NCBI RefSeq assembly: GCF_902726645.1
Contig: NZ_CACVAO010000001.1
Span: forward strand, 3,296,636 to 3,360,635
Direction of reading: 5' to 3'
Length of the DNA: 64,000 bases
Origin: Halobacillus ihumii
GTDB lineage: Bacteria > Bacillota > Bacilli > Bacillales > Halobacillaceae
Of this stretch, positions 1-64,000 are shown in pieces. The notes below the pieces were generated by a model. That model searched no databases. It had not been told where the DNA came from and worked only from the letters and a program-made list of their open reading frames with translations. Every line of letters starts with the position of its first letter. Within the stretch, counting starts at the first letter, position 1. The position numbers and the translations under genes were made by a program.

Positions 1-126
1 CTTGAGATGAGATTTCCCCTTACGCCAAGTAAGTAAGATTCCTCAGAGACGATGAGGTCGATAGGTCCGAGGTGGAAGCGTGGTGACACGTGGAGCTGAC
101 GGATACTAATCAATCGATGACTTAAC
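1..126 (+). rRNA. 23S ribosomal RNA, 3' end (partial)
   Basis: The sequence matches the conserved 3' terminal domain of Bacillaceae 23S rRNA, including GGTGGAAGCGTGGTGACACG and GGAGCTGACGGATACTAATC, and ends near GACTTAACTA. The gene starts upstream of the window. The exact mature end is estimated by analogy with B. subtilis. Confidence 0.97.
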
Positions 127-201
127 TATATTCAAAAAGTACAACTGACCGTTTGATACCTTGAGCGTCTTATCCAGTTTTGAGGGTTTTCAAAAAAACT
201 C

Positions 202-230
202 TTGATATTTTCCTTCAAGGATCTTATAAT
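202..230 (+). promoter_or_regulatory. Sigma-A promoter between 23S and 5S rRNA
   Basis: TTGATA at 202-207 and a perfect TATAAT at 225-230 are separated by exactly 17 nt. The promoter sits in the 23S-5S spacer about 30 bp before 5S, so it could transcribe 5S and the 15-tRNA array independently of the rRNA operon promoters. Seen in sequence; activity is inferred. Confidence 0.6.
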
Positions 231-261
231 ATATTTTGTCCTTGAAAAAGAATAATAGAGA

Positions 262-376
262 TCTGGTAACGATAGCGAAGAGGTCACACCTGTTCCCATG
301 CCGAACACAGCAGTTAAGCTCTTCAGCGCCGATGGTAGTCGGGTCGATCCCCGTGAGAGTAGGACGTTGCCAGGTT
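262..376 (+). rRNA. 5S ribosomal RNA
   Basis: About 115 nt with the conserved 5S core CGATAGCGAAGAGGTCACAC, CCGAACACAGCAGTTAAGCT and GCCGATGGTAGTCGG, and closing terminal helix (TCTGGTAACG with the region around CGTTGCCAGG). Lies between 23S rRNA and tRNA-Asn as in Bacillus rrn operons. Ends are approximate by one or two bases. Confidence 0.96.
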
Positions 377-386
377 TCACACTTAT

Positions 387-461
387 TCCACCGTAGCTCA
401 GTGGTAGAGCAATCGGCTGTTAACCGATCGGTCGTAGGTTCGAATCCTACCGGTGGAGCCA
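387..461 (+). tRNA. tRNA-Asn (GTT)
   Basis: Cloverleaf with acceptor TCCACCG paired to CGGTGGA, anticodon loop with GTT, T-loop GGTTCGAATCC and an encoded CCA end. First tRNA of a trnD-like array. Confidence 0.97.
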
Positions 462-466
462 TTTAC

Positions 467-559
467 GGAGAGCTGTCCGAGCTGGCCGAAGGAGCACGAT
501 TGGAATTCGTGTAAACCGTTTTCGCGGTTTCGAGGGTTCGAATCCCTCGCTCTCCGCCA
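467..559 (+). tRNA. tRNA-Ser (GGA)
   Basis: Class II tRNA with a long variable arm. Acceptor GGAGAGC pairs with GCTCTCC, anticodon stem CACGA/TCGTG encloses loop TTGGAAT (GGA), and CCA is encoded. Confidence 0.96.
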
Positions 560-577
560 TATCGAAGATATTCGTTT

Positions 578-652
578 GGCCCGTTGGTCAAGTGGTTAAG
601 ACACCGCCCTTTCACGGCGGTAACACGGGTTCGAATCCCGTACGGGTCACCA
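578..652 (+). tRNA. tRNA-Glu (TTC)
   Basis: Acceptor GGCCCGT pairs with ACGGGTC, anticodon TTC within stem CCGCC/GGCGG, T-loop GGTTCGAATCC and encoded CCA. Confidence 0.97.
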
Positions 653-707
653 AAAAATGTATGATGTACATATTTACATTACTCATGCTTTGGCACATTC
701 CTTTTGT

Positions 708-783
708 GGAGGATTAGCTCAGCTGGGAGAGCACTTGCCTTACAAGCAAGGGGTCGCAGGTTCGAGCCCTGCATCCTCCACCA
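708..783 (+). tRNA. tRNA-Val (TAC)
   Basis: Acceptor GGAGGAT pairs with ATCCTCC; anticodon stem CTTGC/GCAAG encloses CTTACAA (TAC); CCA is encoded. Confidence 0.97.
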
Positions 784-822
784 TCTATTTTCATAATAGC
801 TATAATCTAGTTGTTACATTGT

Positions 823-900
<78 letters not shown>

Positions 901-905
901 AATAC

Positions 906-982
906 GGTCCGGTAGTTCAGTTGGTTAGAATGCCTGCCTGTCACGCAGGAGGTCGCGGGTTCGAGTCCCGTCCGGACCGCCA
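906..982 (+). tRNA. tRNA-Asp (GTC)
   Basis: Acceptor GGTCCGG pairs with CCGGACC; anticodon GTC in stem CCTGC/GCAGG; CCA is encoded. Confidence 0.97.
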
Positions 983-1018
983 CTGATTACATATTTACAT
1001 ACAATCGTAGATTGATCT

Positions 1019-1094
<76 letters not shown>

Positions 1095-1106
1095 TTTCAT
1101 CAGCTT

Positions 1107-1182
1107 GCCGGCCTAGCTCAACTGGCAGAGCAACTGATTTGTAATCAGTAGGTTGGGGGTTCAAGTCCTCTGGCCGGCACCA
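1107..1182 (+). tRNA. tRNA-Thr (TGT)
   Basis: Acceptor GCCGGCC pairs with GGCCGGC; anticodon stem CTGAT/ATCAG encloses TTTGTAA (TGT); CCA is encoded. Confidence 0.97.
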
Positions 1183-1194
1183 TTTATTTAATAT

Positions 1195-1280
1195 GGAGGG
1201 ATAGCGAAGTTGGCCAAACGCGGCGGACTGTAAATCCGCTCCCATCGGGTTCGTAGGTTCGAGTCCTACTCCCTCCACCA
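1195..1280 (+). tRNA. tRNA-Tyr (GTA)
   Basis: Class II tRNA with a long variable arm (CTCCCATCGGGTTC region). Acceptor GGAGGGA pairs with TCCCTCC; anticodon GTA in loop CTGTAAA; CCA is encoded. Confidence 0.96.
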
Positions 1281-1289
1281 TTTATTCAT

Positions 1290-1360
1290 AGGGGTATAGT
1301 TTAATGGTAAAACTACGGTCTCCAAAACCGTCAATGTGGGTTCGATTCCTACTACCCCTG
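1290..1360 (+). tRNA. tRNA-Trp (CCA anticodon)
   Basis: Acceptor AGGGGTA pairs with TACCCCT, discriminator G at 1360, anticodon CCA in loop CTCCAAA. The genome continues with CTT rather than CCA, so the 3' CCA must be added by tRNA nucleotidyltransferase, unlike most neighbours. Confidence 0.95.
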
Positions 1361-1375
1361 CTTTTCTATCATTAT

Positions 1376-1452
1376 GGCGGCTATGGCGAAGGGGTTAACG
1401 CACCGGATTGTGGTTCCGGCATGCGTGGGTTCAAATCCCACTAGTCGCCCCA
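1376..1452 (+). tRNA. tRNA-His (GTG)
   Basis: Carries the G-1 base (1376) opposite C73, the identity element of tRNA-His. Acceptor GCGGCTA pairs with TAGTCGC; anticodon GTG in loop TTGTGGT; CCA is encoded. Confidence 0.96.
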
Positions 1453-1474
1453 TTTTTTTCAATGAAAATGTTGT

Positions 1475-1549
1475 TGGGCCATAGCCAAGCGGTAAGGCAA
1501 CGGTTTTTGGTACCGTCATGCGCTGGTTCGAATCCAGCTGGCCCAGCCA
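1475..1549 (+). tRNA. tRNA-Gln (TTG)
   Basis: Acceptor TGGGCCA pairs with TGGCCCA; anticodon TTG in loop TTTTGGT; T-loop GGTTCGAATCC; CCA is encoded. Confidence 0.96.
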
Positions 1550-1555
1550 TTCAAT

Positions 1556-1630
1556 GCGGGAGTAGTTCAGTGGTAGAACACCACCTTGCCAAGGTGGGGG
1601 TCGCGGGTTCGAATCCCGTCTCCCGCTCCA
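1556..1630 (+). tRNA. tRNA-Gly (GCC)
   Basis: Acceptor GCGGGAG pairs with CTCCCGC; anticodon GCC in loop TTGCCAA with stem CACCT/AGGTG; CCA is encoded. Confidence 0.97.
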
Positions 1631-1673
1631 TTTTCTATTCATAATATTGAAATGATTGTATAGAATGTAATAT

Positions 1674-1747
1674 GGCGGCATAGCCAAGCGGTAAGGCAGA
1701 GGACTGCAACTCCTTTATCACCGGTTCGATTCCGGTTGCCGCCTCCA
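1674..1747 (+). tRNA. tRNA-Cys (GCA)
   Basis: Acceptor GGCGGCA pairs with TGCCGCC; anticodon GCA in loop CTGCAAC; discriminator T and encoded CCA. Confidence 0.96.
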
Positions 1748-1748
1748 T

Positions 1749-1830
1749 GCCGGTGTGGCGGAATTGGCAGACGCGCACGACTCAAAATCGTGTTCCTCAC
1801 GGAGTGCCGGTTCGACCCCGGCCACCGGTA
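1749..1830 (+). tRNA. tRNA-Leu (CAA)
   Basis: Class II tRNA beginning one base after tRNA-Cys. Acceptor GCCGGTG pairs with CACCGGT (G1-U72 wobble); anticodon CAA in loop CTCAAAA; long variable arm. Ends with discriminator A at 1830 and continues TTA, so no CCA is encoded. Last tRNA of the array. Confidence 0.95.
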
Positions 1831-1844
1831 TTAAAAAGTCGCAT

Positions 1845-1883
1845 AAAGACGGTATCTAACGACGGTTAGGTACCGTCTTTTTT
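1845..1883 (+). terminator. Terminator of rRNA/tRNA array
   Basis: Stem AGACGGTATCTAAC pairs with GTTAGGTACCGTCT (one G-U wobble) around a short GACG loop, followed by a run of T. It directly follows tRNA-Leu. Confidence 0.88.
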
Positions 1884-1967
1884 ACGTTCAATTTACGTTA
1901 ATTGGTCGTGTTACCTTACGATAAGTGACCGCTTTTCTATTTTCGATTAGGAGGGCATACTTTTTTT

Positions 1968-2429
1968 ATGTCTAGGCGGAATAATCGGTTAAACGGTCGA
2001 GAGTTAGAAGAAGTAAGAAAAAGATACAAGGTATGAACTAACGATTTACGAAACATTATCGTTAATTCATAGCTGAGAGAATGGAAAGCCTTACGAGAGT
2101 GTAACGATTTTGGACGTTTTCTAGTTCATACATGAGGGACGTTAGATTTAAACGTGGTCGTACGTCATGATATCGACAATTATATCGAAGAATTGAAACA
2201 TACTCGGTGATTGAAAACCGGTACGATCAACACGAAGTTACGACCGATTAGGACGCTATTTAACTTTCTATATGACGGTGCTTATACATCCTTAGCGTCA
2301 GGATGGCGAAGGTGCATTCGTAAGCACGGTCGGCTAGGACTTATAGTCGCAGGAATCAACGTTAAAGAAGAGAATCATAGTTTTAAAATAATTGTACTAA
2401 TTTGGTATTTTAGTTGCAGGAAAATTTAG
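1968..2429 (+). pseudogene. Decayed tyrosine recombinase (phage integrase) N-terminal fragment
   Basis: One frame from ATG 1968 retains coding character but is broken by four in-frame stops at 2034, 2070, 2133 and 2208. Between and after the stops it reads HDIDNYIEELKHTR, then LKTGTINTKLRPIRTLFNFL, the pattern of the N-terminal SAM-like core-binding domain of tyrosine recombinases (DI..YI..LK, NT...R..AIR.FFNFL). After about 2280 the similarity fades and no catalytic domain with the RHRY residues follows. It lies just downstream of tRNA-Leu, the usual location of an integrase whose element used a tRNA as attachment site. The family assignment is from recall of the pattern; the decay is directly visible. 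Confidence 0.7.
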
Positions 2430-2495
2430 TAAGTGATAGAGTTATTTTGTAATTATCTTAAAATAATTAATATTTCTACAGAAAGTTGGCTAACT

Positions 2496-2669
2496 ATGAT
2501 CAAGGAGTGCCCAGAATGTAATGGCAAAGAATTTGCGCAGGGTAGTGACTATATGCATGTGAGGCCGTTAGGAAAAAAACTTTCAAGTGGTACGAATAAG
2601 ATTATCACTTATTGTAAGAATTGTGGCGAGATTGTTTCAGCGAGACTTGAAAATCCGGAAAAGCTGTGA
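2496..2669 (+). CDS. Small zinc-ribbon protein (annotated as TFIIIB-like in Bacilli)
   Basis: A 57-residue protein with two CxxC knuckles, C5-P-E-C8 and C40-K-N-C43, spaced as in a zinc ribbon. Short Bacillaceae proteins of this length and layout are often labelled transcription initiation factor TFIIIB, a name resting only on the zinc ribbon; no function is established. The start at ATG 2496 is chosen because the family begins just before the first CxxC. A longer reading from GTG 2433 has a somewhat better ribosome binding site (AGGAAAA) but adds residues unlike the family. A terminator follows. Confidence 0.7.
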   Translation: MIKECPECNGKEFAQGSDYMHVRPLGKKLSSGTNKIITYCKNCGEIVSARLENPEKL

Positions 2670-2722
2670 TTATTAATCTAGGATGAATTTAGGAAAAAGT
2701 ATATACTTAAAATTGAAAATCA

Positions 2723-2746
2723 ACCGCCATACTTTGGCGGTTTTTT
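2723..2746 (+). terminator. Rho-independent terminator
   Basis: ACCGCC/GGCGGT stem with loop ATACTTT and a six-T tail, placed about 55 bp after the zinc-ribbon gene. Confidence 0.85.
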
Positions 2747-2826
2747 ACTGGAATAATTTACACGTTTATGCGACTTTGTTACGATAATATTACAATAAAG
2801 ATGAGAAAAAGGTGGGATACGAAAAA

Positions 2827-3381
2827 ATGACATTTAAAAGGACGATTTGGACCCTCGGCATTATTGCCTTCCTGGTGTTAGGCGTGTTCGTTTACCTTGT
2901 TGTTGCGGACGTAATGACGAAGGAGGATGTGGCAAGCGAGTCTAGTCAAACGGAGGAAGATGCAAGCGATTCCGGTCAAACGAAGGAAGCGGAAGCCGGG
3001 GAGGTTTCAACAGAGAAAATTGAAGAAACGCAAGCAACCGTTGGAGAAGCAAATAAAGATGTTGGGGAGTTTGTTTCAAAGACACATGATTTTTACAATG
3101 ATACAACAGGTTATGGGGCGATCGCCTCTTTAAATTGGAATGACCAAAGGAAAAAGGCCGAAACTATTCTTTCACAGATCGAGACGTTAAAACCGAATGT
3201 AACGTCAGATAGTCTTAAGTCTGATTTGGAGGAAATTGGGTCTTATGCATCGGCAGCTCTGGAGAATAAGGATAAAGAAACGGTTCGTAATCTTCACCGA
3301 ATGTTTCATGATCTGGATATTGCGTTAAATTCTTATAGTGGGACTGACAAAGTTTGGGGAATTACCGAAACGCTAGATTAG
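2827..3381 (+). CDS. Membrane-anchored hypothetical protein
   Basis: A 184-residue protein. Residues about 5-28 form one hydrophobic segment preceded by K-R, so it is likely a type II anchor with the rest outside; no lipobox cysteine. Residues about 32-75 are an acidic, low-complexity linker rich in E, S, T and Q. The C-terminal half (about 80-180) is predicted helical, with no motif I recognise. The start at ATG 2827 has AGGTGGG 13 nt upstream; GTG 2812 is an alternative that would add five residues. It stands alone between a terminator and the Spo0E-like gene. The low-complexity linker suggests a spacer through the cell wall, which is inference. Confidence 0.75.
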   Translation: MTFKRTIWTLGIIAFLVLGVFVYLVVADVMTKEDVASESSQTEEDASDSGQTKEAEAGEVSTEKIEETQATVGEANKDVGEFVSKTHDFYNDTTGYGAIASLNWNDQRKKAETILSQIETLKPNVTSDSLKSDLEEIGSYASAALENKDKETVRNLHRMFHDLDIALNSYSGTDKVWGITETLD

Positions 3382-3551
3382 AAAACGCCTGGTAAAGTTT
3401 TTTTTATAACGTATGTAGAATGAAAGCGAATTCATGGTGTCTTGATTTGTCTTGTTTTATCTTTCTTTGTCAAAAGCATTTACATACACTTTATAATCCT
3501 AGATAATAATGTCTGGTTGTGACAAAAATATATAGGAGATGTGGGGAATTG

Positions 3552-3731
3552 TTGAATGTAAGACAGTTGATAAAGTGGTGTATCGATAAAAAGAGAGTTG
3601 AAATGATTGAACTTGGCATGGAAAAGGGACTTACCAACAAAGAAGTCATTAAATGCAGTCAGCAGTTAGATGAGCTGCTCAACGTTTATAGCAAGGTGAT
3701 GGGAGAGAGTCAGCTTACCTCTTCTGTATAA
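3552..3731 (+). CDS. Spo0E-like sporulation regulatory protein (aspartyl-phosphate phosphatase)
   Basis: A 59-residue protein carrying the Spo0E family signature MIELGMEKGLTNKEVIKCSQ followed by LDELLNVY, two helices forming the hairpin that docks on a response regulator. Members dephosphorylate Spo0A~P and so delay sporulation. The S-Q-x-L-D segment corresponds to the conserved SxxxD region of the family. The start is uncertain: TTG 3552 (or TTG 3549) follows AGGAGATGTGGGG; GTG 3519 lies upstream of that site and has no ribosome binding site of its own. Stands alone, followed by a hairpin shared with the convergent gene at 3859. Confidence 0.85.
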   Translation: MNVRQLIKWCIDKKRVEMIELGMEKGLTNKEVIKCSQQLDELLNVYSKVMGESQLTSSV

Positions 3732-3821
3732 TTCGCCTGAGGAGATAACGTGGCGGACAGCTGATGATGATTACACATATTCAAGTAAAAGAATGTACTT
3801 ATAAATAATAGTTCGTATCAG

Positions 3822-3860
3822 AAGGTTCCCTGGCGGTGTGTAAGCCTTGGAACCTTGTTT
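3822..3860. terminator. Hairpin between convergent genes
   Basis: AAGGTTCC (3822-3829) pairs with GGAACCTT (3849-3856), with a short T run on the plus side. It lies between the ends of the Spo0E-like gene and the minus-strand gene at 3859, so it could serve both. Confidence 0.55.
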
Positions 3861-4065
3861 ACTTTTTCATGTAATTGAGTTCAGCTCCAATAGACTTTAA
3901 GATTTCTTTCTTAAGTTCTCGCTTTTGCTCCAAAACTTCTCTGCTGTAGCCGGGATTTAGTTGGTTGATATACTTGTTGAGATCTTCTAGGTCAGCTTGT
4001 GCTTCTGTTTCCAACTCTTGAAGGTTGGTGATCTTTTCGTGTAATGGTTCGTTCCAATTTAACAT
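3859..4065 (-). CDS. Small helical hypothetical protein
   Basis: 68 residues, highly charged and rich in E, K, L and N, with heptad-like spacing of leucines and isoleucines over residues 10-62 that suggests a coiled coil. No transmembrane segment or known domain. Support for a real gene: ATG preceded by AGGAG with about 9 nt spacing, and end flush against a hairpin. Function unknown. Confidence 0.7.
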   Translation of the reverse strand: MLNWNEPLHEKITNLQELETEAQADLEDLNKYINQLNPGYSREVLEQKRELKKEILKSIGAELNYMKK

Positions 4066-4161
4066 GTAGCTCAGCTCCTGAAAAAATAGATATTTTGATC
4101 TAGTATAGCCAGTTCTACTGCTAGAATATACATTTCGGGCTGTTCACTCCACGATAATTAT

Positions 4162-4203
4162 AAAAAACGACCTGACACCTCATGTAGTGTCAGGTCGTTT
4201 TTC
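4162..4203. terminator. Bidirectional terminator overlapping the FUSC gene stop
   Basis: Perfect 16-bp arms AAAAACGACCTGACAC and GTGTCAGGTCGTTTTT around an 8-nt loop, with A and T tracts on both sides. The stop codon of the minus-strand gene (complement of TCA at 4190-4192) lies inside the stem. Confidence 0.85.
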
Positions 4204-6376
4204 GGTCTTTTTCTTCCGCGCCCATTTCTTTTCCTAAGAGGACGATCGATTGATTAATCCTCCATACATAGTAAAGATGATGGATGAGATCACTTTGGCT
4301 CCCGTTATGGGCAGGCGCGTATTGTTCGATTTGTTTTCTCTCTTCATTCATATTAAATGTGACTCCGCTTCGATCTCCTGTCGTCATCATATGAGTTAGC
4401 GTCTCTATGTTGGAGTTGAATTTCTCCTCCATTGAGATGAAAACAGCCTCGAACTCTTCAGGATAAGTAAAATGCTTCTGATAGGAGGAAGCTACCAGGT
4501 GTTTGGCGTAATAGTTGATCGCTGTAAAAATCGTGATCCACCGCGGCAGTTCACGATGTCTTAGGGCTCCCGGCCGTTGAAGAAGCGATTTGGACTCATC
4601 CTTTATTGCTTGAACCTTTTCATCCATTTTAAAGGCATGGTCAGCCAGCTCTTTAATGTCCATAGGTTCACGAAAACTGTGGATATACTGGGTCACATAT
4701 GAACTGAGTTCTTCAAGGTAGTCATTAAAGGCTTCTGATACTTTTTCCATCGTTTTCTTGGGGAAAATCAGTGCCGCAATGGTTAAGGCAATGGCTGCCC
4801 CTGCAATAGTGTCTATTACTCGTGCTTCTAATAGAGCGAAGCTGATTCCCCCTAGTAATAGGTCATACATAAAGGCGATGAGCAATGTGATGAGCATGCT
4901 CATTAGTGTGTAAGAGACCGCAACAATGTAAAAAGCTAAAAATACAACAGTAAAAAGAAGCACGATTTCTATAATGGAATGTCCTGAAACGGCTTTGGCT
5001 AATACGAAGCCAATTACGGCTCCAATGACTGTTCCTACTGAGCGCTGCAAGCCTTTCATATACGTGCGGCCTACGGACTCCGTCCCGAGCTGGACGATAA
5101 AGGTAGTTAACAATACCCAATAGGGCTGCACTGGTGAGATGAGATGCCCGACAATAATCGCGATGGTCCCAGCTATTAGCGATTGGTAGGCCTTTTTGGT
5201 AGAGGGCTTTAACTTCTGGTTTTCCTCTTGACCTTCCTTGTCTGCTTCACTTGTTTCCTCTTCCTTTTCTTTAGCAGGTTGTTGGCCTGAGTGCAGCGAC
5301 TGTTGGATGGCTAACGCCCCATTCGTTACATGTGAAGCAATCGATTCGATTCTGCGTATTAAATAAAGCCATCCTTCAGGTCGTGAATTTTGTCTGGCAA
5401 ACAAATGATTACTCATGTGGCGCAGCTCTTTGGTAGCTGCTTGAGCCTTTGCAAGATTTTGAACTTCATAATCTTGTGAAAGGACTTCTGCTTTGTGAAG
5501 AGAGGTAATGACTTTTGCTAAAAGGTCTTGTAATTCTTTTGCCTCTAGTGCATCTTCCTTCTTCAAACGTTGGAGGGAATCGGCCAGGGTTACAACGAGC
5601 ATCGACGTATCAAAAACATACAGTCTTAATTGTGAGGTGGTAAGACCTGGCCAGACTTCTGTTACATCCTGAGTGTTAAGGTCTGTTGCGACATGACTGG
5701 CATATTCCCTAAGCTTACTGACATTATATTGAAGCTTTTTAATGCGGGTATGGTTGATCTCTGGATCCTGAATGATTTCGATTAGAAGATCGAACGCTAA
5801 GTTAGCTTGGATATGAAAAGAACGCATGCTTCTTTTTAACAGTTGGGCTGAATCTTTAAAGACGATAAAGTTATATAAAAATGCGAATGCTCCCCCGATC
5901 ACGATCCCCAAATAAAACCAGGGGAATTGACTAGGAGACAGTCCTAAAAAAGAAGATAAATAAACCGTCATAAATCCAATCATGCCAAGAGAAAAATAAC
6001 GACTTCCAAAACGTGAAAAGTAAAATCCGCAAAAAATGATCAAAATCATAAGCGCGGAAACTAGGTAAGCGTTCGAGGCTAACAAAGAACCTGCTGTCAC
6101 TCCACATGCAGCGGAGACTCCGAGCAGCAAAGTAGTTACTTTCTTCTTCTCTTTCGTGTCATCCATTACGGTCATAATACCAAGCATACCTGTAATTCCT
6201 GCCACAATAGCTGGCATCAGGGGAGGTTGTCCTAATAAATTCAGAACAAGGATGACGGTGACGACAGCGGAAATCAAGCTAATCGTTGCTTTTCCAGCTT
6301 GGTTGAGCCTTTTTCTACCTGGGTCTGAGGCGAGAAAACGGCTTATCCAATAGTTTTTTCTTTGTAATAACCTCAA
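4190..6376 (-). CDS. FUSC family membrane protein (putative aromatic acid/small-molecule exporter)
   Basis: 728 residues with the duplicated FUSC layout: a hydrophobic block of about six segments at residues 28-175, a long helical cytoplasmic stretch with a charged E/K-rich linker near 370-395, a second hydrophobic block at about 400-545 containing QPYWVLLTTFIV and GRTYMKGLQR, the typical FUSC core, and a helical C-terminal domain. The family includes YccS and the AaeB efflux subunit; substrate here is unknown. The start is TTG 6376 with AAAGAAGG upstream; no in-frame ATG lies nearby. Single-gene unit ended by a strong bidirectional hairpin. Confidence 0.88.
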   Translation of the reverse strand: MRLLQRKNYWISRFLASDPGRKRLNQAGKATISLISAVVTVILVLNLLGQPPLMPAIVAGITGMLGIMTVMDDTKEKKKVTTLLLGVSAACGVTAGSLLASNAYLVSALMILIIFCGFYFSRFGSRYFSLGMIGFMTVYLSSFLGLSPSQFPWFYLGIVIGGAFAFLYNFIVFKDSAQLLKRSMRSFHIQANLAFDLLIEIIQDPEINHTRIKKLQYNVSKLREYASHVATDLNTQDVTEVWPGLTTSQLRLYVFDTSMLVVTLADSLQRLKKEDALEAKELQDLLAKVITSLHKAEVLSQDYEVQNLAKAQAATKELRHMSNHLFARQNSRPEGWLYLIRRIESIASHVTNGALAIQQSLHSGQQPAKEKEEETSEADKEGQEENQKLKPSTKKAYQSLIAGTIAIIVGHLISPVQPYWVLLTTFIVQLGTESVGRTYMKGLQRSVGTVIGAVIGFVLAKAVSGHSIIEIVLLFTVVFLAFYIVAVSYTLMSMLITLLIAFMYDLLLGGISFALLEARVIDTIAGAAIALTIAALIFPKKTMEKVSEAFNDYLEELSSYVTQYIHSFREPMDIKELADHAFKMDEKVQAIKDESKSLLQRPGALRHRELPRWITIFTAINYYAKHLVASSYQKHFTYPEEFEAVFISMEEKFNSNIETLTHMMTTGDRSGVTFNMNEERKQIEQYAPAHNGSQSDLIHHLYYVWRINQSIVLLGKEMGAEEKDRKTT

Positions 6377-6577
6377 TGTTTCATCAACCTTCTTTATTAA
6401 AATCGCTTTTTGTGCTCTCCTTATCGTAAGTCTCTTTGACCGTCAATTCAACTGTTTCAGTTTAAATAATATGGTAATTATCTGTACTTACCATGTAGAG
6501 GGTAATCACAGTGAATACGAGAAGCAAAGCCATGAATTGTCTTTTTTGACAAAGAAACGACTAGCGCACTATTCGGA
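6377..6577. other. Intergenic region without recognised gene
   Basis: Upstream of the FUSC gene. AT-rich; likely holds the minus-strand promoter of that gene, but I see no clear -35/-10 pair or conserved operator. Confidence 0.5.
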
Positions 6578-6637
6578 TTAAGGATTAAATAGATAACTCC
6601 ACATATAAAGGCCGGTACCGATCATTAAATTGATCAT
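6578..6637 (-). CDS. Putative 19-residue membrane peptide
   Basis: The peptide MINLMIGTGLYMWSYLFNP is hydrophobic enough for one short membrane-inserted helix. It is preceded by AGGAG with 7-nt spacing to ATG 6637, a near-ideal ribosome binding site, which is the main reason to take it as real. Many Bacillaceae encode single-pass peptides of this kind, but I do not recognise this one. A longer in-frame reading to 6763 lacks a binding site. Confidence 0.45.
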   Translation of the reverse strand: MINLMIGTGLYMWSYLFNP

Positions 6638-6757
6638 GTGAAAGCTCCTCATTTGAATTATTATTGTGAAAGTATGGACTAATGTATAAATTGGCTGGGG
6701 AACTACTATACTAGTAATAGATGAGATAAACTTTCGACAAAAATCGATAGTTTCGTG

Positions 6758-6786
6758 TTGCATCCTTTAAATAGGATTGTTATAAT
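6758..6786 (+). promoter_or_regulatory. Sigma-A promoter for tRNA-Gly unit
   Basis: TTGCAT (6758-6763), 17-nt spacer and perfect TATAAT (6781-6786). Transcription starting near 6793 would include the truncated tRNA-Gly copy and then the intact tRNA-Gly, ending at the hairpin at 7082. Confidence 0.7.
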
Positions 6787-6817
6787 TTGAATTACGGTTT
6801 CGAAATAAGAACGATTT

Positions 6818-6868
6818 GCGGGTGTAGTTTAGTGGTAAAACCTCAGCCACGAGCGAAACTTCACCGAG
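6818..6868 (+). pseudogene. Truncated tRNA-Gly copy (tRNA pseudogene)
   Basis: The first 31 nt (6818-6848) are identical to the 5' half of the intact tRNA-Gly at 6962: acceptor strand, D arm and 5' side of the anticodon stem. The anticodon itself and the 3' stem strand are missing. Short islands ACGAG and TTCACC that follow resemble scattered bases of the 3' half, so the copy may be an internally deleted tRNA. It cannot fold as a cloverleaf. Confidence 0.75.
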
Positions 6869-6961
6869 TAAGCTTCGAGTTGCCCGCCCCGATTAGCTTC
6901 TTCGAATAAGCTAGTAAGAGGTAAGGGCATGTAAAAATGTGGCTAATGAAACTGTTTAAAT

Positions 6962-7035
6962 GCGGGTGTAGTTTAGTGGTAAAACCTCAGCCTTCCAAGC
7001 TGATGACGAGGGTTCGATTCCCTTCACCCGCTCCA
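6962..7035 (+). tRNA. tRNA-Gly (TCC)
   Basis: Acceptor GCGGGTG pairs with CACCCGC; anticodon stem TCAGC/GCTGA encloses CTTCCAA (TCC); T-loop GGTTCGATTCC; discriminator T and encoded CCA. Intact partner of the truncated copy upstream. Confidence 0.96.
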
Positions 7036-7081
7036 TGACTACCAATTGAGTAGGAAGCAATAATACCTAAATATGTGAGCC

Positions 7082-7127
7082 AACGCAGTGTTTCGTTTAT
7101 TCAAGTAACGAAGCATTGCGTTTTTTA
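7082..7127 (+). terminator. Terminator of tRNA-Gly unit
   Basis: AACGCAGTGTTTCGTT pairs with AACGAAGCATTGCGTT (G-U wobbles at two places) and is followed by six T. Confidence 0.85.
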
Positions 7128-7170
7128 ATGAAGCTGGTAGGATACATAGGTAGTAGAGGAGTGACGTGCT

Positions 7171-8877
7171 ATGAAAAAATTAAGAAATATTCTGCAACAA
7201 ATAGATGGCAAGAGTTATAAAGGTTATAAGCAAATTCAGGGGCGTTATTTTTTCCCAGCTTATGAGTTGATGATTGATTACGTTCAGGGAGATCCGTTTG
7301 CTGCTCCTTCGAAAATACGGCTTCGCATCCCTGATAAGACCCGGAAGATCGACGAAGAATGGATCTCAACAAGGAAGCGGAAAGTTTTTGCTGAAGATGT
7401 GATGACGAGAAAGGTAGCTCAGGCGATTTACCAAACTGGTTCTGATGTGCGTGGTTCTGGAAAAAGCGGTCTCGTAGCCATTGATCGGCCGGGGCAGGAA
7501 GTTTTAGAGCGGACAGCGGTCAATTTTGAGAATGGGTTTACAACCGTATGTTTAACAGTCGGTCTGCCCGCGAACGGTCGCAGGATTAATGGTAAGCAGG
7601 CTGAGAAGTTATTTTTCCAATTGCTCCCTGACATCATTGAGAAGTCTGTTCTTAGTATAAAAGATCAGGAAATTGCAGAGTCGGTAAAATTAGCAGATCA
7701 GCATGAAACGATTTTGAATAAAATGAAGGAAGAAGGCTACATTTCGTTTGTAGCGGATGGGGCTATTTTGCCTCGTGCAAGCGGGATAAGCGACAAACCG
7801 ATGAAGGATGCGGTGACCTTTCAAAGTCCTGAAGCCAACCGGATTTCGATTGATTTGCCGCACCGCGAACAGCCGCTGACAGGCATGGCGATTCGCAAAG
7901 GAATTGTCCTGATTGTTGGTGGAGGTTATCATGGAAAAAGTACGTTACTAAAAGCAATCGAGCGCGGAGTTTATCCGCATATTAAAGGAGATGGCCGTGA
8001 ATACGTTGTGACCGATCCTCAGGCCGTTAAAGTAAGAGCCGAAGATGGCCGTCAGGTGACCAATGTTGACATTTCACCTTTTATTAAAAATCTGCCTCAT
8101 GGTGTGGATACGACACAATTCTCAACAGAAAATGCCAGTGGCAGTACATCACAGGCTGCCAACGTAATTGAGGCGATTGAGGCTGGTGCTGATACGCTCT
8201 TGATCGATGAAGATACAAGTGCCACGAACTTTATGATCCGTGATGAGCGCATGCAGGAGCTAGTTGTACGAGAGAAGGAACCGATCACCCCGTTTATTGA
8301 TAAAATCCAGCAGATGCGCGATGAACTTGATGTGTCTACGATCTTAGTGATGGGCGGTTCCGGAGACTATTTTCACGCCGCAGATGAAGTCATTATGATG
8401 GATCAATATGTGCCTCATCAGGTGACAGAGCAGGCGAAACAAATTGCAGCCAAATATCCGAGTAAACGGGAATCCGTGGCTGAATCGTTCGGAACTTTGC
8501 CAGCGAGATCGTTTGCCCCTCAATCGATTCAAGCTAAAAAAGGGAAGAAAGAGAAAGTGCAGGCAAAAGGCAGAACGCTTATTTTAATGGGAAGAACAGA
8601 ATTGACACTTGACGCTGTGGAACAGCTGGTCGATACGTCGCAAACACGATTAGTGGCTGACCTTTTGTTACATTTAGATAAAAAAGGGTTATTAAAACAA
8701 AACTTAACGTTACATGAACTGCTCGATAAACTTGACCAACAGCTTGATGAACAGGGACTCGCATCATTTGCTCCTTTTAAGGATCAGCATCCAGGGGAGT
8801 TAGCCCGCCCGCGCAGATTTGAAATCGCGGCTGCTCTTAATCGGCTGCGTACAGCTAAAGTGAACGATATGAGATAA
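7171..8877 (+). CDS. ABC-ATPase domain protein (predicted ATPase of the ABC class)
   Basis: 568 residues without transmembrane segments, matching the soluble ABC-class ATPase family (ABC_ATPase, PF09818). Visible motifs: P-loop GGGYHGKSTLL at about 249-259, a region STENASGSTSQAANVIEAIE at the signature position near 315-335, and Walker B TLLIDEDTSATNFM at about 340-353. The N-terminal part (1-200) and C-terminal helical part (about 450-568) are family specific. Cellular role is unknown for the family. ATG 7171 has GAGGAG with about 8-nt spacing. Followed closely by queG with 25 bp between them, so possibly co-transcribed. Confidence 0.9.
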   Translation: MKKLRNILQQIDGKSYKGYKQIQGRYFFPAYELMIDYVQGDPFAAPSKIRLRIPDKTRKIDEEWISTRKRKVFAEDVMTRKVAQAIYQTGSDVRGSGKSGLVAIDRPGQEVLERTAVNFENGFTTVCLTVGLPANGRRINGKQAEKLFFQLLPDIIEKSVLSIKDQEIAESVKLADQHETILNKMKEEGYISFVADGAILPRASGISDKPMKDAVTFQSPEANRISIDLPHREQPLTGMAIRKGIVLIVGGGYHGKSTLLKAIERGVYPHIKGDGREYVVTDPQAVKVRAEDGRQVTNVDISPFIKNLPHGVDTTQFSTENASGSTSQAANVIEAIEAGADTLLIDEDTSATNFMIRDERMQELVVREKEPITPFIDKIQQMRDELDVSTILVMGGSGDYFHAADEVIMMDQYVPHQVTEQAKQIAAKYPSKRESVAESFGTLPARSFAPQSIQAKKGKKEKVQAKGRTLILMGRTELTLDAVEQLVDTSQTRLVADLLLHLDKKGLLKQNLTLHELLDKLDQQLDEQGLASFAPFKDQHPGELARPRRFEIAAALNRLRTAKVNDMR

Positions 8878-8902
8878 AATTGCTAAAAAGGAGGTAGTCA
8901 AG

Positions 8903-10036
8903 GTGGGCATTCACACATTCAAGGAAGAAGTTATTGCATACAGTAAAGAAGTTGGCATAGACAAAATCGGTTTTGCGTCTGTCGATGTATTCGGAGAACT
9001 GAAAGCAAGACTGAAAAGACAACAGGACCTTGGCTATCAATCCGGATTTGAGAAAGGCAGTCTTGAGGAGCGGACTGAGCCTGATCGTTTGCTTTCAGGA
9101 GCTCAATCGATCATTTCAGTGGCGCTTGCCTATCCTTCAAAAATGCACGATGCCCCTCGCAGTGTGAAAGGCGAACGGCGCGGGATTTTTTGTCGTGCTT
9201 CATGGGGCAGAGATTATCATGACGTGCTGCGGGACCGTTTACAGAAATTAGCTGCGTTTATTAAGGAACGTTTTCCCGAAGCAGAACTGTCTTCTATGGT
9301 TGATACAGGTGAATTGTCTGATCGTGCTGTAGCCGAACGCGCTGGCATCGGTTTTAGCGGGAAAAATAGTGCGATTATTACCGAAGAGTTCGGGTCTTAT
9401 GTGTATTTAGGCGAGATGGTAACGAACATTCCGTTTGAACCGGATGAACCGGTCGATGACAGTTGCGGAGATTGCAATATATGTGTGGATACTTGTCCAA
9501 CGGGAGCACTCGTAGAGGGCGGCCAGCTTAATGCCCAGCGCTGCATCGCCTTTTTAACCCAGACGAAAGATTTTCTGCCTGAGGAGTTTAGAAGTAAACT
9601 TGGCAACAGATTGTATGGGTGCGATACTTGTCAGACAGTTTGCCCTAAAAACAAGAAAAAAGATTTTCACAATCATAAAGAATTTGAGCCGGATCCAGAA
9701 GTGGCTAAGCCGAAGCTGATTCCGCTGTTGTCCATTTCCAATCGTGATTTTAAAGAAAAATTTGGACCGATGTCGGGTTCATGGCGTGGGAAAAAGCCGA
9801 TTCAGCGTAATGCAATTCTGGCTTTAGCTCATTATAAAGATGAAACGGCAGTGGATGAATTGGTTCGTTTAATGAAGGAAGATCCTAGACCAGTTATTAG
9901 AGGAACAGCGGCCTATGGACTTGGGAAAATTGGAACGGCCGCTTGCTACGCTGCCATTGAAGAAGCACAGGTGATAGAAGAAAATGAAGAAGTGCTTTTT
10001 GAAATGGAAAAGGGCCTGAAATTCCAAAAACAATAA
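8903..10036 (+). CDS. queG: Epoxyqueuosine reductase
   Basis: 377 residues. Performs the last step of queuosine synthesis in tRNA, reducing epoxyqueuosine-34 with a cobalamin cofactor and two 4Fe-4S clusters. The clusters are visible as CGDCNICVDTCPTGA (about 187-201) and a second set with CDTCQTVCPKNKK near 240-253; the active-site region SSMVDTGELSDRA lies near 130-143. C-terminal HEAT-like repeats (about 295-370) include KKPIQRNAILALAH, a tRNA-binding module. GTG 8903 is chosen because of AAGGAGG 9 nt upstream. In B. subtilis this is yhbA, next to yhbB and trmL, as here. Confidence 0.95.
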   Translation: MGIHTFKEEVIAYSKEVGIDKIGFASVDVFGELKARLKRQQDLGYQSGFEKGSLEERTEPDRLLSGAQSIISVALAYPSKMHDAPRSVKGERRGIFCRASWGRDYHDVLRDRLQKLAAFIKERFPEAELSSMVDTGELSDRAVAERAGIGFSGKNSAIITEEFGSYVYLGEMVTNIPFEPDEPVDDSCGDCNICVDTCPTGALVEGGQLNAQRCIAFLTQTKDFLPEEFRSKLGNRLYGCDTCQTVCPKNKKKDFHNHKEFEPDPEVAKPKLIPLLSISNRDFKEKFGPMSGSWRGKKPIQRNAILALAHYKDETAVDELVRLMKEDPRPVIRGTAAYGLGKIGTAACYAAIEEAQVIEENEEVLFEMEKGLKFQKQ

Positions 10037-10106
10037 TATAGTATACCTTTTCATATGGAGATAGATTATTGTATAATAGAAAAAAATGTTAATAAGGGGA
10101 CTATCT

Positions 10107-10652
10107 ATGAATCATCCATCTTATTTGTATTATGACGTGTTTGACTCCCCTGTGGGTCCGATAACAGTGTTAGCTGATAACAAAGGGGTAAACCGGATTG
10201 ATTATGGACAGTTTGAAGAACGAATAACATTTTACCAGGCATGGACGAAGAAGCACTTTCTAAAAGGTGAATTTAAACGAGACGCTGATCAGCAATTTGT
10301 GAAGCAAACTAAGATGGAAATTAATGAGTACTTTAGCGGGGACCGTAAACAGTTCACCATCCCGCTTAATTGTTATGGCACCTCTTTTCAAAGAAGTGTG
10401 TGGAGAGCACTGCTTCATTCGATTCCACATGGAGAGGTGAAGTCTTATAAGGAGGTTGCGGAAGTATTGCAAGCTCCTAAGTCAGTGCGGGCAGTCGGAG
10501 GGGCTGTTAACAAAAATCCTTTCTCCATCGTCGTTCCCTGTCATCGAGTGATCGGGAGTAACGGGAAGCTGGTAGGTTATGCTGGCGGATTGGATAAAAA
10601 GCAGCAACTGCTTGATTGGGAAGGAAATCCACAGCTTCAGCAAGCTAAATAG
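10107..10652 (+). CDS. ogt: Methylated-DNA-[protein]-cysteine S-methyltransferase
   Basis: 181 residues. Suicide repair protein that takes alkyl groups from O6-alkylguanine onto its own cysteine. The active site VVPCHRVIG is at 142-150 with acceptor C145; the winged-helix recognition region GTSFQRSVWRAL precedes it and LVGYAGG follows. ATG 10107 is chosen over ATG 10086 because AAGGGGA lies 6 nt upstream. A TATAAT at 10072-10077 may be its -10 element. A strong terminator follows, then the 21-bp repeat array. Confidence 0.94.
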   Translation: MNHPSYLYYDVFDSPVGPITVLADNKGVNRIDYGQFEERITFYQAWTKKHFLKGEFKRDADQQFVKQTKMEINEYFSGDRKQFTIPLNCYGTSFQRSVWRALLHSIPHGEVKSYKEVAEVLQAPKSVRAVGGAVNKNPFSIVVPCHRVIGSNGKLVGYAGGLDKKQQLLDWEGNPQLQQAK

Positions 10653-10658
10653 CGAAAC

Positions 10659-10689
10659 AAAAAGGGATGCGCCTGGCGCATCCCTTTTT
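10659..10689. terminator. Terminator of ogt
   Basis: AAAAAGGGATGCGCC and GGCGCATCCCTTTTT form a nearly loop-free perfect hairpin with A and T tracts, suitable for both directions. Confidence 0.9.
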
Positions 10690-10836
10690 GTAAGCGCCGG
10701 AATAAAGAGAGTAAGCGCCGGAATAAAGAGAGTAAGCGCCGGAATAAAGAGAGTAAGCGCCGGAATAAAGAGAGTAAGCGCCGGAATAAAGAGAGTAAGC
10801 GCCGGAATAAAGAGAGTAAGCGCCGGAATAAAGAGA
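10690..10836. repeat. Seven perfect 21-bp tandem repeats
   Basis: Seven identical 21-bp units start at 10690, 10711, 10732, 10753, 10774, 10795 and 10816. Each begins GTAAGCGCCGG and ends AATAAAGAGA. The array begins immediately at the ogt terminator and stops 50 bp before yhbB. Both strands stay open (heptads VSAGIKR on plus, TLFIPAL on minus), but neither frame has a credible start site, so these are probably non-coding. Confidence 0.97.
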
Positions 10837-10891
10837 ATTCCGCTCATGGTTTCAAATTTTCGCTCATAACTTGTAAAAAGGGGCGATGTGG

Positions 10892-11749
10892 ATGGATGCT
10901 TTAAGGAAGTACTGGGAAGACATCATGAAGCGGTTATTGGACCAGAAAGAAGAACCATGGCTTGAGTGCAAAGTGAAAAACCTTCATGAAAGAGGCCAGC
11001 TGGTTAAACGAGCTACATTTAATGTGAAGCCTTATCATAGAGTTCGATATGAAAGAGTGAGCGATATTTCATATATGCTTTCGCTGTCTCTCCTTATAAA
11101 AGATCGACAGGATTATTACTTAGAAGAAGGAGTCTATCGCTGTAAGGCTTTTTTAAATGGCGGGAAGCTAATAGACCAGGTAACGGAAACGGAGACAAGT
11201 ACAACAGGGGAAGAAAGGCTCGCTTCAGCGTTTACGGATAATCATCAAGAACAACGGCTGCCTTTCAAATACGATCGAAGGGCAGCTGTTCAATATGCTG
11301 AACGATGGTGGGATAGTTATAATCCGGCTTACAATCACTTTGATGTGGATTGCACCAATTATGTATCTCAATGCCTGCGAGCTGGAGGCGCGCCAATGTG
11401 GGGACAGCCGAACCGCGGCAAGGGCTGGTGGTACTCAGGTTCCAACTGGAGTTATAGCTGGGCTGTTGCCCACTCGCTTCGTTGGTATTTAAGCGGGGCA
11501 AGACAAGGATTAACAGCAAAAGAAGTAACAGATGCAGCTTTATTATCGCCAGGTGACGTCATTTGTTATGACTTTGAGGGAGATGGGCGGTTTGATCATA
11601 ATACGATTGTAGTGAAAATGACCAGTAAAGGTCTTCCTTTAGTCAACGCCCACACAATGAACAGCCGCCATCGATTCTGGGATTATGAGGACTCTACAGC
11701 TTATACTCCGGCTATTCAATATAAATTTTTCAAGATAGGAGCGGAATAA
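10892..11749 (+). CDS. yhbB: Amidase-domain protein (YhbB-like)
   Basis: 285 residues. The C-terminal half (about 125-285) fits the putative amidase domain (Amidase_6 type, NlpC/P60-like fold): catalytic cysteine C154 in DCTNYVSQCL, a tryptophan-rich segment with WWYSGSNWSYSW, then GDVICYDFEGDGRFDHN supplying a histidine and an NAHT motif. No signal peptide is visible, so it may act inside the cell or in the forespore; substrate unknown. ATG 10892 is chosen because AAAGGGG lies 8 nt upstream, while ATG 10886 is too close. B. subtilis yhbB lies between queG and trmL, the same order as here apart from the ogt insertion. Confidence 0.88.
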   Translation: MDALRKYWEDIMKRLLDQKEEPWLECKVKNLHERGQLVKRATFNVKPYHRVRYERVSDISYMLSLSLLIKDRQDYYLEEGVYRCKAFLNGGKLIDQVTETETSTTGEERLASAFTDNHQEQRLPFKYDRRAAVQYAERWWDSYNPAYNHFDVDCTNYVSQCLRAGGAPMWGQPNRGKGWWYSGSNWSYSWAVAHSLRWYLSGARQGLTAKEVTDAALLSPGDVICYDFEGDGRFDHNTIVVKMTSKGLPLVNAHTMNSRHRFWDYEDSTAYTPAIQYKFFKIGAE

Positions 11750-11797
11750 ATATGGTATAATAGTCAGGTTGATTCTGTAGACAACGAGGTGAACAAA

Positions 11798-12274
11798 ATG
11801 GCTAACCATATCGTATTATTTCAACCAGAAATTCCTGCCAATACAGGTAATATTGCTCGCACATGTTTAGCTACGAATAGCCAGCTGCATTTGATTCGGC
11901 CGCTTGGATTCTCAACGGATGACAAGATGCTTAGAAGAGCTGGTTTGGATTATTGGCATGACGTGACGATAAACTATTACGATTCGATTGAAGAGCTCTA
12001 TGCATCTTATCCGAATGGGGAGTTTTATTATATTGAGAATTTTGGCACCCGCTCTTTCGTAGACTTTGATTTTAGTGATGAGGCACAAGAGTGGTTTTTC
12101 GTATTTGGAAGGGAATCAGACGGGATTCCTAAGACTCTGCTAGAGGGTTTGGAAGATCGCTGCCTGCGTATTCCCATGACGGACAAAGTACGTTCATTAA
12201 ATTTAGCCAATACTGCTTCTATCATCCTATTCAATGCTTTGAAGCAGCAGAATTTTCCTGGTTTAATTAAATAA
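11798..12274 (+). CDS. trmL: tRNA (cytidine/uridine-34 2'-O)-methyltransferase
   Basis: 158 residues. SPOUT-class methyltransferase that modifies the wobble base of certain tRNA-Leu; formerly cspR. Motifs: N-terminal PEIPANTGNIARTC, central FFVFGRESDGIP, and C-terminal RSLNLANTASIILFNAL forming the knotted SAM site. ATG 11798 follows ACGAGGTG at good spacing; GTG 11789 overlaps that site and is rejected. An extended -10 element TGGTATAAT at 11753-11761 may provide a separate promoter. Along with queG this makes two wobble-base tRNA modification genes in the neighbourhood. Confidence 0.95.
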   Translation: MANHIVLFQPEIPANTGNIARTCLATNSQLHLIRPLGFSTDDKMLRRAGLDYWHDVTINYYDSIEELYASYPNGEFYYIENFGTRSFVDFDFSDEAQEWFFVFGRESDGIPKTLLEGLEDRCLRIPMTDKVRSLNLANTASIILFNALKQQNFPGLIK

Positions 12275-12286
12275 AATCTTTCCATT

Positions 12287-12320
12287 AAAAAATCGCATCC
12301 CAGTTCGGGGTGCGATTTTG
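12287..12320. terminator. Terminator after trmL
   Basis: AAAATCGCATCCC pairs with GGGTGCGATTTT (one mismatch) around AGTTC. Also lies just past the end of the minus-strand peptide at 12329. Confidence 0.85.
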
Positions 12321-12328
12321 TTCATTCA

Positions 12329-12424
12329 TTACTTTTTAGGGCTACCTGCTTTCGTATCATATCCTGATGAAAAGATAGATACTAAGTACGTCACACAAAC
12401 TAAGATAATCAATGTTAATTTCAT
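12329..12424 (-). CDS. 31-residue single-pass membrane peptide
   Basis: Reading MKLTLIILVCVTYLVSIFSS followed by GYDTKAGSPKK and a stop. The first 20 residues form one hydrophobic helix, the tail is polar and basic. AAAGGAGG lies 9 nt before the ATG, a perfect anti-Shine-Dalgarno match, and the gene ends at the bidirectional hairpin at 12287, both strong signs of a real gene. I do not recognise the family; small Bacillus membrane peptides often modulate a larger membrane protein, which is only an analogy. Confidence 0.65.
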   Translation of the reverse strand: MKLTLIILVCVTYLVSIFSSGYDTKAGSPKK

Positions 12425-12627
12425 GTATGTCGGCCTCCTTTAAAGTCTTTAAAGACAAGCATGCTGTTGTTTATTATACCCTATATCCTGGTTAATGTGA
12501 ATTGCTTGTCTATGGAATATCTTAAGAAATTTATCAATGGCTGGGGTAAATGCCTACACAATAGGTTTTTTCCCTACATAGATTGAAACGTAGGTGAATA
12601 ACCAAGGCCTGAAATGGAGGAATAGTA

Positions 12628-12957
12628 ATGGATCAGTACCAGCCCTATCCTTATCAGTATGGTTATTATGATGAGGAACATGCACGAATTGCTGATCAAC
12701 AGATGTTTGGCTATGAGCATGGTTATGATGACGACCGGTTTTTTGGTGGACCATTTTTCGGGGGTCCATTTGTAGGAGGATTTCTTGGAGGGTTACTAGG
12801 CTCCGTGATCGTACCACCTGGTGGTTTCGGAGGAGGATATTATGGCCCAGGGCCGGGGCCTGGGCCAGGGCCAGGATACGGGCCGGGATATGGTTACGGC
12901 TATGAATATCCGCCGCCATATGGACGTCCGCCTTATTATTATGGATCTCCCTGGTAA
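12628..12957 (+). CDS. Gly/Tyr/Pro-rich low-complexity protein
   Basis: 109 residues. The N-terminal third is rich in Y, D, E and Q; residues about 48-70 form a Gly/Phe-rich hydrophobic stretch (GGPFVGGFLGGLLGSVIVPP); the C-terminal third is repeats of GPGPGP, GYGPGYG and YPPPYGRPPYYY. The composition resembles spore-coat or surface-associated proteins of Bacillaceae, but I see no defined domain. GGAGGA lies 7-8 nt before ATG 12628, and a hairpin follows at 12968. A plausible role in the spore coat or cell surface is inference from composition only. Confidence 0.75.
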   Translation: MDQYQPYPYQYGYYDEEHARIADQQMFGYEHGYDDDRFFGGPFFGGPFVGGFLGGLLGSVIVPPGGFGGGYYGPGPGPGPGPGYGPGYGYGYEYPPPYGRPPYYYGSPW

Positions 12958-12967
12958 AAATATTTGC

Positions 12968-12994
12968 AATAGCCGTCGAATAGGCGGCTATTTT
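12968..12994 (+). terminator. Terminator after Gly/Tyr-rich gene
   Basis: AATAGCCG pairs with CGGCTATT around a 9-nt loop, followed by TTTTC. Confidence 0.7.
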
Positions 12995-13078
12995 CTTATA
13001 TTATGGTACAATATGTATATATTATAAGACCAATCATCGAGTCGATAGCGAAATTTTTTTAAAAGGAGCGTAGGTATT

Positions 13079-13834
13079 GTGAAGGCTGTCATGATGTCGT
13101 TCTTGTTGGGGAGCTTTTGTTTATCTCTAGCTGCATGTGATCAAGCGCAAGGAGAGGAGGGACAGGCGAAAGATCCGATAACTGTTACTCTTGAGAAAAA
13201 AGTGGACAAGGATAAGCAATCTGACAAAAAAACAGACAAGAAAGAGAAAGAAACAGAGGAAGAGGATTCTACTCGCAAAACAGAGGAAGTTAATGATCAA
13301 GTATCACAGGAAAAAAACGAGGAAGACTTTATGGAAAATGAGAGAGAGAACCAGAGTTTAAACGGTTCTGAACCAGGCTACACAACTGACTCGAACGAAA
13401 GCAATTATACATATCAATATAATGACACGTCTGATTATCGTTCACCGTCCTACAGTTATTCTGGAAATAGTTCACCGAGTGGCACTACAACTCCTGCTCC
13501 TTCCTACAACAACAGTGATGAGGAAGTTAAGGATGAACCTGATAAGGAGACACCGGTTGAGGAAGACCCGGTTAGTAAAGAACCTGAGGAAGTTGAGAAA
13601 CCGCAAAAACCTGATAAACCTGAAGAGCCAGCCGAAGAGGATGAAGATTCTAGTGCTACCCCCGACCAAGATCCAACCGAAGATCACGATGAAGAAACCA
13701 CGGATCCTGATGAACAGACCGAAAATCCTGACGCACAAGAACCAGATGGTGGTTCACAAGGAACCGATGAATCAGGTTCATCAACAGAAGAGCAATCTTC
13801 AAATGAAGAGGAAGACAATAAAGATCAGCCATAA
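13079..13834 (+). CDS. Acidic low-complexity lipoprotein
   Basis: 251 residues. Residues 1-20 are a lipoprotein signal ending in the lipobox LSLAAC, so C20 is probably acylated. The rest is almost entirely disordered: a K/D/E-rich stretch (40-90), a S/Y/T/N/P-rich stretch (100-145) and a long P/E/D/T-rich tail. No folded domain is evident. GTG 13079 is preceded by AAAAGGAGCG. Such tails typically span the wall; no enzymatic function can be suggested. Bidirectional terminator shared with lipA follows. Confidence 0.8.
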   Translation: MKAVMMSFLLGSFCLSLAACDQAQGEEGQAKDPITVTLEKKVDKDKQSDKKTDKKEKETEEEDSTRKTEEVNDQVSQEKNEEDFMENERENQSLNGSEPGYTTDSNESNYTYQYNDTSDYRSPSYSYSGNSSPSGTTTPAPSYNNSDEEVKDEPDKETPVEEDPVSKEPEEVEKPQKPDKPEEPAEEDEDSSATPDQDPTEDHDEETTDPDEQTENPDAQEPDGGSQGTDESGSSTEEQSSNEEEDNKDQP

Positions 13835-13835
13835 A

Positions 13836-13865
13836 AAAAGTCGCCCAGCGAGGCGACTTTTTGCT
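13836..13865. terminator. Bidirectional terminator, lipoprotein gene / lipA
   Basis: AAAAAGTCGCC pairs with GGCGACTTTTT around CAGCGA, with tracts suitable for both convergent genes. Confidence 0.88.
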
Positions 13866-13866
13866 A

Positions 13867-14814
13867 TTAAATGTTCGTTGTATCTAACTTTTCTCCCTGA
13901 GATTCGTACCCTTTCATATATTTGATGCGGCGCTGAGCAGACGTTTCATTAACTTGCTCATCAGCATGGTAGGAAGAACGAACCATTGGGCCTGCTTCAC
14001 AATGTTTGAAGCCTTTTTCCATGGCAATATTTTTTAACTCTTCAAATTCATCCGGGTGATAATAACGTTCTACGTTTAAGTGCTTTTTCGTTGGTTGTAA
14101 ATATTGGCCAATTGTCATGATATCAACGTTATGGGCGAGAAGATCATCCATAGCTTGGACAATTTCTTCCTTTGTTTCCCCAAGTCCGACCATGATGCTT
14201 GATTTTGTTGGTGTATCTGGACGAATTTCTTTCACACGTTTCAGTAATTCGAGGGAACGGTCATACATCGCTCGGGCACGAACTTTTTTAGTTAAACGAC
14301 GGACTGTTTCAATGTTGTGATTAAAGATGTCCGGTTCCCCGCCCATTAACGTGTGCAGGCTTTCGTAGTCGCCTTTCATATCAGAAGGCAGGATTTCAAC
14401 TGTACAGCCTGGAACTTTACGACGAATCGCCTTTACGGTTTCACCAAAAACAGCAGCTCCGCCATCTTTTAAGTCATCACGGGCTACCGCTGTAACGACA
14501 ACATGTTTAAGACCCATAATTTCCACGGATTCGGCGACTCGTTCTGGCTCGCCCCAGTCCAGCTCGTTTGGCAAGCCTGTCTTAACGGCACAGAAGCGGC
14601 ATCCGCGCGTACATGTGTCGCCTAAAATCATAAAAGTAGCTGTTTTTCTTTCGCTCCAACACTCATGAATGTTCGGGCAGCGTGCTTCTTCGCATACTGT
14701 ATTGAGTTTCTTTTCCCGCATGAGTTTCTTTAACCCCGTGTAAGATTTGTTGGTGTTAATTTTAATTTTAAGCCAATCTGGTTTTCTTATGTAATCCTGA
14801 TTCTTTTTCGCCAC
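13867..14814 (-). CDS. lipA: Lipoyl synthase
   Basis: 315 residues. Radical SAM enzyme inserting two sulfurs into protein-bound octanoyl groups to give the lipoyl cofactor. Auxiliary cluster cysteines C41, C46 and C52 in [12 protein letters not shown] and radical SAM cysteines C68, C72 and C75 in CTRGCRFC are all present. The C-terminal RSSYHADEQ region carries the conserved RSS motif whose serine ligates the auxiliary cluster. The gene is on the same strand as lipM, 39 bp after it, suggesting one operon for octanoyl transfer and sulfur insertion. OdhB, encoded about 6 kb away, is a substrate protein of the pathway. Confidence 0.97.
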
Positions 14815-14853
14815 GATTGATCCACTCCTCAGATGGTGATTTTTTATCTTAAA

Positions 14854-15672
14854 TTATCGGGAATAATTCCACTTGTCATTGCTGTATTTCTCTTCAGCAA
14901 TTTGATTCACTTCAGCCCATTGTTCTTCAGTTAAATGAAACGGCTCCAAATTCAAGTTTAATCCTTTTTCAAATCCCTGTTGGAAAGCTTTTTTTACTTC
15001 AGTATAAGACTTTTTAGCCGGGCTCAGGTTGTTAATGGAAATGGCTTTGTCGCTAAAGGCTTTTCGAGCTCTCTCTTTTATTCGCTCATTCTTATAAATA
15101 AACATATCGAAAAGCTTGGTTTCATCGACTTCTATAGGGATCGACCCGTGCTGGAGGATGATTCCTTTCTTCCTCGTTTGGGCACTGCCGGCAGCTTTCT
15201 TACCATCTACGATCAGTTCATACCACGAGGGCTCTTCAAAGCAAACAGCCGACCCGTTTGTATCGAGCTTTCCTTCAGGGATGGCAAATTCAGCAGCGAT
15301 GTCGAGTTCCTTAAAACCTTCCAATAATCCTTGTGAAATGACTAAGTAAGCCTCTTTTACAGAAGCTGGCATATCGGGGTGTTGTTCTGAAACAATGACG
15401 CTGTATGTAAGTTCATTGTCATGAAGGACAGCACGGCCGCCTGTTTGTCGGCGAACAAGTTCATAACCATGGCTCTTTACGCTATCCACGTCAATTTTTC
15501 CGTGAACTTTTTGAAAATAACCAACGGACAAACCAGCTGGGTCCCAACCATAAAAGCGTAAAACAGGGGGGATCTTTCCTTCACGATGCCAATTCATCAA
15601 CGCTTCATCCATAGCCATATTTAAGGATGGAGTGAGGTGAGCAGAATCGACAAAGTACCATGTTTCCATCAT
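14854..15672 (-). CDS. lipM: Octanoyltransferase LipM
   Basis: 272 residues. Moves octanoyl from acyl carrier protein to GcvH in the Bacillus lipoate route. The BPL/LplA fold signature RRQTGGRAVLHDNELTYS is at 74-91; the catalytic cysteine C144 sits in CFEEPSWYEL, which is the LipM-type site and separates it from LipB; the lysine of KKAAGSAQ follows near 158. Start could be ATG 15672 or the adjacent ATG 15669, which has slightly better spacing to AGAAGG. It probably forms an operon with lipA downstream. Very similar in layout to B. subtilis LipM from recall. Confidence 0.93.
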   Translation of the reverse strand: MMETWYFVDSAHLTPSLNMAMDEALMNWHREGKIPPVLRFYGWDPAGLSVGYFQKVHGKIDVDSVKSHGYELVRRQTGGRAVLHDNELTYSVIVSEQHPDMPASVKEAYLVISQGLLEGFKELDIAAEFAIPEGKLDTNGSAVCFEEPSWYELIVDGKKAAGSAQTRKKGIILQHGSIPIEVDETKLFDMFIYKNERIKERARKAFSDKAISINNLSPAKKSYTEVKKAFQQGFEKGLNLNLEPFHLTEEQWAEVNQIAEEKYSNDKWNYSR

Positions 15673-15872
15673 GTTAGCCTTCTTTCCATTATAAATTTCC
15701 TTGCTAGCTTATAATATCAAGATAATTCTAACAAGGTAAAAATTCCAAGTCAAAAGCTATGTTTTACATGAGATGCTCATTTATCTGATAGTATACACCC
15801 TTGTCCACATAACAGGCTAGGGGTTGACATATTCTTTCCTATAACAAGTTGTAAAGACATGTTCTGTGAGAT

Positions 15873-15901
15873 TCATTTTTTTATAAGGTTGGGCATAGAA
15901 T
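15873..15901 (+). promoter_or_regulatory. Sigma-E-like promoter of prkA
   Basis: TCATTTT (15873-15879), 14-nt spacer, CATAGAAT (15894-15901). Each box is one base from the sigma-E consensus (KMATATT and CATACANT). The start codon is 40 bp downstream. B. subtilis prkA is expressed in the mother cell under sigma-E. Confidence 0.55.
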
Positions 15902-15941
15902 GAAATTAACTTCTGGTTGTTACGACGAGGGAGGTCGTTAA

Positions 15942-17840
15942 GTGGATATTTTAAAAAGAATCCAGGAACGAAGAGAGCAAGAAGAAGAATTGAAGTGGGA
16001 AGGTACCTTTCGAGAATACTTGGATCTATTAAAAGAGAAGCCGCATTTAGCACAGTCCGCTCACTCGCGTGTATATAATATGGTTACACAAGCTGGTGTG
16101 GAAGAGGAAGAAAACGGCCATAAGAAGTATGCTTTTTTTGATGAAGATATTTATGGGTTGGATGAAGCAATGGAACGGCTCGTGGAAGAGTACTTCCATC
16201 CGGCTGCCAGAAGGTTAGATGTAAGAAAGAGAATCTTGTTATTAATGGGACCTGTAAGCGGTGGTAAATCAACTCTTGTAAATTTATTAAAACGAGGGCT
16301 TGAAAAGTATTCCTATACTGATGAGGGAGCTGTATTTGCAATTAAGGGATGTCCGATGCATGAGGACCCTCTTCATATGATTCCGCACCATTTAAGGGAT
16401 GAATTTAGGGAGGAGTATGGCATTAGGGTTGAGGGAAGTCTCTCTCCATTAAACACGATGCGGCTTGAGCAGGATTACGAGGGACGAATGGAAGATGTAC
16501 TCGTTGAAAGAATCTTTTTCTCAGAAGACAAACGAACAGGGATTGGAACCTTCAGTCCGTCTGATCCGAAGTCCCAGGATATTGCTGATTTGACTGGCTC
16601 CATTGACTTTTCGACCATAGCTGAATATGGTTCGGAATCTGATCCAAGGGCGTACCGCTTCGACGGGGAGTTAAATAAAGCTAACCGAGGCATGATGGAG
16701 TTTCAAGAGATGTTAAAATGTGATGAGAAATTTTTATGGCATTTGTTAAGCCTGACACAGGAAGGTAATTTTAAAGCTGGGCGATTTGCTTTAATTTCAG
16801 CCGATGAACTGATCGTTGCCCATACAAACGAAGCGGAGTATCGTTCGTTTATAGCCAATAAGAAAAATGAGGCACTCCATTCTCGGATGATTGTCATGCC
16901 TGTTCCATATAACCTGAAGGTCACACAAGAAGAGAGAATATATGAGAAAATGATTCGTGAAAGTGATATTCGTGATGTGCATATTGCCCCACATACATTA
17001 AAAGTGGCCGCGATGTTTACGATTTTAACTCGTTTGAAAGAATCGAAGAAAGCGTCTGTCGATGTGTTGAAGAAGATGTACCTGTATGATGGAGAAGATG
17101 TCGAAGGCTTTAGCGATGTTGATGTTGAAGAGCTGAAGAAAGAATTTTCTGATGAGGGAATGAGCGGGATCGACCCGCGTTACGTCATAAACCGAATTTC
17201 CTCGACCATTATTAAAAAGGAAATGACTTCGATCAATGCGCTCGACGTACTCCGTTCGCTTAAGGATGGGCTGGACAGTCATCCGTCGATTTCTAAGGAA
17301 GACAAAGAACGGTATTTAGAATTTATTTCACTTGCTAGAAAACAATACGACGACCTGGCTAAGAAAGAAGTTCAAAAAGCATTCGTTTATTCTTATGAAG
17401 AGTCAGCTCGCACACTGATGGATAATTACTTGGATAATGTTGAGGCATATTGCAATAAGGCCAAACTCAGGGATCCACTGACAGGGGAAGAATTAAATCC
17501 AGACGAGCGATTGATGCGCTCCATTGAGGAACAAATTGGAGTCTCTGAAAATGCGAAAAAAGCTTTCCGAGAAGAAATTCTTATTCGAATCTCAGCCTAT
17601 GCACGCAAAGGCAAGAAGTTCGATTATCAGTCTCACGAGCGGCTTCGTGAGGCGATTCAGAAGAAACTGTTTGCTGATCTTAAGGATATTGTTAAGATTA
17701 CGACCTCTACGAAGACACCAGATGAACAGCAGCTGAAGAAAATCAATGAAGTCGTTGCGACTTTAATTGATGAGCATGGATACAATTCAACTTCAGCTAA
17801 TGAACTATTAAAGTATGTAGGAAGTTTATTAAATCGTTAA
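15942..17840 (+). CDS. prkA: PrkA family protein (AAA+ ATPase with kinase-like C-terminus)
   Basis: 632 residues, essentially the usual length. The N-terminal AAA+ domain shows P-loop GPVSGGKST near residues 103-111; the C-terminal domain, distantly kinase-like, carries the conserved SANELL end. Called a serine protein kinase historically, although AAA+ activity may be the main function. GTG 15942 has GGGAGG with 8-nt spacing. In other bacteria (YeaG) it works with a DUF444 protein and a SpoVR protein; their homologues YhbH and SpoVR are also in this window. In B. subtilis yhbH follows prkA directly, whereas here odhA-odhB lies between. Possible sigma-E promoter at 15873. Confidence 0.95.
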   Translation: MDILKRIQERREQEEELKWEGTFREYLDLLKEKPHLAQSAHSRVYNMVTQAGVEEEENGHKKYAFFDEDIYGLDEAMERLVEEYFHPAARRLDVRKRILLLMGPVSGGKSTLVNLLKRGLEKYSYTDEGAVFAIKGCPMHEDPLHMIPHHLRDEFREEYGIRVEGSLSPLNTMRLEQDYEGRMEDVLVERIFFSEDKRTGIGTFSPSDPKSQDIADLTGSIDFSTIAEYGSESDPRAYRFDGELNKANRGMMEFQEMLKCDEKFLWHLLSLTQEGNFKAGRFALISADELIVAHTNEAEYRSFIANKKNEALHSRMIVMPVPYNLKVTQEERIYEKMIRESDIRDVHIAPHTLKVAAMFTILTRLKESKKASVDVLKKMYLYDGEDVEGFSDVDVEELKKEFSDEGMSGIDPRYVINRISSTIIKKEMTSINALDVLRSLKDGLDSHPSISKEDKERYLEFISLARKQYDDLAKKEVQKAFVYSYEESARTLMDNYLDNVEAYCNKAKLRDPLTGEELNPDERLMRSIEEQIGVSENAKKAFREEILIRISAYARKGKKFDYQSHERLREAIQKKLFADLKDIVKITTSTKTPDEQQLKKINEVVATLIDEHGYNSTSANELLKYVGSLLNR

Positions 17841-17851
17841 TGCTGCACTAT

Positions 17852-17893
17852 AAAAAAGCAAGGCCATCCGAGTTTCGGGTGGTCTTGCTTTTA
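17852..17893 (+). terminator. Terminator of prkA
   Basis: AAAAGCAAGGCCATCCGAG and the partner CGGGTGGTCTTGCTTTT pair around TTT (two wobbles), followed by T-rich sequence. Confidence 0.85.
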
Positions 17894-18132
17894 TTTTCAG
17901 GGAAACATGTTTTACATAATATGAAGATGGGAATAATGTAGAGCGGTAATCGTAATCGATTAGACAAAATACGACAACATCCGATTTGCATTGGGTCTGA
18001 GTAATCACTGAATATAATGAATATTCTTATTATGTCGCTTTAGTAATAAAAAGTGAAAAAGGCGTCCCATTGCTACATCTTTATTGTTATAATAGAACTG
18101 TTGTTTAAGCTTCAAAAAATAAGTGCTATATG

Positions 18133-18162
18133 TTGAATTTCGGGACGTTTCGACTCTATAAT
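18133..18162 (+). promoter_or_regulatory. Sigma-A promoter of odhA-odhB
   Basis: TTGAAT (18133-18138), 18-nt spacer, perfect TATAAT (18157-18162). The remaining 5' part of this 300-bp gap (17894-18130) shows no other clear signal. Confidence 0.6.
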
Positions 18163-18174
18163 AGAATGTGTATT

Positions 18175-18188
18175 TGCAAACGTTTACG
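18175..18188 (+). promoter_or_regulatory. Putative CcpA cre site at odhA
   Basis: TGCAAACGTTTACG matches the cre consensus TGWAARCGYTWNCW at 12 of 14 positions and begins a few bases after the expected transcription start, a position that would repress initiation or block elongation. Catabolite repression of a Krebs-cycle enzyme fits the known regulation in Bacillus. Confidence 0.5.
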
Positions 18189-18229
18189 TTCTAGCATTGG
18201 ACAACAACTACTTGTGGGGGTATTTAGAC

Positions 18230-21100
18230 GTGTCAAATCAAGGCTCCAGTGAAAGCTTTTGGGAAAAATTTCACGGCCCCAATATGGGGTATATTGAGGA
18301 ACAATACGAGTTATATTTAACAGATGCTAATTCTGTTGACGCTTCATTAAAAGAATTATTTGATGCTCATGGTGCACCAGCATGGATGAGTACATCAGCA
18401 ACTCCAGTAACGAATGGGGAAGCACAAGCTTCATCAGAAGATATTGTTAAAGTAACCTCAGCATTGAAACTTGTTGAGGCTATTCGTCGTCATGGACATC
18501 TAGAGGCAGACATCTATGCTGTGGGCGGTAAAGATCGTCAAGCAACACAGCTGACAGACATTAAGAATTATGGATTGACTGAGGAAGACTTGAAGAGAAT
18601 TCCGGCTGAATGGATATGGCCAGAATCCCCTGTCAAATTAGATAACGCCTTAAGTGTTGTCCGCACACTCAAAGAAAGGTACTCCGGTACAATTTCCTTT
18701 GAGTACGACCATGTAAACAACGATGATGAACGAATGTGGCTGCAAAATAAAGTAGAGTCAGCGGCTTTTCAAGTGAAATTAGGTAATGAAGAGAAGAAGC
18801 AGCTGCTTAAAAGACTGGCCGATGTGGAAGGGTTCGAGAACTTCCTGGCTAAAACTTTTGTAGCGCAAAAGCGCTTCTCTATAGAAGGTTTGGATGTCAT
18901 GGTCCCGATGCTGGATCATTTAGTCCAATCAGCTTCAGCTGATAAAATTAATCATATTATGATGGGCATGGCCCACCGCGGAAGATTAAATGTGCTTGCT
19001 CACGTATTAGGCAAGCCTTACGATCGGATTTTTTCTGAGTTTCATCATTCTCCTAATAAAGAACTGGTACCTTCAGAAGGATCTACAGGCATTAACTACG
19101 GATGGACAGGCGATGTGAAATATCACTTCGGTGCCCGGCGTGAAGTTGGGGATGGAGAGCAAACGAGCACTCGTGTTACCCTAAGTCACAATCCGTCTCA
19201 CTTAGAGTACGTAAATCCTGTCGTTCAAGGTTTCACCAGAGCGGCTCAAGATGACCGTTCGAAGCCTGGTTATGCTCAAATGGATGAGGAAGAAGCCTTT
19301 GGTGTACTCATTCATGGTGACGCTGCCTTCATCGGTGAGGGAGTTGTAGCGGAAGGGCTAAATATGAGTGATCTGCCTGGGTATCGTACAGGTGGAACTC
19401 TTCATATTATTGCTAATAACTTAGTAGGTTTTACAACGAACAGACGGGATGGCCGTTCAACAAGATACGCAAGTGATCTGGCAAAAGGTTTTGAAATTCC
19501 TGTCATTCATGTGAATGCTGATGACCCTATTGCTTGTTTATCTGCTATATCGCTATCTTATGAATACCGTCAAAAGTTCCATAAGGATATTTTGATTGAT
19601 TTGGTTGGGTATCGCCGTTATGGCCACAATGAAATAGACGAGCCACGCTCTACGCAGCCGAAGCTTTATAAGGAAATCGATGAGCACCTGACAGTGGCCA
19701 ATCTATTTGAGAAAACTCTTGTAGATGAAGGGTTAGTTGAGGAAGGATCTCTTTCACAAATCAATGAGGAAATTGAGAAAAACCTTCGTGAAACATTCAA
19801 TAATATGAAAGAAAATGAGACTGAGGAAGCTGATGTAAAAGATCGTCCGGGCGGAGTAGAACGTCCGCTTGATGAAATCGAAACGAACGTAGAGCTGGAC
19901 CGTCTGAAGCAGTTGAATCAGGATCTTCTCAAACGTCCTGAAGGATTCAACGGGTTTAAGAAACTTGAAAAAATTCTTAAGCGCCGGAGCAATATGCTGG
20001 ATGAGGGCAACAAAGTCGATTGGGGTGCAGCTGAAGCTCTTGCTTTTGCATCGATCTTAGAAGATGGAACTCCAATTAGAATTACTGGACAAGATACGGA
20101 GCGGGGAACATTCGCGCATCGTCATATGGTTCTCCATGATATTGAAACGGATGAAACATACAGTCCGCTTCACGGGTTGGACCAGGCGAAGGCCTCCTTT
20201 GATATTTATAATAGTCCATTGTCTGAAGCTGGTGTAATTGGCTTTGAATATGGATACAGTGTTCAAGCAGCTGAATCCCTTGTTATTTGGGAAGCGCAAT
20301 TCGGCGATTTCGCTAATGCGGGTCAAGTTATTTTTGACCAATTTGTTGCAGCTGGCCGTGCTAAATGGGGAGAGAAATCAAGTATGGTATTCTTGCTTCC
20401 TCATGGCTATGAAGGCCAAGGTCCTGAACACTCCAGTGCTCGACTGGAACGTTTCTTACAATTAGCCGCTGAAAACAATTGGACAGTGGCAAATGTGACG
20501 TCTTCAGCTCAATACTTCCATTTACTAAGACGCCAGGCTGCGATTAGTAATAAAGAAGAAGCGAGACCATTAGTTGTTATGTCACCAAAGAGTCTGCTTC
20601 GTAACCAGAGAGTGGCAGTTGAAGCTGAACGTTTTAGTGAAGGAAACTTCCAATCGATCCTAAGACAACCTGGTTTAACTAAAGAAGGAAAAGCTAAAGA
20701 GAAAGTGAAATCATTGCTCATCGGCAGCGGAAAACTTATGGTTGAAATTGAAGATGCAGTAGAGAAGGCAGACCAAAAATTCGAAGCAGTTGATGCCGTT
20801 CGCATCGAACAAATTTACCCATTCCCTGACAAGAAACTTGCTGAAATTCTGGAGACATATCCAAATCTGGAAGAGCTCGTATGGGTTCAAGAAGAACCGC
20901 AGAACATGGGAAGCTGGTATTTTGTAGAAGGTATCCTTCACAAGCTGCTTAAAGAAGGACAAATTCACCGCTACGTAGGCAGACCGCATCGTGCATCTCC
21001 TTCCGTAGGTGAACCGAACATTCATAAAACAGAACAAAACCGAATCATCCAGGAAGCGTTACAGATGTCTAAAGGAGGAAAATCAAATGAAGGAAATTAA
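18230..21100 (+). CDS. odhA: 2-oxoglutarate dehydrogenase E1 component
   Basis: 956 residues. Thiamine-diphosphate decarboxylase of the 2-oxoglutarate dehydrogenase complex. N-terminal [17 protein letters not shown] is the subunit-docking region; [15 protein letters not shown] near 247-261 and the ThDP motif from [13 protein letters not shown] (about 364) to ANN (about 395) are present; the C-terminal transketolase-like part includes [23 protein letters not shown] 18230 is preferred because GTGGGGG lies 9 nt upstream; TTG 18197 would add 11 atypical residues. The last 14 bp overlap odhB, indicating translational coupling. Confidence 0.95.
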
Positions 21101-22388
21101 AGTTCCTGAATTAGCTGAATCCATCACAGAAGGCACGATTGCCGAGTGGCTCGTGAAAGAAGGGGATCAAGTAGAAAAAGGTGATCCTGTACTTGAGCTA
21201 GAGACAGATAAAGTAAATGTGGAAGTGAACGCCGACGCTGGCGGCGTAATCGCGGAGCTTTTAAAAGAAGAAGGTGATGACGTAGAAGTTGGGGACGTTA
21301 TCGCTAAAGTGGATGAGAACGGTGAAGCAGGCGGTTCTTCTGATGACAGTTCCGATGATAAGCAGGAAGAAAAACAGGAAGAGCCTAAAGAAGAAAAACA
21401 AGAGCAGCAACAAAGCACTGCTTCAGAGCAAAAAGAAGAAAAGAAACAAGAAAGCTCAAATGAACAAGAAGGCACTAAAGGCGATGTGATCGCTACACCA
21501 GCGGCGCGTAAACGTGCGCGTGAGCTAGGGATCGACCTGAGTGAGATTTCTGCACGAGACCCATTAGGCCGAATTCGCCCAGAAGATGTGGACTCTGCGG
21601 CGAGCAGCAAGAATGAGAAAAAAGCAGCTCCTAAGCAGGAGAAGAAAGAAAGCAAGAAAGAATCAAGTGAAAAGACAGAGTTTGATAAGCCGGTAGTGCG
21701 CGAGAAAATGTCTCGTCGCCGCCAAACGATCGCTAAGCGTCTTGTAGAAGCACAGCAAGAATCTGCTATGCTTACAACGTTTAACGAAGTAGACATGACG
21801 AATGTCATGAATCTGCGTAAAGAACGTAAAGATTCATTCTTGAAAAAGCATGATATTAAGCTAGGATTTATGTCCTTCTTTACGAAGGCAGCTGTCGGCG
21901 CATTGAAAGAATTCCCGCTGATCAATGCTGAAATTCAGGGCAATGAAATTGTGAAGAAGCAATTCTATGATATTGGCATGGCTGTTTCTACAGAAGAAGG
22001 TCTGGTCGTTCCAGTTGTCCGCGATGCTGACCGTCTTGATTTTGCCGGCATTGAAAAAGGAATTGCTGATGTAGCTACGAAAGCTCGTAATAAAGAGCTT
22101 CAGCTCGAAGATTTACAAGGTGGTTCCTTTACGATCACGAATGGTGGGATTTTCGGTTCAATGTTGTCCACACCGATCATAAATGCCCCACAAGTAGGTA
22201 TTCTTGGCTTGCACAATATCGAGAAGCGCGCTAAAGTTATGCCTGATGATACGATTCAGGCACGTCCAATGATGTACATTGCTCTTTCCTATGATCACCG
22301 AATCGTTGACGGTAAAGATGCGGTACAATTCTTACGCAGAATTAAAGAAATGATTGAAGATCCTTACGATCTACTATTAGAAGGATAA
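21087..22388 (+). CDS. odhB: Dihydrolipoyllysine succinyltransferase (E2 of 2-oxoglutarate dehydrogenase)
   Basis: 433 residues. N-terminal lipoyl domain with modified lysine K42 in [10 protein letters not shown]; an E/K/Q-rich linker at about 85-130; E3/E1-binding domain with [19 protein letters not shown] near 135-153; catalytic domain ending in [13 protein letters not shown] with the active histidine near 404. ATG 21087 has AAAGGAGG 7 nt upstream and lies inside the 3' end of odhA. The lipoyl group is supplied by LipM and LipA encoded 6 kb upstream. No E3 gene follows, so the dihydrolipoyl dehydrogenase comes from elsewhere. Confidence 0.96.
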
Positions 22389-22397
22389 AGTTTGAGA

Positions 22398-22433
22398 GGA
22401 GCCCCCTGCTACTTATGTAGCGGGGTGCTTTCT
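22398..22433 (+). terminator. Terminator of odhA-odhB
   Basis: GCCCCCTGCTAC pairs with GTAGCGGGGTGC around TTAT, followed by TTTCTT. Confidence 0.8.
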
Positions 22434-22518
22434 TATGTGCTTTTATACAGGAGTGGGAGATGTTGAGCCTGTTTTTGTACAGGTGAGGGTTTCCTTGCGC
22501 GAATTGGTGTGGATTTTT

Positions 22519-22695
22519 CCTTGATGCTTGCGGGTTCGGCCCTGAGGTTCGTGAGTTCGACCCTAGCACGTGCTTATTCTCCCCGAAGCTGCGTGGATTC
22601 GGCCCTGGCAGGCGCTTATTCGGCCCTAGCACACACAAATTCTACCCAAAGCTCCGGCAGTTCTGCCCCAGTAGGTGCGTTTTCTCCATTCTCTG
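22519..22695. repeat. Degenerate 21-bp tandem repeat array
   Basis: Units of exactly 21 bp begin with TTCGGCCCT or a variant: TTCGGCCCTGAGG, TTCGACCCTAGCA, TTCTCCCCGAAGC, TTCGGCCCTGGCA, TTCGGCCCTAGCA, TTCTACCCAAAGC and TTCTGCCCCAGTA, with a weaker unit before them. The minus strand stays open with heptads built on GPNPR-like residues, but there is no start signal. It occupies most of the 410-bp gap between the odhB terminator and the yhbH promoter; sequence and unit differ from the array at 10690. Confidence 0.88.
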
Positions 22696-22842
22696 ATTAT
22701 CCATTACTCATTCAATAGTTTTATCGCTATGTATGCAACCTTGCAGTCTGTTAATTTTTCTGCGCGCTTAATGAGTTTCTTTTTAAAAAAATAGGCATAC
22801 ATTTCTTTTTTCAGAAATAATCAAACCTTCGTTGATTTCGCT

Positions 22843-22871
22843 TCATCCATTGACATGGACCTGCATACGAT
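22843..22871 (+). promoter_or_regulatory. Sigma-E-like promoter of yhbH
   Basis: TCATCCA (22843-22849), 14-nt spacer, CATACGAT (22864-22871). The -10 box is one base from consensus; the -35 keeps only its TCAT half. Geometry is identical to the prkA and spoVR promoters in this window. Confidence 0.45.
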
Positions 22872-22906
22872 AGAGTAATACTCAAAGCTAGGAGGGGAAT
22901 TTGTAA

Positions 22907-24070
22907 ATGGATGATAAGAAAAGTTTCGTAATTGCTGAAGACGACTGGTCCCTCCACCGGAAAGGCTATGATGATCAGCGCCGGCATCAGGAAAAAGTAA
23001 AAGATGCAATGAATAAACAACTTCCTGATCTAATTACGGAAGAAAACATTGTGATGTCTAATGGGAAGAAAGTTGTAAAGATACCGATTCGGTCACTTGA
23101 TGAATATAAGATTCGCTACAACCATGATAAGAATAAGCATGCTGGTCAAGGAGACGGTGACAGTGAAGTTGGCGATGTATTAGGCAGGTCACAGGAAAAA
23201 CAAGGCAAGCCCGGTCAAGGAGAGGGTGCTGGAGACCAGGCAGGAGAAGATTATTATGAGGCAGAAGTCAGCCTTGCTGAGCTGGAAGAAGCTTTCTTTA
23301 AAGAGTTGACCCTCCCGAACTTAGCTGAGAAAGAAAAAGATACGATTGTTCATGAGGACATTGAATTTCGTGACATCCGGAAAACAGGTTTGACAGGAAA
23401 TATTGACAAGAAGCGGACGATGCTTGAGGCGTATAAACGTAATGCGCTTGGCGGCAAAGCAACTTTTGCTCCAATTTATCCTGAAGATATTCGCTACAAA
23501 ACGTGGACAGATCAGGAGAAACCGGAGTCAAAAGCTGTTGTTATTGCAATGATGGATACAAGTGGCTCTATGGGGCAATGGGAAAAGTATATGGCTCGAA
23601 GTTTTTTCTTCTGGATGAATCGATTCTTAAATAAAAATTATGAGACAGTAGATGTAGAGTTTATTGCTCACCATACGCAGGCAAAGGTAGTCAGTGAAGA
23701 AGACTTTTTCTCTAAAGGAGAAAGTGGCGGGACGATTTGCTCTTCGGCCTACCGTCGAGCACTACAGCTTATCGATGAAAAGTATTCCCCGGAGCGTTAT
23801 AACATTTATCCTTTCCACTTTTCTGATGGCGATAACCTTACTTCTGATAACAAGCGGTGTATTTCCTTAATTAAAGATTTAATTGAAGTATCCCAAATGT
23901 TTGGATATGGGGAAGTAAACCAGTATAATCGTTCCTCCAGTTTAATGCAGGCCTATAAATCTATTGATCATCCTAAATTTAGACACCATATTTTAAGAAA
24001 AAAACCAGATGTGTTTCATGCTATGAAAGCGTTTTTTAATGATGAAGAAAATGTTGAAGCTATGAGTTAA
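22907..24070 (+). CDS. yhbH: Sporulation protein YhbH (DUF444, VWA-like)
   Basis: 387 residues. The core is a von Willebrand A-like fold with the metal-site motif [11 protein letters not shown] near residues 215-225; a Gly/Gln/Asp-rich flexible segment occupies about 75-110. Homologue of E. coli YeaH, which acts with the PrkA homologue YeaG. Required for normal sporulation in B. subtilis. ATG 22907 follows AGGAGGGG at good spacing. A sigma-E-like promoter is directly upstream and a strong terminator directly downstream, so it is a monocistronic unit here. Confidence 0.95.
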
Positions 24071-24073
24071 AGG

Positions 24074-24107
24074 GGGAAGCCAGGTTCAAAAGGAACCTGG
24101 CTTCTTT
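24074..24107 (+). terminator. Terminator of yhbH
   Basis: GAAGCCAGGTTC pairs perfectly with GAACCTGGCTTC around AAAAG, then TTTG. Confidence 0.88.
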
Positions 24108-24193
24108 GTATTAGAAAGTGGTTTTATTTTTTTCAAAATGGGAAAAGGGTAGGTACGCTGGCTCAGGGGAGATATTATATAAAATAATAACCC

Positions 24194-24234
24194 ACGAAAA
24201 AAGCTGAGCTTGAAGGCAGCTCAGCTTTTTTCGT
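24194..24234. terminator. Isolated bidirectional hairpin
   Basis: ACGAAAAAAGCTGAGCT and AGCTCAGCTTTTTTCGT are perfect 17-bp arms around TGAAGGC. It stands about 90 bp after the yhbH terminator with no gene attached, so it may be a second terminator or the trace of a lost gene. The remaining gap up to 24360 is AT-rich without a recognised feature. Confidence 0.75.
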
Positions 24235-24364
24235 AGCAGCTATGATATTTGGTGTGATTCGTTATGATATGAAGAATACACTGTTAATTATAGTAAAGCA
24301 GGTTGAATTTGTAAAGGCTTTATCAAGAAAAAATAATCCACTCCCTTTCTAAATGGATAAGAGA

Positions 24365-24393
24365 TTGTAGTAGAAGTCATATTCGGATACAAT
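24365..24393 (+). promoter_or_regulatory. Possible sigma-A promoter of proC
   Basis: TTGTAG (24365-24370), 17-nt spacer, TACAAT (24388-24393). An alternative pair TTGTAA (24309) and AATAAT (24332) with the same spacing lies upstream. Weak matches. Confidence 0.35.
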
Positions 24394-24421
24394 GAGAATC
24401 ACAAGAAAGGGGTGTTGTGCG

Positions 24422-25234
24422 GTGGATAAACAAATAGGGTTCCTGGGTTGCGGTTCCATGGGTCAGGCGATGATTCAAGGGATGATCCAGTCGAATTTGG
24501 TAAAGCCGGAGCAAATTGCGGCCACTGCTTTAAGCGATGAAACCATCGATTTCGTCGATGAAGAGTATGGGATTCATATCTCTACTGATAATAAAAAATT
24601 GGCGCAAGAATGTGACATTTTGTTTCTGGCTGTGAAACCTTATATCTATCAAGGGGTTATCCAGGAGATTAAATCATCAATCCATGAACATACTGTCATC
24701 GTAACAGTGGCAGCTGGAATAACGCTTGATCAAGTAAAAGAATCATTTGGATCGCAAGTTAAAGTGATTCGGTCCATGCCAAATACACCATCACTCGTGG
24801 GTGCCGGAATGAGTGTCCTTTGCCCGAATGACTTCATTACGGAAGAGGATCTTCATGATGTGAAGGAACTCTTTGAAAGCTTTGGCGAGGCTGAAGTGAT
24901 AGAGGAGCACTTAATGGATGCTGTGCCGGCACTGAGCGGATCATCGCCAGCATTCGTCTATATGTTTATTGAGGCAATGGCTGATACAGCGGTGCAGCAG
25001 GGATTTCCAAGGGACAAGGCTTATAAGCTTGCTTCACAGGCCGTGCAGGGGGCAGCGAAAATGGTGCTGGAAACAGGTAAGCATCCTGGTGAACTAAAAG
25101 ATGCGGTCTGTACGCCAGGCGGCACGACCATTGAAGGGGTGACCGCGCTTGAACAAACAGGTTTGAGAAGTTCGGTCATTCAAGCTATGACGGCTTGCAC
25201 CAATAAATCAAAAGAATTATCCAGTGGTTCATAA
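24422..25234 (+). CDS. proC: Pyrroline-5-carboxylate reductase
   Basis: 270 residues. Reduces pyrroline-5-carboxylate to proline with NAD(P)H. N-terminal Rossmann fingerprint GFLGCGSMGQAM at 5-16, then FLAVKPY, VAAGIT and RSMPNTPSLVGAGMS, and the C-terminal family signature GKHPGELKDAVCTPGGTTIEG. GTG 24422 is chosen because AAAGGGG precedes it by 9 nt; the upstream ATG lies before that site. Single gene with a terminator. In halotolerant Bacillaceae proline is a compatible solute, but nothing here shows osmotic control. Confidence 0.95.
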   Translation: MDKQIGFLGCGSMGQAMIQGMIQSNLVKPEQIAATALSDETIDFVDEEYGIHISTDNKKLAQECDILFLAVKPYIYQGVIQEIKSSIHEHTVIVTVAAGITLDQVKESFGSQVKVIRSMPNTPSLVGAGMSVLCPNDFITEEDLHDVKELFESFGEAEVIEEHLMDAVPALSGSSPAFVYMFIEAMADTAVQQGFPRDKAYKLASQAVQGAAKMVLETGKHPGELKDAVCTPGGTTIEGVTALEQTGLRSSVIQAMTACTNKSKELSSGS

Positions 25235-25240
25235 AGGGCG

Positions 25241-25271
25241 TAAAATCCAGGCTTTTTTAGTCTGGATTTTA
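25241..25271 (+). terminator. Terminator of proC
   Basis: TAAAATCCAG(G) pairs with (T)CTGGATTTTA around a T-rich loop; followed by TTATGG. Confidence 0.7.
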
Positions 25272-25337
25272 TTATGGTGAAACCTAGCGGTGAGATCGCT
25301 CGTAGAAGATATAGCAGATAGAAAAGGGGGGCTGTTC

Positions 25338-25814
25338 ATGAATGCACCTACAAAACAAATTTCAAAACGTGCCCTTTCATTGTGGAGGGTTCATGGATGT
25401 ATCAGCACAGGGATCAGTGTCATCGTAGCTGTCGCGGTCCTGGTTCTAACGAATCTGTTCTCGTGGCCGGTCTGGCCAAGTCTTGTGATTGGGGCTGTGA
25501 TTCTGTTAGAAATTATTTTTTCCATTTGGCTGATTCCTTCAATCAGGTGGGAGCGGCTCAGGTACGAGGTTAGAGAGCAGGAAATCGACTATCAATATGG
25601 TCTGTTTGTTGTGAAGCGAACATTGATACCAATGGTTCGTGTCCAGCATGTGGATACAGAGCAGGGACCATTGCTGCGCAAATATCGTTTGGCAACGATC
25701 AGCATTTCTACTGCAGCTACTGTACATAAAATACCAGCGCTGGATGAAACAGAAGCAGAAGAACTGCGGCGTTCGATTTCATCATTAGCACGGGTGGCTG
25801 AAGATGATGTTTGA
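25338..25814 (+). CDS. ydbS: PH domain membrane protein, YdbS-like
   Basis: 158 residues. Two transmembrane helices at about 25-65, then a bacterial PH (bPH2) domain beginning near EVREQEIDYQYG and containing RTLIPMVRVQHVDTEQGPL. ATG 25338 follows AAAAGGGGGG at proper spacing. It overlaps the next gene by 11 bp. In B. subtilis ydbS and ydbT are also adjacent and have been linked to resistance to other bacilli's antimicrobial products; exact mechanism unknown. Confidence 0.9.
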   Translation: MNAPTKQISKRALSLWRVHGCISTGISVIVAVAVLVLTNLFSWPVWPSLVIGAVILLEIIFSIWLIPSIRWERLRYEVREQEIDYQYGLFVVKRTLIPMVRVQHVDTEQGPLLRKYRLATISISTAATVHKIPALDETEAEELRRSISSLARVAEDDV

Positions 25815-27249
25815 ACCGAAACGTCTTCATCCTATTTCAGCTGTACTTAACTTCGCAAAAGGGCTAAAAGATGCAATTCTGCCAATCGTTGCGATTTTCT
25901 TTTTTAATGGAAACAGCGAGGGAGGGTTTCTTGGCTTGCTGCCGCTTATTTTAACAGGAGCATTTTTATTAATTATTTTAATTGGCGGTGTGGTCAAGTG
26001 GCTTCGTTTTGTTTATTGGATTGACGAAGGAGAACTTCGAATCGAACACGGTTTACTGTTCCGGAAAAAACGTTATATTCCACTGGAACGTATTCAAAGC
26101 CTGGATTTCTCAGAGGGTATTTTGCACAGGCCGTTTCAGCTTGTCAAAGTGTCGATCGAAACGGCTGCTACTTCAGGGTTAGAAGCTGAAGCAGTACTGA
26201 CTGCAATCAAACGCATCGATGCGAAAGAGCTTGAGAAAACGATCTATCAGCAGAAATCTGATCCTTCTTCTGCCGAAAGTGACGCAGAAATCATAGAAGA
26301 AACAAGTCGTTCGCTCGTTTATCAAATGACGACAAAAGACCTGATCCTTATGGCTGTAACTTCAGGCGGGGCAGGAGTTGTGATTTCAGGGGTAGCTGTC
26401 TTTCTTTCGCAAATTACTGAATTTTTACCGGTTGACGCGATTTATAATGAGGTCGTAAACTGGCTGCAATTTGGTGTCGTCATTGTGGGAGTCATAGCTG
26501 CCTTTGTTTTGATCATTGCTTATGGACTAGCTGTTATTTTAACGATTCTGCGTTTTGGAAACTTTTCTGTTTTTCATGAGGGAGACGATTTGGTAATTAC
26601 TCGCGGGCTGCTGGAAAAGAAACAAGTTACGATCCCGCTCAATCGAATTCAAGGAATCAGGATTGATGAGAACATAGTCAGGCAGCCTTTAGGTTTCGCT
26701 ACAGTCTCGATCATTAGTGCCGGAGGATCAGTTAAGGAAGGGGCAGATCAGCAATTTAAAATTCTTCCTTTTATCAAGCGGGACCAAATTGAACCTGTGC
26801 TGACAAGCATTCTTCCTCAGTATGAGCTAGAAGTTTCTCCTGAAAGTCCTCCAAAACGTGCAAAACGTCGTTATGTCTTCAGATGTATATGGCTTCCTGT
26901 ACTGATTTCGATCGGAGTTAGTGTGTTTTTCTGGCCGCTGGGCTTACTATCGTTCATAATGATTCCTGCTTTTATCGGTCTGGGAATGTTAAATTACCGT
27001 GATGCTGGCTGGAATATTCGAGAAAAACAATTGATGCTCAGCAATCGTCTCATTACGAAACAAACTTATTTTATTAAGAAGCATCGTATCCAATCCTGTC
27101 AGTTCTCGAGGTCGATCCCTGAGCAGCGTGGCCGGCTTTCCTCCATTGAAGTCATGGTCAAGACCGGGGCCGGAAAGACAAGGGCCCGGTGCCTTTACTT
27201 AGACCAGGATGATTCCGAAACCATAATGAGTTGGTTCCAAACTAAATGA
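25804..27249 (+). CDS. ydbT: PH domain membrane protein, YdbT-like
   Basis: 481 residues with three PH modules separated by transmembrane pairs: helices at about 15-65, PH1 with RKKRYIPLERIQSLDFSEG (about 93-111), helices near 180-255, PH2 with KKQVTIPLNRIQGIRIDE, helices near 365-395, and PH3 with QTYFIKKHRIQSCQFSRS. The recurring pattern IPL.RIQ is visible in each. Overlap with ydbS suggests a coupled two-protein membrane complex. Start could be ATG 25804 or 25807. Confidence 0.92.
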   Translation: MMFEPKRLHPISAVLNFAKGLKDAILPIVAIFFFNGNSEGGFLGLLPLILTGAFLLIILIGGVVKWLRFVYWIDEGELRIEHGLLFRKKRYIPLERIQSLDFSEGILHRPFQLVKVSIETAATSGLEAEAVLTAIKRIDAKELEKTIYQQKSDPSSAESDAEIIEETSRSLVYQMTTKDLILMAVTSGGAGVVISGVAVFLSQITEFLPVDAIYNEVVNWLQFGVVIVGVIAAFVLIIAYGLAVILTILRFGNFSVFHEGDDLVITRGLLEKKQVTIPLNRIQGIRIDENIVRQPLGFATVSIISAGGSVKEGADQQFKILPFIKRDQIEPVLTSILPQYELEVSPESPPKRAKRRYVFRCIWLPVLISIGVSVFFWPLGLLSFIMIPAFIGLGMLNYRDAGWNIREKQLMLSNRLITKQTYFIKKHRIQSCQFSRSIPEQRGRLSSIEVMVKTGAGKTRARCLYLDQDDSETIMSWFQTK

Positions 27250-27259
27250 TCGTTTTTCT

Positions 27260-27294
27260 ATCGATTTCTGCTCTTAAGCAGGAATCGATTTTTT
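27260..27294 (+). terminator. Terminator of ydbS-ydbT
   Basis: ATCGATTTCTGC pairs with GCAGGAATCGAT (one wobble) around TCTTAA, followed by a T run. Confidence 0.88.
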
Positions 27295-27298
27295 GTTA

Positions 27299-27341
27299 AA
27301 AGACGAACATTTTATGGACATCCCTTGAAATTTGTTCGTAA
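27299..27341 (+). promoter_or_regulatory. Putative PurR box pair
   Basis: AAAGACGAACATT on plus (core CGAAC at 27304-27308) and its inverted partner AAATTTGTTCGTAAA (core GTTCG at 27334-27338) resemble the Bacillus PurBox AWWWCCGAACWWT, with about 19 bp between boxes. The gene downstream is a purine permease, the kind of target PurR controls. I see no purine riboswitch. Confidence 0.45.
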
Positions 27342-27396
27342 AACGAATATTATTAAGGATGTTGTGATTTTTCATTCGGAAAGTAAGGTGTTGGTG

Positions 27397-28692
27397 ATGT
27401 TGAAGATGTTTCGTTTACAAGAAAACAATACAACCGTCCGAACAGAGCTATTGGCAGGCCTGACTACATTTCTAACTATGGTTTATATCGTTGTCGTGAA
27501 CCCGGCGATTTTATCGGCTGCTGGTTTACCGTTTGAGCAAGTCTTTATGGCGACTGTTATTGCAGCGATTATTGGTACGTTAGTTATGGCGCTTGCTGCC
27601 AATTACCCGATTGCAATTGCACCGGGGATGGGAATGAATGCTTACTTCGTAACGGAAGTTGTTCAGCAGGATGTCAGCTATTCCGTTATTTTAGGTACTG
27701 TTTTCCTTGCTGGGATCTTATTTGTTATTTTAAGTTTAACGAGATTAAGGGAAACGCTGATTATAGCGATTCCTCCTTCGCTTAAATACGGAATTACCTC
27801 CGGGATCGGCCTCTTTATTGCTTTTTTAGGGCTGCGCATGTCAGGGATTATTGTCGCTAGTGAGTCAACGCTGGTTACAATGGGCGACTTGACGGCACCT
27901 GGGACGGTGTTAACGATTGTCGGTCTATTTGTCACACTTGGGCTTATTGCCCGTCGAGTAACTGGGGCGTTATTTATTGGCATGGCCATAACAGCATTGT
28001 TAGGCGTATTTACCGGCCAGCTTGAGTTTGAGAATGGTATCACTTCTGTACCGCCAGCACCAGTTTTTTGGGATATTGACATAGCAGGTGTGTTTAGCAA
28101 CGGGCTTTATACAGTTATTTTCGCCTTTTTGCTTGTGACGATTTTTGATACAACAGGAACGATGATTGGGGTAGCGGAGCAAGCTGGCTTTATCCGCAAA
28201 GATGGAAGCCTGCCGAGAGCACGTGCCGCTTTGATGGCTGACGCAACTGCCACCACAGCGGGAGCGATGTTTGGAACCAGTCCTTCTTCTGCGTATATTG
28301 AATCGTCTTCCGGAGTCGCGGCAGGAGGGAGAACTGGGCTGACGACAGTTGTCGTGGCAGGTTTGTTCTTCATTTCTATCTTTTTCTCTCCGCTGGTAGG
28401 AGCGGTTTCCAGCTTGTCTGCAATCACAGCGCCGGTATTGATTATTGTTGGCTGCTTTATGATGGAAGGGTTAGCAAAGATTAATTGGCAGGCGTTCGAT
28501 GAAGCATTTCCGGCTTTTATTATTATTTTATCGATGCCGCTTACTTCAAGCATTGCAACTGGCATCGCTTTTGGATTTATTTCTTACCCACTCTTGAAAA
28601 TCATGTCTGGAAGAGCGAAAGATGTTCACTGGATTCTGTATTTATTCGGATTTATCTTCATCTTGCAAATGATCTTCTTCCCCGGACATTAA
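27397..28692 (+). CDS. NCS2/AzgA family purine permease (PbuO/PbuG-like)
   Basis: 431 residues, about 12 to 14 transmembrane segments. The AzgA-type signature is visible: FLTMVYIVVVNPAILSAAG near the N-terminus, ANYPIAIAPGMGMNAYF, a mid-protein FDTTGTMIGVAEQAG and FGTSPSSAYIESSSGVAAGG. These proteins import hypoxanthine, guanine or adenine with protons. The short opening RLQENNTTVRTELLAG is closer to PbuO than PbuG from recall; specificity is not certain. ATG 27397 is chosen because AAGGTG precedes it and the N-terminus then fits the family. A PurR-like box pair lies upstream. Confidence 0.9.
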   Translation: MLKMFRLQENNTTVRTELLAGLTTFLTMVYIVVVNPAILSAAGLPFEQVFMATVIAAIIGTLVMALAANYPIAIAPGMGMNAYFVTEVVQQDVSYSVILGTVFLAGILFVILSLTRLRETLIIAIPPSLKYGITSGIGLFIAFLGLRMSGIIVASESTLVTMGDLTAPGTVLTIVGLFVTLGLIARRVTGALFIGMAITALLGVFTGQLEFENGITSVPPAPVFWDIDIAGVFSNGLYTVIFAFLLVTIFDTTGTMIGVAEQAGFIRKDGSLPRARAALMADATATTAGAMFGTSPSSAYIESSSGVAAGGRTGLTTVVVAGLFFISIFFSPLVGAVSSLSAITAPVLIIVGCFMMEGLAKINWQAFDEAFPAFIIILSMPLTSSIATGIAFGFISYPLLKIMSGRAKDVHWILYLFGFIFILQMIFFPGH

Positions 28693-28700
28693 CACACATC

Positions 28701-28733
28701 ACCACCACTGCATTCTCGCAGTGGTGGTTTTTT
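28701..28733 (+). terminator. Terminator of purine permease gene
   Basis: ACCACCACTG pairs with CAGTGGTGGT around CATTCTCG, followed by six T. Confidence 0.9.
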
Positions 28734-28743
28734 ACATAAACTT

Positions 28744-28761
28744 CCACCTCAGGTCATCCAG
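28744..28761. repeat. Decayed copy of the CCACCTCAGGTCATCCAG hairpin repeat
   Basis: Identical over 18 bp to the 5' arm of the hairpins at 59896 and 63211, but the second arm is degraded (CTGGGTGGGG), so it no longer forms the full stem. Lies between a terminator and the germination operon promoter. Confidence 0.75.
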
Positions 28762-28775
28762 TTTCTGGGTGGGGA

Positions 28776-28805
28776 TGCATATTTGGTCTTTTTTGGTGCA
28801 TTCTA
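28776..28805 (+). promoter_or_regulatory. Sigma-G-like promoter of germination operon
   Basis: TGCATA (28776-28781), 17-nt spacer, CATTCTA (28799-28805), against the sigma-G consensus TGMATR and CATACTA. ger operons are known forespore sigma-G genes. The expected start near 28812 leaves only a very short leader before ATG 28822, a weakness of the assignment. Confidence 0.5.
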
Positions 28806-28821
28806 TTTTTAGGTGATGATT

Positions 28822-30378
28822 ATGGGATTCTTTAAAAAATTTCTAGTTGGAAAAAGTGAGCAAGGCAACAAGCAAGAGAAAGCATTCGAACATGAACTAC
28901 CGCAGAAGCCACATTATGCTCAACCTCAACAGATGAATTCATCTGCTCAATTATCCGAAAATATCGACTACCTTTTTTCGCAGTGTAAACAAACAGGTGA
29001 TTTAAAGGTTAGAGCCTTAGATGACGGTCGTGCGGCTTTGGTATTTTACGAAACACTCGTTGATCATGAAAAAATGCAAGAGAAAATATTTGCTCCTATT
29101 GAAATGGGACATGTTGAACGGATACCGGACCTTCCCAATGCCAGAGAAATAACAAATTTAGATGAAGCATTAAAAAAATTGTTAAGCGGTCATGTGCTGT
29201 ATTGTGAAGAAGACAGCCCACGAATTACTTATTTTGACGTGACTGCGTCTTTTAATCGTAGTGTAGAAGAACCAGTTAATGAGAAAGTAGTAAGAGGATC
29301 ACACGAAGGTTTTGTCGAGAATATTAAAACCAATATTAATTTAATTCGTAAGCGTATCGAGGATAAGAGTTTAGTCGTCAAATACTTCAAGGTTGGCAAG
29401 AAGACGAATACGAATATTGCTATTGTTTACATGGAGGGTCTTGCTGATCAGGAAATCGTTCGTAAAATTGAACAAAGGATTACTGATATTTCTGTGGATA
29501 TGGTGCAGAGCCCGGGTTTCATTGAAGAGTTTATCGAGGATTCTACTTCATCACCATTTCCACAAATGCTTAATACGGAACGACCAGACAGGGTGTCTGC
29601 AAACATCATGGAGGGACGCATTGCGGTGATGGCAGAGGGAAGTCCGACAAGTTTAATCGCACCTTCCACCTTTTTTATGTTTTATCAATCTCCTGATGAC
29701 TATAATATGCGGTGGTATACGGGGACATTTATTCGTTTAATTCGGTTGACTAGTTTCTTAATTGCTATTGGGCTGCCGGCGTTTTACATAGCGGTCGTCA
29801 GCTTCCATTTCGAAGTGATTCCTGATGATTTGATTATTCCCGTCAAAAATTCGATCAATCAAATTGCCTACCCGCCGCTTGTAGAGGCATTGGTCATGGT
29901 TATTATTATTGAATTGATACGGGAAGCCGGGATCAGGCTGCCTTCTCCTGTTGGTCAAACGATCGGGATCGTAGGAGGTTTGGTGATCGGTGATGCCGTT
30001 GTACGAGCAGGCCTCATTTCAAATCTCATGATTATTGTCGTCGCCTTAACTGCTATTGCGTCGTTCGTCGTTCCTTCGAATGAACTGAGTACAACGCTCA
30101 GGCTGTTAACCTTTCCGCTCATATTCCTCGCTGGAACTTTAGGGTTTGTGGGGATCATGTTCGGATTATTGTTTATCGCGATTCATTTAACAAAACTCGA
30201 ATCGTTTGGGGTGCCTTACTTTGCTCCAATCGCTCCGTTGAACATTAATGATTTAAAAGATACGTTTGTAAGAATCCCGCTTTATAAAATGAATAAACGT
30301 CCTAAAGACGCTCGGCCAGTCAAGATGAAAGCAATGGAGGATTCGAGGGAGTGGAAGAGAAATGAGCAGTCAAAGTAA
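28822..30378 (+). CDS. Spore germination receptor subunit A (GerA family)
   Basis: 518 residues. A-subunit of a nutrient germinant receptor in the spore inner membrane. Large soluble N-terminal domain (1-290) including the family segment DRVSANIMEGRIAVMAEGSP, then membrane segments from about 300 to 470 and a basic cytoplasmic tail. Family motifs in the membrane part: PLVEALVMVIIIELIREAGI and FVVPSNELSTTLRLL. The first 45 residues are a polar linker. ATG 28822 follows AGGTGATG. The gene overlaps gerB by 17 bp, showing coupled translation. Germinant specificity cannot be deduced. Confidence 0.94.
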   Translation: MGFFKKFLVGKSEQGNKQEKAFEHELPQKPHYAQPQQMNSSAQLSENIDYLFSQCKQTGDLKVRALDDGRAALVFYETLVDHEKMQEKIFAPIEMGHVERIPDLPNAREITNLDEALKKLLSGHVLYCEEDSPRITYFDVTASFNRSVEEPVNEKVVRGSHEGFVENIKTNINLIRKRIEDKSLVVKYFKVGKKTNTNIAIVYMEGLADQEIVRKIEQRITDISVDMVQSPGFIEEFIEDSTSSPFPQMLNTERPDRVSANIMEGRIAVMAEGSPTSLIAPSTFFMFYQSPDDYNMRWYTGTFIRLIRLTSFLIAIGLPAFYIAVVSFHFEVIPDDLIIPVKNSINQIAYPPLVEALVMVIIIELIREAGIRLPSPVGQTIGIVGGLVIGDAVVRAGLISNLMIIVVALTAIASFVVPSNELSTTLRLLTFPLIFLAGTLGFVGIMFGLLFIAIHLTKLESFGVPYFAPIAPLNINDLKDTFVRIPLYKMNKRPKDARPVKMKAMEDSREWKRNEQSK

Positions 30379-31471
30379 ACCAGTTATTTCCCGACGGCAA
30401 TTCTTTTTCATTATCGTTCAAACCCAAATAGGTGTAGGAATCTTATCGATGCCGCATGATCTTCATCAAATCGCTAAACAAGACGGCTGGATATCCCTGC
30501 TTATTACGGCTCTATCCTTAATGATTGTGCTCTTTTTGTTGTGGATGCTGGCTAAACGTCATCCAAACTCTAATTATTTTCAGATCTTAGAGCGGGTGTT
30601 TAGCAAGTGGCCGGGCAAAGTTATTACAGCAGCGTATATCATCTATTTTACCTGTGTCTCCATGTTAATTTTACTGTTATTTGGCCGAATGCTCAGTCTC
30701 TGGGTCTTGCCCAGCACTCCATTCTGGGTGTTATCGATTTTGATGGTAGCTGTGTGCTTGTATTTAACGGCAAGTGGCCTGAAAATTATGGCGCGCTTAT
30801 ATACGAGTCTTTCGCTATTTTTATTTATCCTGATTGTTCTAATGTTCTTTTGTTTTACCGAATTGGAGATCCTCTACATCCTGCCTGTAGGACAGTCGGG
30901 CTGGGGGAATATCCTAAAAGGAGCGAATGAAGGACTTCTGTCTTATTTCGGTTTCATTGTCTCACTCGTTATTTATACGTATGTAGAAGGAAAACCGAAA
31001 GATAAACTAAAAACCGTCTTTTGGGCTCACTTCTTTGTCACTTGCTTCTACTTATTTGTAGTTCTTGTGAGTTTTACATTCTTTAGTACTAAGGAAATTG
31101 CTCTCGTTCAAGAGCCGGTTCTTTATATGTTAAAATCCTTTCAATTTCCAATTATAGCAAGAATCGATTTATTCTTTCTGTCGATTTGGGTGGTTTCGGT
31201 GGCAACTTCATTTGCAACCTACCTCTTTTTAACAGGAATGGGGATACAAATAGTTTTTCAAAAACAATCCAGTATTCCAATTACAGTGGCAGCCATCAGC
31301 ATCTTTATTATTTCTTTATGTTTTGGTTTTGAAAGTGAACGGGTCGAGTTGTTAGGAAACGTGGTTGTTATTCTTGGATATATCTTTGGTGTGTTCGTTC
31401 CAATCTTCACGTTGTGTATAAGTGCGATCAGGTTTAAAGCTGGGAAAGAAAGGGGGAAGCAATATGAATAA
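30362..31471 (+). CDS. Spore germination receptor subunit B (GerB family, APC permease fold)
   Basis: 369 residues with about ten transmembrane segments. The opening SRRQFFFIIVQTQIGVGILS, with the G-V-G-I motif in the first helix, is the GerB/amino acid permease signature for substrate binding. In GerA-type receptors the B subunit binds the germinant. The gene starts inside gerA and its end overlaps gerC by 8 bp. No other permease function is likely given the context. Confidence 0.94.
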   Translation: MSSQSKPVISRRQFFFIIVQTQIGVGILSMPHDLHQIAKQDGWISLLITALSLMIVLFLLWMLAKRHPNSNYFQILERVFSKWPGKVITAAYIIYFTCVSMLILLLFGRMLSLWVLPSTPFWVLSILMVAVCLYLTASGLKIMARLYTSLSLFLFILIVLMFFCFTELEILYILPVGQSGWGNILKGANEGLLSYFGFIVSLVIYTYVEGKPKDKLKTVFWAHFFVTCFYLFVVLVSFTFFSTKEIALVQEPVLYMLKSFQFPIIARIDLFFLSIWVVSVATSFATYLFLTGMGIQIVFQKQSSIPITVAAISIFIISLCFGFESERVELLGNVVVILGYIFGVFVPIFTLCISAIRFKAGKERGKQYE

Positions 31472-32579
31472 GGTATTGTGTGCAATGCTTTCCCTTTTAC
31501 TTCTGACTGGATGCTGGGATCTAAGACAGTTTAAAAACTATAATCTTGCTCTATCAGTTGGCTTCGATCAATTAGAGAGTGGCATCATTCGAGAAACCGT
31601 TTCAATTCCAACGGTTATCGGAGGCCCACAGGGACCTCGGGAACAAAAGGTCCAGATTGTCTCCACGAAATCTCATACAACTTTAGATGCCCGGGAAAAG
31701 ATTGACCAAAGAATTTCAGCTTCCTTTGACCCTTCTAAACTTCAGGTCGTCCTTGTTGGAGAAGATTTGGCCAAACGAGACATTTATCCAGTTTTAGATG
31801 GGTTTTACCGCAATCCGAATAGTAATCTAAACGCACAATTAGCCCTTGTCGAAGGATCAGCTAAAGAGGCCATTTCAATACAAACACCAAATGAAACAAG
31901 AGTCAGCCAGTATTTAACTGGTTTGCTTGAAAGTGTCGTGTCAGGAACTTATTCAACAGGCGAAAATCTTCAGCTCATTAGTGCAGAGTTAATGGAGCCG
32001 GGAGAGGACTTTTCTCTTCCAATCTTGAAAGTACAAGAGGATCAGGAACTGATTAAGTATAATGGCCTAGGTCTTTTCCATAACCGTTCCTATACAGGCG
32101 AGAAAATTAAACAGCAAGACGCTGTACTGTTCGTATTGATGCAAGGACAAAAAGGGAAGAGGGCTCGGATTACAAGGAAAGTCAATAATGATAAAGCGAA
32201 CGAACCATTAAACTATGTGACCATTAAAGTGATGAAGATAAAAAGAGATTTAAATGTTAAAGTTCAAGGTGGTGAGGTGAAAGCTGATTTATCTTTAAAA
32301 ATTTCTGCTCGGATTCTGGAGTATCCGCATAATCAACTTGTATCATTACAGATTATTAATAAACTTTCCGATCGACTAACACGTGTTTTAACAAAAGATG
32401 CGAAAGAAATCGCAGCCAAAACTCAATCGGCAAACAGTGACGTGTTTTCGATTGGAAGGCGGGTGAAAGCCTATTATCCTGAGGTTTGGAATCAGATGGA
32501 CTGGAATAACGAATATCCACAAATAACGATTACTCCTAAGGTAGAAGTTGATGTGAAACAGCATGGTATTATTAATTAA
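31464..32579 (+). CDS. Spore germination receptor subunit C (Ger(x)C lipoprotein)
   Basis: 371 residues. Signal peptide with lipobox LLLTGC (C16), followed by WDLRQ, the conserved WDxR motif of GerC lipoproteins. The three-domain GerC body is present, with SVGFDQ, the REKIDQRIS region, and a C-terminal domain ending near ITPKVEVDVKQHG. Sits on the outer face of the spore inner membrane and completes the A-B-C receptor. ATG 31464 follows AAAGGGGGAAG; the ORF extends upstream into gerB but lacks a signal there. Confidence 0.93.
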   Translation: MNKVLCAMLSLLLLTGCWDLRQFKNYNLALSVGFDQLESGIIRETVSIPTVIGGPQGPREQKVQIVSTKSHTTLDAREKIDQRISASFDPSKLQVVLVGEDLAKRDIYPVLDGFYRNPNSNLNAQLALVEGSAKEAISIQTPNETRVSQYLTGLLESVVSGTYSTGENLQLISAELMEPGEDFSLPILKVQEDQELIKYNGLGLFHNRSYTGEKIKQQDAVLFVLMQGQKGKRARITRKVNNDKANEPLNYVTIKVMKIKRDLNVKVQGGEVKADLSLKISARILEYPHNQLVSLQIINKLSDRLTRVLTKDAKEIAAKTQSANSDVFSIGRRVKAYYPEVWNQMDWNNEYPQITITPKVEVDVKQHGIIN

Positions 32580-32762
32580 TCAAGGGAATTGCAGATTTTT
32601 GAAACCTGAAACTCTGTTTTGTCGTCTAATAGTTAAGAATCACTTTAAAGCGTTAAGTGAATCCTATAAGTCAAAGATCCATTTAGCAAAATTGGGTGAA
32701 CAGGACGTAGTAGTAAAAGCAGTCCTTTCATTATATAAAAGATATACCTCCCCTTAGGTATA

Positions 32763-32796
32763 GCACCTTTCGGTTGACCGCCGGAAGGTGCATTTT
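32763..32796 (+). terminator. Terminator after gerC
   Basis: GCACCTTTCGG pairs with CCGGAAGGTGC (one wobble) around TTGACCG, followed by ATTTT. Between gerC and this hairpin (32580-32762) I see no supported gene. Confidence 0.8.
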
Positions 32797-32982
32797 AGTG
32801 TGTTTTCATGTTTGTTCAGATCAAAATAGAAAATAGGAAAAAAGTCTTTCGAGAATTATTTGTGAAAAACCCCTCGAATTCTAGATGCTTTTAATGTAGT
32901 GTAAATGCTGTAGTTTAGGGAATAATGTCCATATATGAGGATAAAGATCTATTTTATGAAAATTCTTTTTATTTGATAACTA

Positions 32983-33011
32983 TTGCAAGACGTCTGACAA
33001 CCTGTTAAAAT
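32983..33011 (+). promoter_or_regulatory. Sigma-A promoter of nucleoside transporter
   Basis: TTGCAA (32983-32988), 17-nt spacer, TAAAAT (33006-33011). Apart from this and the cre site the gap 32800-33090 shows nothing else clear. Confidence 0.55.
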
Positions 33012-33030
33012 CCTTAATAGAAACAGATCA

Positions 33031-33044
33031 TGAAAGCATTTTCA
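33031..33044 (+). promoter_or_regulatory. Putative CcpA cre site at nucleoside transporter
   Basis: TGAAAGCATTTTCA matches the cre consensus TGWAARCGYTWNCW at 13 of 14 positions and is nearly palindromic. It lies about 13 bp after the expected transcription start, a typical repressing position. Confidence 0.55.
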
Positions 33045-33089
33045 TTTTTTGTGATTCTGACGACTTAAAACTTTTGAGGGGGAACCTAA

Positions 33090-34289
33090 GTGGGTATTGT
33101 AGGTATCTTATTGGGCATATTGGGTATAATCGTGATTCTTGGAATAGCCTTCCTAATGTCTAATGATCGTAAAAATATAAATTATTTTGGTATCGGTGTC
33201 ATGCTTGTGGCGCAACTATTAACAACCTTTGTGATGTTTGAGACAGAAGTCGGTGCCTGGATCATTAATAAAATTTCATGGGTTTTTAACAAACTCATTG
33301 AATATGGAACAGTCGGGGTGAACTTTGTTCTAGGTGGAGTAGCGACAGAAGATGGCGCATCTGTTTTCTTCTTTAATGTATTGCTGCTTATTATTTTCTT
33401 CGCAACTATTCTTTCTGTGCTTACGTATTTGAAGATTCTTCCGTTTATTATCAAGTATTTTGGTCAGTTTTTATCGTATATTACTCGTCTTCCTAAGATC
33501 GAATCATTCAATGCCGTAAACAGTATCTTTTTTGGACAATCTGAGGCAATTATTGCGATTAAATCACAGTTCAAGCACTTAAGTGATAATCGTCTATTTA
33601 TTGTAAGTGCATCAGCAATGGGGTCCGTATCCGCTTCAATCGTTGGGGCCTATATCGGAATTCTGCCTGCTGAATATGTACTTGTCGCCCTTCCATTAAA
33701 CATGTTCAGTGCACTAATCGTTGCTTCCTTGATTGCGCCGGTTAAAGTGGCTAAGGAAGATGATTACGTAGATATTCACGATGTATCTGGTTCGAAGAGT
33801 ATCTTCGAAGCGATGGGAAATGGTGCTTTAGATGGTGGTAAAATTGCCTTGATCGTAGCAGCCATGCTGATTGCGTTTATTGCTTCCCTGGAATTGGTCA
33901 ATGCTTTGTTCTCCTTCTTATTTGCGGGCTTTACCTTGCAGGAAGGGCTTGGGTATATCATTGCTCCACTCGGTCTTTTAATGGGGATCCCTGCATCAGA
34001 AGTACTTGATGCAGGTGCCATTATGGGGACGAAAATTGTGACGAACGAATTTGTTGCCATGCTTGAATTTCAGGGAATGGTTGACCAAGTATCAGAAAAA
34101 ACAGTCGGTATTGTTACAGTATTCTTAACCAGTTTCGCTAACTTCTCTTCTATTGGGATCATTGCGGGAACTGTACAAGGAATTGATGCTGAAAAAGGTG
34201 CCCGCGTATCAGGTTTCGGTATGAAACTTCTGATTGGTGCAACACTTGGTTCTATGCTTTCCGCTACAATGGCTGGTTTATTTTTATAA
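33090..34289 (+). CDS. NupC-type concentrative nucleoside transporter
   Basis: 399 residues with eight to ten transmembrane segments. CNT family features: GGVATEDGASVFFFNVLL and the FGQSEAIIAIK segment, where E binds the coupling ion and nucleoside, then SASAMGSVSASIVGAYIGIL. C-terminal FANFSSIGIIAGTVQGI is the second conserved block. Imports pyrimidine or purine nucleosides with H+ or Na+. GTG 33090 follows GAGGGGGA. Single gene with its own promoter, cre-like site and terminator; B. subtilis NupC and NupG are close in length. Confidence 0.93.
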   Translation: MGIVGILLGILGIIVILGIAFLMSNDRKNINYFGIGVMLVAQLLTTFVMFETEVGAWIINKISWVFNKLIEYGTVGVNFVLGGVATEDGASVFFFNVLLLIIFFATILSVLTYLKILPFIIKYFGQFLSYITRLPKIESFNAVNSIFFGQSEAIIAIKSQFKHLSDNRLFIVSASAMGSVSASIVGAYIGILPAEYVLVALPLNMFSALIVASLIAPVKVAKEDDYVDIHDVSGSKSIFEAMGNGALDGGKIALIVAAMLIAFIASLELVNALFSFLFAGFTLQEGLGYIIAPLGLLMGIPASEVLDAGAIMGTKIVTNEFVAMLEFQGMVDQVSEKTVGIVTVFLTSFANFSSIGIIAGTVQGIDAEKGARVSGFGMKLLIGATLGSMLSATMAGLFL

Positions 34290-34303
34290 AAAACTGATGG
34301 ACA

Positions 34304-34341
34304 AACCTGGCTGGAGAAAATATTCTCTCGCCAGGTTTTTT
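34304..34341 (+). terminator. Terminator of nucleoside transporter
   Basis: AACCTGGC pairs with GCCAGGTT, with an inner GAGAA/TTCTC helix, followed by six T. Confidence 0.85.
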
Positions 34342-34469
34342 GTATGAGTAATTTTTCTTTTCCCTATGATTAGACTATCTAAACATGTTGTTTGTCCTGT
34401 CTGAGTGTTTACACGGTGACGAAAAAGGCTATATTCCCTATAGATTCCATTTGAAAGGGAGTATGTATC

Positions 34470-35897
34470 GTGTTAAAGCAATATAAATTATATATCGACG
34501 GTCAATGGACAGGAACGAATGAATCAATAGATGTAGCAAATAAATATACGCAAGATACATTTGCTCAAGTGGCCAAAGCGTCTGAAAAAGAGGTGAATGA
34601 GGCAATCAGTGCGGCAGAACGTGCCTATAAAGGCGAGCCGTTAGCTCCTTATAAGCGTTATCAGATACTTAAGCGTGTCAGTGAGCTGTTACAGGAAAAT
34701 AAAGAAGAGTTCGCTCAGACGATTGTAATGGAAGCCGGAAAGCCACTTAAACAGGCTCGTACTGAAGTAGACCGCGCGACGCAAACGATAGAGATTTCGG
34801 CAGAAGAAGCGAAGCGGATTCATGGGGAAGGAGTACCAGTTGAATCCGCTCCTGGTTCTGAGAATCGTATGGCCTTTACAATTAAGGTCCCAGTAGGTGT
34901 GGTAGGGGCTATCAGTCCGTTTAACTTCCCACTGAACCTTGTTTCTCATAAAATTGCGCCTGCTATTGCCGCGGGGAACGCGGTTGTGCTGAAGCCAGCA
35001 AGTAAAACACCCGTTGCATCCTTAATGTTAGCTGAAATGTTTCAGGAAGCCGGTTTGCCGAAAGGATTCTTTAATGTCGTGGCGGGCTCTGGATCAACAG
35101 TTGGTAATCAAATGATGCAAGATGAACGCATCCAGCTTTATACGTTTACAGGAAGTGCTGAAGTCGGATTGAAATTGAAACAAAATACTGGGCTCAATAA
35201 GCTGATCCTTGAGCTCGGAAATAATTCTCCGGTTATTGTTGATAAAGACGCAGATATTGATGCGGCTGCTCAAAACACGGCAGCAAAGAGCTTTGCTTTT
35301 GCCGGACAAGTCTGTTTATCGGTGCAGCGTCTTTATGTGCACGAAGAAGTTCGCGACGAGTTTCAAGAGAAATTTATTAAAGCGGTGAAGGAACTGAACG
35401 TCGGGGATCCGAGTGATGATGAAACAGATGTTGGTCCGATGATCAGTGAAGATGAGGCCAAACGTGCTGAGCAATGGATAAAGGAAGCGAAGCAGGCAGG
35501 GGCAACGGTCGTGCATGGCGGCGAACGGGAAGGCGCCCTACTTCAGCCAACCGTTCTTCAGGATATCACCTCTGATATGAAAGTGGTATGCGAAGAAATC
35601 TTCGCGCCTGTTGTCAGCCTTATTCCGTTTACAGATATAAGAGAATGCATTGATGAAGTGAACCAATCTCCTTATGGATTACAAGGTGGAATCTTCACGC
35701 AAAATCTTGACACTGCATTTTATGCAGCTAAACATGTCGAGGTAGGTGGAATGATGGTTAACGATTCTTCCCAATACCGCGTGGATCTTATGCCATATGG
35801 TGGTGTGAAGGATAGCGGTTCCGGTAAAGAAGGTCCGAAGTATTCCATTGAGGAAATGACGGAGGAGCGCCTGGTTGTACTGAATTTAAATCAATAA
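34470..35897 (+). CDS. NAD(P)-dependent aldehyde dehydrogenase
   Basis: 475 residues. ALDH superfamily: NAD-binding PFNFPLNLVSHKIAPAIAAG and LKPASKTPVASL, the glycine motif FTGSAEVG, the general-base glutamate in LELGNNSP (about 250), and the catalytic cysteine in FAGQVCLSVQR near residue 284. The C-terminal SGSGKEGPKYSIEEMTEERL is typical. Such Bacillus enzymes oxidise glyceraldehyde-3-phosphate, succinate semialdehyde or lactaldehyde-like substrates; specificity is not readable. GTG 34470 follows AAAGGGAG with about 8-9 nt. Confidence 0.9.
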   Translation: MLKQYKLYIDGQWTGTNESIDVANKYTQDTFAQVAKASEKEVNEAISAAERAYKGEPLAPYKRYQILKRVSELLQENKEEFAQTIVMEAGKPLKQARTEVDRATQTIEISAEEAKRIHGEGVPVESAPGSENRMAFTIKVPVGVVGAISPFNFPLNLVSHKIAPAIAAGNAVVLKPASKTPVASLMLAEMFQEAGLPKGFFNVVAGSGSTVGNQMMQDERIQLYTFTGSAEVGLKLKQNTGLNKLILELGNNSPVIVDKDADIDAAAQNTAAKSFAFAGQVCLSVQRLYVHEEVRDEFQEKFIKAVKELNVGDPSDDETDVGPMISEDEAKRAEQWIKEAKQAGATVVHGGEREGALLQPTVLQDITSDMKVVCEEIFAPVVSLIPFTDIRECIDEVNQSPYGLQGGIFTQNLDTAFYAAKHVEVGGMMVNDSSQYRVDLMPYGGVKDSGSGKEGPKYSIEEMTEERLVVLNLNQ

Positions 35898-35913
35898 TAA
35901 CAGTTCTTTTCCG

Positions 35914-35945
35914 AAAAAAGGTCGTATGTTCCGCGACCTTTTTTC
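35914..35945 (+). terminator. Terminator of aldehyde dehydrogenase gene
   Basis: AAAAAAGGTCG pairs with CGACCTTTTTT around TATGTTCCG. Confidence 0.88.
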
Positions 35946-36029
35946 AGGTTGTAGTGAAACCATTAGCTTGTGCACACTACAGGAAAATACTGCTATCTCT
36001 TCACTGAAAATGTTGGAATAAGGCGATTC

Positions 36030-36129
36030 GCGGATATATCTTGATTTTAGCGGTTATATTCTAATAGTCGCGGATATATTTTAAAAATTGCGGTAATACC
36101 GAAGTTATCGCGGATAAACACCAAAATTA
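36030..36129. repeat. Degenerate 20-bp tandem repeat array
   Basis: GCGG occurs at 36030, 36050, 36070, 36090 and 36110, exactly every 20 bp, followed by an AT-rich 16-bp segment (ATATATCTTGATTTTA and variants). It fills the space between a terminator and the end of the minus-strand MATE gene; the last unit reaches the MATE stop codon. Confidence 0.85.
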
Positions 36130-37488
36130 TTCCATTTGATAAAGCCGAATATTCTTCCGCTGCAGGTAGAGCATGCGCAGCATCAATGTGATGGCTCCGG
36201 CAGTTAATCCGATGATTAAGCTCATCCAGTAGCCGTAGGGACCAAGATCCGTATAATTGGCAAGCAAATAACCACTAGGTAAACCAATCACCCAATAAGA
36301 AATAAACGACATGAGGAGCGTAATCGTGACGTCTTTGTAGCCTCGTAAAATTCCTTGAATTGGGGCTCCGAAACCGTCGGATAGTTGAAAAAAGATAGCG
36401 AAAAGGATAAAGTTCTTCGTCAATTCGATCACACGTTGGTTGGAACTGTAAAGGCGCGCAACTGAGTCGTCGAAGATATACAGGATAGCTCCCGCTACAA
36501 CGGACATACAGACGGCAATTGAAATCCCAAGATACGAGTAGGTTCGAGCATCTGTGAATCGTTTCGCCCCTACTTCATAACCAACGGCAATCGTTAAGGC
36601 AAAAGCAATGCTTAACGGCATCATATAGACGAAAGAGGCAAAATTAATGGCTGCCTGGTGTGCGGCGACAGTGTACGTATCATAAGCGGTCATGAAAAAA
36701 GTAACCGCTGAAAAGATACTCGTTTCAAAAAAGATCGCAAATCCAATCGGGATACCAATTTTCAGCTGTTCCCACCAGCTTTTAAAGGAAGGTGTGACCC
36801 AGCTTCTAAAAATTCCGTACGTTCGCAGTGGATAAAGTTTATGAATGACCACGGCGATAATGGTAAAAGCCACCCAATAAGTTAAAGAGGTAGCTAATCC
36901 TGCACCGATTCCACCTAGTTCAGAGAAGCCCCATTTTCCAAAGATCAATACATAATTAAAGAAAACGTTTGTCGGTAATGTAAGTAAAATGATCATCATC
37001 GATATTCTTGTGTGACCAAGTGCATCGATAAATGAACGGAGTATATTAAACATAAACAAAGGAATGATCCCGGTACCAAGAGTGATCAAGTAATATTTGG
37101 CAATATGCTGCACGGACTCCTCTAGCTCCATTAAGGACAGTATAGGATCAATTAAAAAGAATCCGATTCCGGCGATCACAATTGCAATGGCAATCGATAA
37201 ATATACGCCTTGCTTGACTGAGTGGGGAATATCTTTATCTTGTCTCGCCCCTTTAAGCTGAGCTACGATGGGGGAAATCGCCATCAAAATCCCATTTAAT
37301 CCGGTGAAAATCGGCAGCCATATACTTGATCCGATCGCTACACCAGCCAAGTCTTCCGGCCCTGCCTGACCGGACATGATCGTATCAAAAAAGTTCATCG
37401 CATACATGCCGACTTGCGTAATAAAAATAGGTATGAGAATCATGGTGAATAATTTTATTTTTTCTTTTAATGTCGTTGTTTCATACAT
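36127..37488 (-). CDS. MATE family multidrug/Na+ efflux transporter
   Basis: 453 residues, twelve transmembrane segments in two six-helix halves. MATE features: N-terminal PIFITQVGMYAMNFFDTIMSGQ and the repeated motif in the second half IPIGFAIFFETSIFSAVTFF; GYEVGAKRFTDAR is the conserved loop after helix 8. NorM/YeeO-type exporters pump cationic drugs with Na+ or H+. The ATG at 37488 follows AGGAG on the minus strand. It ends at the 20-bp repeat array; no clear terminator is visible beyond it. Confidence 0.92.
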   Translation of the reverse strand: MYETTTLKEKIKLFTMILIPIFITQVGMYAMNFFDTIMSGQAGPEDLAGVAIGSSIWLPIFTGLNGILMAISPIVAQLKGARQDKDIPHSVKQGVYLSIAIAIVIAGIGFFLIDPILSLMELEESVQHIAKYYLITLGTGIIPLFMFNILRSFIDALGHTRISMMIILLTLPTNVFFNYVLIFGKWGFSELGGIGAGLATSLTYWVAFTIIAVVIHKLYPLRTYGIFRSWVTPSFKSWWEQLKIGIPIGFAIFFETSIFSAVTFFMTAYDTYTVAAHQAAINFASFVYMMPLSIAFALTIAVGYEVGAKRFTDARTYSYLGISIAVCMSVVAGAILYIFDDSVARLYSSNQRVIELTKNFILFAIFFQLSDGFGAPIQGILRGYKDVTITLLMSFISYWVIGLPSGYLLANYTDLGPYGYWMSLIIGLTAGAITLMLRMLYLQRKNIRLYQME

Positions 37489-37586
37489 AGGACTTCTCCT
37501 TTTTGGTACAATTCCTATAGGACACGAGGATTATAGCACATTTTGTATCGTGGCAGCTATCAGAGCCACCGATGAAAGGACGATGA

Positions 37587-38672
37587 ATGTTGAATCAGAA
37601 ACGGATTTTATTTACAGGGGGAGGAACAGCAGGGCATGTCATTGTGAACCTGGCTCTCATCCCTGAATTTCAGAAACAAGGTTACCAAGTTGATTATATA
37701 GGTTCCTATGATGGAATAGAAAAACAGTTAATCGGTTCCTTAGACGGCGTCACGTATCATGGCATTTCAACAGGGAAGCTGCGCCGTTATATGTCAAAAG
37801 AAAATATAAAGGATCCCTTTAAGGTTATGAAAGGGCTTATGCAGTCAATTGGGATCATTCGTAAACGAAAGCCGCAAGTTATTTTTTCTAAAGGCGGATT
37901 TGTGTCGGTGCCTGTTGTGGCGGCCGCAAAATTAAATCGCGTTCCAGCAATTATTCATGAATCTGATTATACCCCGGGTCTTGCTAATAAGCTGTCGTTT
38001 CCTTTTGCCAAAAAAGTGCTGGCTACATTTCCAGAGACGATGAAGCATTTGCCTGAAGGGAAGGGGCAATATATTGGCGCTGTTGTTCGAGAGGAGCTAT
38101 TTACCGGTGATAAAAGAAAAGGGCTGTCCTTTAGTGGATTGACTTCTCAGAAACCTGTTGTGCTGGTGATGGGCGGCAGTACAGGATCCAAGAAAATTAA
38201 TGATGCGATTCGCTCTAATTTAGATGAATTGCTAAAAGACCTTCAAATCATTCATATTTGCGGCCAAGGACATAAGGACGAATCAATCCATCGGCCTGGA
38301 TACGCCCAATTTGAATATGTGAATGATGAATTAAAGGATTTGTTTGCGGCATGTGATTTTATTATTTCACGTGCTGGTTCCAATGCGATCTTTGAATTCT
38401 TAGCACTGAAAAAGCCGATGCTGCTTATCCCGTTATCAAGAAAAGCAAGTCGCGGCGACCAAATCTTAAATGCGGATTCTTTCGTGAAACAGGGGTATGC
38501 TCATAAGCTTGAGGAGGAAGAACTGACTTCTGAAAGCTTGCTGACAGAGGTAAAACGGTTAATGGATTCCAAAGAGAAACTGCTTCGTCATATGAATAAC
38601 TATGAGAGTAGACGAACGAAAAATGAAGTCATATCCATTATTCAAAATGCTCAAAAAGCAGGGAACAGGTAA
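37587..38672 (+). CDS. MurG-family glycosyltransferase (orphan paralogue)
   Basis: 361 residues, usual MurG length. GT-B fold: N-terminal FTGGGTAGHVIVNLALI (glycine-rich lipid/acceptor loop), FSKGGFVSVPVV, HESDYTPGLAN, the second-domain VLVMGGSTGSKKIND and donor-site ISRAGSNAIFEFLALKKPMLLIPL. MurG adds GlcNAc to lipid I. It is not in a division/cell-wall cluster here; Bacilli with a standard murG in the dcw cluster can carry a second copy, so this is likely MurG2 with an overlapping or special role. Short spacing to the next gene (66 bp). Confidence 0.88.
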   Translation: MLNQKRILFTGGGTAGHVIVNLALIPEFQKQGYQVDYIGSYDGIEKQLIGSLDGVTYHGISTGKLRRYMSKENIKDPFKVMKGLMQSIGIIRKRKPQVIFSKGGFVSVPVVAAAKLNRVPAIIHESDYTPGLANKLSFPFAKKVLATFPETMKHLPEGKGQYIGAVVREELFTGDKRKGLSFSGLTSQKPVVLVMGGSTGSKKINDAIRSNLDELLKDLQIIHICGQGHKDESIHRPGYAQFEYVNDELKDLFAACDFIISRAGSNAIFEFLALKKPMLLIPLSRKASRGDQILNADSFVKQGYAHKLEEEELTSESLLTEVKRLMDSKEKLLRHMNNYESRRTKNEVISIIQNAQKAGNR

Positions 38673-38738
38673 GTATGCAAGCAAGACCCCATGAGTTATA
38701 ATAAAATTAGAAATAAATTTATATCAGGGGTAGATGAC

Positions 38739-39092
38739 GTGAAACCAAAAATGTGTCGTTATTGCTACAAGCCGATTCGGGATCGTGATGAACTGGTTAC
38801 GGCCTCAAATTGGTTTAGGATTCGACCTTACCATTACAGATGTTTTCAAGAAGTAGAGCAAGATACAAAGACGATTGTTGGAACGTGGACACCTATTAAT
38901 GGTCCGGCAGGCTTAGTGACAATGATCTTGATGCTCGCTTTAGCGCTTTGGATGTACTCTACAAATACGCTCGGGGTAATAGGTGATATTATTGGATTGT
39001 TGGCGTTTTATCCTGTTTTGCTGCGAGTCGCATCCTTTGTATTCATAGAGAGTAAGTTACCTAAATATGTGGAGAACAAAAAATATCAATGA
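38739..39092 (+). CDS. Zinc-ribbon and two-helix membrane protein of unknown function
   Basis: 117 residues. N-terminal MKPKMCRYCYKPI followed by HYRCF gives a CxxC...C pattern suggestive of metal binding; two hydrophobic segments at about 50-75 and 78-103 follow. GTG 38739 is chosen because AGGGG lies 6 nt upstream and the N-terminus then starts just before the CxxC. It may share a transcript with the murG-like gene. I do not recognise a family function. Confidence 0.7.
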   Translation: MKPKMCRYCYKPIRDRDELVTASNWFRIRPYHYRCFQEVEQDTKTIVGTWTPINGPAGLVTMILMLALALWMYSTNTLGVIGDIIGLLAFYPVLLRVASFVFIESKLPKYVENKKYQ

Positions 39093-39125
39093 GTCTGCTA
39101 TTTTTATGAATAGCAGATTTTTTTG
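39093..39125 (+). terminator. Terminator
   Basis: TCTGCTATT pairs with AATAGCAGA around a short T-rich loop, followed by seven T. Ends the murG-like transcript. Confidence 0.8.
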
Positions 39126-39137
39126 GTAAAAAATGAG

Positions 39138-39257
39138 GTTAGGGCGTTATCATGCTGAGTTAGGGTGCTATCGCTCCAGGTTAGGGCGCTATCCTCATGC
39201 GTTAGGCAGCTATCGTGTCTGGTTAAGTCTTTATACGCCAATGTTAGGGCGGTATTG
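39138..39257. repeat. Degenerate 21-bp tandem repeat array
   Basis: Units start at 39138, 39159, 39180, 39201, 39222 and 39243, exactly 21 bp apart, each beginning GTTAGGGCGCTATC or a variant. The last seven bases of each unit are unrelated. It immediately follows a terminator, as do the arrays at 10690, 22519 and 36030. Confidence 0.9.
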
Positions 39258-39441
39258 AAATTTAACGAGCCGAAAATAGCCGTCTTAAAAGGCAATTTAG
39301 CTTATACTTTTACAGCTATTAAAATTTATGATTGCGCTTACAGATTATTTGTGGTATGTTTATTTCTCGTTGCTTCGAATAGGCTCCACTTAGGCCTGTT
39401 ACATAGTCATTCCTATCAAATAACGAAAGGGAGAATGGCGT

Positions 39442-41712
39442 ATGTCTATGTATGATGAGCACTTGCAGAGTGAGAAAGAACGACTGATGTTCACGAAAGA
39501 GTACATGAATCACTTAATTACCCTTCAAGAATCAGGCCAACAAGCACTAAAGGAACAGCAGGAAGATACCTTACAAAAGCTCGACTTTAAAGACAGCAGT
39601 CTTCGCTATCAGGAGATGTTAACCCACTCTAGTTTCATGAAATTGTCTAAAGATCAATTGGAAAACCTCAAGAATCTACGTAAGAAACCGTATTTTGCCC
39701 GCATTGATTTTCACCGTAAAGAAAAACCAGACAAAGAAATCTTTTATATTGGAAAAGTCTCTCTGTTCGATCGCGAAACGCAGCTACCGATTATTCTGGA
39801 TTGGCGCTCTCCTCTGGCCAATGTGTATTATGAGGGCCGTTTGGGAGAGGTGAGCTATGAAGCTCATGGAGAAGAATACGAAGGCAATGTCTCGCTGAAG
39901 CGTCAGTATCAAATTGAGGATGGCGAACTGTTAGAATTCCGTGATATTGACTTAACGACAAAAGATGAATTGCTGCAGGATTCTCTTGCCCAAAATGCTG
40001 AGCATCGTTTAACTGAAATTGTGTCAACGATTCAGGAGGAGCAGAACAGGGTTATTCGTGCAGACTTACGGAAGCCAATTATCGTTCAGGGGGCAGCGGG
40101 GAGCGGCAAGACTACCATTGCTTTACATCGCATCTCCTACTTTCTGTACACGATGCGAGATGTTTTTAAGCCTGATGAAATGCTGATCCTTGCTCCGAAC
40201 CGTCTGTTCATTCAGTACATATCCGAGGTACTCCCAGAGCTCGGTGTTAATAGAGCTAAACAAACGACGTTCTCGGATTTTGTACAAGAGGTGGTGGATT
40301 TAGATTGGCCGGTCGTCAGCCAGCATGAAGTACTTATGGATACCATTGAAAAAATAGCACATAAAGATGCTCCTCATTTACAGGCAGCTGGGTTAAAAGG
40401 ATCAAAAGCTTTCAAGCAGCTGTTGGACAGGTATATTCAAAAAGTAAAACAATCCTACGTCGTTGAAGAAGATTTTATGCTGGGAGAATTTAAAATTAGA
40501 AGCGGTTCCAGTATTAAACGGCTTTTTCTCAAAGACTTTCAACTTTTTCCCTATGAAGTGCGGGTAGAAAAAATAAAACGAGTGCTGCAAAGTGAACTGA
40601 GACGAAAGAAGAAAATCATTCTTGATAATATAGCCGCCAAATATGATGACGAGCTGGACAAAGCGCTATTCGGGATGAAGGATAAAGCGAAACGGAAAAA
40701 GAGAGTCAGTTTCCTGATTACGAGAAAAGAAGAGCGGCTAAAAGATCTAAAGAAACAAGCGCGTACTGCGGTCTCTCGCTATATGAAGCAATTTCCCAAG
40801 CACAAGCTGACAACCCTCTACCAAACGATGTTTGAGGAAGAGACGTTTCGTTCGTTAATAAATGAAGATTCCGAGCAAATGGAGTACCTGCGCAAGATGA
40901 CTCGGCGCTATTTACAGATGAAGCGGCTCCATTCAGAAGATTTGGCTCCATTGCTATATATATTTACTTTTCTAAAAGGGCTGCATGCTGAAGATCAAAT
41001 GAAAAAAGTAGTCATCGATGAAGCTCAGGATTATAGCTTTCTTGAATTTTATAGTTTGAAAAAGGTTTTTCAAACGGACTTATTTACAATTGTGGGCGAT
41101 CTTGCTCAGGGAATCTATCGTTATAGAGGCTTAAGAAGCTGGGAATCTCTTAATGAAGTTTTTAGACAGCCAAATTACTTAACGCTGCAAAAAACGTATC
41201 GAACGACAATAGAAATCATGGATTTAGCGAATAGGCTGCTAACCTTGATGCCGGAAGACCTGCCCACAGCCGAACCGGTAGTAAGACATGGTCCGCTCCC
41301 AACTTTTATAGAAAAACAACCAGGGTGGCAAGAGGCTTTTCTCAATATTGTCAACCAGCTAGGTGAAGAAGGGATGAAGAGTTTTGCCATCGTCACGAAA
41401 ACGATGAAAGAAACAGCTGCAGTTCACAGCATTCCAGAAATTCGTTCATTACAATTTGAACCGTTGAATGAAGAAACGGAGATGGGAGAGCGGATGATTC
41501 TGCCAGCTTACCTGGCTAAAGGATTGGAATTTGATGTCGTCTTTTTGTTCAGTGAAGATGCTCCTTTCACACGAAATGAACTGGATATCAAAGTATTATA
41601 TGTTGCCATGACAAGGCCGCTTCACCGGTTATATATGATCGGAAATCACCCGGATGATTTTTTATTACATCACTTGAATGAGCCGCCCTATCAGCAGCAT
41701 TTACTTAACTAA
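39442..41712 (+). CDS. helD: RNA polymerase recycling motor ATPase HelD
   Basis: 756 residues. UvrD-like superfamily 1 helicase fold. Walker A is VQGAAGSGKTTIALHRISYF near 215-234, Walker B VVIDEAQDYS near 520, motif VGDLAQGIYRYRG near 545-557, and C-terminal AKGLEFDVVFLF and VLYVAMTRPLHRLY. The N-terminal coiled coil (1-65) that enters the RNA polymerase secondary channel is present, beginning YDEHLQSEKERL. It frees stalled polymerase from DNA. GAAAGGGAG precedes ATG 39442. Monocistronic. Confidence 0.94.
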   Translation: MSMYDEHLQSEKERLMFTKEYMNHLITLQESGQQALKEQQEDTLQKLDFKDSSLRYQEMLTHSSFMKLSKDQLENLKNLRKKPYFARIDFHRKEKPDKEIFYIGKVSLFDRETQLPIILDWRSPLANVYYEGRLGEVSYEAHGEEYEGNVSLKRQYQIEDGELLEFRDIDLTTKDELLQDSLAQNAEHRLTEIVSTIQEEQNRVIRADLRKPIIVQGAAGSGKTTIALHRISYFLYTMRDVFKPDEMLILAPNRLFIQYISEVLPELGVNRAKQTTFSDFVQEVVDLDWPVVSQHEVLMDTIEKIAHKDAPHLQAAGLKGSKAFKQLLDRYIQKVKQSYVVEEDFMLGEFKIRSGSSIKRLFLKDFQLFPYEVRVEKIKRVLQSELRRKKKIILDNIAAKYDDELDKALFGMKDKAKRKKRVSFLITRKEERLKDLKKQARTAVSRYMKQFPKHKLTTLYQTMFEEETFRSLINEDSEQMEYLRKMTRRYLQMKRLHSEDLAPLLYIFTFLKGLHAEDQMKKVVIDEAQDYSFLEFYSLKKVFQTDLFTIVGDLAQGIYRYRGLRSWESLNEVFRQPNYLTLQKTYRTTIEIMDLANRLLTLMPEDLPTAEPVVRHGPLPTFIEKQPGWQEAFLNIVNQLGEEGMKSFAIVTKTMKETAAVHSIPEIRSLQFEPLNEETEMGERMILPAYLAKGLEFDVVFLFSEDAPFTRNELDIKVLYVAMTRPLHRLYMIGNHPDDFLLHHLNEPPYQQHLLN

Positions 41713-41778
41713 ACAAGTTTCAAATGAGTCTGAACGGGGTAAAAATGGTTATGGAAAAAGTAAAGGAGTGTATGGCAG

Positions 41779-42603
41779 ATGAGTCTAACAGATACAACTC
41801 AATTATCGAATGGTGTACATATGCCGTGGGTCGGCCTTGGGGTTTATAAAATGGACAGTGGCGATGAAGTGGTCAGTGCTGTTCGTTCAGCTCTTGACCT
41901 CGGGTATCGCCATTTAGATACAGCATCTTTTTATGATAATGAAGAAGGGGTAGGTCAGGCTATTCGTGAGAGTGATCTTCCGCGTGAGGAACTTTTTGTA
42001 ACGACGAAGGTTTGGAATGATGAACAAGGGTACGAGGAGACAATGAAGGCCTTTGACCGCAGTCTGCGTAAATTAGGACTGGATTACCTTGATCTTTACC
42101 TCATACATTGGCCGATTGAAGGAAGTTATAAAGATACGTGGAAAGCGTTAGAGAAGCTTTATAAAGATGGCAAAGTGAAGGCAATTGGCGTCAGCAACTT
42201 TATGACGCACCATTTGGATGACTTGCTGCAGGATGCGGAAGTGACGCCGATGGTCAACCAGGTTGAATTTCATCCTGAACTTTATCAGGAAGAGATCCTT
42301 GACTACTGTAAACAACGTGATATTCAAGTGGAAGCGTGGTCGCCGATTGGCCGTGGCACATACTTGGATAACCCTGTTTTACAGGAGCTAGCGGAAAAAT
42401 ATAAGAAAACACCAGCGCAAATTATTTTAAAATGGGACTTGCAGCATGGAATTGTGACCATACCAAAATCCACCCGCAAAGTGCGTCAAAAAGAGAACGC
42501 TGATGTCTTTGATTTTGAGTTGACGGCAGATGAAATGGACAAAATCAATTCCTTAGACAAAAATAATCGTTTAGGACCGCACCCTGATGAAATGGGTAAA
42601 TAA
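41779..42603 (+). CDS. Aldo/keto reductase
   Basis: 274 residues, standard length. Catalytic tetrad D47, Y52, K77 and H110 in GYRHLDTASFYDNEEGVG, TTKVWN and LIHWP; family signatures GVSNF and IPKSTRKVRQKEN are present. NADPH-dependent reductase similar to B. subtilis YtbE/YvgN, which act on methylglyoxal-like and other aldehydes. AAAGGAG with 8-10 nt spacing precedes ATG 41779. Confidence 0.93.
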   Translation: MSLTDTTQLSNGVHMPWVGLGVYKMDSGDEVVSAVRSALDLGYRHLDTASFYDNEEGVGQAIRESDLPREELFVTTKVWNDEQGYEETMKAFDRSLRKLGLDYLDLYLIHWPIEGSYKDTWKALEKLYKDGKVKAIGVSNFMTHHLDDLLQDAEVTPMVNQVEFHPELYQEEILDYCKQRDIQVEAWSPIGRGTYLDNPVLQELAEKYKKTPAQIILKWDLQHGIVTIPKSTRKVRQKENADVFDFELTADEMDKINSLDKNNRLGPHPDEMGK

Positions 42604-42612
42604 CGACCCTGG

Positions 42613-42648
42613 ATAACCTCACTCTTTGATTAGAAGTGGGGTTATTTC
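42613..42648 (+). terminator. Terminator of aldo/keto reductase gene
   Basis: ATAACCTCACT pairs with AGTGGGGTTAT (one wobble) around CTTTGATTAGA, followed by TTCTATTT. Confidence 0.7.
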
Positions 42649-42757
42649 TATTTATCGGTTAAAATAAATATATAGAAGTTACATAACATTCGGGGTGTAA
42701 ACACTTATAGCATTTGCGGCGCAACTGGCAGGAATTGAATGATAGAGGAGGGGTTGT

Positions 42758-44272
42758 ATGAAGCCTCAAATTTTAATTGCAGGTGCCGGCCCGACTGGTC
42801 TTGCCTTAGCATTGAGCCTGGCGAAGCAGCAGGTACCTTTTAAAATTATTGACCAAGAATCTGGACCCGGGGAGGCGTCAAGGGCGATGGCCGTGATGCC
42901 GAGAACGCTTGAGTTTTATGATCAATTTAATTTCGCTGATGAATTCGTAACGGGCGGGATCAAGATTGAAGGCGTCCATGTCCATGTAGATGGTAAAGAA
43001 AAGGCCCATCTTGATCTTGGGTCGATCGGGGAAGGAATAAGCCGCTTCACGTCGCCTTACAGTTTTCCACAGGATGAGCATGAGAAAGTTTTACTGAAGC
43101 AGCTTGAGCGATATGGAGTAGAGGTTGAGTGGAACACAGAGCTGTTGTCTTTTCATGAGACCGATGAGGGGACGATGGCAGTATTGGTTTGTGACGGTGA
43201 AGAAAGCGAACAAGAATTTCTTTATATATGCGGATGTGATGGCGCGAGCAGTGCGGTTCGTCATCAAATTCAGGCAGGTTTTCCAGGCGGGACGTATGAA
43301 CAGGAATTTTATGTGATGGATATGAAGGCCGTAGGAGCGCCTATTGGCTCTCATAAATTAGCGATGTGTATGCACGGGGAAGAGTTTGTTGTATTGTTGC
43401 CTGTTCGCAGTAGCGATACCACGAGGGCGATTGGTGTGTTTCCCGATTACATGACAGCAGCTGATAAAGAGATTACGTCTGAAAATCTGGTAGATTACAT
43501 GCAATCTGCTTTCAGTATAGACGTAAAAGAAGTCAATTGGTTCTCGACATACAAAGTTCATCATCGGGTGGCGGAAGTCTTTAGAAAAGGAAGAGCTTTT
43601 CTAGTTGGTGATGCAGCCCATATTCATAGTCCAGCAGGCGGCCAGGGAATGAACACGGGAATTGGAGATGCCATGAATCTTGGCTGGAAACTGGCAGCCG
43701 TCGTGCAAGGAAAAATGAAACAAGAGGTGCTTAAAACGTATGAAACCGAGCGAAAGGCCTTTGCGGAACGTCTAGTCGATACAACAGACCGTGTGTTTAC
43801 ACGAGTAGTCTCTAAGAAGAGAGCCAATCGACTGTTTCGAAAAAGAATTGCTCCTCTGCTGATCCCATTAGCGAATCGATCAGATCGAGCCAGAAAAAAG
43901 CTGTTTATGACCCTATCTCAAGTGCAGATTGAGTACACAAAGAGCCGGCTGAGCAGGGGAAAAGTAAACGAACTCCAGGCTGGTATTCGACTCCCATATA
44001 CAGGGGAGAACTATGAAGCTTTACGTGCGTGGGATTGGCAAGTACATGTATATGGTGGAGCCAACTCTGAGCTTCGGGATTTTTGTCAGGACCGCGGGTT
44101 GGTGCTTCATACATTCAAGTATGATTCTGCCGCAGAAAAAAGAGGATTTAGCGGAGGAGCCATTTATTTAGTGCGACCGGATGGGCACATTGGTTTTGTG
44201 CATCCTGATCGGGACGTGCAAAGGCTTCAGAAATATATGGATGATTGGGGGATCGTCCCTTTCCACGGTTGA
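42758..44272 (+). CDS. FAD-dependent aromatic monooxygenase (PheA/TfdB type)
   Basis: 504 residues. Class A flavoprotein hydroxylase: dinucleotide motif GAGPTGLALALSLA at 7-20, DG motif CGCDGASSAVRHQI near 158-171, and the FAD-pyrophosphate motif FLVGDAAHIHSPAGGQGMN near 283-301, followed by GIGDAMNLGWKLA. A thioredoxin-like C-terminal region (about 400-504) ends the protein, as in phenol hydroxylase relatives. Substrate unknown; Bacillus relatives act on pentachlorophenol-like, rifampicin or polyketide substrates. GAGGAGG precedes ATG 42758. A weak cre-like TGTAAACACTTATA lies at 42696. Confidence 0.88.
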   Translation: MKPQILIAGAGPTGLALALSLAKQQVPFKIIDQESGPGEASRAMAVMPRTLEFYDQFNFADEFVTGGIKIEGVHVHVDGKEKAHLDLGSIGEGISRFTSPYSFPQDEHEKVLLKQLERYGVEVEWNTELLSFHETDEGTMAVLVCDGEESEQEFLYICGCDGASSAVRHQIQAGFPGGTYEQEFYVMDMKAVGAPIGSHKLAMCMHGEEFVVLLPVRSSDTTRAIGVFPDYMTAADKEITSENLVDYMQSAFSIDVKEVNWFSTYKVHHRVAEVFRKGRAFLVGDAAHIHSPAGGQGMNTGIGDAMNLGWKLAAVVQGKMKQEVLKTYETERKAFAERLVDTTDRVFTRVVSKKRANRLFRKRIAPLLIPLANRSDRARKKLFMTLSQVQIEYTKSRLSRGKVNELQAGIRLPYTGENYEALRAWDWQVHVYGGANSELRDFCQDRGLVLHTFKYDSAAEKRGFSGGAIYLVRPDGHIGFVHPDRDVQRLQKYMDDWGIVPFHG

Positions 44273-44334
44273 TGTTGTTTTACTAAGAGTGTGGCTAATG
44301 CTTTTAGAAAATAGGAGTTGTAGAACAATAAAAA

Positions 44335-44368
44335 GAAGCATGAGGCCGGCGCCCCATGCTTTTTTTAA
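44335..44368. terminator. Bidirectional terminator, monooxygenase / rlmN
   Basis: AAGCATG pairs with CATGCTT around a GC-rich inner loop containing GGCGCC, with A and T tracts on the two sides. Its right side overlaps the rlmN stop region. Confidence 0.75.
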
Positions 44369-45450
44369 TTTGCCTGTAAATTTTTCTTTTTACGAGCTTT
44401 TTCCTTTTCGATCTGTTTACTTCGAAGCTGACCGCATGCTGCATCAATATCGGTTCCGTGCTCGGTACGGACGCCGCATCTTATTCCGCGATCCATCAAA
44501 GTCTGATAGAAGGTAAGAATGGCTTCTTTTTCACTGCGCTCGTACGGATTATCAGCGACCGGATTGTACGGAATTAAGTTAACGTACGATAAATGGCGCT
44601 TATCTTTTAGTAAAGCGGCTAACTGTTCCGCTTCTTTCTTATGATCATTCACATCTTTTAATAAAATATATTCAAAGGTAATACGCCGATTTGTTTTTTC
44701 TAAATAGTAATCAATAGCTGGCATTAGTTTCTCTAATGGATAGGCGCGATTGATCTTCATAATTTTCGTACGGAGTTCATTGTTCGGTGCGTGGATGGAT
44801 AGAGCCAGATTAATTTGGATGCCTTCATCCGCAAACTCGTACATTTTTGGCGCGATTCCACTTGTAGATACAGTGATGTGACGCGCTCCAATCGATAATC
44901 CTTTTTGATCGTTTACAACACGCAGGAAATCAATCAAGTTGTCATAGTTATCGAATGGTTCACCGATTCCCATCACGACAATGTGGCTGACACGTTCGTC
45001 CTGGCCTTGATCATCCAGATGGTGCTGTACTTGCATAATTTGTTCAACAATCTCGCCGCTTGTTAAGTCACGGTTTTTACGCAGAACGCCACTCGCACAG
45101 AATGAACAGCCAATATTGCAGCCGACCTGTGTGGTGACACAAACTGATAGGCCATAGTTAAAGCGCATCAAGACGGTTTCGATCACGTTGCCGTCGTCTA
45201 ATTTAAATAGGAATTTAACCGTTCCATCTTTTGATTCCTGTTTAATTTCTTCCTTTAATGTCTCTATCGTAAAATGCTGATCGAGAAGATCGATACAGGA
45301 CTGATTCGCATTTTTCATCTCTGCAAAATCGGTGACACGCTTCTGGTAAAGCCAGTTCCAAACCTGCTTTGAGCGGAACTTCTTCTCACCGTGCTCGATC
45401 ATCCACTCCGTCAGTTGGTCAAAGGTTAATCCGTAAATGGATTGTTTCAT
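44365..45450 (-). CDS. rlmN: 23S rRNA (adenine-2503-C2)-methyltransferase
   Basis: 361 residues. Radical SAM methyltransferase acting on A2503 of 23S rRNA and on some tRNAs. Cluster cysteines C111, C115 and C118 in [11 protein letters not shown]; methyl-carrying C339 in [23 protein letters not shown] is the SAM-binding GEP motif. In B. subtilis rlmN lies in another operon; here it is alone next to the bmr region. Relation to ribosome-targeting antibiotic response is only a neighbourhood suggestion. The C-terminus is lysine-rich. Confidence 0.95.
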
Positions 45451-45589
45451 ATATACGCTCCTCTATAAAAAAATACGCTATTCCTATAATAATGGATATA
45501 CAGGCTGTAAACAACCAGTATGGGAAAGTCAGAATCTTATTTTAACTTCCAGTACAAACATTTTAGCAGCTGCGTCATTGGAATAGAAG

Positions 45590-45713
45590 AAGGTGGTCGG
45601 GGAAATAACTCGCTTTCCGTGGGCGTACGGTGAGCTTCCTCAGGCTTCCGCCTTCCGGGATCTCACCCTGTACTATAATCCCACAGGAGTCTCGTCATTT
45701 CCCCGACCACCTT
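45590..45713. repeat. 124-bp palindromic repeat element, copy A
   Basis: Perfect 17-bp terminal inverted repeats AAGGTGGTCGGGGAAAT and ATTTCCCCGACCACCTT enclose ACTCGCTTTCCGTGGGC, GGTGAGCTTCCTC, a central palindrome with CTCACC, and CACAGGAGTCTCGTC. I recall this sequence type as a dispersed repeat in many Bacillaceae genomes. No coding capacity. It lies in the 730-bp gap between rlmN and the bmr leader. Confidence 0.85.
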
Positions 45714-45910
45714 ACCTAGTAAAAGAAACGGAACGGGTACCTGTCAGTGTAGGAACACTACATAACCATTAATTATGACAGCTTTTATAGGTCTACCTTC
45801 ATGAATGAACAGTACCGTTAAATTCAATCTCCGTTAAAGGAAGGCCCGATGCTCGTCTGGAGAAGTATCTCCGATTTTTTACTAAATGGTTCCGTAGAGC
45901 TCATTATCGA

Positions 45911-46020
45911 AATGGGAAACTGCGAGACTCCTACGGGAAAGGAAAGGCTGGCGAGGCCCCGGAGGTCGGAGACCGAGGAGACTTGCCGTCTTCCCCGTGG
46001 AAAGCGAGTGGTTTTCCATC
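45911..46020. repeat. Palindromic repeat element, degenerate copy B in opposite orientation
   Basis: On the minus strand this reads CCACTCGCTTTCCACGGGG, a run of CTCC/CCTCGG, and CGTAGGAGTCTCGCAG, matching copy A in the same order but with decayed ends and centre. The two copies are therefore inverted relative to each other about 200 bp apart. Confidence 0.75.
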
Positions 46021-46098
46021 CCCATCCTCATATTAATAAATACGGAACCTTTATCAATCAGGACAATTTCATAATGACGGAACAGTTAAAACAGTAGA

Positions 46099-46115
46099 AA
46101 GGAATTAATTTCCTT
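46099..46115. promoter_or_regulatory. Palindrome upstream of bmr promoter
   Basis: AAGGAA and TTCCTT flank TTAAT, about 10 bp before the -35 box. A small operator is possible; no known regulator is assigned. Confidence 0.3.
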
Positions 46116-46124
46116 AATAATCTG

Positions 46125-46153
46125 TTGCATTAATTTTCCGAAAATTGTATAAT
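46125..46153 (+). promoter_or_regulatory. Sigma-A promoter of the bmr leader-bmrC-bmrD unit
   Basis: TTGCAT (46125-46130), 17-nt spacer, perfect TATAAT (46148-46153). Transcription would begin near 46160, just before the ribosome binding site of the leader peptide. Confidence 0.75.
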
Positions 46154-46184
46154 ATATAATCATTGAGAAAAGGAGGTCACGACC

Positions 46185-46244
46185 ATGAAAAAACGAATTG
46201 TACGATCCCAGTCCAATTTCATATGGTTCGTGGCCAGCCGGTAA
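46185..46244 (+). CDS. Leader peptide of bmrCD attenuator (BmrB-like)
   Basis: A 19-residue ORF, MKKRIVRSQSNFIWFVASR, with AAAGGAGG 8 nt before its ATG. Its last codons (TTC GTG GCC AGC CGG) contain TTCGTGGCC, an exact copy of the 3' arm of the downstream terminator. In B. subtilis the bmrCD transporter genes are preceded by bmrB, whose translation controls transcription attenuation in response to ribosome-targeting antibiotics; the position and logic here are the same, although I cannot compare the peptide sequence with BmrB. The peptide itself probably has no function after release. Confidence 0.75.
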   Translation: MKKRIVRSQSNFIWFVASR

Positions 46245-46285
46245 ACCTAGTTTATTCCATGAGAATAGGTTCATAGCGGGCCACG
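46229..46285 (+). promoter_or_regulatory. Predicted antiterminator of bmr leader
   Basis: CGTGGCC at 46229-46235, inside the leader ORF, can pair with GGCCACG at 46279-46285, the 5' arm of terminator 1. Between them AACCT...ATTC and GAAT..AGGTT form an inner helix, so the whole segment can be one long stem. It excludes terminator 1. A ribosome reading to the leader stop would cover its 5' strand. Confidence 0.6.
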
Positions 46286-46303
46286 TATGTTCGTGGCCTT
46301 TTT
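46279..46303 (+). terminator. bmr leader terminator 1
   Basis: GGCCACG (46279-46285) pairs with CGTGGCC (46292-46298) around TATGTT, then TTTTTA. Attenuating terminator within the leader. Confidence 0.8.
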
Positions 46304-46313
46304 ATGTGTTTGG

Positions 46314-46344
46314 AAAGCATACGTCACGTACGTATGCTTTTTTT
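46314..46344 (+). terminator. bmr leader terminator 2
   Basis: AAAGCATACGT (46314-46324) pairs with ACGTATGCTTT (46330-46340) around CACGT, then more T. The strand CATACGT can alternatively pair with ACGTATG at 46283-46289 in terminator 1, so it may be conditional too. Further weak hairpins TCTGTC/GACAGA (46358-46375) and AAGCGG/CCGCTT (46395-46412) follow. Confidence 0.75.
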
Positions 46345-46447
46345 GAGTTTTTAGGCGTCTGTCATAAAGGACAGATCTTTATTTTCTTGGTGGCAAGCGG
46401 CTGTGACCGCTTCACATAAATACATGATTACAGGAGGTTTTTATGAA

Positions 46448-46504
46448 ATGAGTAACAAATGGACGCACAAAGAATGGAACGAAGGTTGGAAAGAGAGTGG
46501 TTAG
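46448..46504 (+). CDS. Second small ORF upstream of bmrC
   Basis: An 18-residue ORF, MSNKWTHKEWNEGWKESG, with three tryptophans, preceded by AGGAGG. An overlapping ATG at 46443 gives only MK before a stop and is the closer start to the AGGAGG. It ends 28 bp before bmrC. It may be a second regulatory peptide or a coupling ORF. No homologue recognised. Confidence 0.5.
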   Translation: MSNKWTHKEWNEGWKESG

Positions 46505-46532
46505 CTAGTGAACAGATGAAAGGATGATAGCG

Positions 46533-48278
46533 ATGTTTAGTGTGTTAGTGAAGTTACGCTGGTTTTTTAAGCAATATTGGAAAAGGTACACATTTGCCAT
46601 TATCGCCTTGATTATCGTAAGTGCGATTGATTTAATCCCGCCAAAATTGGTTGGGATGGCGATTGATGAAATACAATTTAATACGTTAACAATGGAACAT
46701 CTAATTGATGTGCTGCTTTTATATGGCGGATTGATTATTGCCAGTTACACGATCTCATATTTATGGGATTATACGTTATTCAGCGGAGCGGCTATTATGG
46801 AGCGCAGTATGCGTTCAAGACTGATGGATCATTTTCTCAAAATGACTCCGAGATTTTTTCAACGTAATAAGGCTGGCGACTTAATGGCCCGCAGTACAAA
46901 TGATCTTAAAGCCATTGAAATGACGGCTGGGTTTGGAATACTAACGTTGATCGACTCGACGATCTTTATGATCTTAATCATTGCGATGATGGGGTTGACG
47001 ATCAGCTTTAAGTTAACCTTAGCAGCTTTGATTCCGCTGCCGATTATGGCGTTTGTGATGAATAAGTATGGCGGTGTGATTCATAAGCGTTTTATGGAAG
47101 CTCAGGAAGCTTTCGGGGAATTAAATAATTATGTGCTGGAATCAGTGAGAGGGGTTCGGGTAGTCAGGGCTTTTGTCCAGGAACGACAGGACCAGCATAG
47201 GTTTCAGAATATAACTGAAGATGTGTACGGGAAAAATGTCAAAGTAGCCAAGGTGGATGCTTTGTTTGAACCAACCATAACCGTTCTCGTAGGAATCTCT
47301 TACACCATCGGCCTTGGGTATGGGGCCTCACTTGTTTTTCACAATGTGATTACGCTCGGTGAGATGGTTTCTTTTAACGTATATTTAGGCATGTTAATTT
47401 GGCCGATGTTTGCGGTTGGCGAGCTGATCAATGTGATGCAGCGTGGGAATGCCTCACTGGATCGAGTAAATGAAACGCTGCAGTATAAGCCTGACGTTCT
47501 GTCCCCTAGTCATCCGAGAAGGCTCGATTATCCAGATACGATCGAGTTTAAAGGGGTAGATTTTCAATACCCAGGGGCGGAAGTTAAAGGGTTAAGTCAA
47601 TTGGATGTGTCGATCAAACGCGGTCAGACGATTGGCATTGTAGGGAAGACTGGTGCTGGAAAAACCACACTGTTCAGACAGTTGCTCCGTGAATATCCGG
47701 GGCTTCAAGGCTCTTTGCAAATTAATGGCATCGATATCAAAAACTTGGACTTAGATACGACACGATCCTGGATTGGTTATGTCCCACAAGAGCAAATTTT
47801 GTTCTCTAAGTCCATTCGCGAGAACATTCAGTTTGGTAAAAAAGGGGCGACGGATGAGGAGATTTATCGAGTCATGCGCTTAGCCCACTTTCTAGAAGAT
47901 ATGAAAATTTTACCGAAAGGGCTCGACACGATGGTGGGAGAAAGCGGGGTTACCCTGTCTGGAGGGCAAAAACAGCGAGTTGCGATAGCCCGGGCTTTCA
48001 TCATGGACCCGGAAATTCTCATGCTTGATGATGCAATGTCAGCTGTGGATGGAGAGACAGAGGCAGCCATTATCGAACATCTTCGTAAGGAACGAGAAGG
48101 AAAAACAACGCTGATTGCTGCGCATCGATTGTCTGCGGTGACTCACGCTGATCATATTCTAGTGCTTGAAGATGGCCGAATTGCTGAGCAAGGTACTCAT
48201 CAGGAGCTGATGAAGCAAAAAGGCTGGTATCAGACACAATATGATCATCAGCAGCTTGATCGGGAGGTGAAGGAATGA
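46533..48278 (+). CDS. bmrC: Multidrug ABC transporter subunit BmrC (YheI-like)
   Basis: 581 residues: six transmembrane helices (about 15-300) and a nucleotide-binding domain. Walker A GKTGAGKTT near 372-380, Q-loop YVPQEQILFSK, signature LSGGQKQR and Walker B ILMLDDAMSAVD. The residue after Walker B is Asp rather than the usual catalytic Glu, which marks the degenerate site of a heterodimeric exporter. Opening FSVLVKLRWFFKQYW closely resembles B. subtilis YheI. ATG 46533 follows AAAGG with 9-nt spacing; ATG 46524 overlaps that site. Overlaps bmrD by 4 bp (ATGA). Expression is probably controlled by the leader upstream. Confidence 0.93.
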   Translation: MFSVLVKLRWFFKQYWKRYTFAIIALIIVSAIDLIPPKLVGMAIDEIQFNTLTMEHLIDVLLLYGGLIIASYTISYLWDYTLFSGAAIMERSMRSRLMDHFLKMTPRFFQRNKAGDLMARSTNDLKAIEMTAGFGILTLIDSTIFMILIIAMMGLTISFKLTLAALIPLPIMAFVMNKYGGVIHKRFMEAQEAFGELNNYVLESVRGVRVVRAFVQERQDQHRFQNITEDVYGKNVKVAKVDALFEPTITVLVGISYTIGLGYGASLVFHNVITLGEMVSFNVYLGMLIWPMFAVGELINVMQRGNASLDRVNETLQYKPDVLSPSHPRRLDYPDTIEFKGVDFQYPGAEVKGLSQLDVSIKRGQTIGIVGKTGAGKTTLFRQLLREYPGLQGSLQINGIDIKNLDLDTTRSWIGYVPQEQILFSKSIRENIQFGKKGATDEEIYRVMRLAHFLEDMKILPKGLDTMVGESGVTLSGGQKQRVAIARAFIMDPEILMLDDAMSAVDGETEAAIIEHLRKEREGKTTLIAAHRLSAVTHADHILVLEDGRIAEQGTHQELMKQKGWYQTQYDHQQLDREVKE

Positions 48279-50305
48279 GGAAGCCTTCAACAGAACGTAA
48301 ATTATTTAATTTTGCTTTATTGTATCGAAGGAATATTGTTATTGGGCTTGTTTGTTTAGTTATTGCGGTTGCTTTAGAGCTTACAGGGCCATTTATTGCC
48401 AAGCGTCTGATTGATGAACATATCGTCGGCATTGAGGACCAATGGCATGAAGTTCAGCAGCCTGATGCCTACACGGTTTCTTATAACGGAGAACTGTATA
48501 AACGGGCCGACCGTATTGAGGAAAATGATGAAGTAACCGATACGGCAACTATTTTGCAAGTAGGCCGGAATTATATGTTTATTCCTTCTGATGTGCCTCT
48601 GACGGGCAGTCGCTCCTATCAAGATGGAGTCGTTACCATTACTTTAAATGGGGAAACGATGAAAGCTGAAGCAGAGCAACTGTCTTTGACAGAGCTGTAT
48701 CGTTTCTTCGAGCCTGAACAGCGCTCGATTTACTGGCTGCTTGCCATCTATCTCGGGCTTCTGCTGATTGCAGCTGTTTTTCAATTCATTCACACATTTA
48801 TTCTTCAAAAGACGTCTAATCGTATTATTAAGCGAATGAGAGATGACGTATTTGCTCATATTCACCGTCTGCCTGTGAATTATTTTATCGATCAGCCGGC
48901 GGGGAAAATCGTGGCGCGCGTTACAAACGATACAGAAGCGATTCGGGAGCTTTACGTCAAGGTGCTGGCCACATTTGTTACAAGTATTTTTTACATGGCG
49001 GGGATCTATGTCGCTCTGTTTTTGCTAGATGTGAAGCTTGCTTTGATGTGTTTGCTGCTGATTCCGATTATTCTGGTATGGATGAGGCTGTATAAGCATT
49101 ATGGGGGCAAGTACAATAGCGTTGTGCGATCTACCGTTAGTGATATGAATGGGAGTATAAATGAAGCGATACAAGGCATGTCGATTATTCAAGCCTTTCG
49201 TCAGGAAAAACAAACGTCGGAGGATTTTGAACGTCTGAATACGAGACATTTCAATTACCAACGTAAACTTGTACGATTGAGTGCTTTAACTTCGTTTAAT
49301 TTGGTAAATGTATTGAGAAACATCGCTTTTGTTGCGTTTCTTTGGTATTTCGGTTCCTCATCAATTGGCGTGGAAGGAATTGTAACAGCCGGTGTACTTT
49401 ACGCATTCGTTGATTATTTGAACCGGCTTTTTCAACCTGTAACGGATCTCGTTAATCAGCTGCCGCAGCTTGAGCAGGCTCGTGTCGCTGCTGGACGCGT
49501 ATTCGAGCTGCTTGAACAACCGGTGGAATCTCAAGACCATGAGCCTGTGTCCCGTTATCGTGGAAAGATTGCCTTTAAACAGGTAACCTTTGCCTATACA
49601 AAAGGAGAAGACGTGCTCAAAGATATTAATTTCGAAGTACAGCCGGGACAGACGGCAGCCTTTGTCGGTCACACAGGTTCTGGAAAAAGTTCAATTATGA
49701 ACTTGTTATTTCGTTTTTATGACCCTCAAACTGGTGAGATCACGATCGATGGCCACTCTACAAAAGAATGGTCACGGCAGCAGGTACGTAGTCACATGGG
49801 GATCGTGCTCCAGGATCCCTTTATTTTCTCGGGGACGATTTTGTCGAATGTAACGATGAATGATGAAAAAATTTCCCGGGAAATGGCTATCAATGCCTTG
49901 AAAGCTGTAGGGGCAGATCGCTTTATAGAAAAATTACCAGATCAATATGATGCCGTTCTGCAGGAAAAAGGAGATTCTTTATCAATGGGAGAGCGTCAGT
50001 TGATTTCTTTTGCCAGGGCACTCGCGTTTGATCCAGCTATTTTAATCCTGGATGAAGCGACGGCGAACATTGATACGGAAACCGAGCAGATCATTCAGAA
50101 AGCCTTGGAAGTATTAAAGCAAGGCCGGACGACACTTGTGATTGCCCACCGATTATCCACCATTCAGCAGGCAGATCAAATTTTCGTATTAAATCGTGGT
50201 ACAATGATAGAGCGAGGAACGCATAGTGAACTTCTGGCTGAAGGCGGCCAGTACTACCAGATGTATCAAATGCAGCAGGGTGCCGTTAAAGCAGGTGCTA
50301 TGTAG
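48275..50305 (+). CDS. bmrD: Multidrug ABC transporter subunit BmrD (YheH-like)
   Basis: 676 residues. Between the first and second transmembrane helices there is an inserted hydrophilic region (about 48-145), the extracellular domain known from BmrD. Nucleotide-binding domain: Walker A GHTGSGKSS near 466-474, LQDPFIFSGT, signature-position LSMGERQ (a slightly altered LSGGQ) and Walker B LILDEATANID with the catalytic Glu. With BmrC it forms a heterodimer with one competent ATPase site. Exports drugs such as Hoechst dye and doxorubicin in B. subtilis. ATGA overlap with bmrC shows coupling. Confidence 0.93.
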   Translation: MRKPSTERKLFNFALLYRRNIVIGLVCLVIAVALELTGPFIAKRLIDEHIVGIEDQWHEVQQPDAYTVSYNGELYKRADRIEENDEVTDTATILQVGRNYMFIPSDVPLTGSRSYQDGVVTITLNGETMKAEAEQLSLTELYRFFEPEQRSIYWLLAIYLGLLLIAAVFQFIHTFILQKTSNRIIKRMRDDVFAHIHRLPVNYFIDQPAGKIVARVTNDTEAIRELYVKVLATFVTSIFYMAGIYVALFLLDVKLALMCLLLIPIILVWMRLYKHYGGKYNSVVRSTVSDMNGSINEAIQGMSIIQAFRQEKQTSEDFERLNTRHFNYQRKLVRLSALTSFNLVNVLRNIAFVAFLWYFGSSSIGVEGIVTAGVLYAFVDYLNRLFQPVTDLVNQLPQLEQARVAAGRVFELLEQPVESQDHEPVSRYRGKIAFKQVTFAYTKGEDVLKDINFEVQPGQTAAFVGHTGSGKSSIMNLLFRFYDPQTGEITIDGHSTKEWSRQQVRSHMGIVLQDPFIFSGTILSNVTMNDEKISREMAINALKAVGADRFIEKLPDQYDAVLQEKGDSLSMGERQLISFARALAFDPAILILDEATANIDTETEQIIQKALEVLKQGRTTLVIAHRLSTIQQADQIFVLNRGTMIERGTHSELLAEGGQYYQMYQMQQGAVKAGAM

Positions 50306-50338
50306 TTCTTATTCTAATGGCTTATGAGGTGTCGACGC

Positions 50339-51169
50339 ATGAAAGACCATGATGATCAAAAGCCGGATATCATTGATGATGATTTATATGAAGAAATAGA
50401 TGATGAAGAATTATATGAACTTATTCAAGAGGAAAAAAGGCTGGCTTGGGAACGCGAACGGGAAGAGAAAGAGGAGAGAAAATCTAAGCGTCCGTTTCCA
50501 AGGTGGCTGTTCTTTCTGATCGCCTTTATGATGATAGCAAACATCATTGCTGTCATTCCGAAAACGTTCTCGATTCCCGCGATTGACTTTTTAGTCACGT
50601 CCGCAAAACTCTCTACTAATCCAGACATTGATCGATACCAGGAAGCAGTCGTTGTCGTGGAAGCAGGGCAAAGTAAAGGGACGGGATTCGCGATCGATAA
50701 AGAGGGAACGATTATTACAAACCACCATGTGATTGAAGGAAAGAAACGGATCTCTGTCGCTTTCCCTGACGAGGGATTGTTTGAAGCCAAAGTTGTGGAG
50801 AAGTTTCCTGAAGTTGACTTAGCTGTATTACAAGCCGAAGGTAGCGGTTTTCCCCATCTTACGTTAGCAAAACAAACGTCTTTTGAAGAAGGGGAGCCTT
50901 TTTATTTTATCGGAAACCCGTTAAGCTTCACAGGAATCGCGAATAAAGGGAGGATTATCGACTCTATTACATTAGAAGATTGGAAGCAGCCTGTTTTAAT
51001 GCTTGATGCACCAATCTATCGGGGCAATTCGGGGAGCCCAGTCATTAATTCTCAAGGAAAAGTGATGGCTGTGGTCTTTGCCACCTTAGATCATGAGGAA
51101 AAAGGGCGGGTCGGACTGGCCATTCCTATCGATTATTATTATGAGCGAACAAACCAAGAAACCCCCTAA
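50339..51169 (+). CDS. Membrane-anchored S1C (HtrA-like) serine protease without PDZ domain
   Basis: 276 residues. An acidic, charged cytoplasmic N-terminus (1-50), one transmembrane helix at about 55-78, and a trypsin-like domain. Catalytic triad candidates: H130 in ITNHHVI, D160 in EVDLAVL and S231 in RGNSGSPV. It ends shortly after the protease fold, so the PDZ domain of HtrA/DegP is missing. Likely acts at the outer face of the membrane in protein quality control. ATG 50339 follows GAGGTG; ATG 50324 begins at that site. It follows bmrD after 33 bp and may be co-transcribed. Confidence 0.88.
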   Translation: MKDHDDQKPDIIDDDLYEEIDDEELYELIQEEKRLAWEREREEKEERKSKRPFPRWLFFLIAFMMIANIIAVIPKTFSIPAIDFLVTSAKLSTNPDIDRYQEAVVVVEAGQSKGTGFAIDKEGTIITNHHVIEGKKRISVAFPDEGLFEAKVVEKFPEVDLAVLQAEGSGFPHLTLAKQTSFEEGEPFYFIGNPLSFTGIANKGRIIDSITLEDWKQPVLMLDAPIYRGNSGSPVINSQGKVMAVVFATLDHEEKGRVGLAIPIDYYYERTNQETP

Positions 51170-51199
51170 GTAATAGCTGACGTTTTACTTAGGGGGTTA
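51160..51199 (+). terminator. Hairpin overlapping the protease stop codon
   Basis: ACCCCCTAAGT pairs with ACTTAGGGGGT around a 15-nt loop; the TAA stop (51167-51169) is in the stem. No T tract follows, so termination efficiency is uncertain. The following 340 bp up to sigI are AT-rich with no clear gene or promoter; a CCC...CGAA pair at 51489-51515 faintly resembles sigma-I promoter elements. Confidence 0.5.
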
Positions 51200-51542
51200 A
51201 ATAGGTATTATGAATCATTGTTTTATGGTTCGTAAGACTTATTTTGTGGGCATATTTACGTTCTTAACTTGATAATGGTTATTGCGTAATTCTAAATACC
51301 TGTTTTTTGAAATGATTATTTAATAAAATGTAAATCGTGTGTGGTGGAATACAAGTCGAATATTGAGTAAAATTGTCTTGCTCTATACAATATCCACATA
51401 CCTGCCTTATACAATTAGTGAAAACTACTTCAGTTTTATATGGTTGATACAAAATTGTAATAAAAATGAAACTTTTATTTAAAATACGCCCAAATAGATG
51501 AATTTTGAAACGAAAATATTTATTAGCTGGAGGTGATGAAGG

Positions 51543-52280
51543 TTGATCAGAGGTCTTTTTCGAACGAAGGACACCTCCCTTGATGAACTGGTAGCAGCTG
51601 CAAAACAGGGAGACGACAACATTAAAAATGAAATGCTTAAACAGTATCAACCTTTTATCGCCAAAAGTGTTTCTGAAGTATGTAAGAGATACATTGACCC
51701 AACGAAAGATGATGAATACAGTATTGGTTTGCTCGCTTTTAACGAGGCCATTGACGCTTATTCCTGTGACAAAGGCAGCTCGTTCTTATCCTTTGCGAAG
51801 CTTGTCATAAAGCGTAAAGTGATTGATTATATCCGAAACGAGCAAAAGCGTCTTAAAGTAGTTTCTCTTGACGAAGATTATGTTGAGGATGAACAAATGG
51901 AAAATCCTTCAGAGGTAAGAGCAGCGAAAGACCGCTATGTTCTTGAGACCGAAGCGTGGTATCGCAGGGAGGAGATTCGTGAATTTCAGGCTCATTTGCG
52001 AAAGTACAAGCTTTCCTTTGCTGAATTAACAGAGGCTTCTCCTAAACATGTGGACGCAAGAGAGTCTGCTATTCAGGTGGCGCGTATCGTTTATGAAAAC
52101 GATGAGCTTCGTCAGCAAGTGCTTGAAAAAGGTCGGCTGCCCATTAAAGACCTCGTTAATAAAGTAGAGGTCAGTAAGAAAACATTGGAGCGAAACCGTA
52201 AATTCATCATTGCTATGGTACTCATCTTTTCTGGTGACTATGTGTATCTAAAAGATTATCTAAAGGGGGTGGGTATGTGA
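51543..52280 (+). CDS. sigI: RNA polymerase sigma factor SigI
   Basis: 245 residues. Sigma-70 related factor with the SigI pattern: YQPFIAKSVSEVCKRYIDPT and EYSIGLLAFNEAIDAYS in region 2, then FAKLVIKRKVIDYIRNEQKR, and the conserved C-terminal KKTLERNRKFIIAMVLIFSG followed by DYVYLKDYLKGV. Directs heat-shock and envelope-linked genes in B. subtilis. The start TTG 51543 follows GGAGGTGATGAAGG. Overlaps the anti-sigma gene by 4 bp, a typical sigma/anti-sigma pair. Confidence 0.95.
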   Translation: MIRGLFRTKDTSLDELVAAAKQGDDNIKNEMLKQYQPFIAKSVSEVCKRYIDPTKDDEYSIGLLAFNEAIDAYSCDKGSSFLSFAKLVIKRKVIDYIRNEQKRLKVVSLDEDYVEDEQMENPSEVRAAKDRYVLETEAWYRREEIREFQAHLRKYKLSFAELTEASPKHVDARESAIQVARIVYENDELRQQVLEKGRLPIKDLVNKVEVSKKTLERNRKFIIAMVLIFSGDYVYLKDYLKGVGM

Positions 52281-53458
52281 GAAAAGGTATTGTCATGGAG
52301 CAAAGCAGATCGTATACGATCGTGATGACAAATGATGGGAATTTTCATAAAGCGAAACTCTTAAAACGGGCTGAAGTAGGAATGGAAGTGTATTTTCAAC
52401 CTGCCGTCGTTAAACACAAAGGTTTTGCCCAGGTGTTTACGCTGCCCAGGATGAAATTTGTCGCTGTTGCGTTAGCTTTATTGATTGCCTTATTTCCAGC
52501 CTATCTATGGTATGGGAGTAACAAAGCCTATGCTTTTGTAAATATTGATATGAACCCTAGTGTTGAACTTAAGCTTAATAAAAACATGCAAGTCATTGAT
52601 GTGATTCCGCTGAATGAAGACGCGGAGGTCCTATTATCAAAGCTTGAGGATTGGCAGAACGACCCTGCCTCCGAAGTCACCTTTGACATGATTACATTAA
52701 GTCAGGAATTAGGTTATATCAATAACCAAAATCAGGTGCTGATTGGGGTAAGCTATGTAAATAAGCATGATGAGGACTTTTCTGCCAAAATTGAGAGCTA
52801 TTTAGCTAAACAATCTTTTAATTTGTCAATAGCCTCCTATAATGTCCCCAGCCAGTTGAGGAAACAGGCGAAAAAAGAAAAGGTATCGGTTAATGAATTG
52901 ATGGCAGATTCACTTAGTGAAGCAAAAAACGGTAAATCAGCGAAAGTTACGATTGAGGCTGACGATAAAGCCATTATACAATCCTTTTACAACCAATCAG
53001 AATCGTCAAAATCAAACGGAAATAAAATGGAAAAGCCGTCTCAGCAGATCAACCGTGATTCTTCCAAAGAAATGTTCATTGTCCCGAAGGATGAATTTAA
53101 GCCTAAACCTTCTCAAGCGAAAGACAAGCAGACTCCTCCGGGCCATGCTAAAAAAAAGGACCATTCACCTCACCCGGGTCAGGCAAACAGAAGTGACCAA
53201 GCAGATAAGCGTGCTAATGATCGTCCTGCTTCGGACAAAGAAAAAGCGAACAAGAATCATTCAGCAAAAGCAAAGAATAATCAACATAGCAAACCTGACC
53301 CCTCTAAACGAGCTGATGATCATAAACCGGATAAAAAAACGAAACACGATCACAAAAACCAGAAGAAAAGCAAAAATCATAACGGAAATGGCCCTGGCAA
53401 AAAGCATAACAATGGCAAAGCGAACAAACAAAAGGGTAATGGTAATGGATCTCACTAA
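52277..53458 (+). CDS. rsgI: Anti-sigma-I factor RsgI
   Basis: 393 residues. Cytoplasmic N-terminal RsgI domain (about 8-55), one transmembrane helix at about 60-82, then an extracellular domain with YAFVNIDMNPSVELKLNKN and VIDVIPLN, the conserved periplasmic-like domain that undergoes self-cleavage in related proteins. From about 235 to the end is a long K/N/H/P/G-rich disordered tail, probably wall-interacting. The Cys-free tail ends with KKHNNGKANKQKGNGNGSH. GTG 52277 overlaps the sigI stop. Holds SigI inactive at the membrane until an envelope signal arrives. Confidence 0.94.
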   Translation: MRKGIVMEQSRSYTIVMTNDGNFHKAKLLKRAEVGMEVYFQPAVVKHKGFAQVFTLPRMKFVAVALALLIALFPAYLWYGSNKAYAFVNIDMNPSVELKLNKNMQVIDVIPLNEDAEVLLSKLEDWQNDPASEVTFDMITLSQELGYINNQNQVLIGVSYVNKHDEDFSAKIESYLAKQSFNLSIASYNVPSQLRKQAKKEKVSVNELMADSLSEAKNGKSAKVTIEADDKAIIQSFYNQSESSKSNGNKMEKPSQQINRDSSKEMFIVPKDEFKPKPSQAKDKQTPPGHAKKKDHSPHPGQANRSDQADKRANDRPASDKEKANKNHSAKAKNNQHSKPDPSKRADDHKPDKKTKHDHKNQKKSKNHNGNGPGKKHNNGKANKQKGNGNGSH

Positions 53459-53487
53459 CACTTCGGCAGAACGAAGTGTTTTTTTGT
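53457..53487 (+). terminator. Terminator of sigI-rsgI
   Basis: AACACTTCG pairs with CGAAGTGTT around GCAGAA, followed by a T run. Begins at the rsgI stop. Confidence 0.88.
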
Positions 53488-53538
53488 TGTTCATTCGGTG
53501 AATAGATAAGGGAGGACAGAAAAAGGAGAAGGGTAATC

Positions 53539-53937
53539 ATGACTAAGGAATGGCTGGGAGTTCGAAATGGAGAGTTAGCACCGTGCCCAAATTCTCCAAA
53601 TTGCATATCTACACAGGCACAGCGATCTAAGCAGAAAATGAAGTCTCTTCCTTTTTTTCGCGATAAAGATGGGGCAAAAAACGTCATCCTGAATATCATC
53701 GGTGCAGAGAAACGGACCGAGATTCAAAGCCAACAAGAGGATTATCTGCATGTTGTTTTTACATCAAAGTTTCTTAAGTTTAAAGACGATGTGGAGTTTT
53801 ACTTTGATCAACTAGAGGAAAGGGTTCATTTTCGCTCTGCTTCAAGAGTTGGCTACATAGATTTCGGGGCGAATCGTAAGCGAATGGAGCAAATCTCCAA
53901 GGAATATCTCGACCAAATGAAAGGGGTATCTTCATGA
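53539..53937 (+). CDS. DUF1499 domain protein
   Basis: 132 residues filling the DUF1499 family: N-terminal LAPCPNSPNCISTQA is the signature with two cysteines, followed by an alpha/beta body with HVVFTSKFLKFKDDVEFYF and the ending SRVGYIDFGANRKRMEQI. Function unknown for the family. ATG 53539 follows AAGGAGAAGG. Overlaps the next gene by 4 bp, so they are co-translated. Confidence 0.88.
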   Translation: MTKEWLGVRNGELAPCPNSPNCISTQAQRSKQKMKSLPFFRDKDGAKNVILNIIGAEKRTEIQSQQEDYLHVVFTSKFLKFKDDVEFYFDQLEERVHFRSASRVGYIDFGANRKRMEQISKEYLDQMKGVSS

Positions 53938-55355
53938 AATTTGATTATCAACTGGCCGTGATCGGCGGCGGATCGGGAGGTTTGACTGTTGCGGCGGGCG
54001 CAGCAAGTTTAGGGGCCTCTGTAGCCTTGATCGAACGCAAAACGGAGTTAGGTGGTGACTGTTTACATTATGGATGTATGCCCTCAAAAGCCCTAATTCA
54101 CAGCGCAGCAGAAGTGCATGTGACAGCAGAGCTGACTGAGCTTTCCAGTGAGCAGTATGATCATTTATTTGCTGTAGCGATGGATAAAGTTTCAAAGGCG
54201 GTTGGTGAGGTCCAGGGCCATGATTCTAAAGATCGCTTTCTTAAGTTAGGAGTAGATCTGTTTGAAGAAGAAGCAAGTTTCGTGAATGAGCACACCCTTC
54301 AAGTCGGAGAAGATATCATCACGGCAAAACGCATCGTGTTAGCTACAGGGTCATCGCCGGTGGTGCCGCCGATAGAAGGGATGGAGCAAGTCAGCTATTT
54401 GACGAATGAATCGATTTTTAACTTAAAGAAGCGCCCTCGGTCACTCGTGGTGATCGGCGGCGGGGTCATTGGGCTGGAATTAGCTCAGGCGATGGCACGG
54501 CTGGGGGTGAGTGTTACGATCGTGGAAGCCGGGGATCAGATCGCTGGACAGGAGGATCGTGAAATCGCCCAAATAGCGGAACAGGTAATTGGTGAAGAAG
54601 TCTCGATCTTAACGAATGCGACTGTAGATCGTGTTGAACAAGAAGCAGAGCAGGTTGTAGTTCACTTTTCTCAAGACGGAATGCAAGGAAGTATCGAAGC
54701 CGATCAGCTGCTGCTAGCAACAGGACGCCAGGCAAATATTGAACGGCTTTCTCTTGAACGCGCAGGAATCAAGACAAAAGATGGTGCCGTTGAGGTTGAT
54801 GATTGTTTGCGAACAAATCAGAACCATGTTTATGCTATTGGGGATTGCAACGGCTCGATGCCATTTACTCATGCAGCCGGCATGGAAGGGAGACTTGTCG
54901 TTTCAAATGCAGTGCTTGGACTTTCAAGGAGAGTTTCTTATCAAAAGGTTCCATGGGTGATCTATTCGTCCCCAGAAATCTATCACTTGGGTCTGACGGA
55001 AGAGCAGGCGAGAGAGAAATACGGTGATCAGCTGCTAACATTTAAGACAAAGCTTTCTGATAATGACCGATTTATGGCCGAGCTACAGACTGCAGGATTG
55101 GTAAAAGTACTAACGACGAACAGTGGAAAAATTGTAGGCGCCCATGCTGTCGGTCCAGGTGCCGGGGAGTGGATGCAGGAAGTGGGAACGATCCAGAGCT
55201 TAAATAAAAAATTTCAGTCCTTATCCAATGTCATACATCCTTATCCAGCACGAAATACTATCGTTTCCCAGACAGCCGATATCTATTGGCGGGAAAAGCT
55301 GTTTGACAGTAATCTAAATAGTTTGATCCGCTGGTATGTAAAGAAGTTTAGATAG
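53934..55355 (+). CDS. Pyridine nucleotide-disulfide oxidoreductase (mercuric reductase-like, class I)
   Basis: 473 residues. FAD motif VIGGGSGGLTVAAGAASLG at 8-26, redox-active pair in GGDCLHYGCMPSKAL (two cysteines five apart), NAD motif VVIGGGVIGLELAQAMARLG near 172-191, the second FAD motif YAIGDCNG, and C-terminal dimerisation HPYPARN. The closing histidine-glutamate of true dihydrolipoyl dehydrogenases is replaced by HPYPA, as in MerA-like and related family members, so it is probably not the E3 of OdhAB. Substrate unknown. Translationally coupled to the DUF1499 gene; TetR regulator convergent downstream. Confidence 0.9.
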   Translation: MKFDYQLAVIGGGSGGLTVAAGAASLGASVALIERKTELGGDCLHYGCMPSKALIHSAAEVHVTAELTELSSEQYDHLFAVAMDKVSKAVGEVQGHDSKDRFLKLGVDLFEEEASFVNEHTLQVGEDIITAKRIVLATGSSPVVPPIEGMEQVSYLTNESIFNLKKRPRSLVVIGGGVIGLELAQAMARLGVSVTIVEAGDQIAGQEDREIAQIAEQVIGEEVSILTNATVDRVEQEAEQVVVHFSQDGMQGSIEADQLLLATGRQANIERLSLERAGIKTKDGAVEVDDCLRTNQNHVYAIGDCNGSMPFTHAAGMEGRLVVSNAVLGLSRRVSYQKVPWVIYSSPEIYHLGLTEEQAREKYGDQLLTFKTKLSDNDRFMAELQTAGLVKVLTTNSGKIVGAHAVGPGAGEWMQEVGTIQSLNKKFQSLSNVIHPYPARNTIVSQTADIYWREKLFDSNLNSLIRWYVKKFR

Positions 55356-55388
55356 AAGCTGCCCCATTTTTGTGAAAAAAGGCCAGCT

Positions 55389-55988
55389 TTAAGAAGGGTC
55401 GCCCAGCAATCCGTAGAAGAATAAGTGGGTAAACTCATCGGTGAATCGTTTGATGTCTTCTTCTGTACGATAAAGTTCTTTATGTTTTCGTAAAGCCTGT
55501 GCATACATATCGATATAAATCATAATCGATTGATAGGAGAGCTCGTCAGAAATGTATCCTTCATCCTTCCCTTGTTCAATCAGTTCGATGAAAAGCGGGA
55601 TCGATTCCTCGTTCGTAAAAGAACTGATAAACGCTTTAATTTCAGGATGCTCTGACATGATCGACTGGATAAAGTCAGCGTCCATGTGAAAAAAACTTTC
55701 TTTCTCACTGTGGATCATGTGATCGAGTTTCCCTTTGAAATCCAGAGCGGAGCTGTGGAGAATAGCGCGGGAGGATTCCAGTAGATCATAGGCGAATGAT
55801 TTAATGGTTTCCAGCAGGAGCTGATCTTTCCCGCCAAAGTAATTATAAATGGTTACTTGGGAAACGTCGGCTGCTTTTGCAATTTGCTGGATGCTGACTT
55901 TCTGCACGCCATACTTTGAAAAAAGTTCAAACGAGGCTGTAATAATATTATGTTTCTTCCGTTCTTTTCGTTTTTCAAATCCGTTCAT
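55389..55988 (-). CDS. TetR family transcriptional regulator
   Basis: 199 residues. N-terminal helix-turn-helix with IITASFELFSKYGVQKVSIQ and IAKAADVSQVTIYNYFGGKD, the standard TetR DNA-binding signature. The C-terminal helical ligand domain shows no identifiable ligand. ATG 55988 is chosen because GAGGTG is 7-8 nt upstream; an ATG at 56015 adds nine residues with no site. Convergent with the oxidoreductase; its target is not evident, and no palindromic operator is obvious around it. Confidence 0.9.
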   Translation of the reverse strand: MNGFEKRKERKKHNIITASFELFSKYGVQKVSIQQIAKAADVSQVTIYNYFGGKDQLLLETIKSFAYDLLESSRAILHSSALDFKGKLDHMIHSEKESFFHMDADFIQSIMSEHPEIKAFISSFTNEESIPLFIELIEQGKDEGYISDELSYQSIMIYIDMYAQALRKHKELYRTEEDIKRFTDEFTHLFFYGLLGDPS

Positions 55989-56162
55989 AGGCTTCACCTC
56001 ACTTTTACTATACAATCAGTTATGAACTTAATCAAAACATTCATTTCATAATGTTATAAATAAATCGTAAAGAACGATGATCGAACTAGACAGTTTAGTC
56101 CATTATTCAGTACGATAGAAGTGTTTCGCTTCGTAAGACTTTTCATAGAAAGGAACGAACTT

Positions 56163-57725
56163 ATGTCTAAACTTGATTTATCACAATTTGAGAAAAAAAT
56201 GATTGTACGTAATATGCAAGAGAATGATATAGAACAGATTTTTACGTTGCAGCAGTTGTGTTTTCCAAATATGGACCCGTGGAAGAGGGCTCATCTTGAA
56301 AGTCACCTCAGGCATTTCCCTGAAGGGCAGTTTGTGGTCGAATATGATGGCGATATTATCGGAAGCTGTTCAAGTCTGATTGTTAATTTTGACGAATATG
56401 ATGATAAACATACATGGGATGATATTACGGATGAAGGATATATCACAAACCATGACCCGGATGGGTACAACCTGTACGGAATTGAAGTGATGGTGCACCC
56501 GGAATTTCGCAGGATGAAGATTGGCCGGAGGTTGTACGAAGCTCGAAAAGAGTTGGCACGCGAAATGAATTTAAAGAGTATCATCATCGGGGGCCGCATT
56601 CCGAACTATCATAAATATGAGCAGGAGATGTCTCCAAGAGAATATGTTGAAGAAGTGCGCAATCAAAACATCTATGATCCTGTCTTAACGTTTCAAATTA
56701 TTAACGGGTTCACGGTGATGCGTATCAACCCGAATTACTTGCCGGATGATAAGGCTTCATCAAAATACGCTACGTTAATGGAGTGGAATAATATTGATTA
56801 CCGGGCGCGGACGAAGCGCCACTTTAAGACGAGTCATCCTGTGCGCATAATGGTGATCCAATACATGATGAAAAATATCGACTCTTTCGAAGAGTTCAGC
56901 AGACAGTGTGAGTACTATGTTGATGTTGCGGCCGATTATGGATCAGACTTTGCTGTGTTTCCGGAAATTTTCACGACGCAGTTAATGTCTTTTCTCGAGG
57001 AAAAGGTGCCATCTCAGGCAGTAAGAAGATTATCTGACTTTACGGAGGACTATATTCGGATGTTTGAACACCTTGCCGTGAAGTACAATGTGAATATTAT
57101 CGGTGGATCGCATTTCGTTGAAGAAGATGAGCAGATTTATAACATCTCTTATTTATTCAGACGTGATGGTACGATTGAGAAGCAATACAAAATTCATGTC
57201 ACACCGAATGAGCGCACGTGGTGGGGGATTCAGCCTGGCGATGCGGTGAAAGTGTTTGATACCGATTGTGGAAAAATTGCCATCCAAATTTGTTATGACA
57301 TTCAATTTCCTGAACTGGCTCGCTATGCGGTGGATCAAGGAGCTAACATTATTTTTGTTCCATTCTGTACAGATGATCGCCAAGGTTACTTGCGCGTCCG
57401 CTATTGTGCTCAGGCCCGCGCGGTTGAAAACCAGGTGTATACGGTTATTGCCGGCACGGTTGGCAACATGACACAAGTTGAAAATATGGATATCCAATAT
57501 GCTCAGTCCGGAATTTTCACACCGTCTGACTTTGAATTTGCACGTGACGGTGTGGTTGGGGAGTGTAACCCTAATGTGGAAACCGTTGTGGTCGGTGATG
57601 TTGACTTGGAAGTTTTACGAAGACAGCGAAAGTCGGGTACGGTAAGACAGCTTCGCGATCGCAGGCGTGATTTATTTGAATTGAATTATCATATTGATAC
57701 AGAAGTTAAACCGGATCGGACGTAA
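56163..57725 (+). CDS. yhcX: GNAT acetyltransferase-nitrilase fusion protein (YhcX)
   Basis: 520 residues with two domains. GNAT acetyltransferase at about 12-205, with acetyl-CoA loop VHPEFRRMKIGRRLYEAR, followed by a carbon-nitrogen hydrolase domain at about 223-490. Nitrilase triad: Glu in VFPEIFT, Lys in QYKIHVTPNERTW and Cys in IQICYDIQFPE. B. subtilis YhcX has the same layout. Substrate is unknown, probably an amide or acylated amine. ATG 56163 follows AAAGGAACG; an upstream ATG 56121 lacks a site. In B. subtilis it precedes the yhcY-yhcZ two-component system, as here. Confidence 0.93.
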   Translation: MSKLDLSQFEKKMIVRNMQENDIEQIFTLQQLCFPNMDPWKRAHLESHLRHFPEGQFVVEYDGDIIGSCSSLIVNFDEYDDKHTWDDITDEGYITNHDPDGYNLYGIEVMVHPEFRRMKIGRRLYEARKELAREMNLKSIIIGGRIPNYHKYEQEMSPREYVEEVRNQNIYDPVLTFQIINGFTVMRINPNYLPDDKASSKYATLMEWNNIDYRARTKRHFKTSHPVRIMVIQYMMKNIDSFEEFSRQCEYYVDVAADYGSDFAVFPEIFTTQLMSFLEEKVPSQAVRRLSDFTEDYIRMFEHLAVKYNVNIIGGSHFVEEDEQIYNISYLFRRDGTIEKQYKIHVTPNERTWWGIQPGDAVKVFDTDCGKIAIQICYDIQFPELARYAVDQGANIIFVPFCTDDRQGYLRVRYCAQARAVENQVYTVIAGTVGNMTQVENMDIQYAQSGIFTPSDFEFARDGVVGECNPNVETVVVGDVDLEVLRRQRKSGTVRQLRDRRRDLFELNYHIDTEVKPDRT

Positions 57726-57734
57726 TTTTAACTA

Positions 57735-57769
57735 AAGAGGCGAACCAGCACATGGTTCGTCTTTTTTTT
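57735..57769 (+). terminator. Terminator of yhcX
   Basis: AGAGGCGAACCA pairs with TGGTTCGTCTT (wobbles) around GCACA, followed by eight T. Confidence 0.88.
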
Positions 57770-57824
57770 ATGTCGTGTTATAATCATTTTAATGAATTTT
57801 CACAAATAAGAAAAGGTGATGGTC

Positions 57825-59243
57825 ATGCACGATTCTTCATCGCAGCTGGAAACGTTAAAAAATATAGCTGAATTGTTGAATGAGTCTACAAATAAACAGG
57901 TACTCGGGGATGTGTTGAGGAAGTTCATTTCCATGACTGACTTTGAGACGGGGTGGATTTTTCTTGAAAATGAATCGGTAGTGCAGCTTGTGGCGGATGA
58001 TGGGCTTCCTCCTGCGTTAGCCCGCAATCAGAAGCAACGCATGTGCGGCGAGGACTGTCATTGTGTATCGAGATATAAAAATGGCCGGCTGACAAAGGCG
58101 ACGAGTATTATTGCCTGTAAGCGGATTGAACAGGTATTGGAAGAAGGGATAGAGGGGACGGAAGGTATTACGCACCATGCGACAGTGCCCTTGCAAACGC
58201 CAGAAAGATCGTTTGGCCTATTCAATGTCGCGATGAGACATAAGACAAGTTATTCGGAAGATTTGCAGTTGTTAGAGTCGATTGCGCTGCAGATCGGCAC
58301 AGCGCTCGAACGAATCGAACGGTTTGAAGCGGAAGAAGAATGGAGCAAGCTGCTCATGAAATCTCATCAGTTGACGAAAAGCATTCAAGAGGCGGATACA
58401 TTACATAGTTTACGAACCACTGTTGAAGATGGATTACGAGCACTATATCCGGGAGGTTTGATTCGGTGGGCAAGCGTGGAATCAGACGAAGCGGCTGATT
58501 CGCCCGGCAGTATAAGTCCGCAACTGATCGGCCTAGAAGGGCGGTCTTTTTCTAAAGCAGAACTGGAGATTTTTGAGCTGGTGAAGGAATATAACAGGGT
58601 AGCAGAACGAAAGCTGTTGCTTAGTGAAAAAGAAAAAGCGATAGCCAGGAGAGAGGAAAGGTCGCGGTTTGCCCAGGATTTACATGATTCCGTCAATCAA
58701 TTACTTTTTTCAATCGTGCTCACTTCAAAGGCCGTGAGCCGTTCGGCTGTCACGGTTCCCACATTAAAAGAGCAAGTAGATTACATTCATGATATTTCCT
58801 CACAGGCGTTGAAGGAAATGCGCGCACTCGTTACTGAGGAAAAAGGCGGCCGATTTAAGAAAGGGGTCTTAGCTGAATTACGGTCATACGCGAGTACGAT
58901 TGGGCTTCGGTGTACCATTGATTCAGAGGGTACGACCTCAATACCTTATGCTATAGAAGAGGGCTTGTTCAGAATTGGACAGGAAGCGCTGCATAATGTT
59001 TGGAAGCATGCAGCAATCGGTGAGGTTGAGGTAACGTTACAAAAACTCCCCCATCAAGTGGTGCTTGAGGTCCGTGATGAGGGCACAGGTTTTACGAATG
59101 CAGATTGTCACGGTCGCTCCTTCGGGTTATCAGGGATGAGGGAGAGAGCATCGCATCATCGGGGGAAGGTTACGATCACGAGTCAGCCTGAAGGCGGAAC
59201 GACAGTTCGAGTGGAGATACCTGTAGAAGGGGGAGATAGTTGA
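57825..59243 (+). CDS. yhcY: GAF-domain sensor histidine kinase YhcY (AirS-like)
   Basis: 472 residues, no transmembrane segment, so a cytoplasmic sensor. N-terminal GAF domain (about 10-165) contains four cysteines C74, C78, C80 and C98 (CGEDCHC then IIACKR). Then a second linker region, the HisKA_3 dimerisation helix with phospho-acceptor H287 in AQDLHDSVNQLLFSI, and HATPase (GQEALHNVWKHA, DEGTGF and GLSGMRERA). Staphylococcus AirS, homologous to YhcY, senses oxygen with a cysteine-bound Fe-S cluster, so redox sensing is likely. ATG 57825 follows AAAAGGTGATGG. Its stop is at 59241-59243, two bases before the chosen yhcZ start. Confidence 0.92.
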   Translation: MHDSSSQLETLKNIAELLNESTNKQVLGDVLRKFISMTDFETGWIFLENESVVQLVADDGLPPALARNQKQRMCGEDCHCVSRYKNGRLTKATSIIACKRIEQVLEEGIEGTEGITHHATVPLQTPERSFGLFNVAMRHKTSYSEDLQLLESIALQIGTALERIERFEAEEEWSKLLMKSHQLTKSIQEADTLHSLRTTVEDGLRALYPGGLIRWASVESDEAADSPGSISPQLIGLEGRSFSKAELEIFELVKEYNRVAERKLLLSEKEKAIARREERSRFAQDLHDSVNQLLFSIVLTSKAVSRSAVTVPTLKEQVDYIHDISSQALKEMRALVTEEKGGRFKKGVLAELRSYASTIGLRCTIDSEGTTSIPYAIEEGLFRIGQEALHNVWKHAAIGEVEVTLQKLPHQVVLEVRDEGTGFTNADCHGRSFGLSGMRERASHHRGKVTITSQPEGGTTVRVEIPVEGGDS

Positions 59244-59245
59244 AG

Positions 59246-59881
59246 ATGATTAAAATTGTGATTGCGGATGACCATCAGGTCGTGCGAAAAGGACTGGTGT
59301 TCTTTTTTCAAACACAGGAAGATATTAAAGTGATGTATGAGGCGGCAAATGGTCAAGAAGTTATTGATTATTTACGTGATCATCCTGTTGATGTCGTACT
59401 TATGGATATTCAAATGCCAACGATGGATGGCATTGAAGCAACAAAACAACTTCGCGAACAATATCCGGACATAAAAATAGTCATGCTGACGAGTTTTTCC
59501 GACTACGATACTGTCATTCCGGCGATTCAGGCTGGCGCTAATGGCTATCAAATGAAGGACATTGACCCAGACCAATTAGTTAATGTGATCAGGCGTGTTT
59601 ATGAAGGTGAGACCATGATTGATGCAAAAGCAGCTACTCAGTTGATGACACACGTTACAGGGGCTGGTCAACAGGAAGAGGAGAAGAGGATACAAGATCT
59701 CACACGACGTGAGAAGGACGTACTGAAGGAGATTATGAAAGGGTGCAGCAATAAAGAAATTGCCGATCATTTGTTTATCACTGAAAAAACTGTGAAAACG
59801 CACCTGTCGAATATCTTCTCAAAATTAGAAGTCCACGACCGAACCCAAGCTGCCCTGTTCGGAGTAAAATATATGCAATAA
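59246..59881 (+). CDS. yhcZ: Response regulator YhcZ (NarL/LuxR family)
   Basis: 211 residues. Receiver domain with DD at 8-9, phospho-acceptor D54 in VVLMDIQMP, T/S and K in MLTSFS and YQMKDI. C-terminal LuxR-type HTH: LTRREKDVLKEIMKGCSNKE and IADHLFITEKTVKTHLSNIF. Partner of YhcY. ATG 59246 is preferred; TTG 59240 is possible and would overlap yhcY. The GGGGGAG site lies upstream of both. Targets unknown; homologue AirR controls redox and cell wall genes in Staphylococcus. Confidence 0.94.
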   Translation: MIKIVIADDHQVVRKGLVFFFQTQEDIKVMYEAANGQEVIDYLRDHPVDVVLMDIQMPTMDGIEATKQLREQYPDIKIVMLTSFSDYDTVIPAIQAGANGYQMKDIDPDQLVNVIRRVYEGETMIDAKAATQLMTHVTGAGQQEEEKRIQDLTRREKDVLKEIMKGCSNKEIADHLFITEKTVKTHLSNIFSKLEVHDRTQAALFGVKYMQ

Positions 59882-59895
59882 TCGCTGACAATAAA

Positions 59896-59945
59896 TACCA
59901 CCTCAGGTCATCCAGAAAATGGATGACCTGAGGTGGTTATTTTAT
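59896..59945. terminator. Hairpin of the CCACCTCAGGTCATCCAG family, yhcZ / yhdB
   Basis: CCACCTCAGGTCATCCA and TGGATGACCTGAGGTGG are perfect 17-bp arms around GAAAA, flanked by A and T-rich ends for both convergent genes. Nearly identical to the hairpin at 63211. Confidence 0.88.
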
Positions 59946-60175
59946 ACATATTGGGTTGGTTGTGTCGTAGCTTGGGCGTGGTCGATATAGTGTAACAAGC
60001 TTTCATGGCTTTCGAGCAGGGTGGTTTCATGTCCTGGGTAGTGAAACGCATGGAGAAATGCTTCTATTTTCTTAGAGAGAAAATGGTCACGGGTTCTTAC
60101 CATGAGAATAAGCAGTTCATCCCACTCTCCCCAGATCATGTAATGCAATGCTTTGTCATAATCTTGATAATACAT
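59942..60175 (-). CDS. yhdB: YhdB-like small protein
   Basis: 77 residues, soluble and helical: YDKALHYMIWGEWDELLILM and VRTRDHFLSKKIEAFLHAFH, then a histidine-rich end. Resembles the short YhdB family of Bacillus (DYDKAL..., DLLILMV..., SKQIE.FL.A). Function unknown. In B. subtilis yhdB is near yhcY-yhcZ, as here. Weak ribosome binding site AAGGAT 14 nt from the ATG. Confidence 0.65.
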   Translation of the reverse strand: MYYQDYDKALHYMIWGEWDELLILMVRTRDHFLSKKIEAFLHAFHYPGHETTLLESHESLLHYIDHAQATTQPTQYV

Positions 60176-60354
60176 GATTTTTCACTTCATCCTTCCTTAG
60201 AAAGGATTGTTTTTATTGTCTCCATGAAGGGTAAGAATGAATCAGAAAGTTCTTCACAGAAATGGAAAATTCGACACTATTCATTTTTTCAAAAAGGATT
60301 GGTATGATGGTATGGAAATGATTTACTTGGTAAGGATGGAAGGAGAAATCAGTC

Positions 60355-60822
60355 ATGGATGAACGATATTGGCTATGGATTAACCTTGGAGGAGTAAGCG
60401 CATTTGGATTGTTTATTTTGATCAGTCTATGTACAGCTATTAACGGACCTGCCCAGGGCGCCCTTGTTATTATCAGTGAGATCATCGCTTTACTTAGTTT
60501 TATTTTTGCTGGAGTGACGTTGTATTACATAAAAGATCGGCAGCGCTGGTTTGCGGTTTCGGTACTTTCGTTTATCGGTGTTTGGATCGCATTTGGAATC
60601 GGATACGAAGTTGGGGTAGACCAAGACACGAATAATGGCTGGATTTGGTTTTATTTATATTATGTTGTGTTTATTGCCAGCTTGGTCTTGCTGCGATATA
60701 GTTACGCCAAAATAAAAGGATTGTTTAAATTGGCGCCGGTATTTTTTATATTTTTTAATGCAATGCTGACTTTATACATGGTAACCATTCACATCTGGTT
60801 CATGCTTCCAACAAATGATTGA
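60355..60822 (+). CDS. Multi-pass hypothetical membrane protein
   Basis: 155 residues with about five hydrophobic segments (10-32, 35-55, 65-85, 97-117 and 125-148), short polar loops and few charges. No recognised domain. GGAAGGAG lies 8-9 nt before ATG 60355 and a terminator follows, so it is very probably a real gene. Stands between yhdB and the YhcN-like lipoprotein gene, possibly sporulation related by location only. Confidence 0.75.
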   Translation: MDERYWLWINLGGVSAFGLFILISLCTAINGPAQGALVIISEIIALLSFIFAGVTLYYIKDRQRWFAVSVLSFIGVWIAFGIGYEVGVDQDTNNGWIWFYLYYVVFIASLVLLRYSYAKIKGLFKLAPVFFIFFNAMLTLYMVTIHIWFMLPTND

Positions 60823-60827
60823 TCACA

Positions 60828-60861
60828 GCAGTCCTTTCCGGAAAGAAAGGGCTGTTTTTTT
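60828..60861 (+). terminator. Terminator of membrane protein gene
   Basis: CAGTCCTTTC pairs with GAAAGGGCTG (one wobble) around CGGAAA, then a T run. Confidence 0.85.
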
Positions 60862-60935
60862 ATTCGTTTAGGAAAATAATTCAGCAAAACCTTCCTTGCG
60901 CCTTGAAGAACTGTGAAATTACATCCATGCAAATT

Positions 60936-60965
60936 AGTATATAAGTTCTTTCAAGACACATACTA
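60936..60965 (+). promoter_or_regulatory. Sigma-G/F-like promoter of YhcN-like gene
   Basis: AGTATA (60936-60941), 17-nt spacer, CATACTA (60959-60965), the latter an exact match to the sigma-G -10 consensus. yhcN is a forespore gene in B. subtilis. Confidence 0.5.
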
Positions 60966-60993
60966 CAAATAAGCTTGGAAGGAGGAATACACC

Positions 60994-61593
60994 ATGAAAA
61001 TAAAAGCAGTTGCGCTTGGTCTGCTCGTTGCTTCTTCTCTTGTTGCTTGTCAAGCTGATGAAGAACAAGGTAATGGCAACAATGAAGGTGCTCAAAACAC
61101 GAGTTTTGAACGCATGGCTGACGATATGAATGACCAAGGAAATAATAACAATGCAAACCGCGACGATAATAACCGTATGGGTGATAACAACGATGACAAC
61201 CATATGGGAACTAGCAACGACAATAAGAATGGTGCTGACCAGCATGAGTATGATGTAGCGGAGAAAGCTGCGCAAAACATCGAAGCTAACGTGAAGGGCA
61301 TTAACGAAGCGTATGTGTTAACGACAAATGATAATGCCTACGTGGCAGCGGTTCTGGGTAACCAGAATGGTGAGGCGAAAACAGAAGTTAGTGACGAGGT
61401 GGAGAAGCAAATCACAAAAATTGTTAAGGGTGCAGATAAGGATATTAACAACGTGTATATTTCCACAAATCCGGACTTTGTTGACTTAACAAATAACTAC
61501 GTGGATGACGTAGGAAATGGTGAACCGATTCAAGGTTTTTTCCGTGAATTTGGCCGCATGACTGATCGTCTGTTTCCAGATGCACAGTCATAA
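60994..61593 (+). CDS. YhcN/YlaJ family sporulation lipoprotein
   Basis: 199 residues. Lipoprotein signal with lipobox SLVAC (C19); an Asn/Asp-rich low-complexity region (about 25-85), then the YhcN/YlaJ domain (about 90-190) with NIEANVKGINEAYVLTTNDN and VEKQITKIVKGADKDINNVY. YhcN-type lipoproteins belong to the inner spore membrane and influence germination or outgrowth. AAGGAGG precedes ATG 60994. Probably forespore expressed from the promoter at 60936; strong terminator follows. Confidence 0.9.
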   Translation: MKIKAVALGLLVASSLVACQADEEQGNGNNEGAQNTSFERMADDMNDQGNNNNANRDDNNRMGDNNDDNHMGTSNDNKNGADQHEYDVAEKAAQNIEANVKGINEAYVLTTNDNAYVAAVLGNQNGEAKTEVSDEVEKQITKIVKGADKDINNVYISTNPDFVDLTNNYVDDVGNGEPIQGFFREFGRMTDRLFPDAQS

Positions 61594-61597
61594 TATA

Positions 61598-61632
61598 AAC
61601 GGGATTCTCAGCCGAGAGAATCCCGTTTTTTT
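61598..61632 (+). terminator. Terminator of YhcN-like gene
   Basis: AACGGGATTCTC pairs with GAGAATCCCGTT around AGCCGA, then a T run. Confidence 0.92.
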
Positions 61633-61708
61633 ATGGAAAAAAAATGATATTTAAACACTTCCCCCTTCAGAATTGACCATTCCTCTTCTAATAAAGACAG
61701 TTACATTT

Positions 61709-61737
61709 TCATGTTCCTGGCTGTTCTTTCATATAGT
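61709..61737 (+). promoter_or_regulatory. Sigma-E-like promoter of spoVR
   Basis: TCATGTT (61709-61715), 14-nt spacer, CATATAGT (61730-61737). Each box differs from the sigma-E consensus by one or two bases. B. subtilis spoVR is a sigma-E gene. Confidence 0.5.
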
Positions 61738-61768
61738 AATGTAGGCAAAGCTTAAGGAGGGGGCATTT

Positions 61769-63190
61769 TTGAAACAAGAAGAACATCGTAATCTGGAAAA
61801 AGCGATACGAGAAATTACAGAAATTGCTGAAGGATTCGGACTCGATTTCTACCCGATGCATTACGAGGTATGTCCAGATGACATTATTTATACATTTGGT
61901 GCTTATGGGATGCCGACTCGGTTTTCGCACTGGAGTTTCGGAAAACAGTATTACAAAATGAAGCTGCAATATGATCTCGGGCTAAGTAAAATATACGAGC
62001 TTGTCATTAATTCTAATCCGTGTTACGCCTTTTTATTAAATTCAAATAGTCTGATTCAAAATAAACTGATTGTAGCTCACGTGCTAGCTCACTGTGACTT
62101 TTTCAAAAACAATGCGCGCTTTCAAAATACGAAGCGTGATATGGTGGAAAGCATGTCAGCTACAGCTGAGCGAATTACGGCGTATGAAAAATTATATGGA
62201 AAGGAAGAGGTCGAAGAATTCCTTGATGCTGTACTCGCGATTCAAGAGCATATTGACCCCTCACTTGTAAGGCCGAAGCTGTCCTGGAGTGTGAAAGAGG
62301 AGGCAGAAGAAGAGGAACTGAAGGGGCCAAAGAAACCGAGAACCCCCTACGATGATTTATGGAAAATCGGTGAATCGCCGGACCAACAGCCCGCTTTTAA
62401 AAAACGTAAAAAATTCCCGCCACAGCCGGAGAAAGACTTGCTTTTATTTATCGAAGAATTTAGTCGGGAACTGGACGATTGGCAGCGTGATATCTTAACG
62501 ATGATGAGGGAAGAAATGCTTTATTTCTGGCCGCAGATTGAAACGAAAATTATGAATGAAGGCTGGGCGTCGTATTGGCATGCGAGGATCCTAAGGGAGC
62601 TGGATTTGACGAGTGATGAGGTTGTGGACTTTGCGAATTTAAACGCGAGTGTTGTCCAGCCGTCTAAAACTCAGTTGAACCCCTATTACTTGGGATTGAA
62701 GATTTTTGAAGACATTGAAGAAAGGTATAATAATCCAACTGATGAGATGAAGAAGCATGGGATCGAGGAAGGAACAGGACGGGAGAAAATATTTGAGGTT
62801 CGAGAAATAGAGTCTGACCAGAGCTTTATTCGAAATTATTTAACAAAAGACTTAGTCAGACAGGAAGATATGTATTTATTTCAAAAGCAAGGACAGAAAT
62901 ATAAAATTACCGATAAAGATCATGAGTCCGTAAGAGATCAGTTAATTACGATGCGTGTCAATGGCGGCTTCCCTTATCTGACGGTCCAAAATGGCGACTA
63001 CATGAAAAATGGAGAGCTGTATTTGAAGCACCACTTTGAAGAGGTTGAGCTGGATATATCGTATTTAGAAAAAACGCTTCCTTATATTTATCAATTATGG
63101 GGGCGCCCTGTTCATATGGAAACCATCATCGAAGACCGCAACGTAGCCTTTAGTTACAGCGGCAAAAAGATCCAGAAGAAATATCTGTAA
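61769..63190 (+). CDS. spoVR: SpoVR family stage V sporulation protein
   Basis: 473 residues, usual length. The family hallmarks are visible: [49 protein letters not shown], and [19 protein letters not shown] with conserved W and H. Needed for spore cortex formation in B. subtilis; E. coli YcgB acts with YeaG and YeaH, the PrkA and YhbH homologues. The start is TTG 61769 behind AAGGAGGGGG; no ATG is better placed. A sigma-E-like promoter is directly upstream and a 28-bp perfect hairpin follows. Confidence 0.95.
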
Positions 63191-63210
63191 ATGATAAATT
63201 CCCAATAAAT

Positions 63211-63269
63211 CCAATAAAACCCACCTCAGGTCATCCAGAAACTGGATGACCTGAGGTGGGTTTTATTGG
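63211..63269. terminator. Long hairpin of the CCACCTCAGGTCATCCAG family after spoVR
   Basis: Perfect 28-bp arms (63211-63238 and 63242-63269) around an AAA loop, the core being CCCACCTCAGGTCATCCAG. Shares its core with 59896 and 28744. Confidence 0.88.
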
Positions 63270-63387
63270 GATATTGCCTGGGTATATTGTAGGGTATTGG
63301 TGAGATTTTTGATTTTGTTCCTATACGTTATAATTTTTTGGTAAACTAGTCGTTAAACAAGAAGTGAAACTTTAGGAGGTTAAAGTG

Positions 63388-64000
63388 ATGAGTGTATACG
63401 ATTATGTGCTGACCGAGTCCGATTTTGTTCATAAAGATGATTTGCAATACCCTTTTGAAGAAAGAGGTCTTCAATTTGGGGATGGAATATATGAAGTTAT
63501 TCGTGTTTATAATGGCAAGTATTATTTAATTGATGAACATGTGGACCGGCTGTACCGTTCAGCTGAAGCCGTCAAATTAAAGATGCCATTTGCAAAAGAG
63601 GAGATGTATCAACAGCTGGATGCACTGCTGCAGAAAAATCAAATTCAAAATGACGCTAAAGTGTATATGCAGATCACTCGTGGCTCAGCGCCGAGAGACC
63701 ATGTTTTCCCTCTTAACGTCAAGTCTAATTTGTATGCTTACGTTCAGGATCTGTCCAGAAAAATGGATTTTATGGCAGAAGGGGTATCCGCTATTACGAG
63801 ACCTGATATCCGCTGGGATTGGTGTTACATCAAAAGCCTGAATTTGCTGCCAAACGTAATAGCGAAGCAGGAAGCGAGTGAACAAGGCTGCTTTGAAGCG
63901 ATTCTTCATAAAGATGGGGAAGTGACAGAATGCAGTTCCTCGAATGTGTATCTAGTTCGTGATGGCAAAGTTTTCACATACCCTGCTAAAGAAAATATTC
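63388..64000 (+). CDS. dat: D-amino acid (D-alanine) aminotransferase, 5' part
   Basis: At least 204 codons, cut by the window end. Class IV PLP aminotransferase: LQFGDGIYEVIRVYNGKYY at 29-47, EHVDRLYRSA, RGSAPRDHVFP near 98-108, and the PLP lysine in IKSLNLLPNV near 146, followed by ECSSSNVYLVRDG. Interconverts D-alanine and D-glutamate for the cell wall. ATG 63388 follows TAGGAGG with 8-nt spacing. In B. subtilis dat (yheM) is near the yheI/yheH genes. Confidence 0.94.
   Translation, partial: MSVYDYVLTESDFVHKDDLQYPFEERGLQFGDGIYEVIRVYNGKYYLIDEHVDRLYRSAEAVKLKMPFAKEEMYQQLDALLQKNQIQNDAKVYMQITRGSAPRDHVFPLNVKSNLYAYVQDLSRKMDFMAEGVSAITRPDIRWDWCYIKSLNLLPNVIAKQEASEQGCFEAILHKDGEVTECSSSNVYLVRDGKVFTYPAKENI

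Follow-up and report, generated by a model that had tools for sequence, protein, structure and literature searches.

A putative ribosome-controlled attenuator and a conserved second short ORF in the bmrCD leader of Halobacillus ihumii

Introduction

The bmrCD attenuator of Bacillus subtilis was presented as the first ribosome-mediated transcriptional attenuation of a multidrug ABC transporter, according to the excerpt of the report on which we draw (PMC4191407). Induction of bmrCD needs both the translation of the leader ORF bmrB and its terminator (Reilman 2014, excerpted in PMC4191407), and the bmrB leader is induced by lincomycin, chloramphenicol and erythromycin (same excerpt, PMC4191407). 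An earlier, sequence-only reading of the Halobacillus ihumii locus treated here had stated that bmrB translation controls bmrCD in B. subtilis, in agreement with this account (PMC4191407).

The H. ihumii leader resembles that of bmrB in its target gene and in having a leader ORF (translated in B. subtilis), a terminator, an antiterminator and a predicted anti-antiterminator, as far as the excerpt describes these (PMC4191407). It differs in the number and place of the terminators: B. subtilis has one, inside the 162-nt bmrB, whereas H. ihumii has two, which lie beyond the stop codon of a 19-codon leader ORF, here called uORF1. It differs further in a pairing segment, R1, at the Shine-Dalgarno sequence (SD) of uORF1 and in a second short ORF, ORF2, of which the excerpt makes no mention for bmrB (PMC4191407).

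Other resistance genes are preceded by partly similar arrangements, again according to excerpts of the respective articles. In Bacillus licheniformis, erm(K) likewise has two adjacent intrinsic terminators before it and differs in the gene and the leader peptide (PMC4335068). The vmlR leader of B. subtilis uses the same AAT/AT/terminator logic, with antibiotic sensing at a uORF and a second layer at translation; this second layer, however, is a hairpin over the vmlR SD and not a second peptide, and the vmlR uORF reads Met-Ile-Asn (PMC9226507). Two leader peptides likewise precede one resistance gene in ermBL/ermBL2, in which ermBL2 overlaps the 3′ end of ermBL and takes part in translational attenuation (PMC8274638). 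ORF2, in contrast, is separate, is located beyond both terminators and has a conserved C-terminus. The strand logic of the trp-type 1:2:3:4 attenuator equals that of the four segments R1 to R4 described below, but strand 1 lies not inside the leader ORF but at its ribosome-binding site, and the sensor is probably antibiotic stalling rather than charged tRNA.

Materials and methods

The window is the whole 64,000-nt stretch of H. ihumii DNA that was analysed. Its bmrC leader was compared with those of relatives in three sets that total 166 leaders. Set A (81 leaders) consists of the H. ihumii leader and 80 bmrC loci (L001-L080), the best 80 of 206 found. Set B contains 60 leaders (L121-L180) from one order, which we take to be the Bacillales, with 25 families by database labels; BmrC was detected at E<=1e-180 in 274 of the 397 genomes of this order that were searched. 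Set C holds 25 leaders from 30 loci fetched with a YheI query, after L196, L197 and L206 (no start) and L209-L210 (no usable leader) had been left out. Some set B leaders duplicate set A (e.g. L122 and L027), and distinct sequences were counted where stated. ORF2-type ORFs were called by a rule combining position, SD and end, with [DE][SGD]G as the strict end.

Results

The leader precedes a bmrCD orthologue

46125..46153, + strand: putative promoter (TTGCAT 46125-46130, 17-nt spacer, TATAAT 46148-46153), read from the sequence
46533..48278, + strand: bmrC, ATG 46533 preferred over 46524
48275-50305, + strand: bmrD, directly after bmrC

By sequence comparison, the gene 3′ of the leader encodes an orthologue of B. 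subtilis BmrC/YheI, and the predicted target of the leader is the bmrCD orthologue. The closest solved structure to the bmrC product is YheI (BmrC) of B. subtilis (E=1.4e-228), and the alignment to YheI makes ATG 46533 the most likely start. The −35 box TTGCAT of the putative promoter is weak, and the promoter is absent from the listing of the program scan. Rfam gave 17 matches across the window, none of them at gathering score within 46125-46532. Just 5′ of the promoter, at 45600-46020, we noticed two inverted-repeat stretches, CTCGCTTTCCGTGGGC... / ...CCCCGTGGAAAGCGAG, with GAGACTCCTACGGGA; similar inverted stretches occur before bmrC in L034, L051 and L052.

Four alternately pairing segments form the putative attenuator

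46170..46184, + strand: uORF1 SD AAGGAGGT (46170-46177) and segment R1 GGTCACGACC (46175-46184), from the sequence and pairing tests
46185..46244, + strand: uORF1, leader ORF of 19 codons, MKKRIVRSQSNFIWFVASR, from ORF reading
46225..46235, + strand: segment R2 GGTTCGTGGCC, predicted antiterminator strand within uORF1, from pairing tests
46278..46303, + strand: terminator 1 (T1), with R3 at 46278-46285, loop 46286-46291, R4 at 46292-46299 and a U tail, from hairpin scan and folding

The sequence-only reading had described a promoter, a 19-codon ORF and two T-tailed hairpins before bmrC, and all of them were recovered at the same positions. It had also pointed to TTCGTGGCC, present once in uORF1 (46227-46235) and again in T1 (46290-46298). 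This repetition proved to be non-random, as an equally good partner for the T1 5′ arm appeared in none of 100 shuffles of the uORF1-to-T1 stretch of H. ihumii, and relatives have kept the arrangement. A further complementarity, absent from that reading, connects the uORF1 SD region (R1) with the end of uORF1 (R2). Pairing energies in the H. ihumii leader amount to −14.0 kcal/mol for R1:R2, −13.3 kcal/mol for R2:R3 and −15.0 kcal/mol for R3:R4.

When a partner for R1 was sought in a wider region, it beat 95% of shuffles in 60/74 (A), 35/55 (B) and 9/24 (C) leaders; the SD of ORF2, taken as a control in the same test, did so in 1/39, 4/40 and 0/15, respectively. The best partner lay beyond the uORF1 stop in 10/153 leaders, so the test was repeated inside uORF1 plus 15 nt, where R1:R2 beat 95% of shuffles in 64/74 (A), 39/55 (B) and 8/24 (C), the low count for set C including five rows (L186-L190) in which the wrong upstream ORF had been picked and which were counted as misses in both tests. 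The core, in which the ribosome-binding site provides strand 1, was thus present in 111 of the 153 leaders tested, even where the word itself had changed. The H. ihumii leader is among the ten exceptions of the wider search, its best R1 partner being R4 with its U tail and not R2; R1 may therefore also serve in the read-through state.

The segments also fit each other across species. For 58/70 set A leaders, the stretch that pairs best with R1 overlaps the one that pairs best with the T1 5′ arm (23.5 expected); R3 was counted in 48/70, several of the misses being loci whose first U-tailed hairpin was T2 and not T1. In the cleanest test, R2 was picked solely for its fit to R1; its mean energy with the R3 of the same leader was −12.0 kcal/mol, compared with −9.0 kcal/mol when R3 was permuted among species, and none of 5000 permutations reached that value (80 distinct rows from the 166 leaders, kinship ignored, family f28 entering through the doubtful ORF of L159). 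In some leaders the pairing partners have been exchanged together: in the Terribacillus leader L065 the entire word is replaced in SD (GGAGGAACCC), uORF end (GGGCAGCTCCTCC) and R3 (GGAGTCTGCC), and in the B. subtilis-like L181-L182 the R1:R2 pair reads GGAGGGTTTGC / GCAAACCC. The comparison thus demonstrates the predicted pairings and their co-variation, a check that the sequence-only reading had proposed for orthologous leaders and that came out in favour of the helices of this first tier.

Relative to uORF1, the R2-type word of 104 distinct leaders begins in frame 0 in 77, in frame 1 in 12 and in frame 2 in 15 (row L006, which took the wrong ORF, was retained). Because the word occurs in all three frames, it points to RNA pairing and not only to a peptide motif. 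We also considered uORF1 as a conserved arrest peptide (NFI...VA/VT) and set this candidate aside; the R2 word, off the main frame in 27/104 leaders, accounts for part of the motif. As a separate observation, AATTTCATA is located at 46215-46223, a few bases 5′ of R2, and an RNTTNATA motif before R2 is present in 65/104 leaders, 55 of these in one frame.

A short SD-bearing ORF upstream of a predicted intrinsic terminator is the arrangement of a leader-peptide transcription attenuator, and the comparison supports tier 1 as a conserved attenuator with mutually exclusive antiterminator and terminator. By its sequence organisation, this core belongs with the bmrB attenuator, as a variant of it. 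The proposed antiterminator role of the T1 3′ arm copy in the uORF is upheld by the comparison; the other part of the proposal, control by the ribosome, would apply if uORF1 is translated and T1 terminates as predicted, and is consistent with what is known of B. subtilis bmrB. The use of the SD as strand 1 appears to be new.

A second terminator and its possible links to the first

46315..46346, + strand: terminator 2 (T2), hairpin 46315-46339 (46312-46342 with flanks), arms 46315-46324 / 46330-46339, loop 46325-46329, U tail to 46346, from hairpin scan
46357..46376, + strand: weak third terminator-like hairpin, from hairpin scan
46395..46412, + strand: hairpin H3 (AAGCGG..CCGCTT), followed by CACATAAAT, by eye
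46283..46289, + strand: ACGTATG, previously taken as the copy that forms a second tier, judged incidental from shuffles and permutation

T1 and T2 are each followed by a T-run, and by consensus they represent two adjacent intrinsic terminators, both beyond the uORF1 stop at 46244. A T2-like hairpin was detected in 69 of the 74 set A leaders having a uORF candidate and recurs in sets B and C. Hairpins at the H3 position, with other stem sequences, were seen by eye in several relatives; inspected by eye as a promoter −10 element or as an SD-hiding hairpin, H3 found no support. Imperfect palindromes of the form AAGTATAAGAAA...TTCGCCATAATTTGGCGA...TTTTTCTA, which look like small dispersed repeats, are inserted between T2 and ORF2 in L047, L055 and L071 and between T1 and T2 in L021, and they occur twice in L047 and L055.

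According to the sequence-only reading, each terminator has its 3′ arm copied upstream, and the state of T1 would decide that of T2 through ACGTATG in T1, a copy of the T2 3′ arm. The copy exists; its pairing energy with the T2 5′ arm is −9.3 kcal/mol, and it stands out against shuffles in the H. ihumii leader taken alone (p=0.03). It is not conserved, however: in L001, with a BmrC 98% identical, the loop reads ACGTATA (p=0.65), and an upstream copy of the T2 arm reached p<=0.05 in 6/69 leaders with a median p of 0.55, which is about chance, so that the general statement fails for T2. Nor does the T1 5′ arm prefer the T2 5′ half of its own leader to those of other species (permutation p=0.68, n=88). 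Constrained folding of the tier-1 states in set A, a broader relay test whose values are given below, likewise failed to make the T2 5′ arm harder to open. Moreover, ACG 46283-46285 is paired both in T1 and in the R2:R3 helix, hence the copy is whole in neither state of tier 1. Taken together, a relay through ACGTATG is very improbable. Several Halobacillus leaders have by eye another partner for the T2 5′ arm (UAUGU with RCAUA) in the spacer past the T1 U tail, with no link to the T1 state.

A different link would run through R4. If R2 holds R3, the freed 3′ arm of T1 could pair with the 5′ half of T2, and T2 would be switched off as well. The H. ihumii leader is compatible with such a domino relay: R4 CGTGGCC pairs with T2 CGTCACG at −8.3 kcal/mol (p=0.03), and the T2 5′ arm is 2.9 kcal/mol harder to open in the R2:R3 state. 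When R4 was permuted against T2 halves, p was 0.051 in set A (n=41), 0.006 in sets B and C (n=47) and 0.035 overall (n=88), with kinship ignored, and the R3 and T2-3′ controls of the same permutation gave p values of 0.18-0.92. The opening energy of the T2 5′ arm rose by at least 2 kcal/mol in 17/38 (B) and 11/20 (C) leaders, against 2 and 0 losses. In many Bacillus-type leaders, the best match to the T2 5′ arm is the T1 3′ arm plus tail, but 95% of shuffles are beaten in only 11/57 (B) and 7/25 (C), counts in which several rows (e.g. L123, L125, L128) mistook T1 for T2.

Other tests speak against this relay. In set A, constrained folding from the T1 to the R2:R3 state changed the opening energy of the T2 5′ arm by a median of −0.1 kcal/mol in 43 leaders (9 gains, 4 losses), an earlier annotation of 62 leaders having given +0.16 kcal/mol (13 gains, 8 losses). 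R4 against shuffled T2 halves reached p<=0.05 in 3/43 (A), 4/34 (B) and 5/14 (C), with 2, 1 and 3 for the R3 control. In a spacer-shuffle control p was 0.115 for H. ihumii and p<=0.05 in 5/43 (A), 8/38 (B) and 8/20 (C). The rows behind these statistics are related, and freeing R4 raises the odds of any pairing; in the fold of 46170-46346, R4 and its U tail have an alternative partner upstream, at R1 and the uORF1 SD. The relay via R4 is thus suggestive at the level of predicted pairing, and as an account of the leader we consider it unlikely.

The simpler possibility that T1 and T2 are plain tandem terminators, of which only T1 is regulated and T2 cuts the leak, has close to an even chance in our view. 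No clear T2 partner emerged across set A, and the excerpt on erm(K) offers a precedent for adjacent terminators (PMC4335068). Difficulties arise from the terminators themselves. In 13 of 62 set A leaders (H. ihumii being outside the 62), T1 is followed by three or fewer T in the eight bases after the stem, and the R2:R3:R4 word is kept. T1 is therefore unlikely to be the regulated terminator in these leaders, which would leave T2 alone and calls for some link between T1 and T2, a point in favour of the R4 relay. Furthermore, the script search found one U-tailed terminator in the B. subtilis-like L181-L182, and this is the bmrC-proximal one; in B. subtilis the single leader terminator is the regulated one, according to the excerpt (PMC4191407).

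A second short ORF with a conserved end

46432..46504, + strand: ORF2, with SD AGGAGG 46432-46437, ATG 46448, MSNKWTHKEWNEGWKESG and TAG 46502-46504 (ORF 46448-46504), from ORF reading and comparison

Beyond both terminators, ORF2-type ORFs were called in 98 of the 166 leaders (A 40/81, B 42/60, C 16/25), 93 of them with the strict end; those without it are L033, L153, L159, L161 and L178, of which L033 and L159 are doubtful. In set B they extend over 23 of the 25 families, f28 only through L159. By the rule, ORF2 is absent from 68/166 leaders, including 41/81 in set A that are largely of the Oceanobacillus/Ornithinibacillus/Virgibacillus type, hence ORF2 is not essential. Thirteen leaders have an SD-ORF in the ORF2 position that lacks the motif. 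The B. subtilis-like L181-L182, which are outside this count, show an ORF2-type end when read from the DNA (KIEGG, stop).

The end of ORF2 is fixed as an acidic residue, Ser/Gly/Asp, Gly and stop, and the N-terminal part varies between lineages. The sequence-only reading had noted an 18-residue Trp-rich ORF at 46448; the ORF itself stands, richness in Trp is a property of some lineages, and what is conserved is the C-terminus with the stop context. Since the motif was part of the rule, the share of ORFs ending in Gly is true by construction, and the stop codon and the +4 base are independent of it. In 84 distinct ends, the stop was TAG in 68, TAA in 11 and TGA in 5, and the base that follows was C in 49, T in 27, A in 7 and G in 1 (pyrimidine in 76/84). 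TAG ends bmrC in 2/80 loci (L001-L080) and other leader SD-ORFs in 43/212. The strict motif was present in 75/98 distinct SD-ORF ends at the ORF2 position and in 6/212 elsewhere in the same leaders, the latter being the extra ORF2-type ORFs of L025, L035, L039, L121, L135 and L137. A search with the ORF2-end pattern matched 30/44 genomes of the nearest family, once each, and the reversed control none; where the bmrC position was listed, the match lay just 5′ of bmrC in 11/12 genomes, with none in G012. Conservation of this signature is thus evident in the compared leaders and far beyond chance. The middle codon of the last three residues is RRY in 75/84 distinct ends, so the constraint may in part concern the RNA; once, in L169, the serine codon is TCT instead of AGY.

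Several observations concern the surroundings of ORF2. A two-codon ORF, ATGAAATGA at 46443-46451, overlaps its start, and in L001 the ATG of this two-codon ORF opens a 21-codon ORF in another frame. The Aquibacillus-type leaders L025, L035, L039 and L121 contain a second ORF2-type ORF ~245-265 nt before bmrC, and, after it, an ORF of ~45 residues similar to the N-terminus of BmrC (e.g. MFSMFRKVDWFF...), as if an ORF2-bmrC start had been duplicated and retained; in L039 the small BmrC-like ORF has a GTG start and was missed by the script search. L135 and L137 have their extra ORF2-type ORF (end KRLEGG) ~380 nt before bmrC, upstream of the usual ORF2, and the script search detected no small BmrC-like ORF in these two leaders.

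Termination is weakened further, beyond the effect of a C-terminal Gly, by UAG with a following pyrimidine and by a nearby acidic residue. Peptides ending in Gly are released slowly in vitro by RF1 and RF2, as quoted in an excerpt (Pierson 2016, cited in PMC7246954). On these two grounds, we propose ORF2 as a slow-termination leader peptide, which presupposes that it is translated. A conserved C-terminus and stop context together with a variable N-terminus fits a termination-arrest leader peptide of TnaC-like logic. The main rival is plain coupling, in which ORF2 would be a mere translational coupler or ribosome platform and the peptide end would be irrelevant. Its good SD, the distance of its stop to bmrC (15-58 nt upstream, median 32) and the freely varying N-terminal part agree with a coupler, but coupling by itself would require no such marked bias at the three C-terminal residues, the stop codon and the next base; we regard it as a serious though less probable explanation. 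The literature searched, consisting of listings and abstract openings, yielded no description of ORF2, which we take as new.

Discussion

We propose a leader-peptide attenuator built from R1 to R4, with T2 limiting leak and ORF2 acting by slow termination, and assign a probability of about 0.6 to this model as a whole. The leader would consist of alternating copies of one word, such that R1 can pair with R2, R2 with R3 and R3 with R4. If uORF1 is empty of ribosomes, R1:R2 would form and then T1; if uORF1 is normally translated, the ribosome would cover R2 and T1 would form as well. If a ribosome is held at the uORF1 start or close to it, by analogy with B. subtilis bmrB through antibiotic stalling, it would cover R1, whereupon R2 pairs with R3, T1 fails and transcription continues. 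It is the position of strand 1 at the ribosome-binding site that would let a ribosome near the uORF1 start free R2.

T2, as a predicted second intrinsic terminator, most likely limits leak, and in some lineages it is the sole terminator with a good U tail. Transcripts that have passed T1 and T2 would carry ORF2. A ribosome parked at the ORF2 stop might then set the translation of bmrC, whose start is ~32 nt downstream, or might protect the mRNA.

In its most far-reaching form, which we put forward tentatively and hold to be appreciably less probable than the model itself, ORF2 would be an order-wide second leader peptide of bmrCD that works through termination programmed to be slow, with the end acidic-small-Gly-UAG-pyrimidine. 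Ribosomes would then gate the pump at two levels, at transcription through uORF1 with a pairing domino to T2 and at translation or mRNA stability through ORF2, perhaps in response to drugs or conditions affecting peptide release. If ORF2 does work by slow release, it would be an unusual case in which the speed of termination controls a resistance gene.
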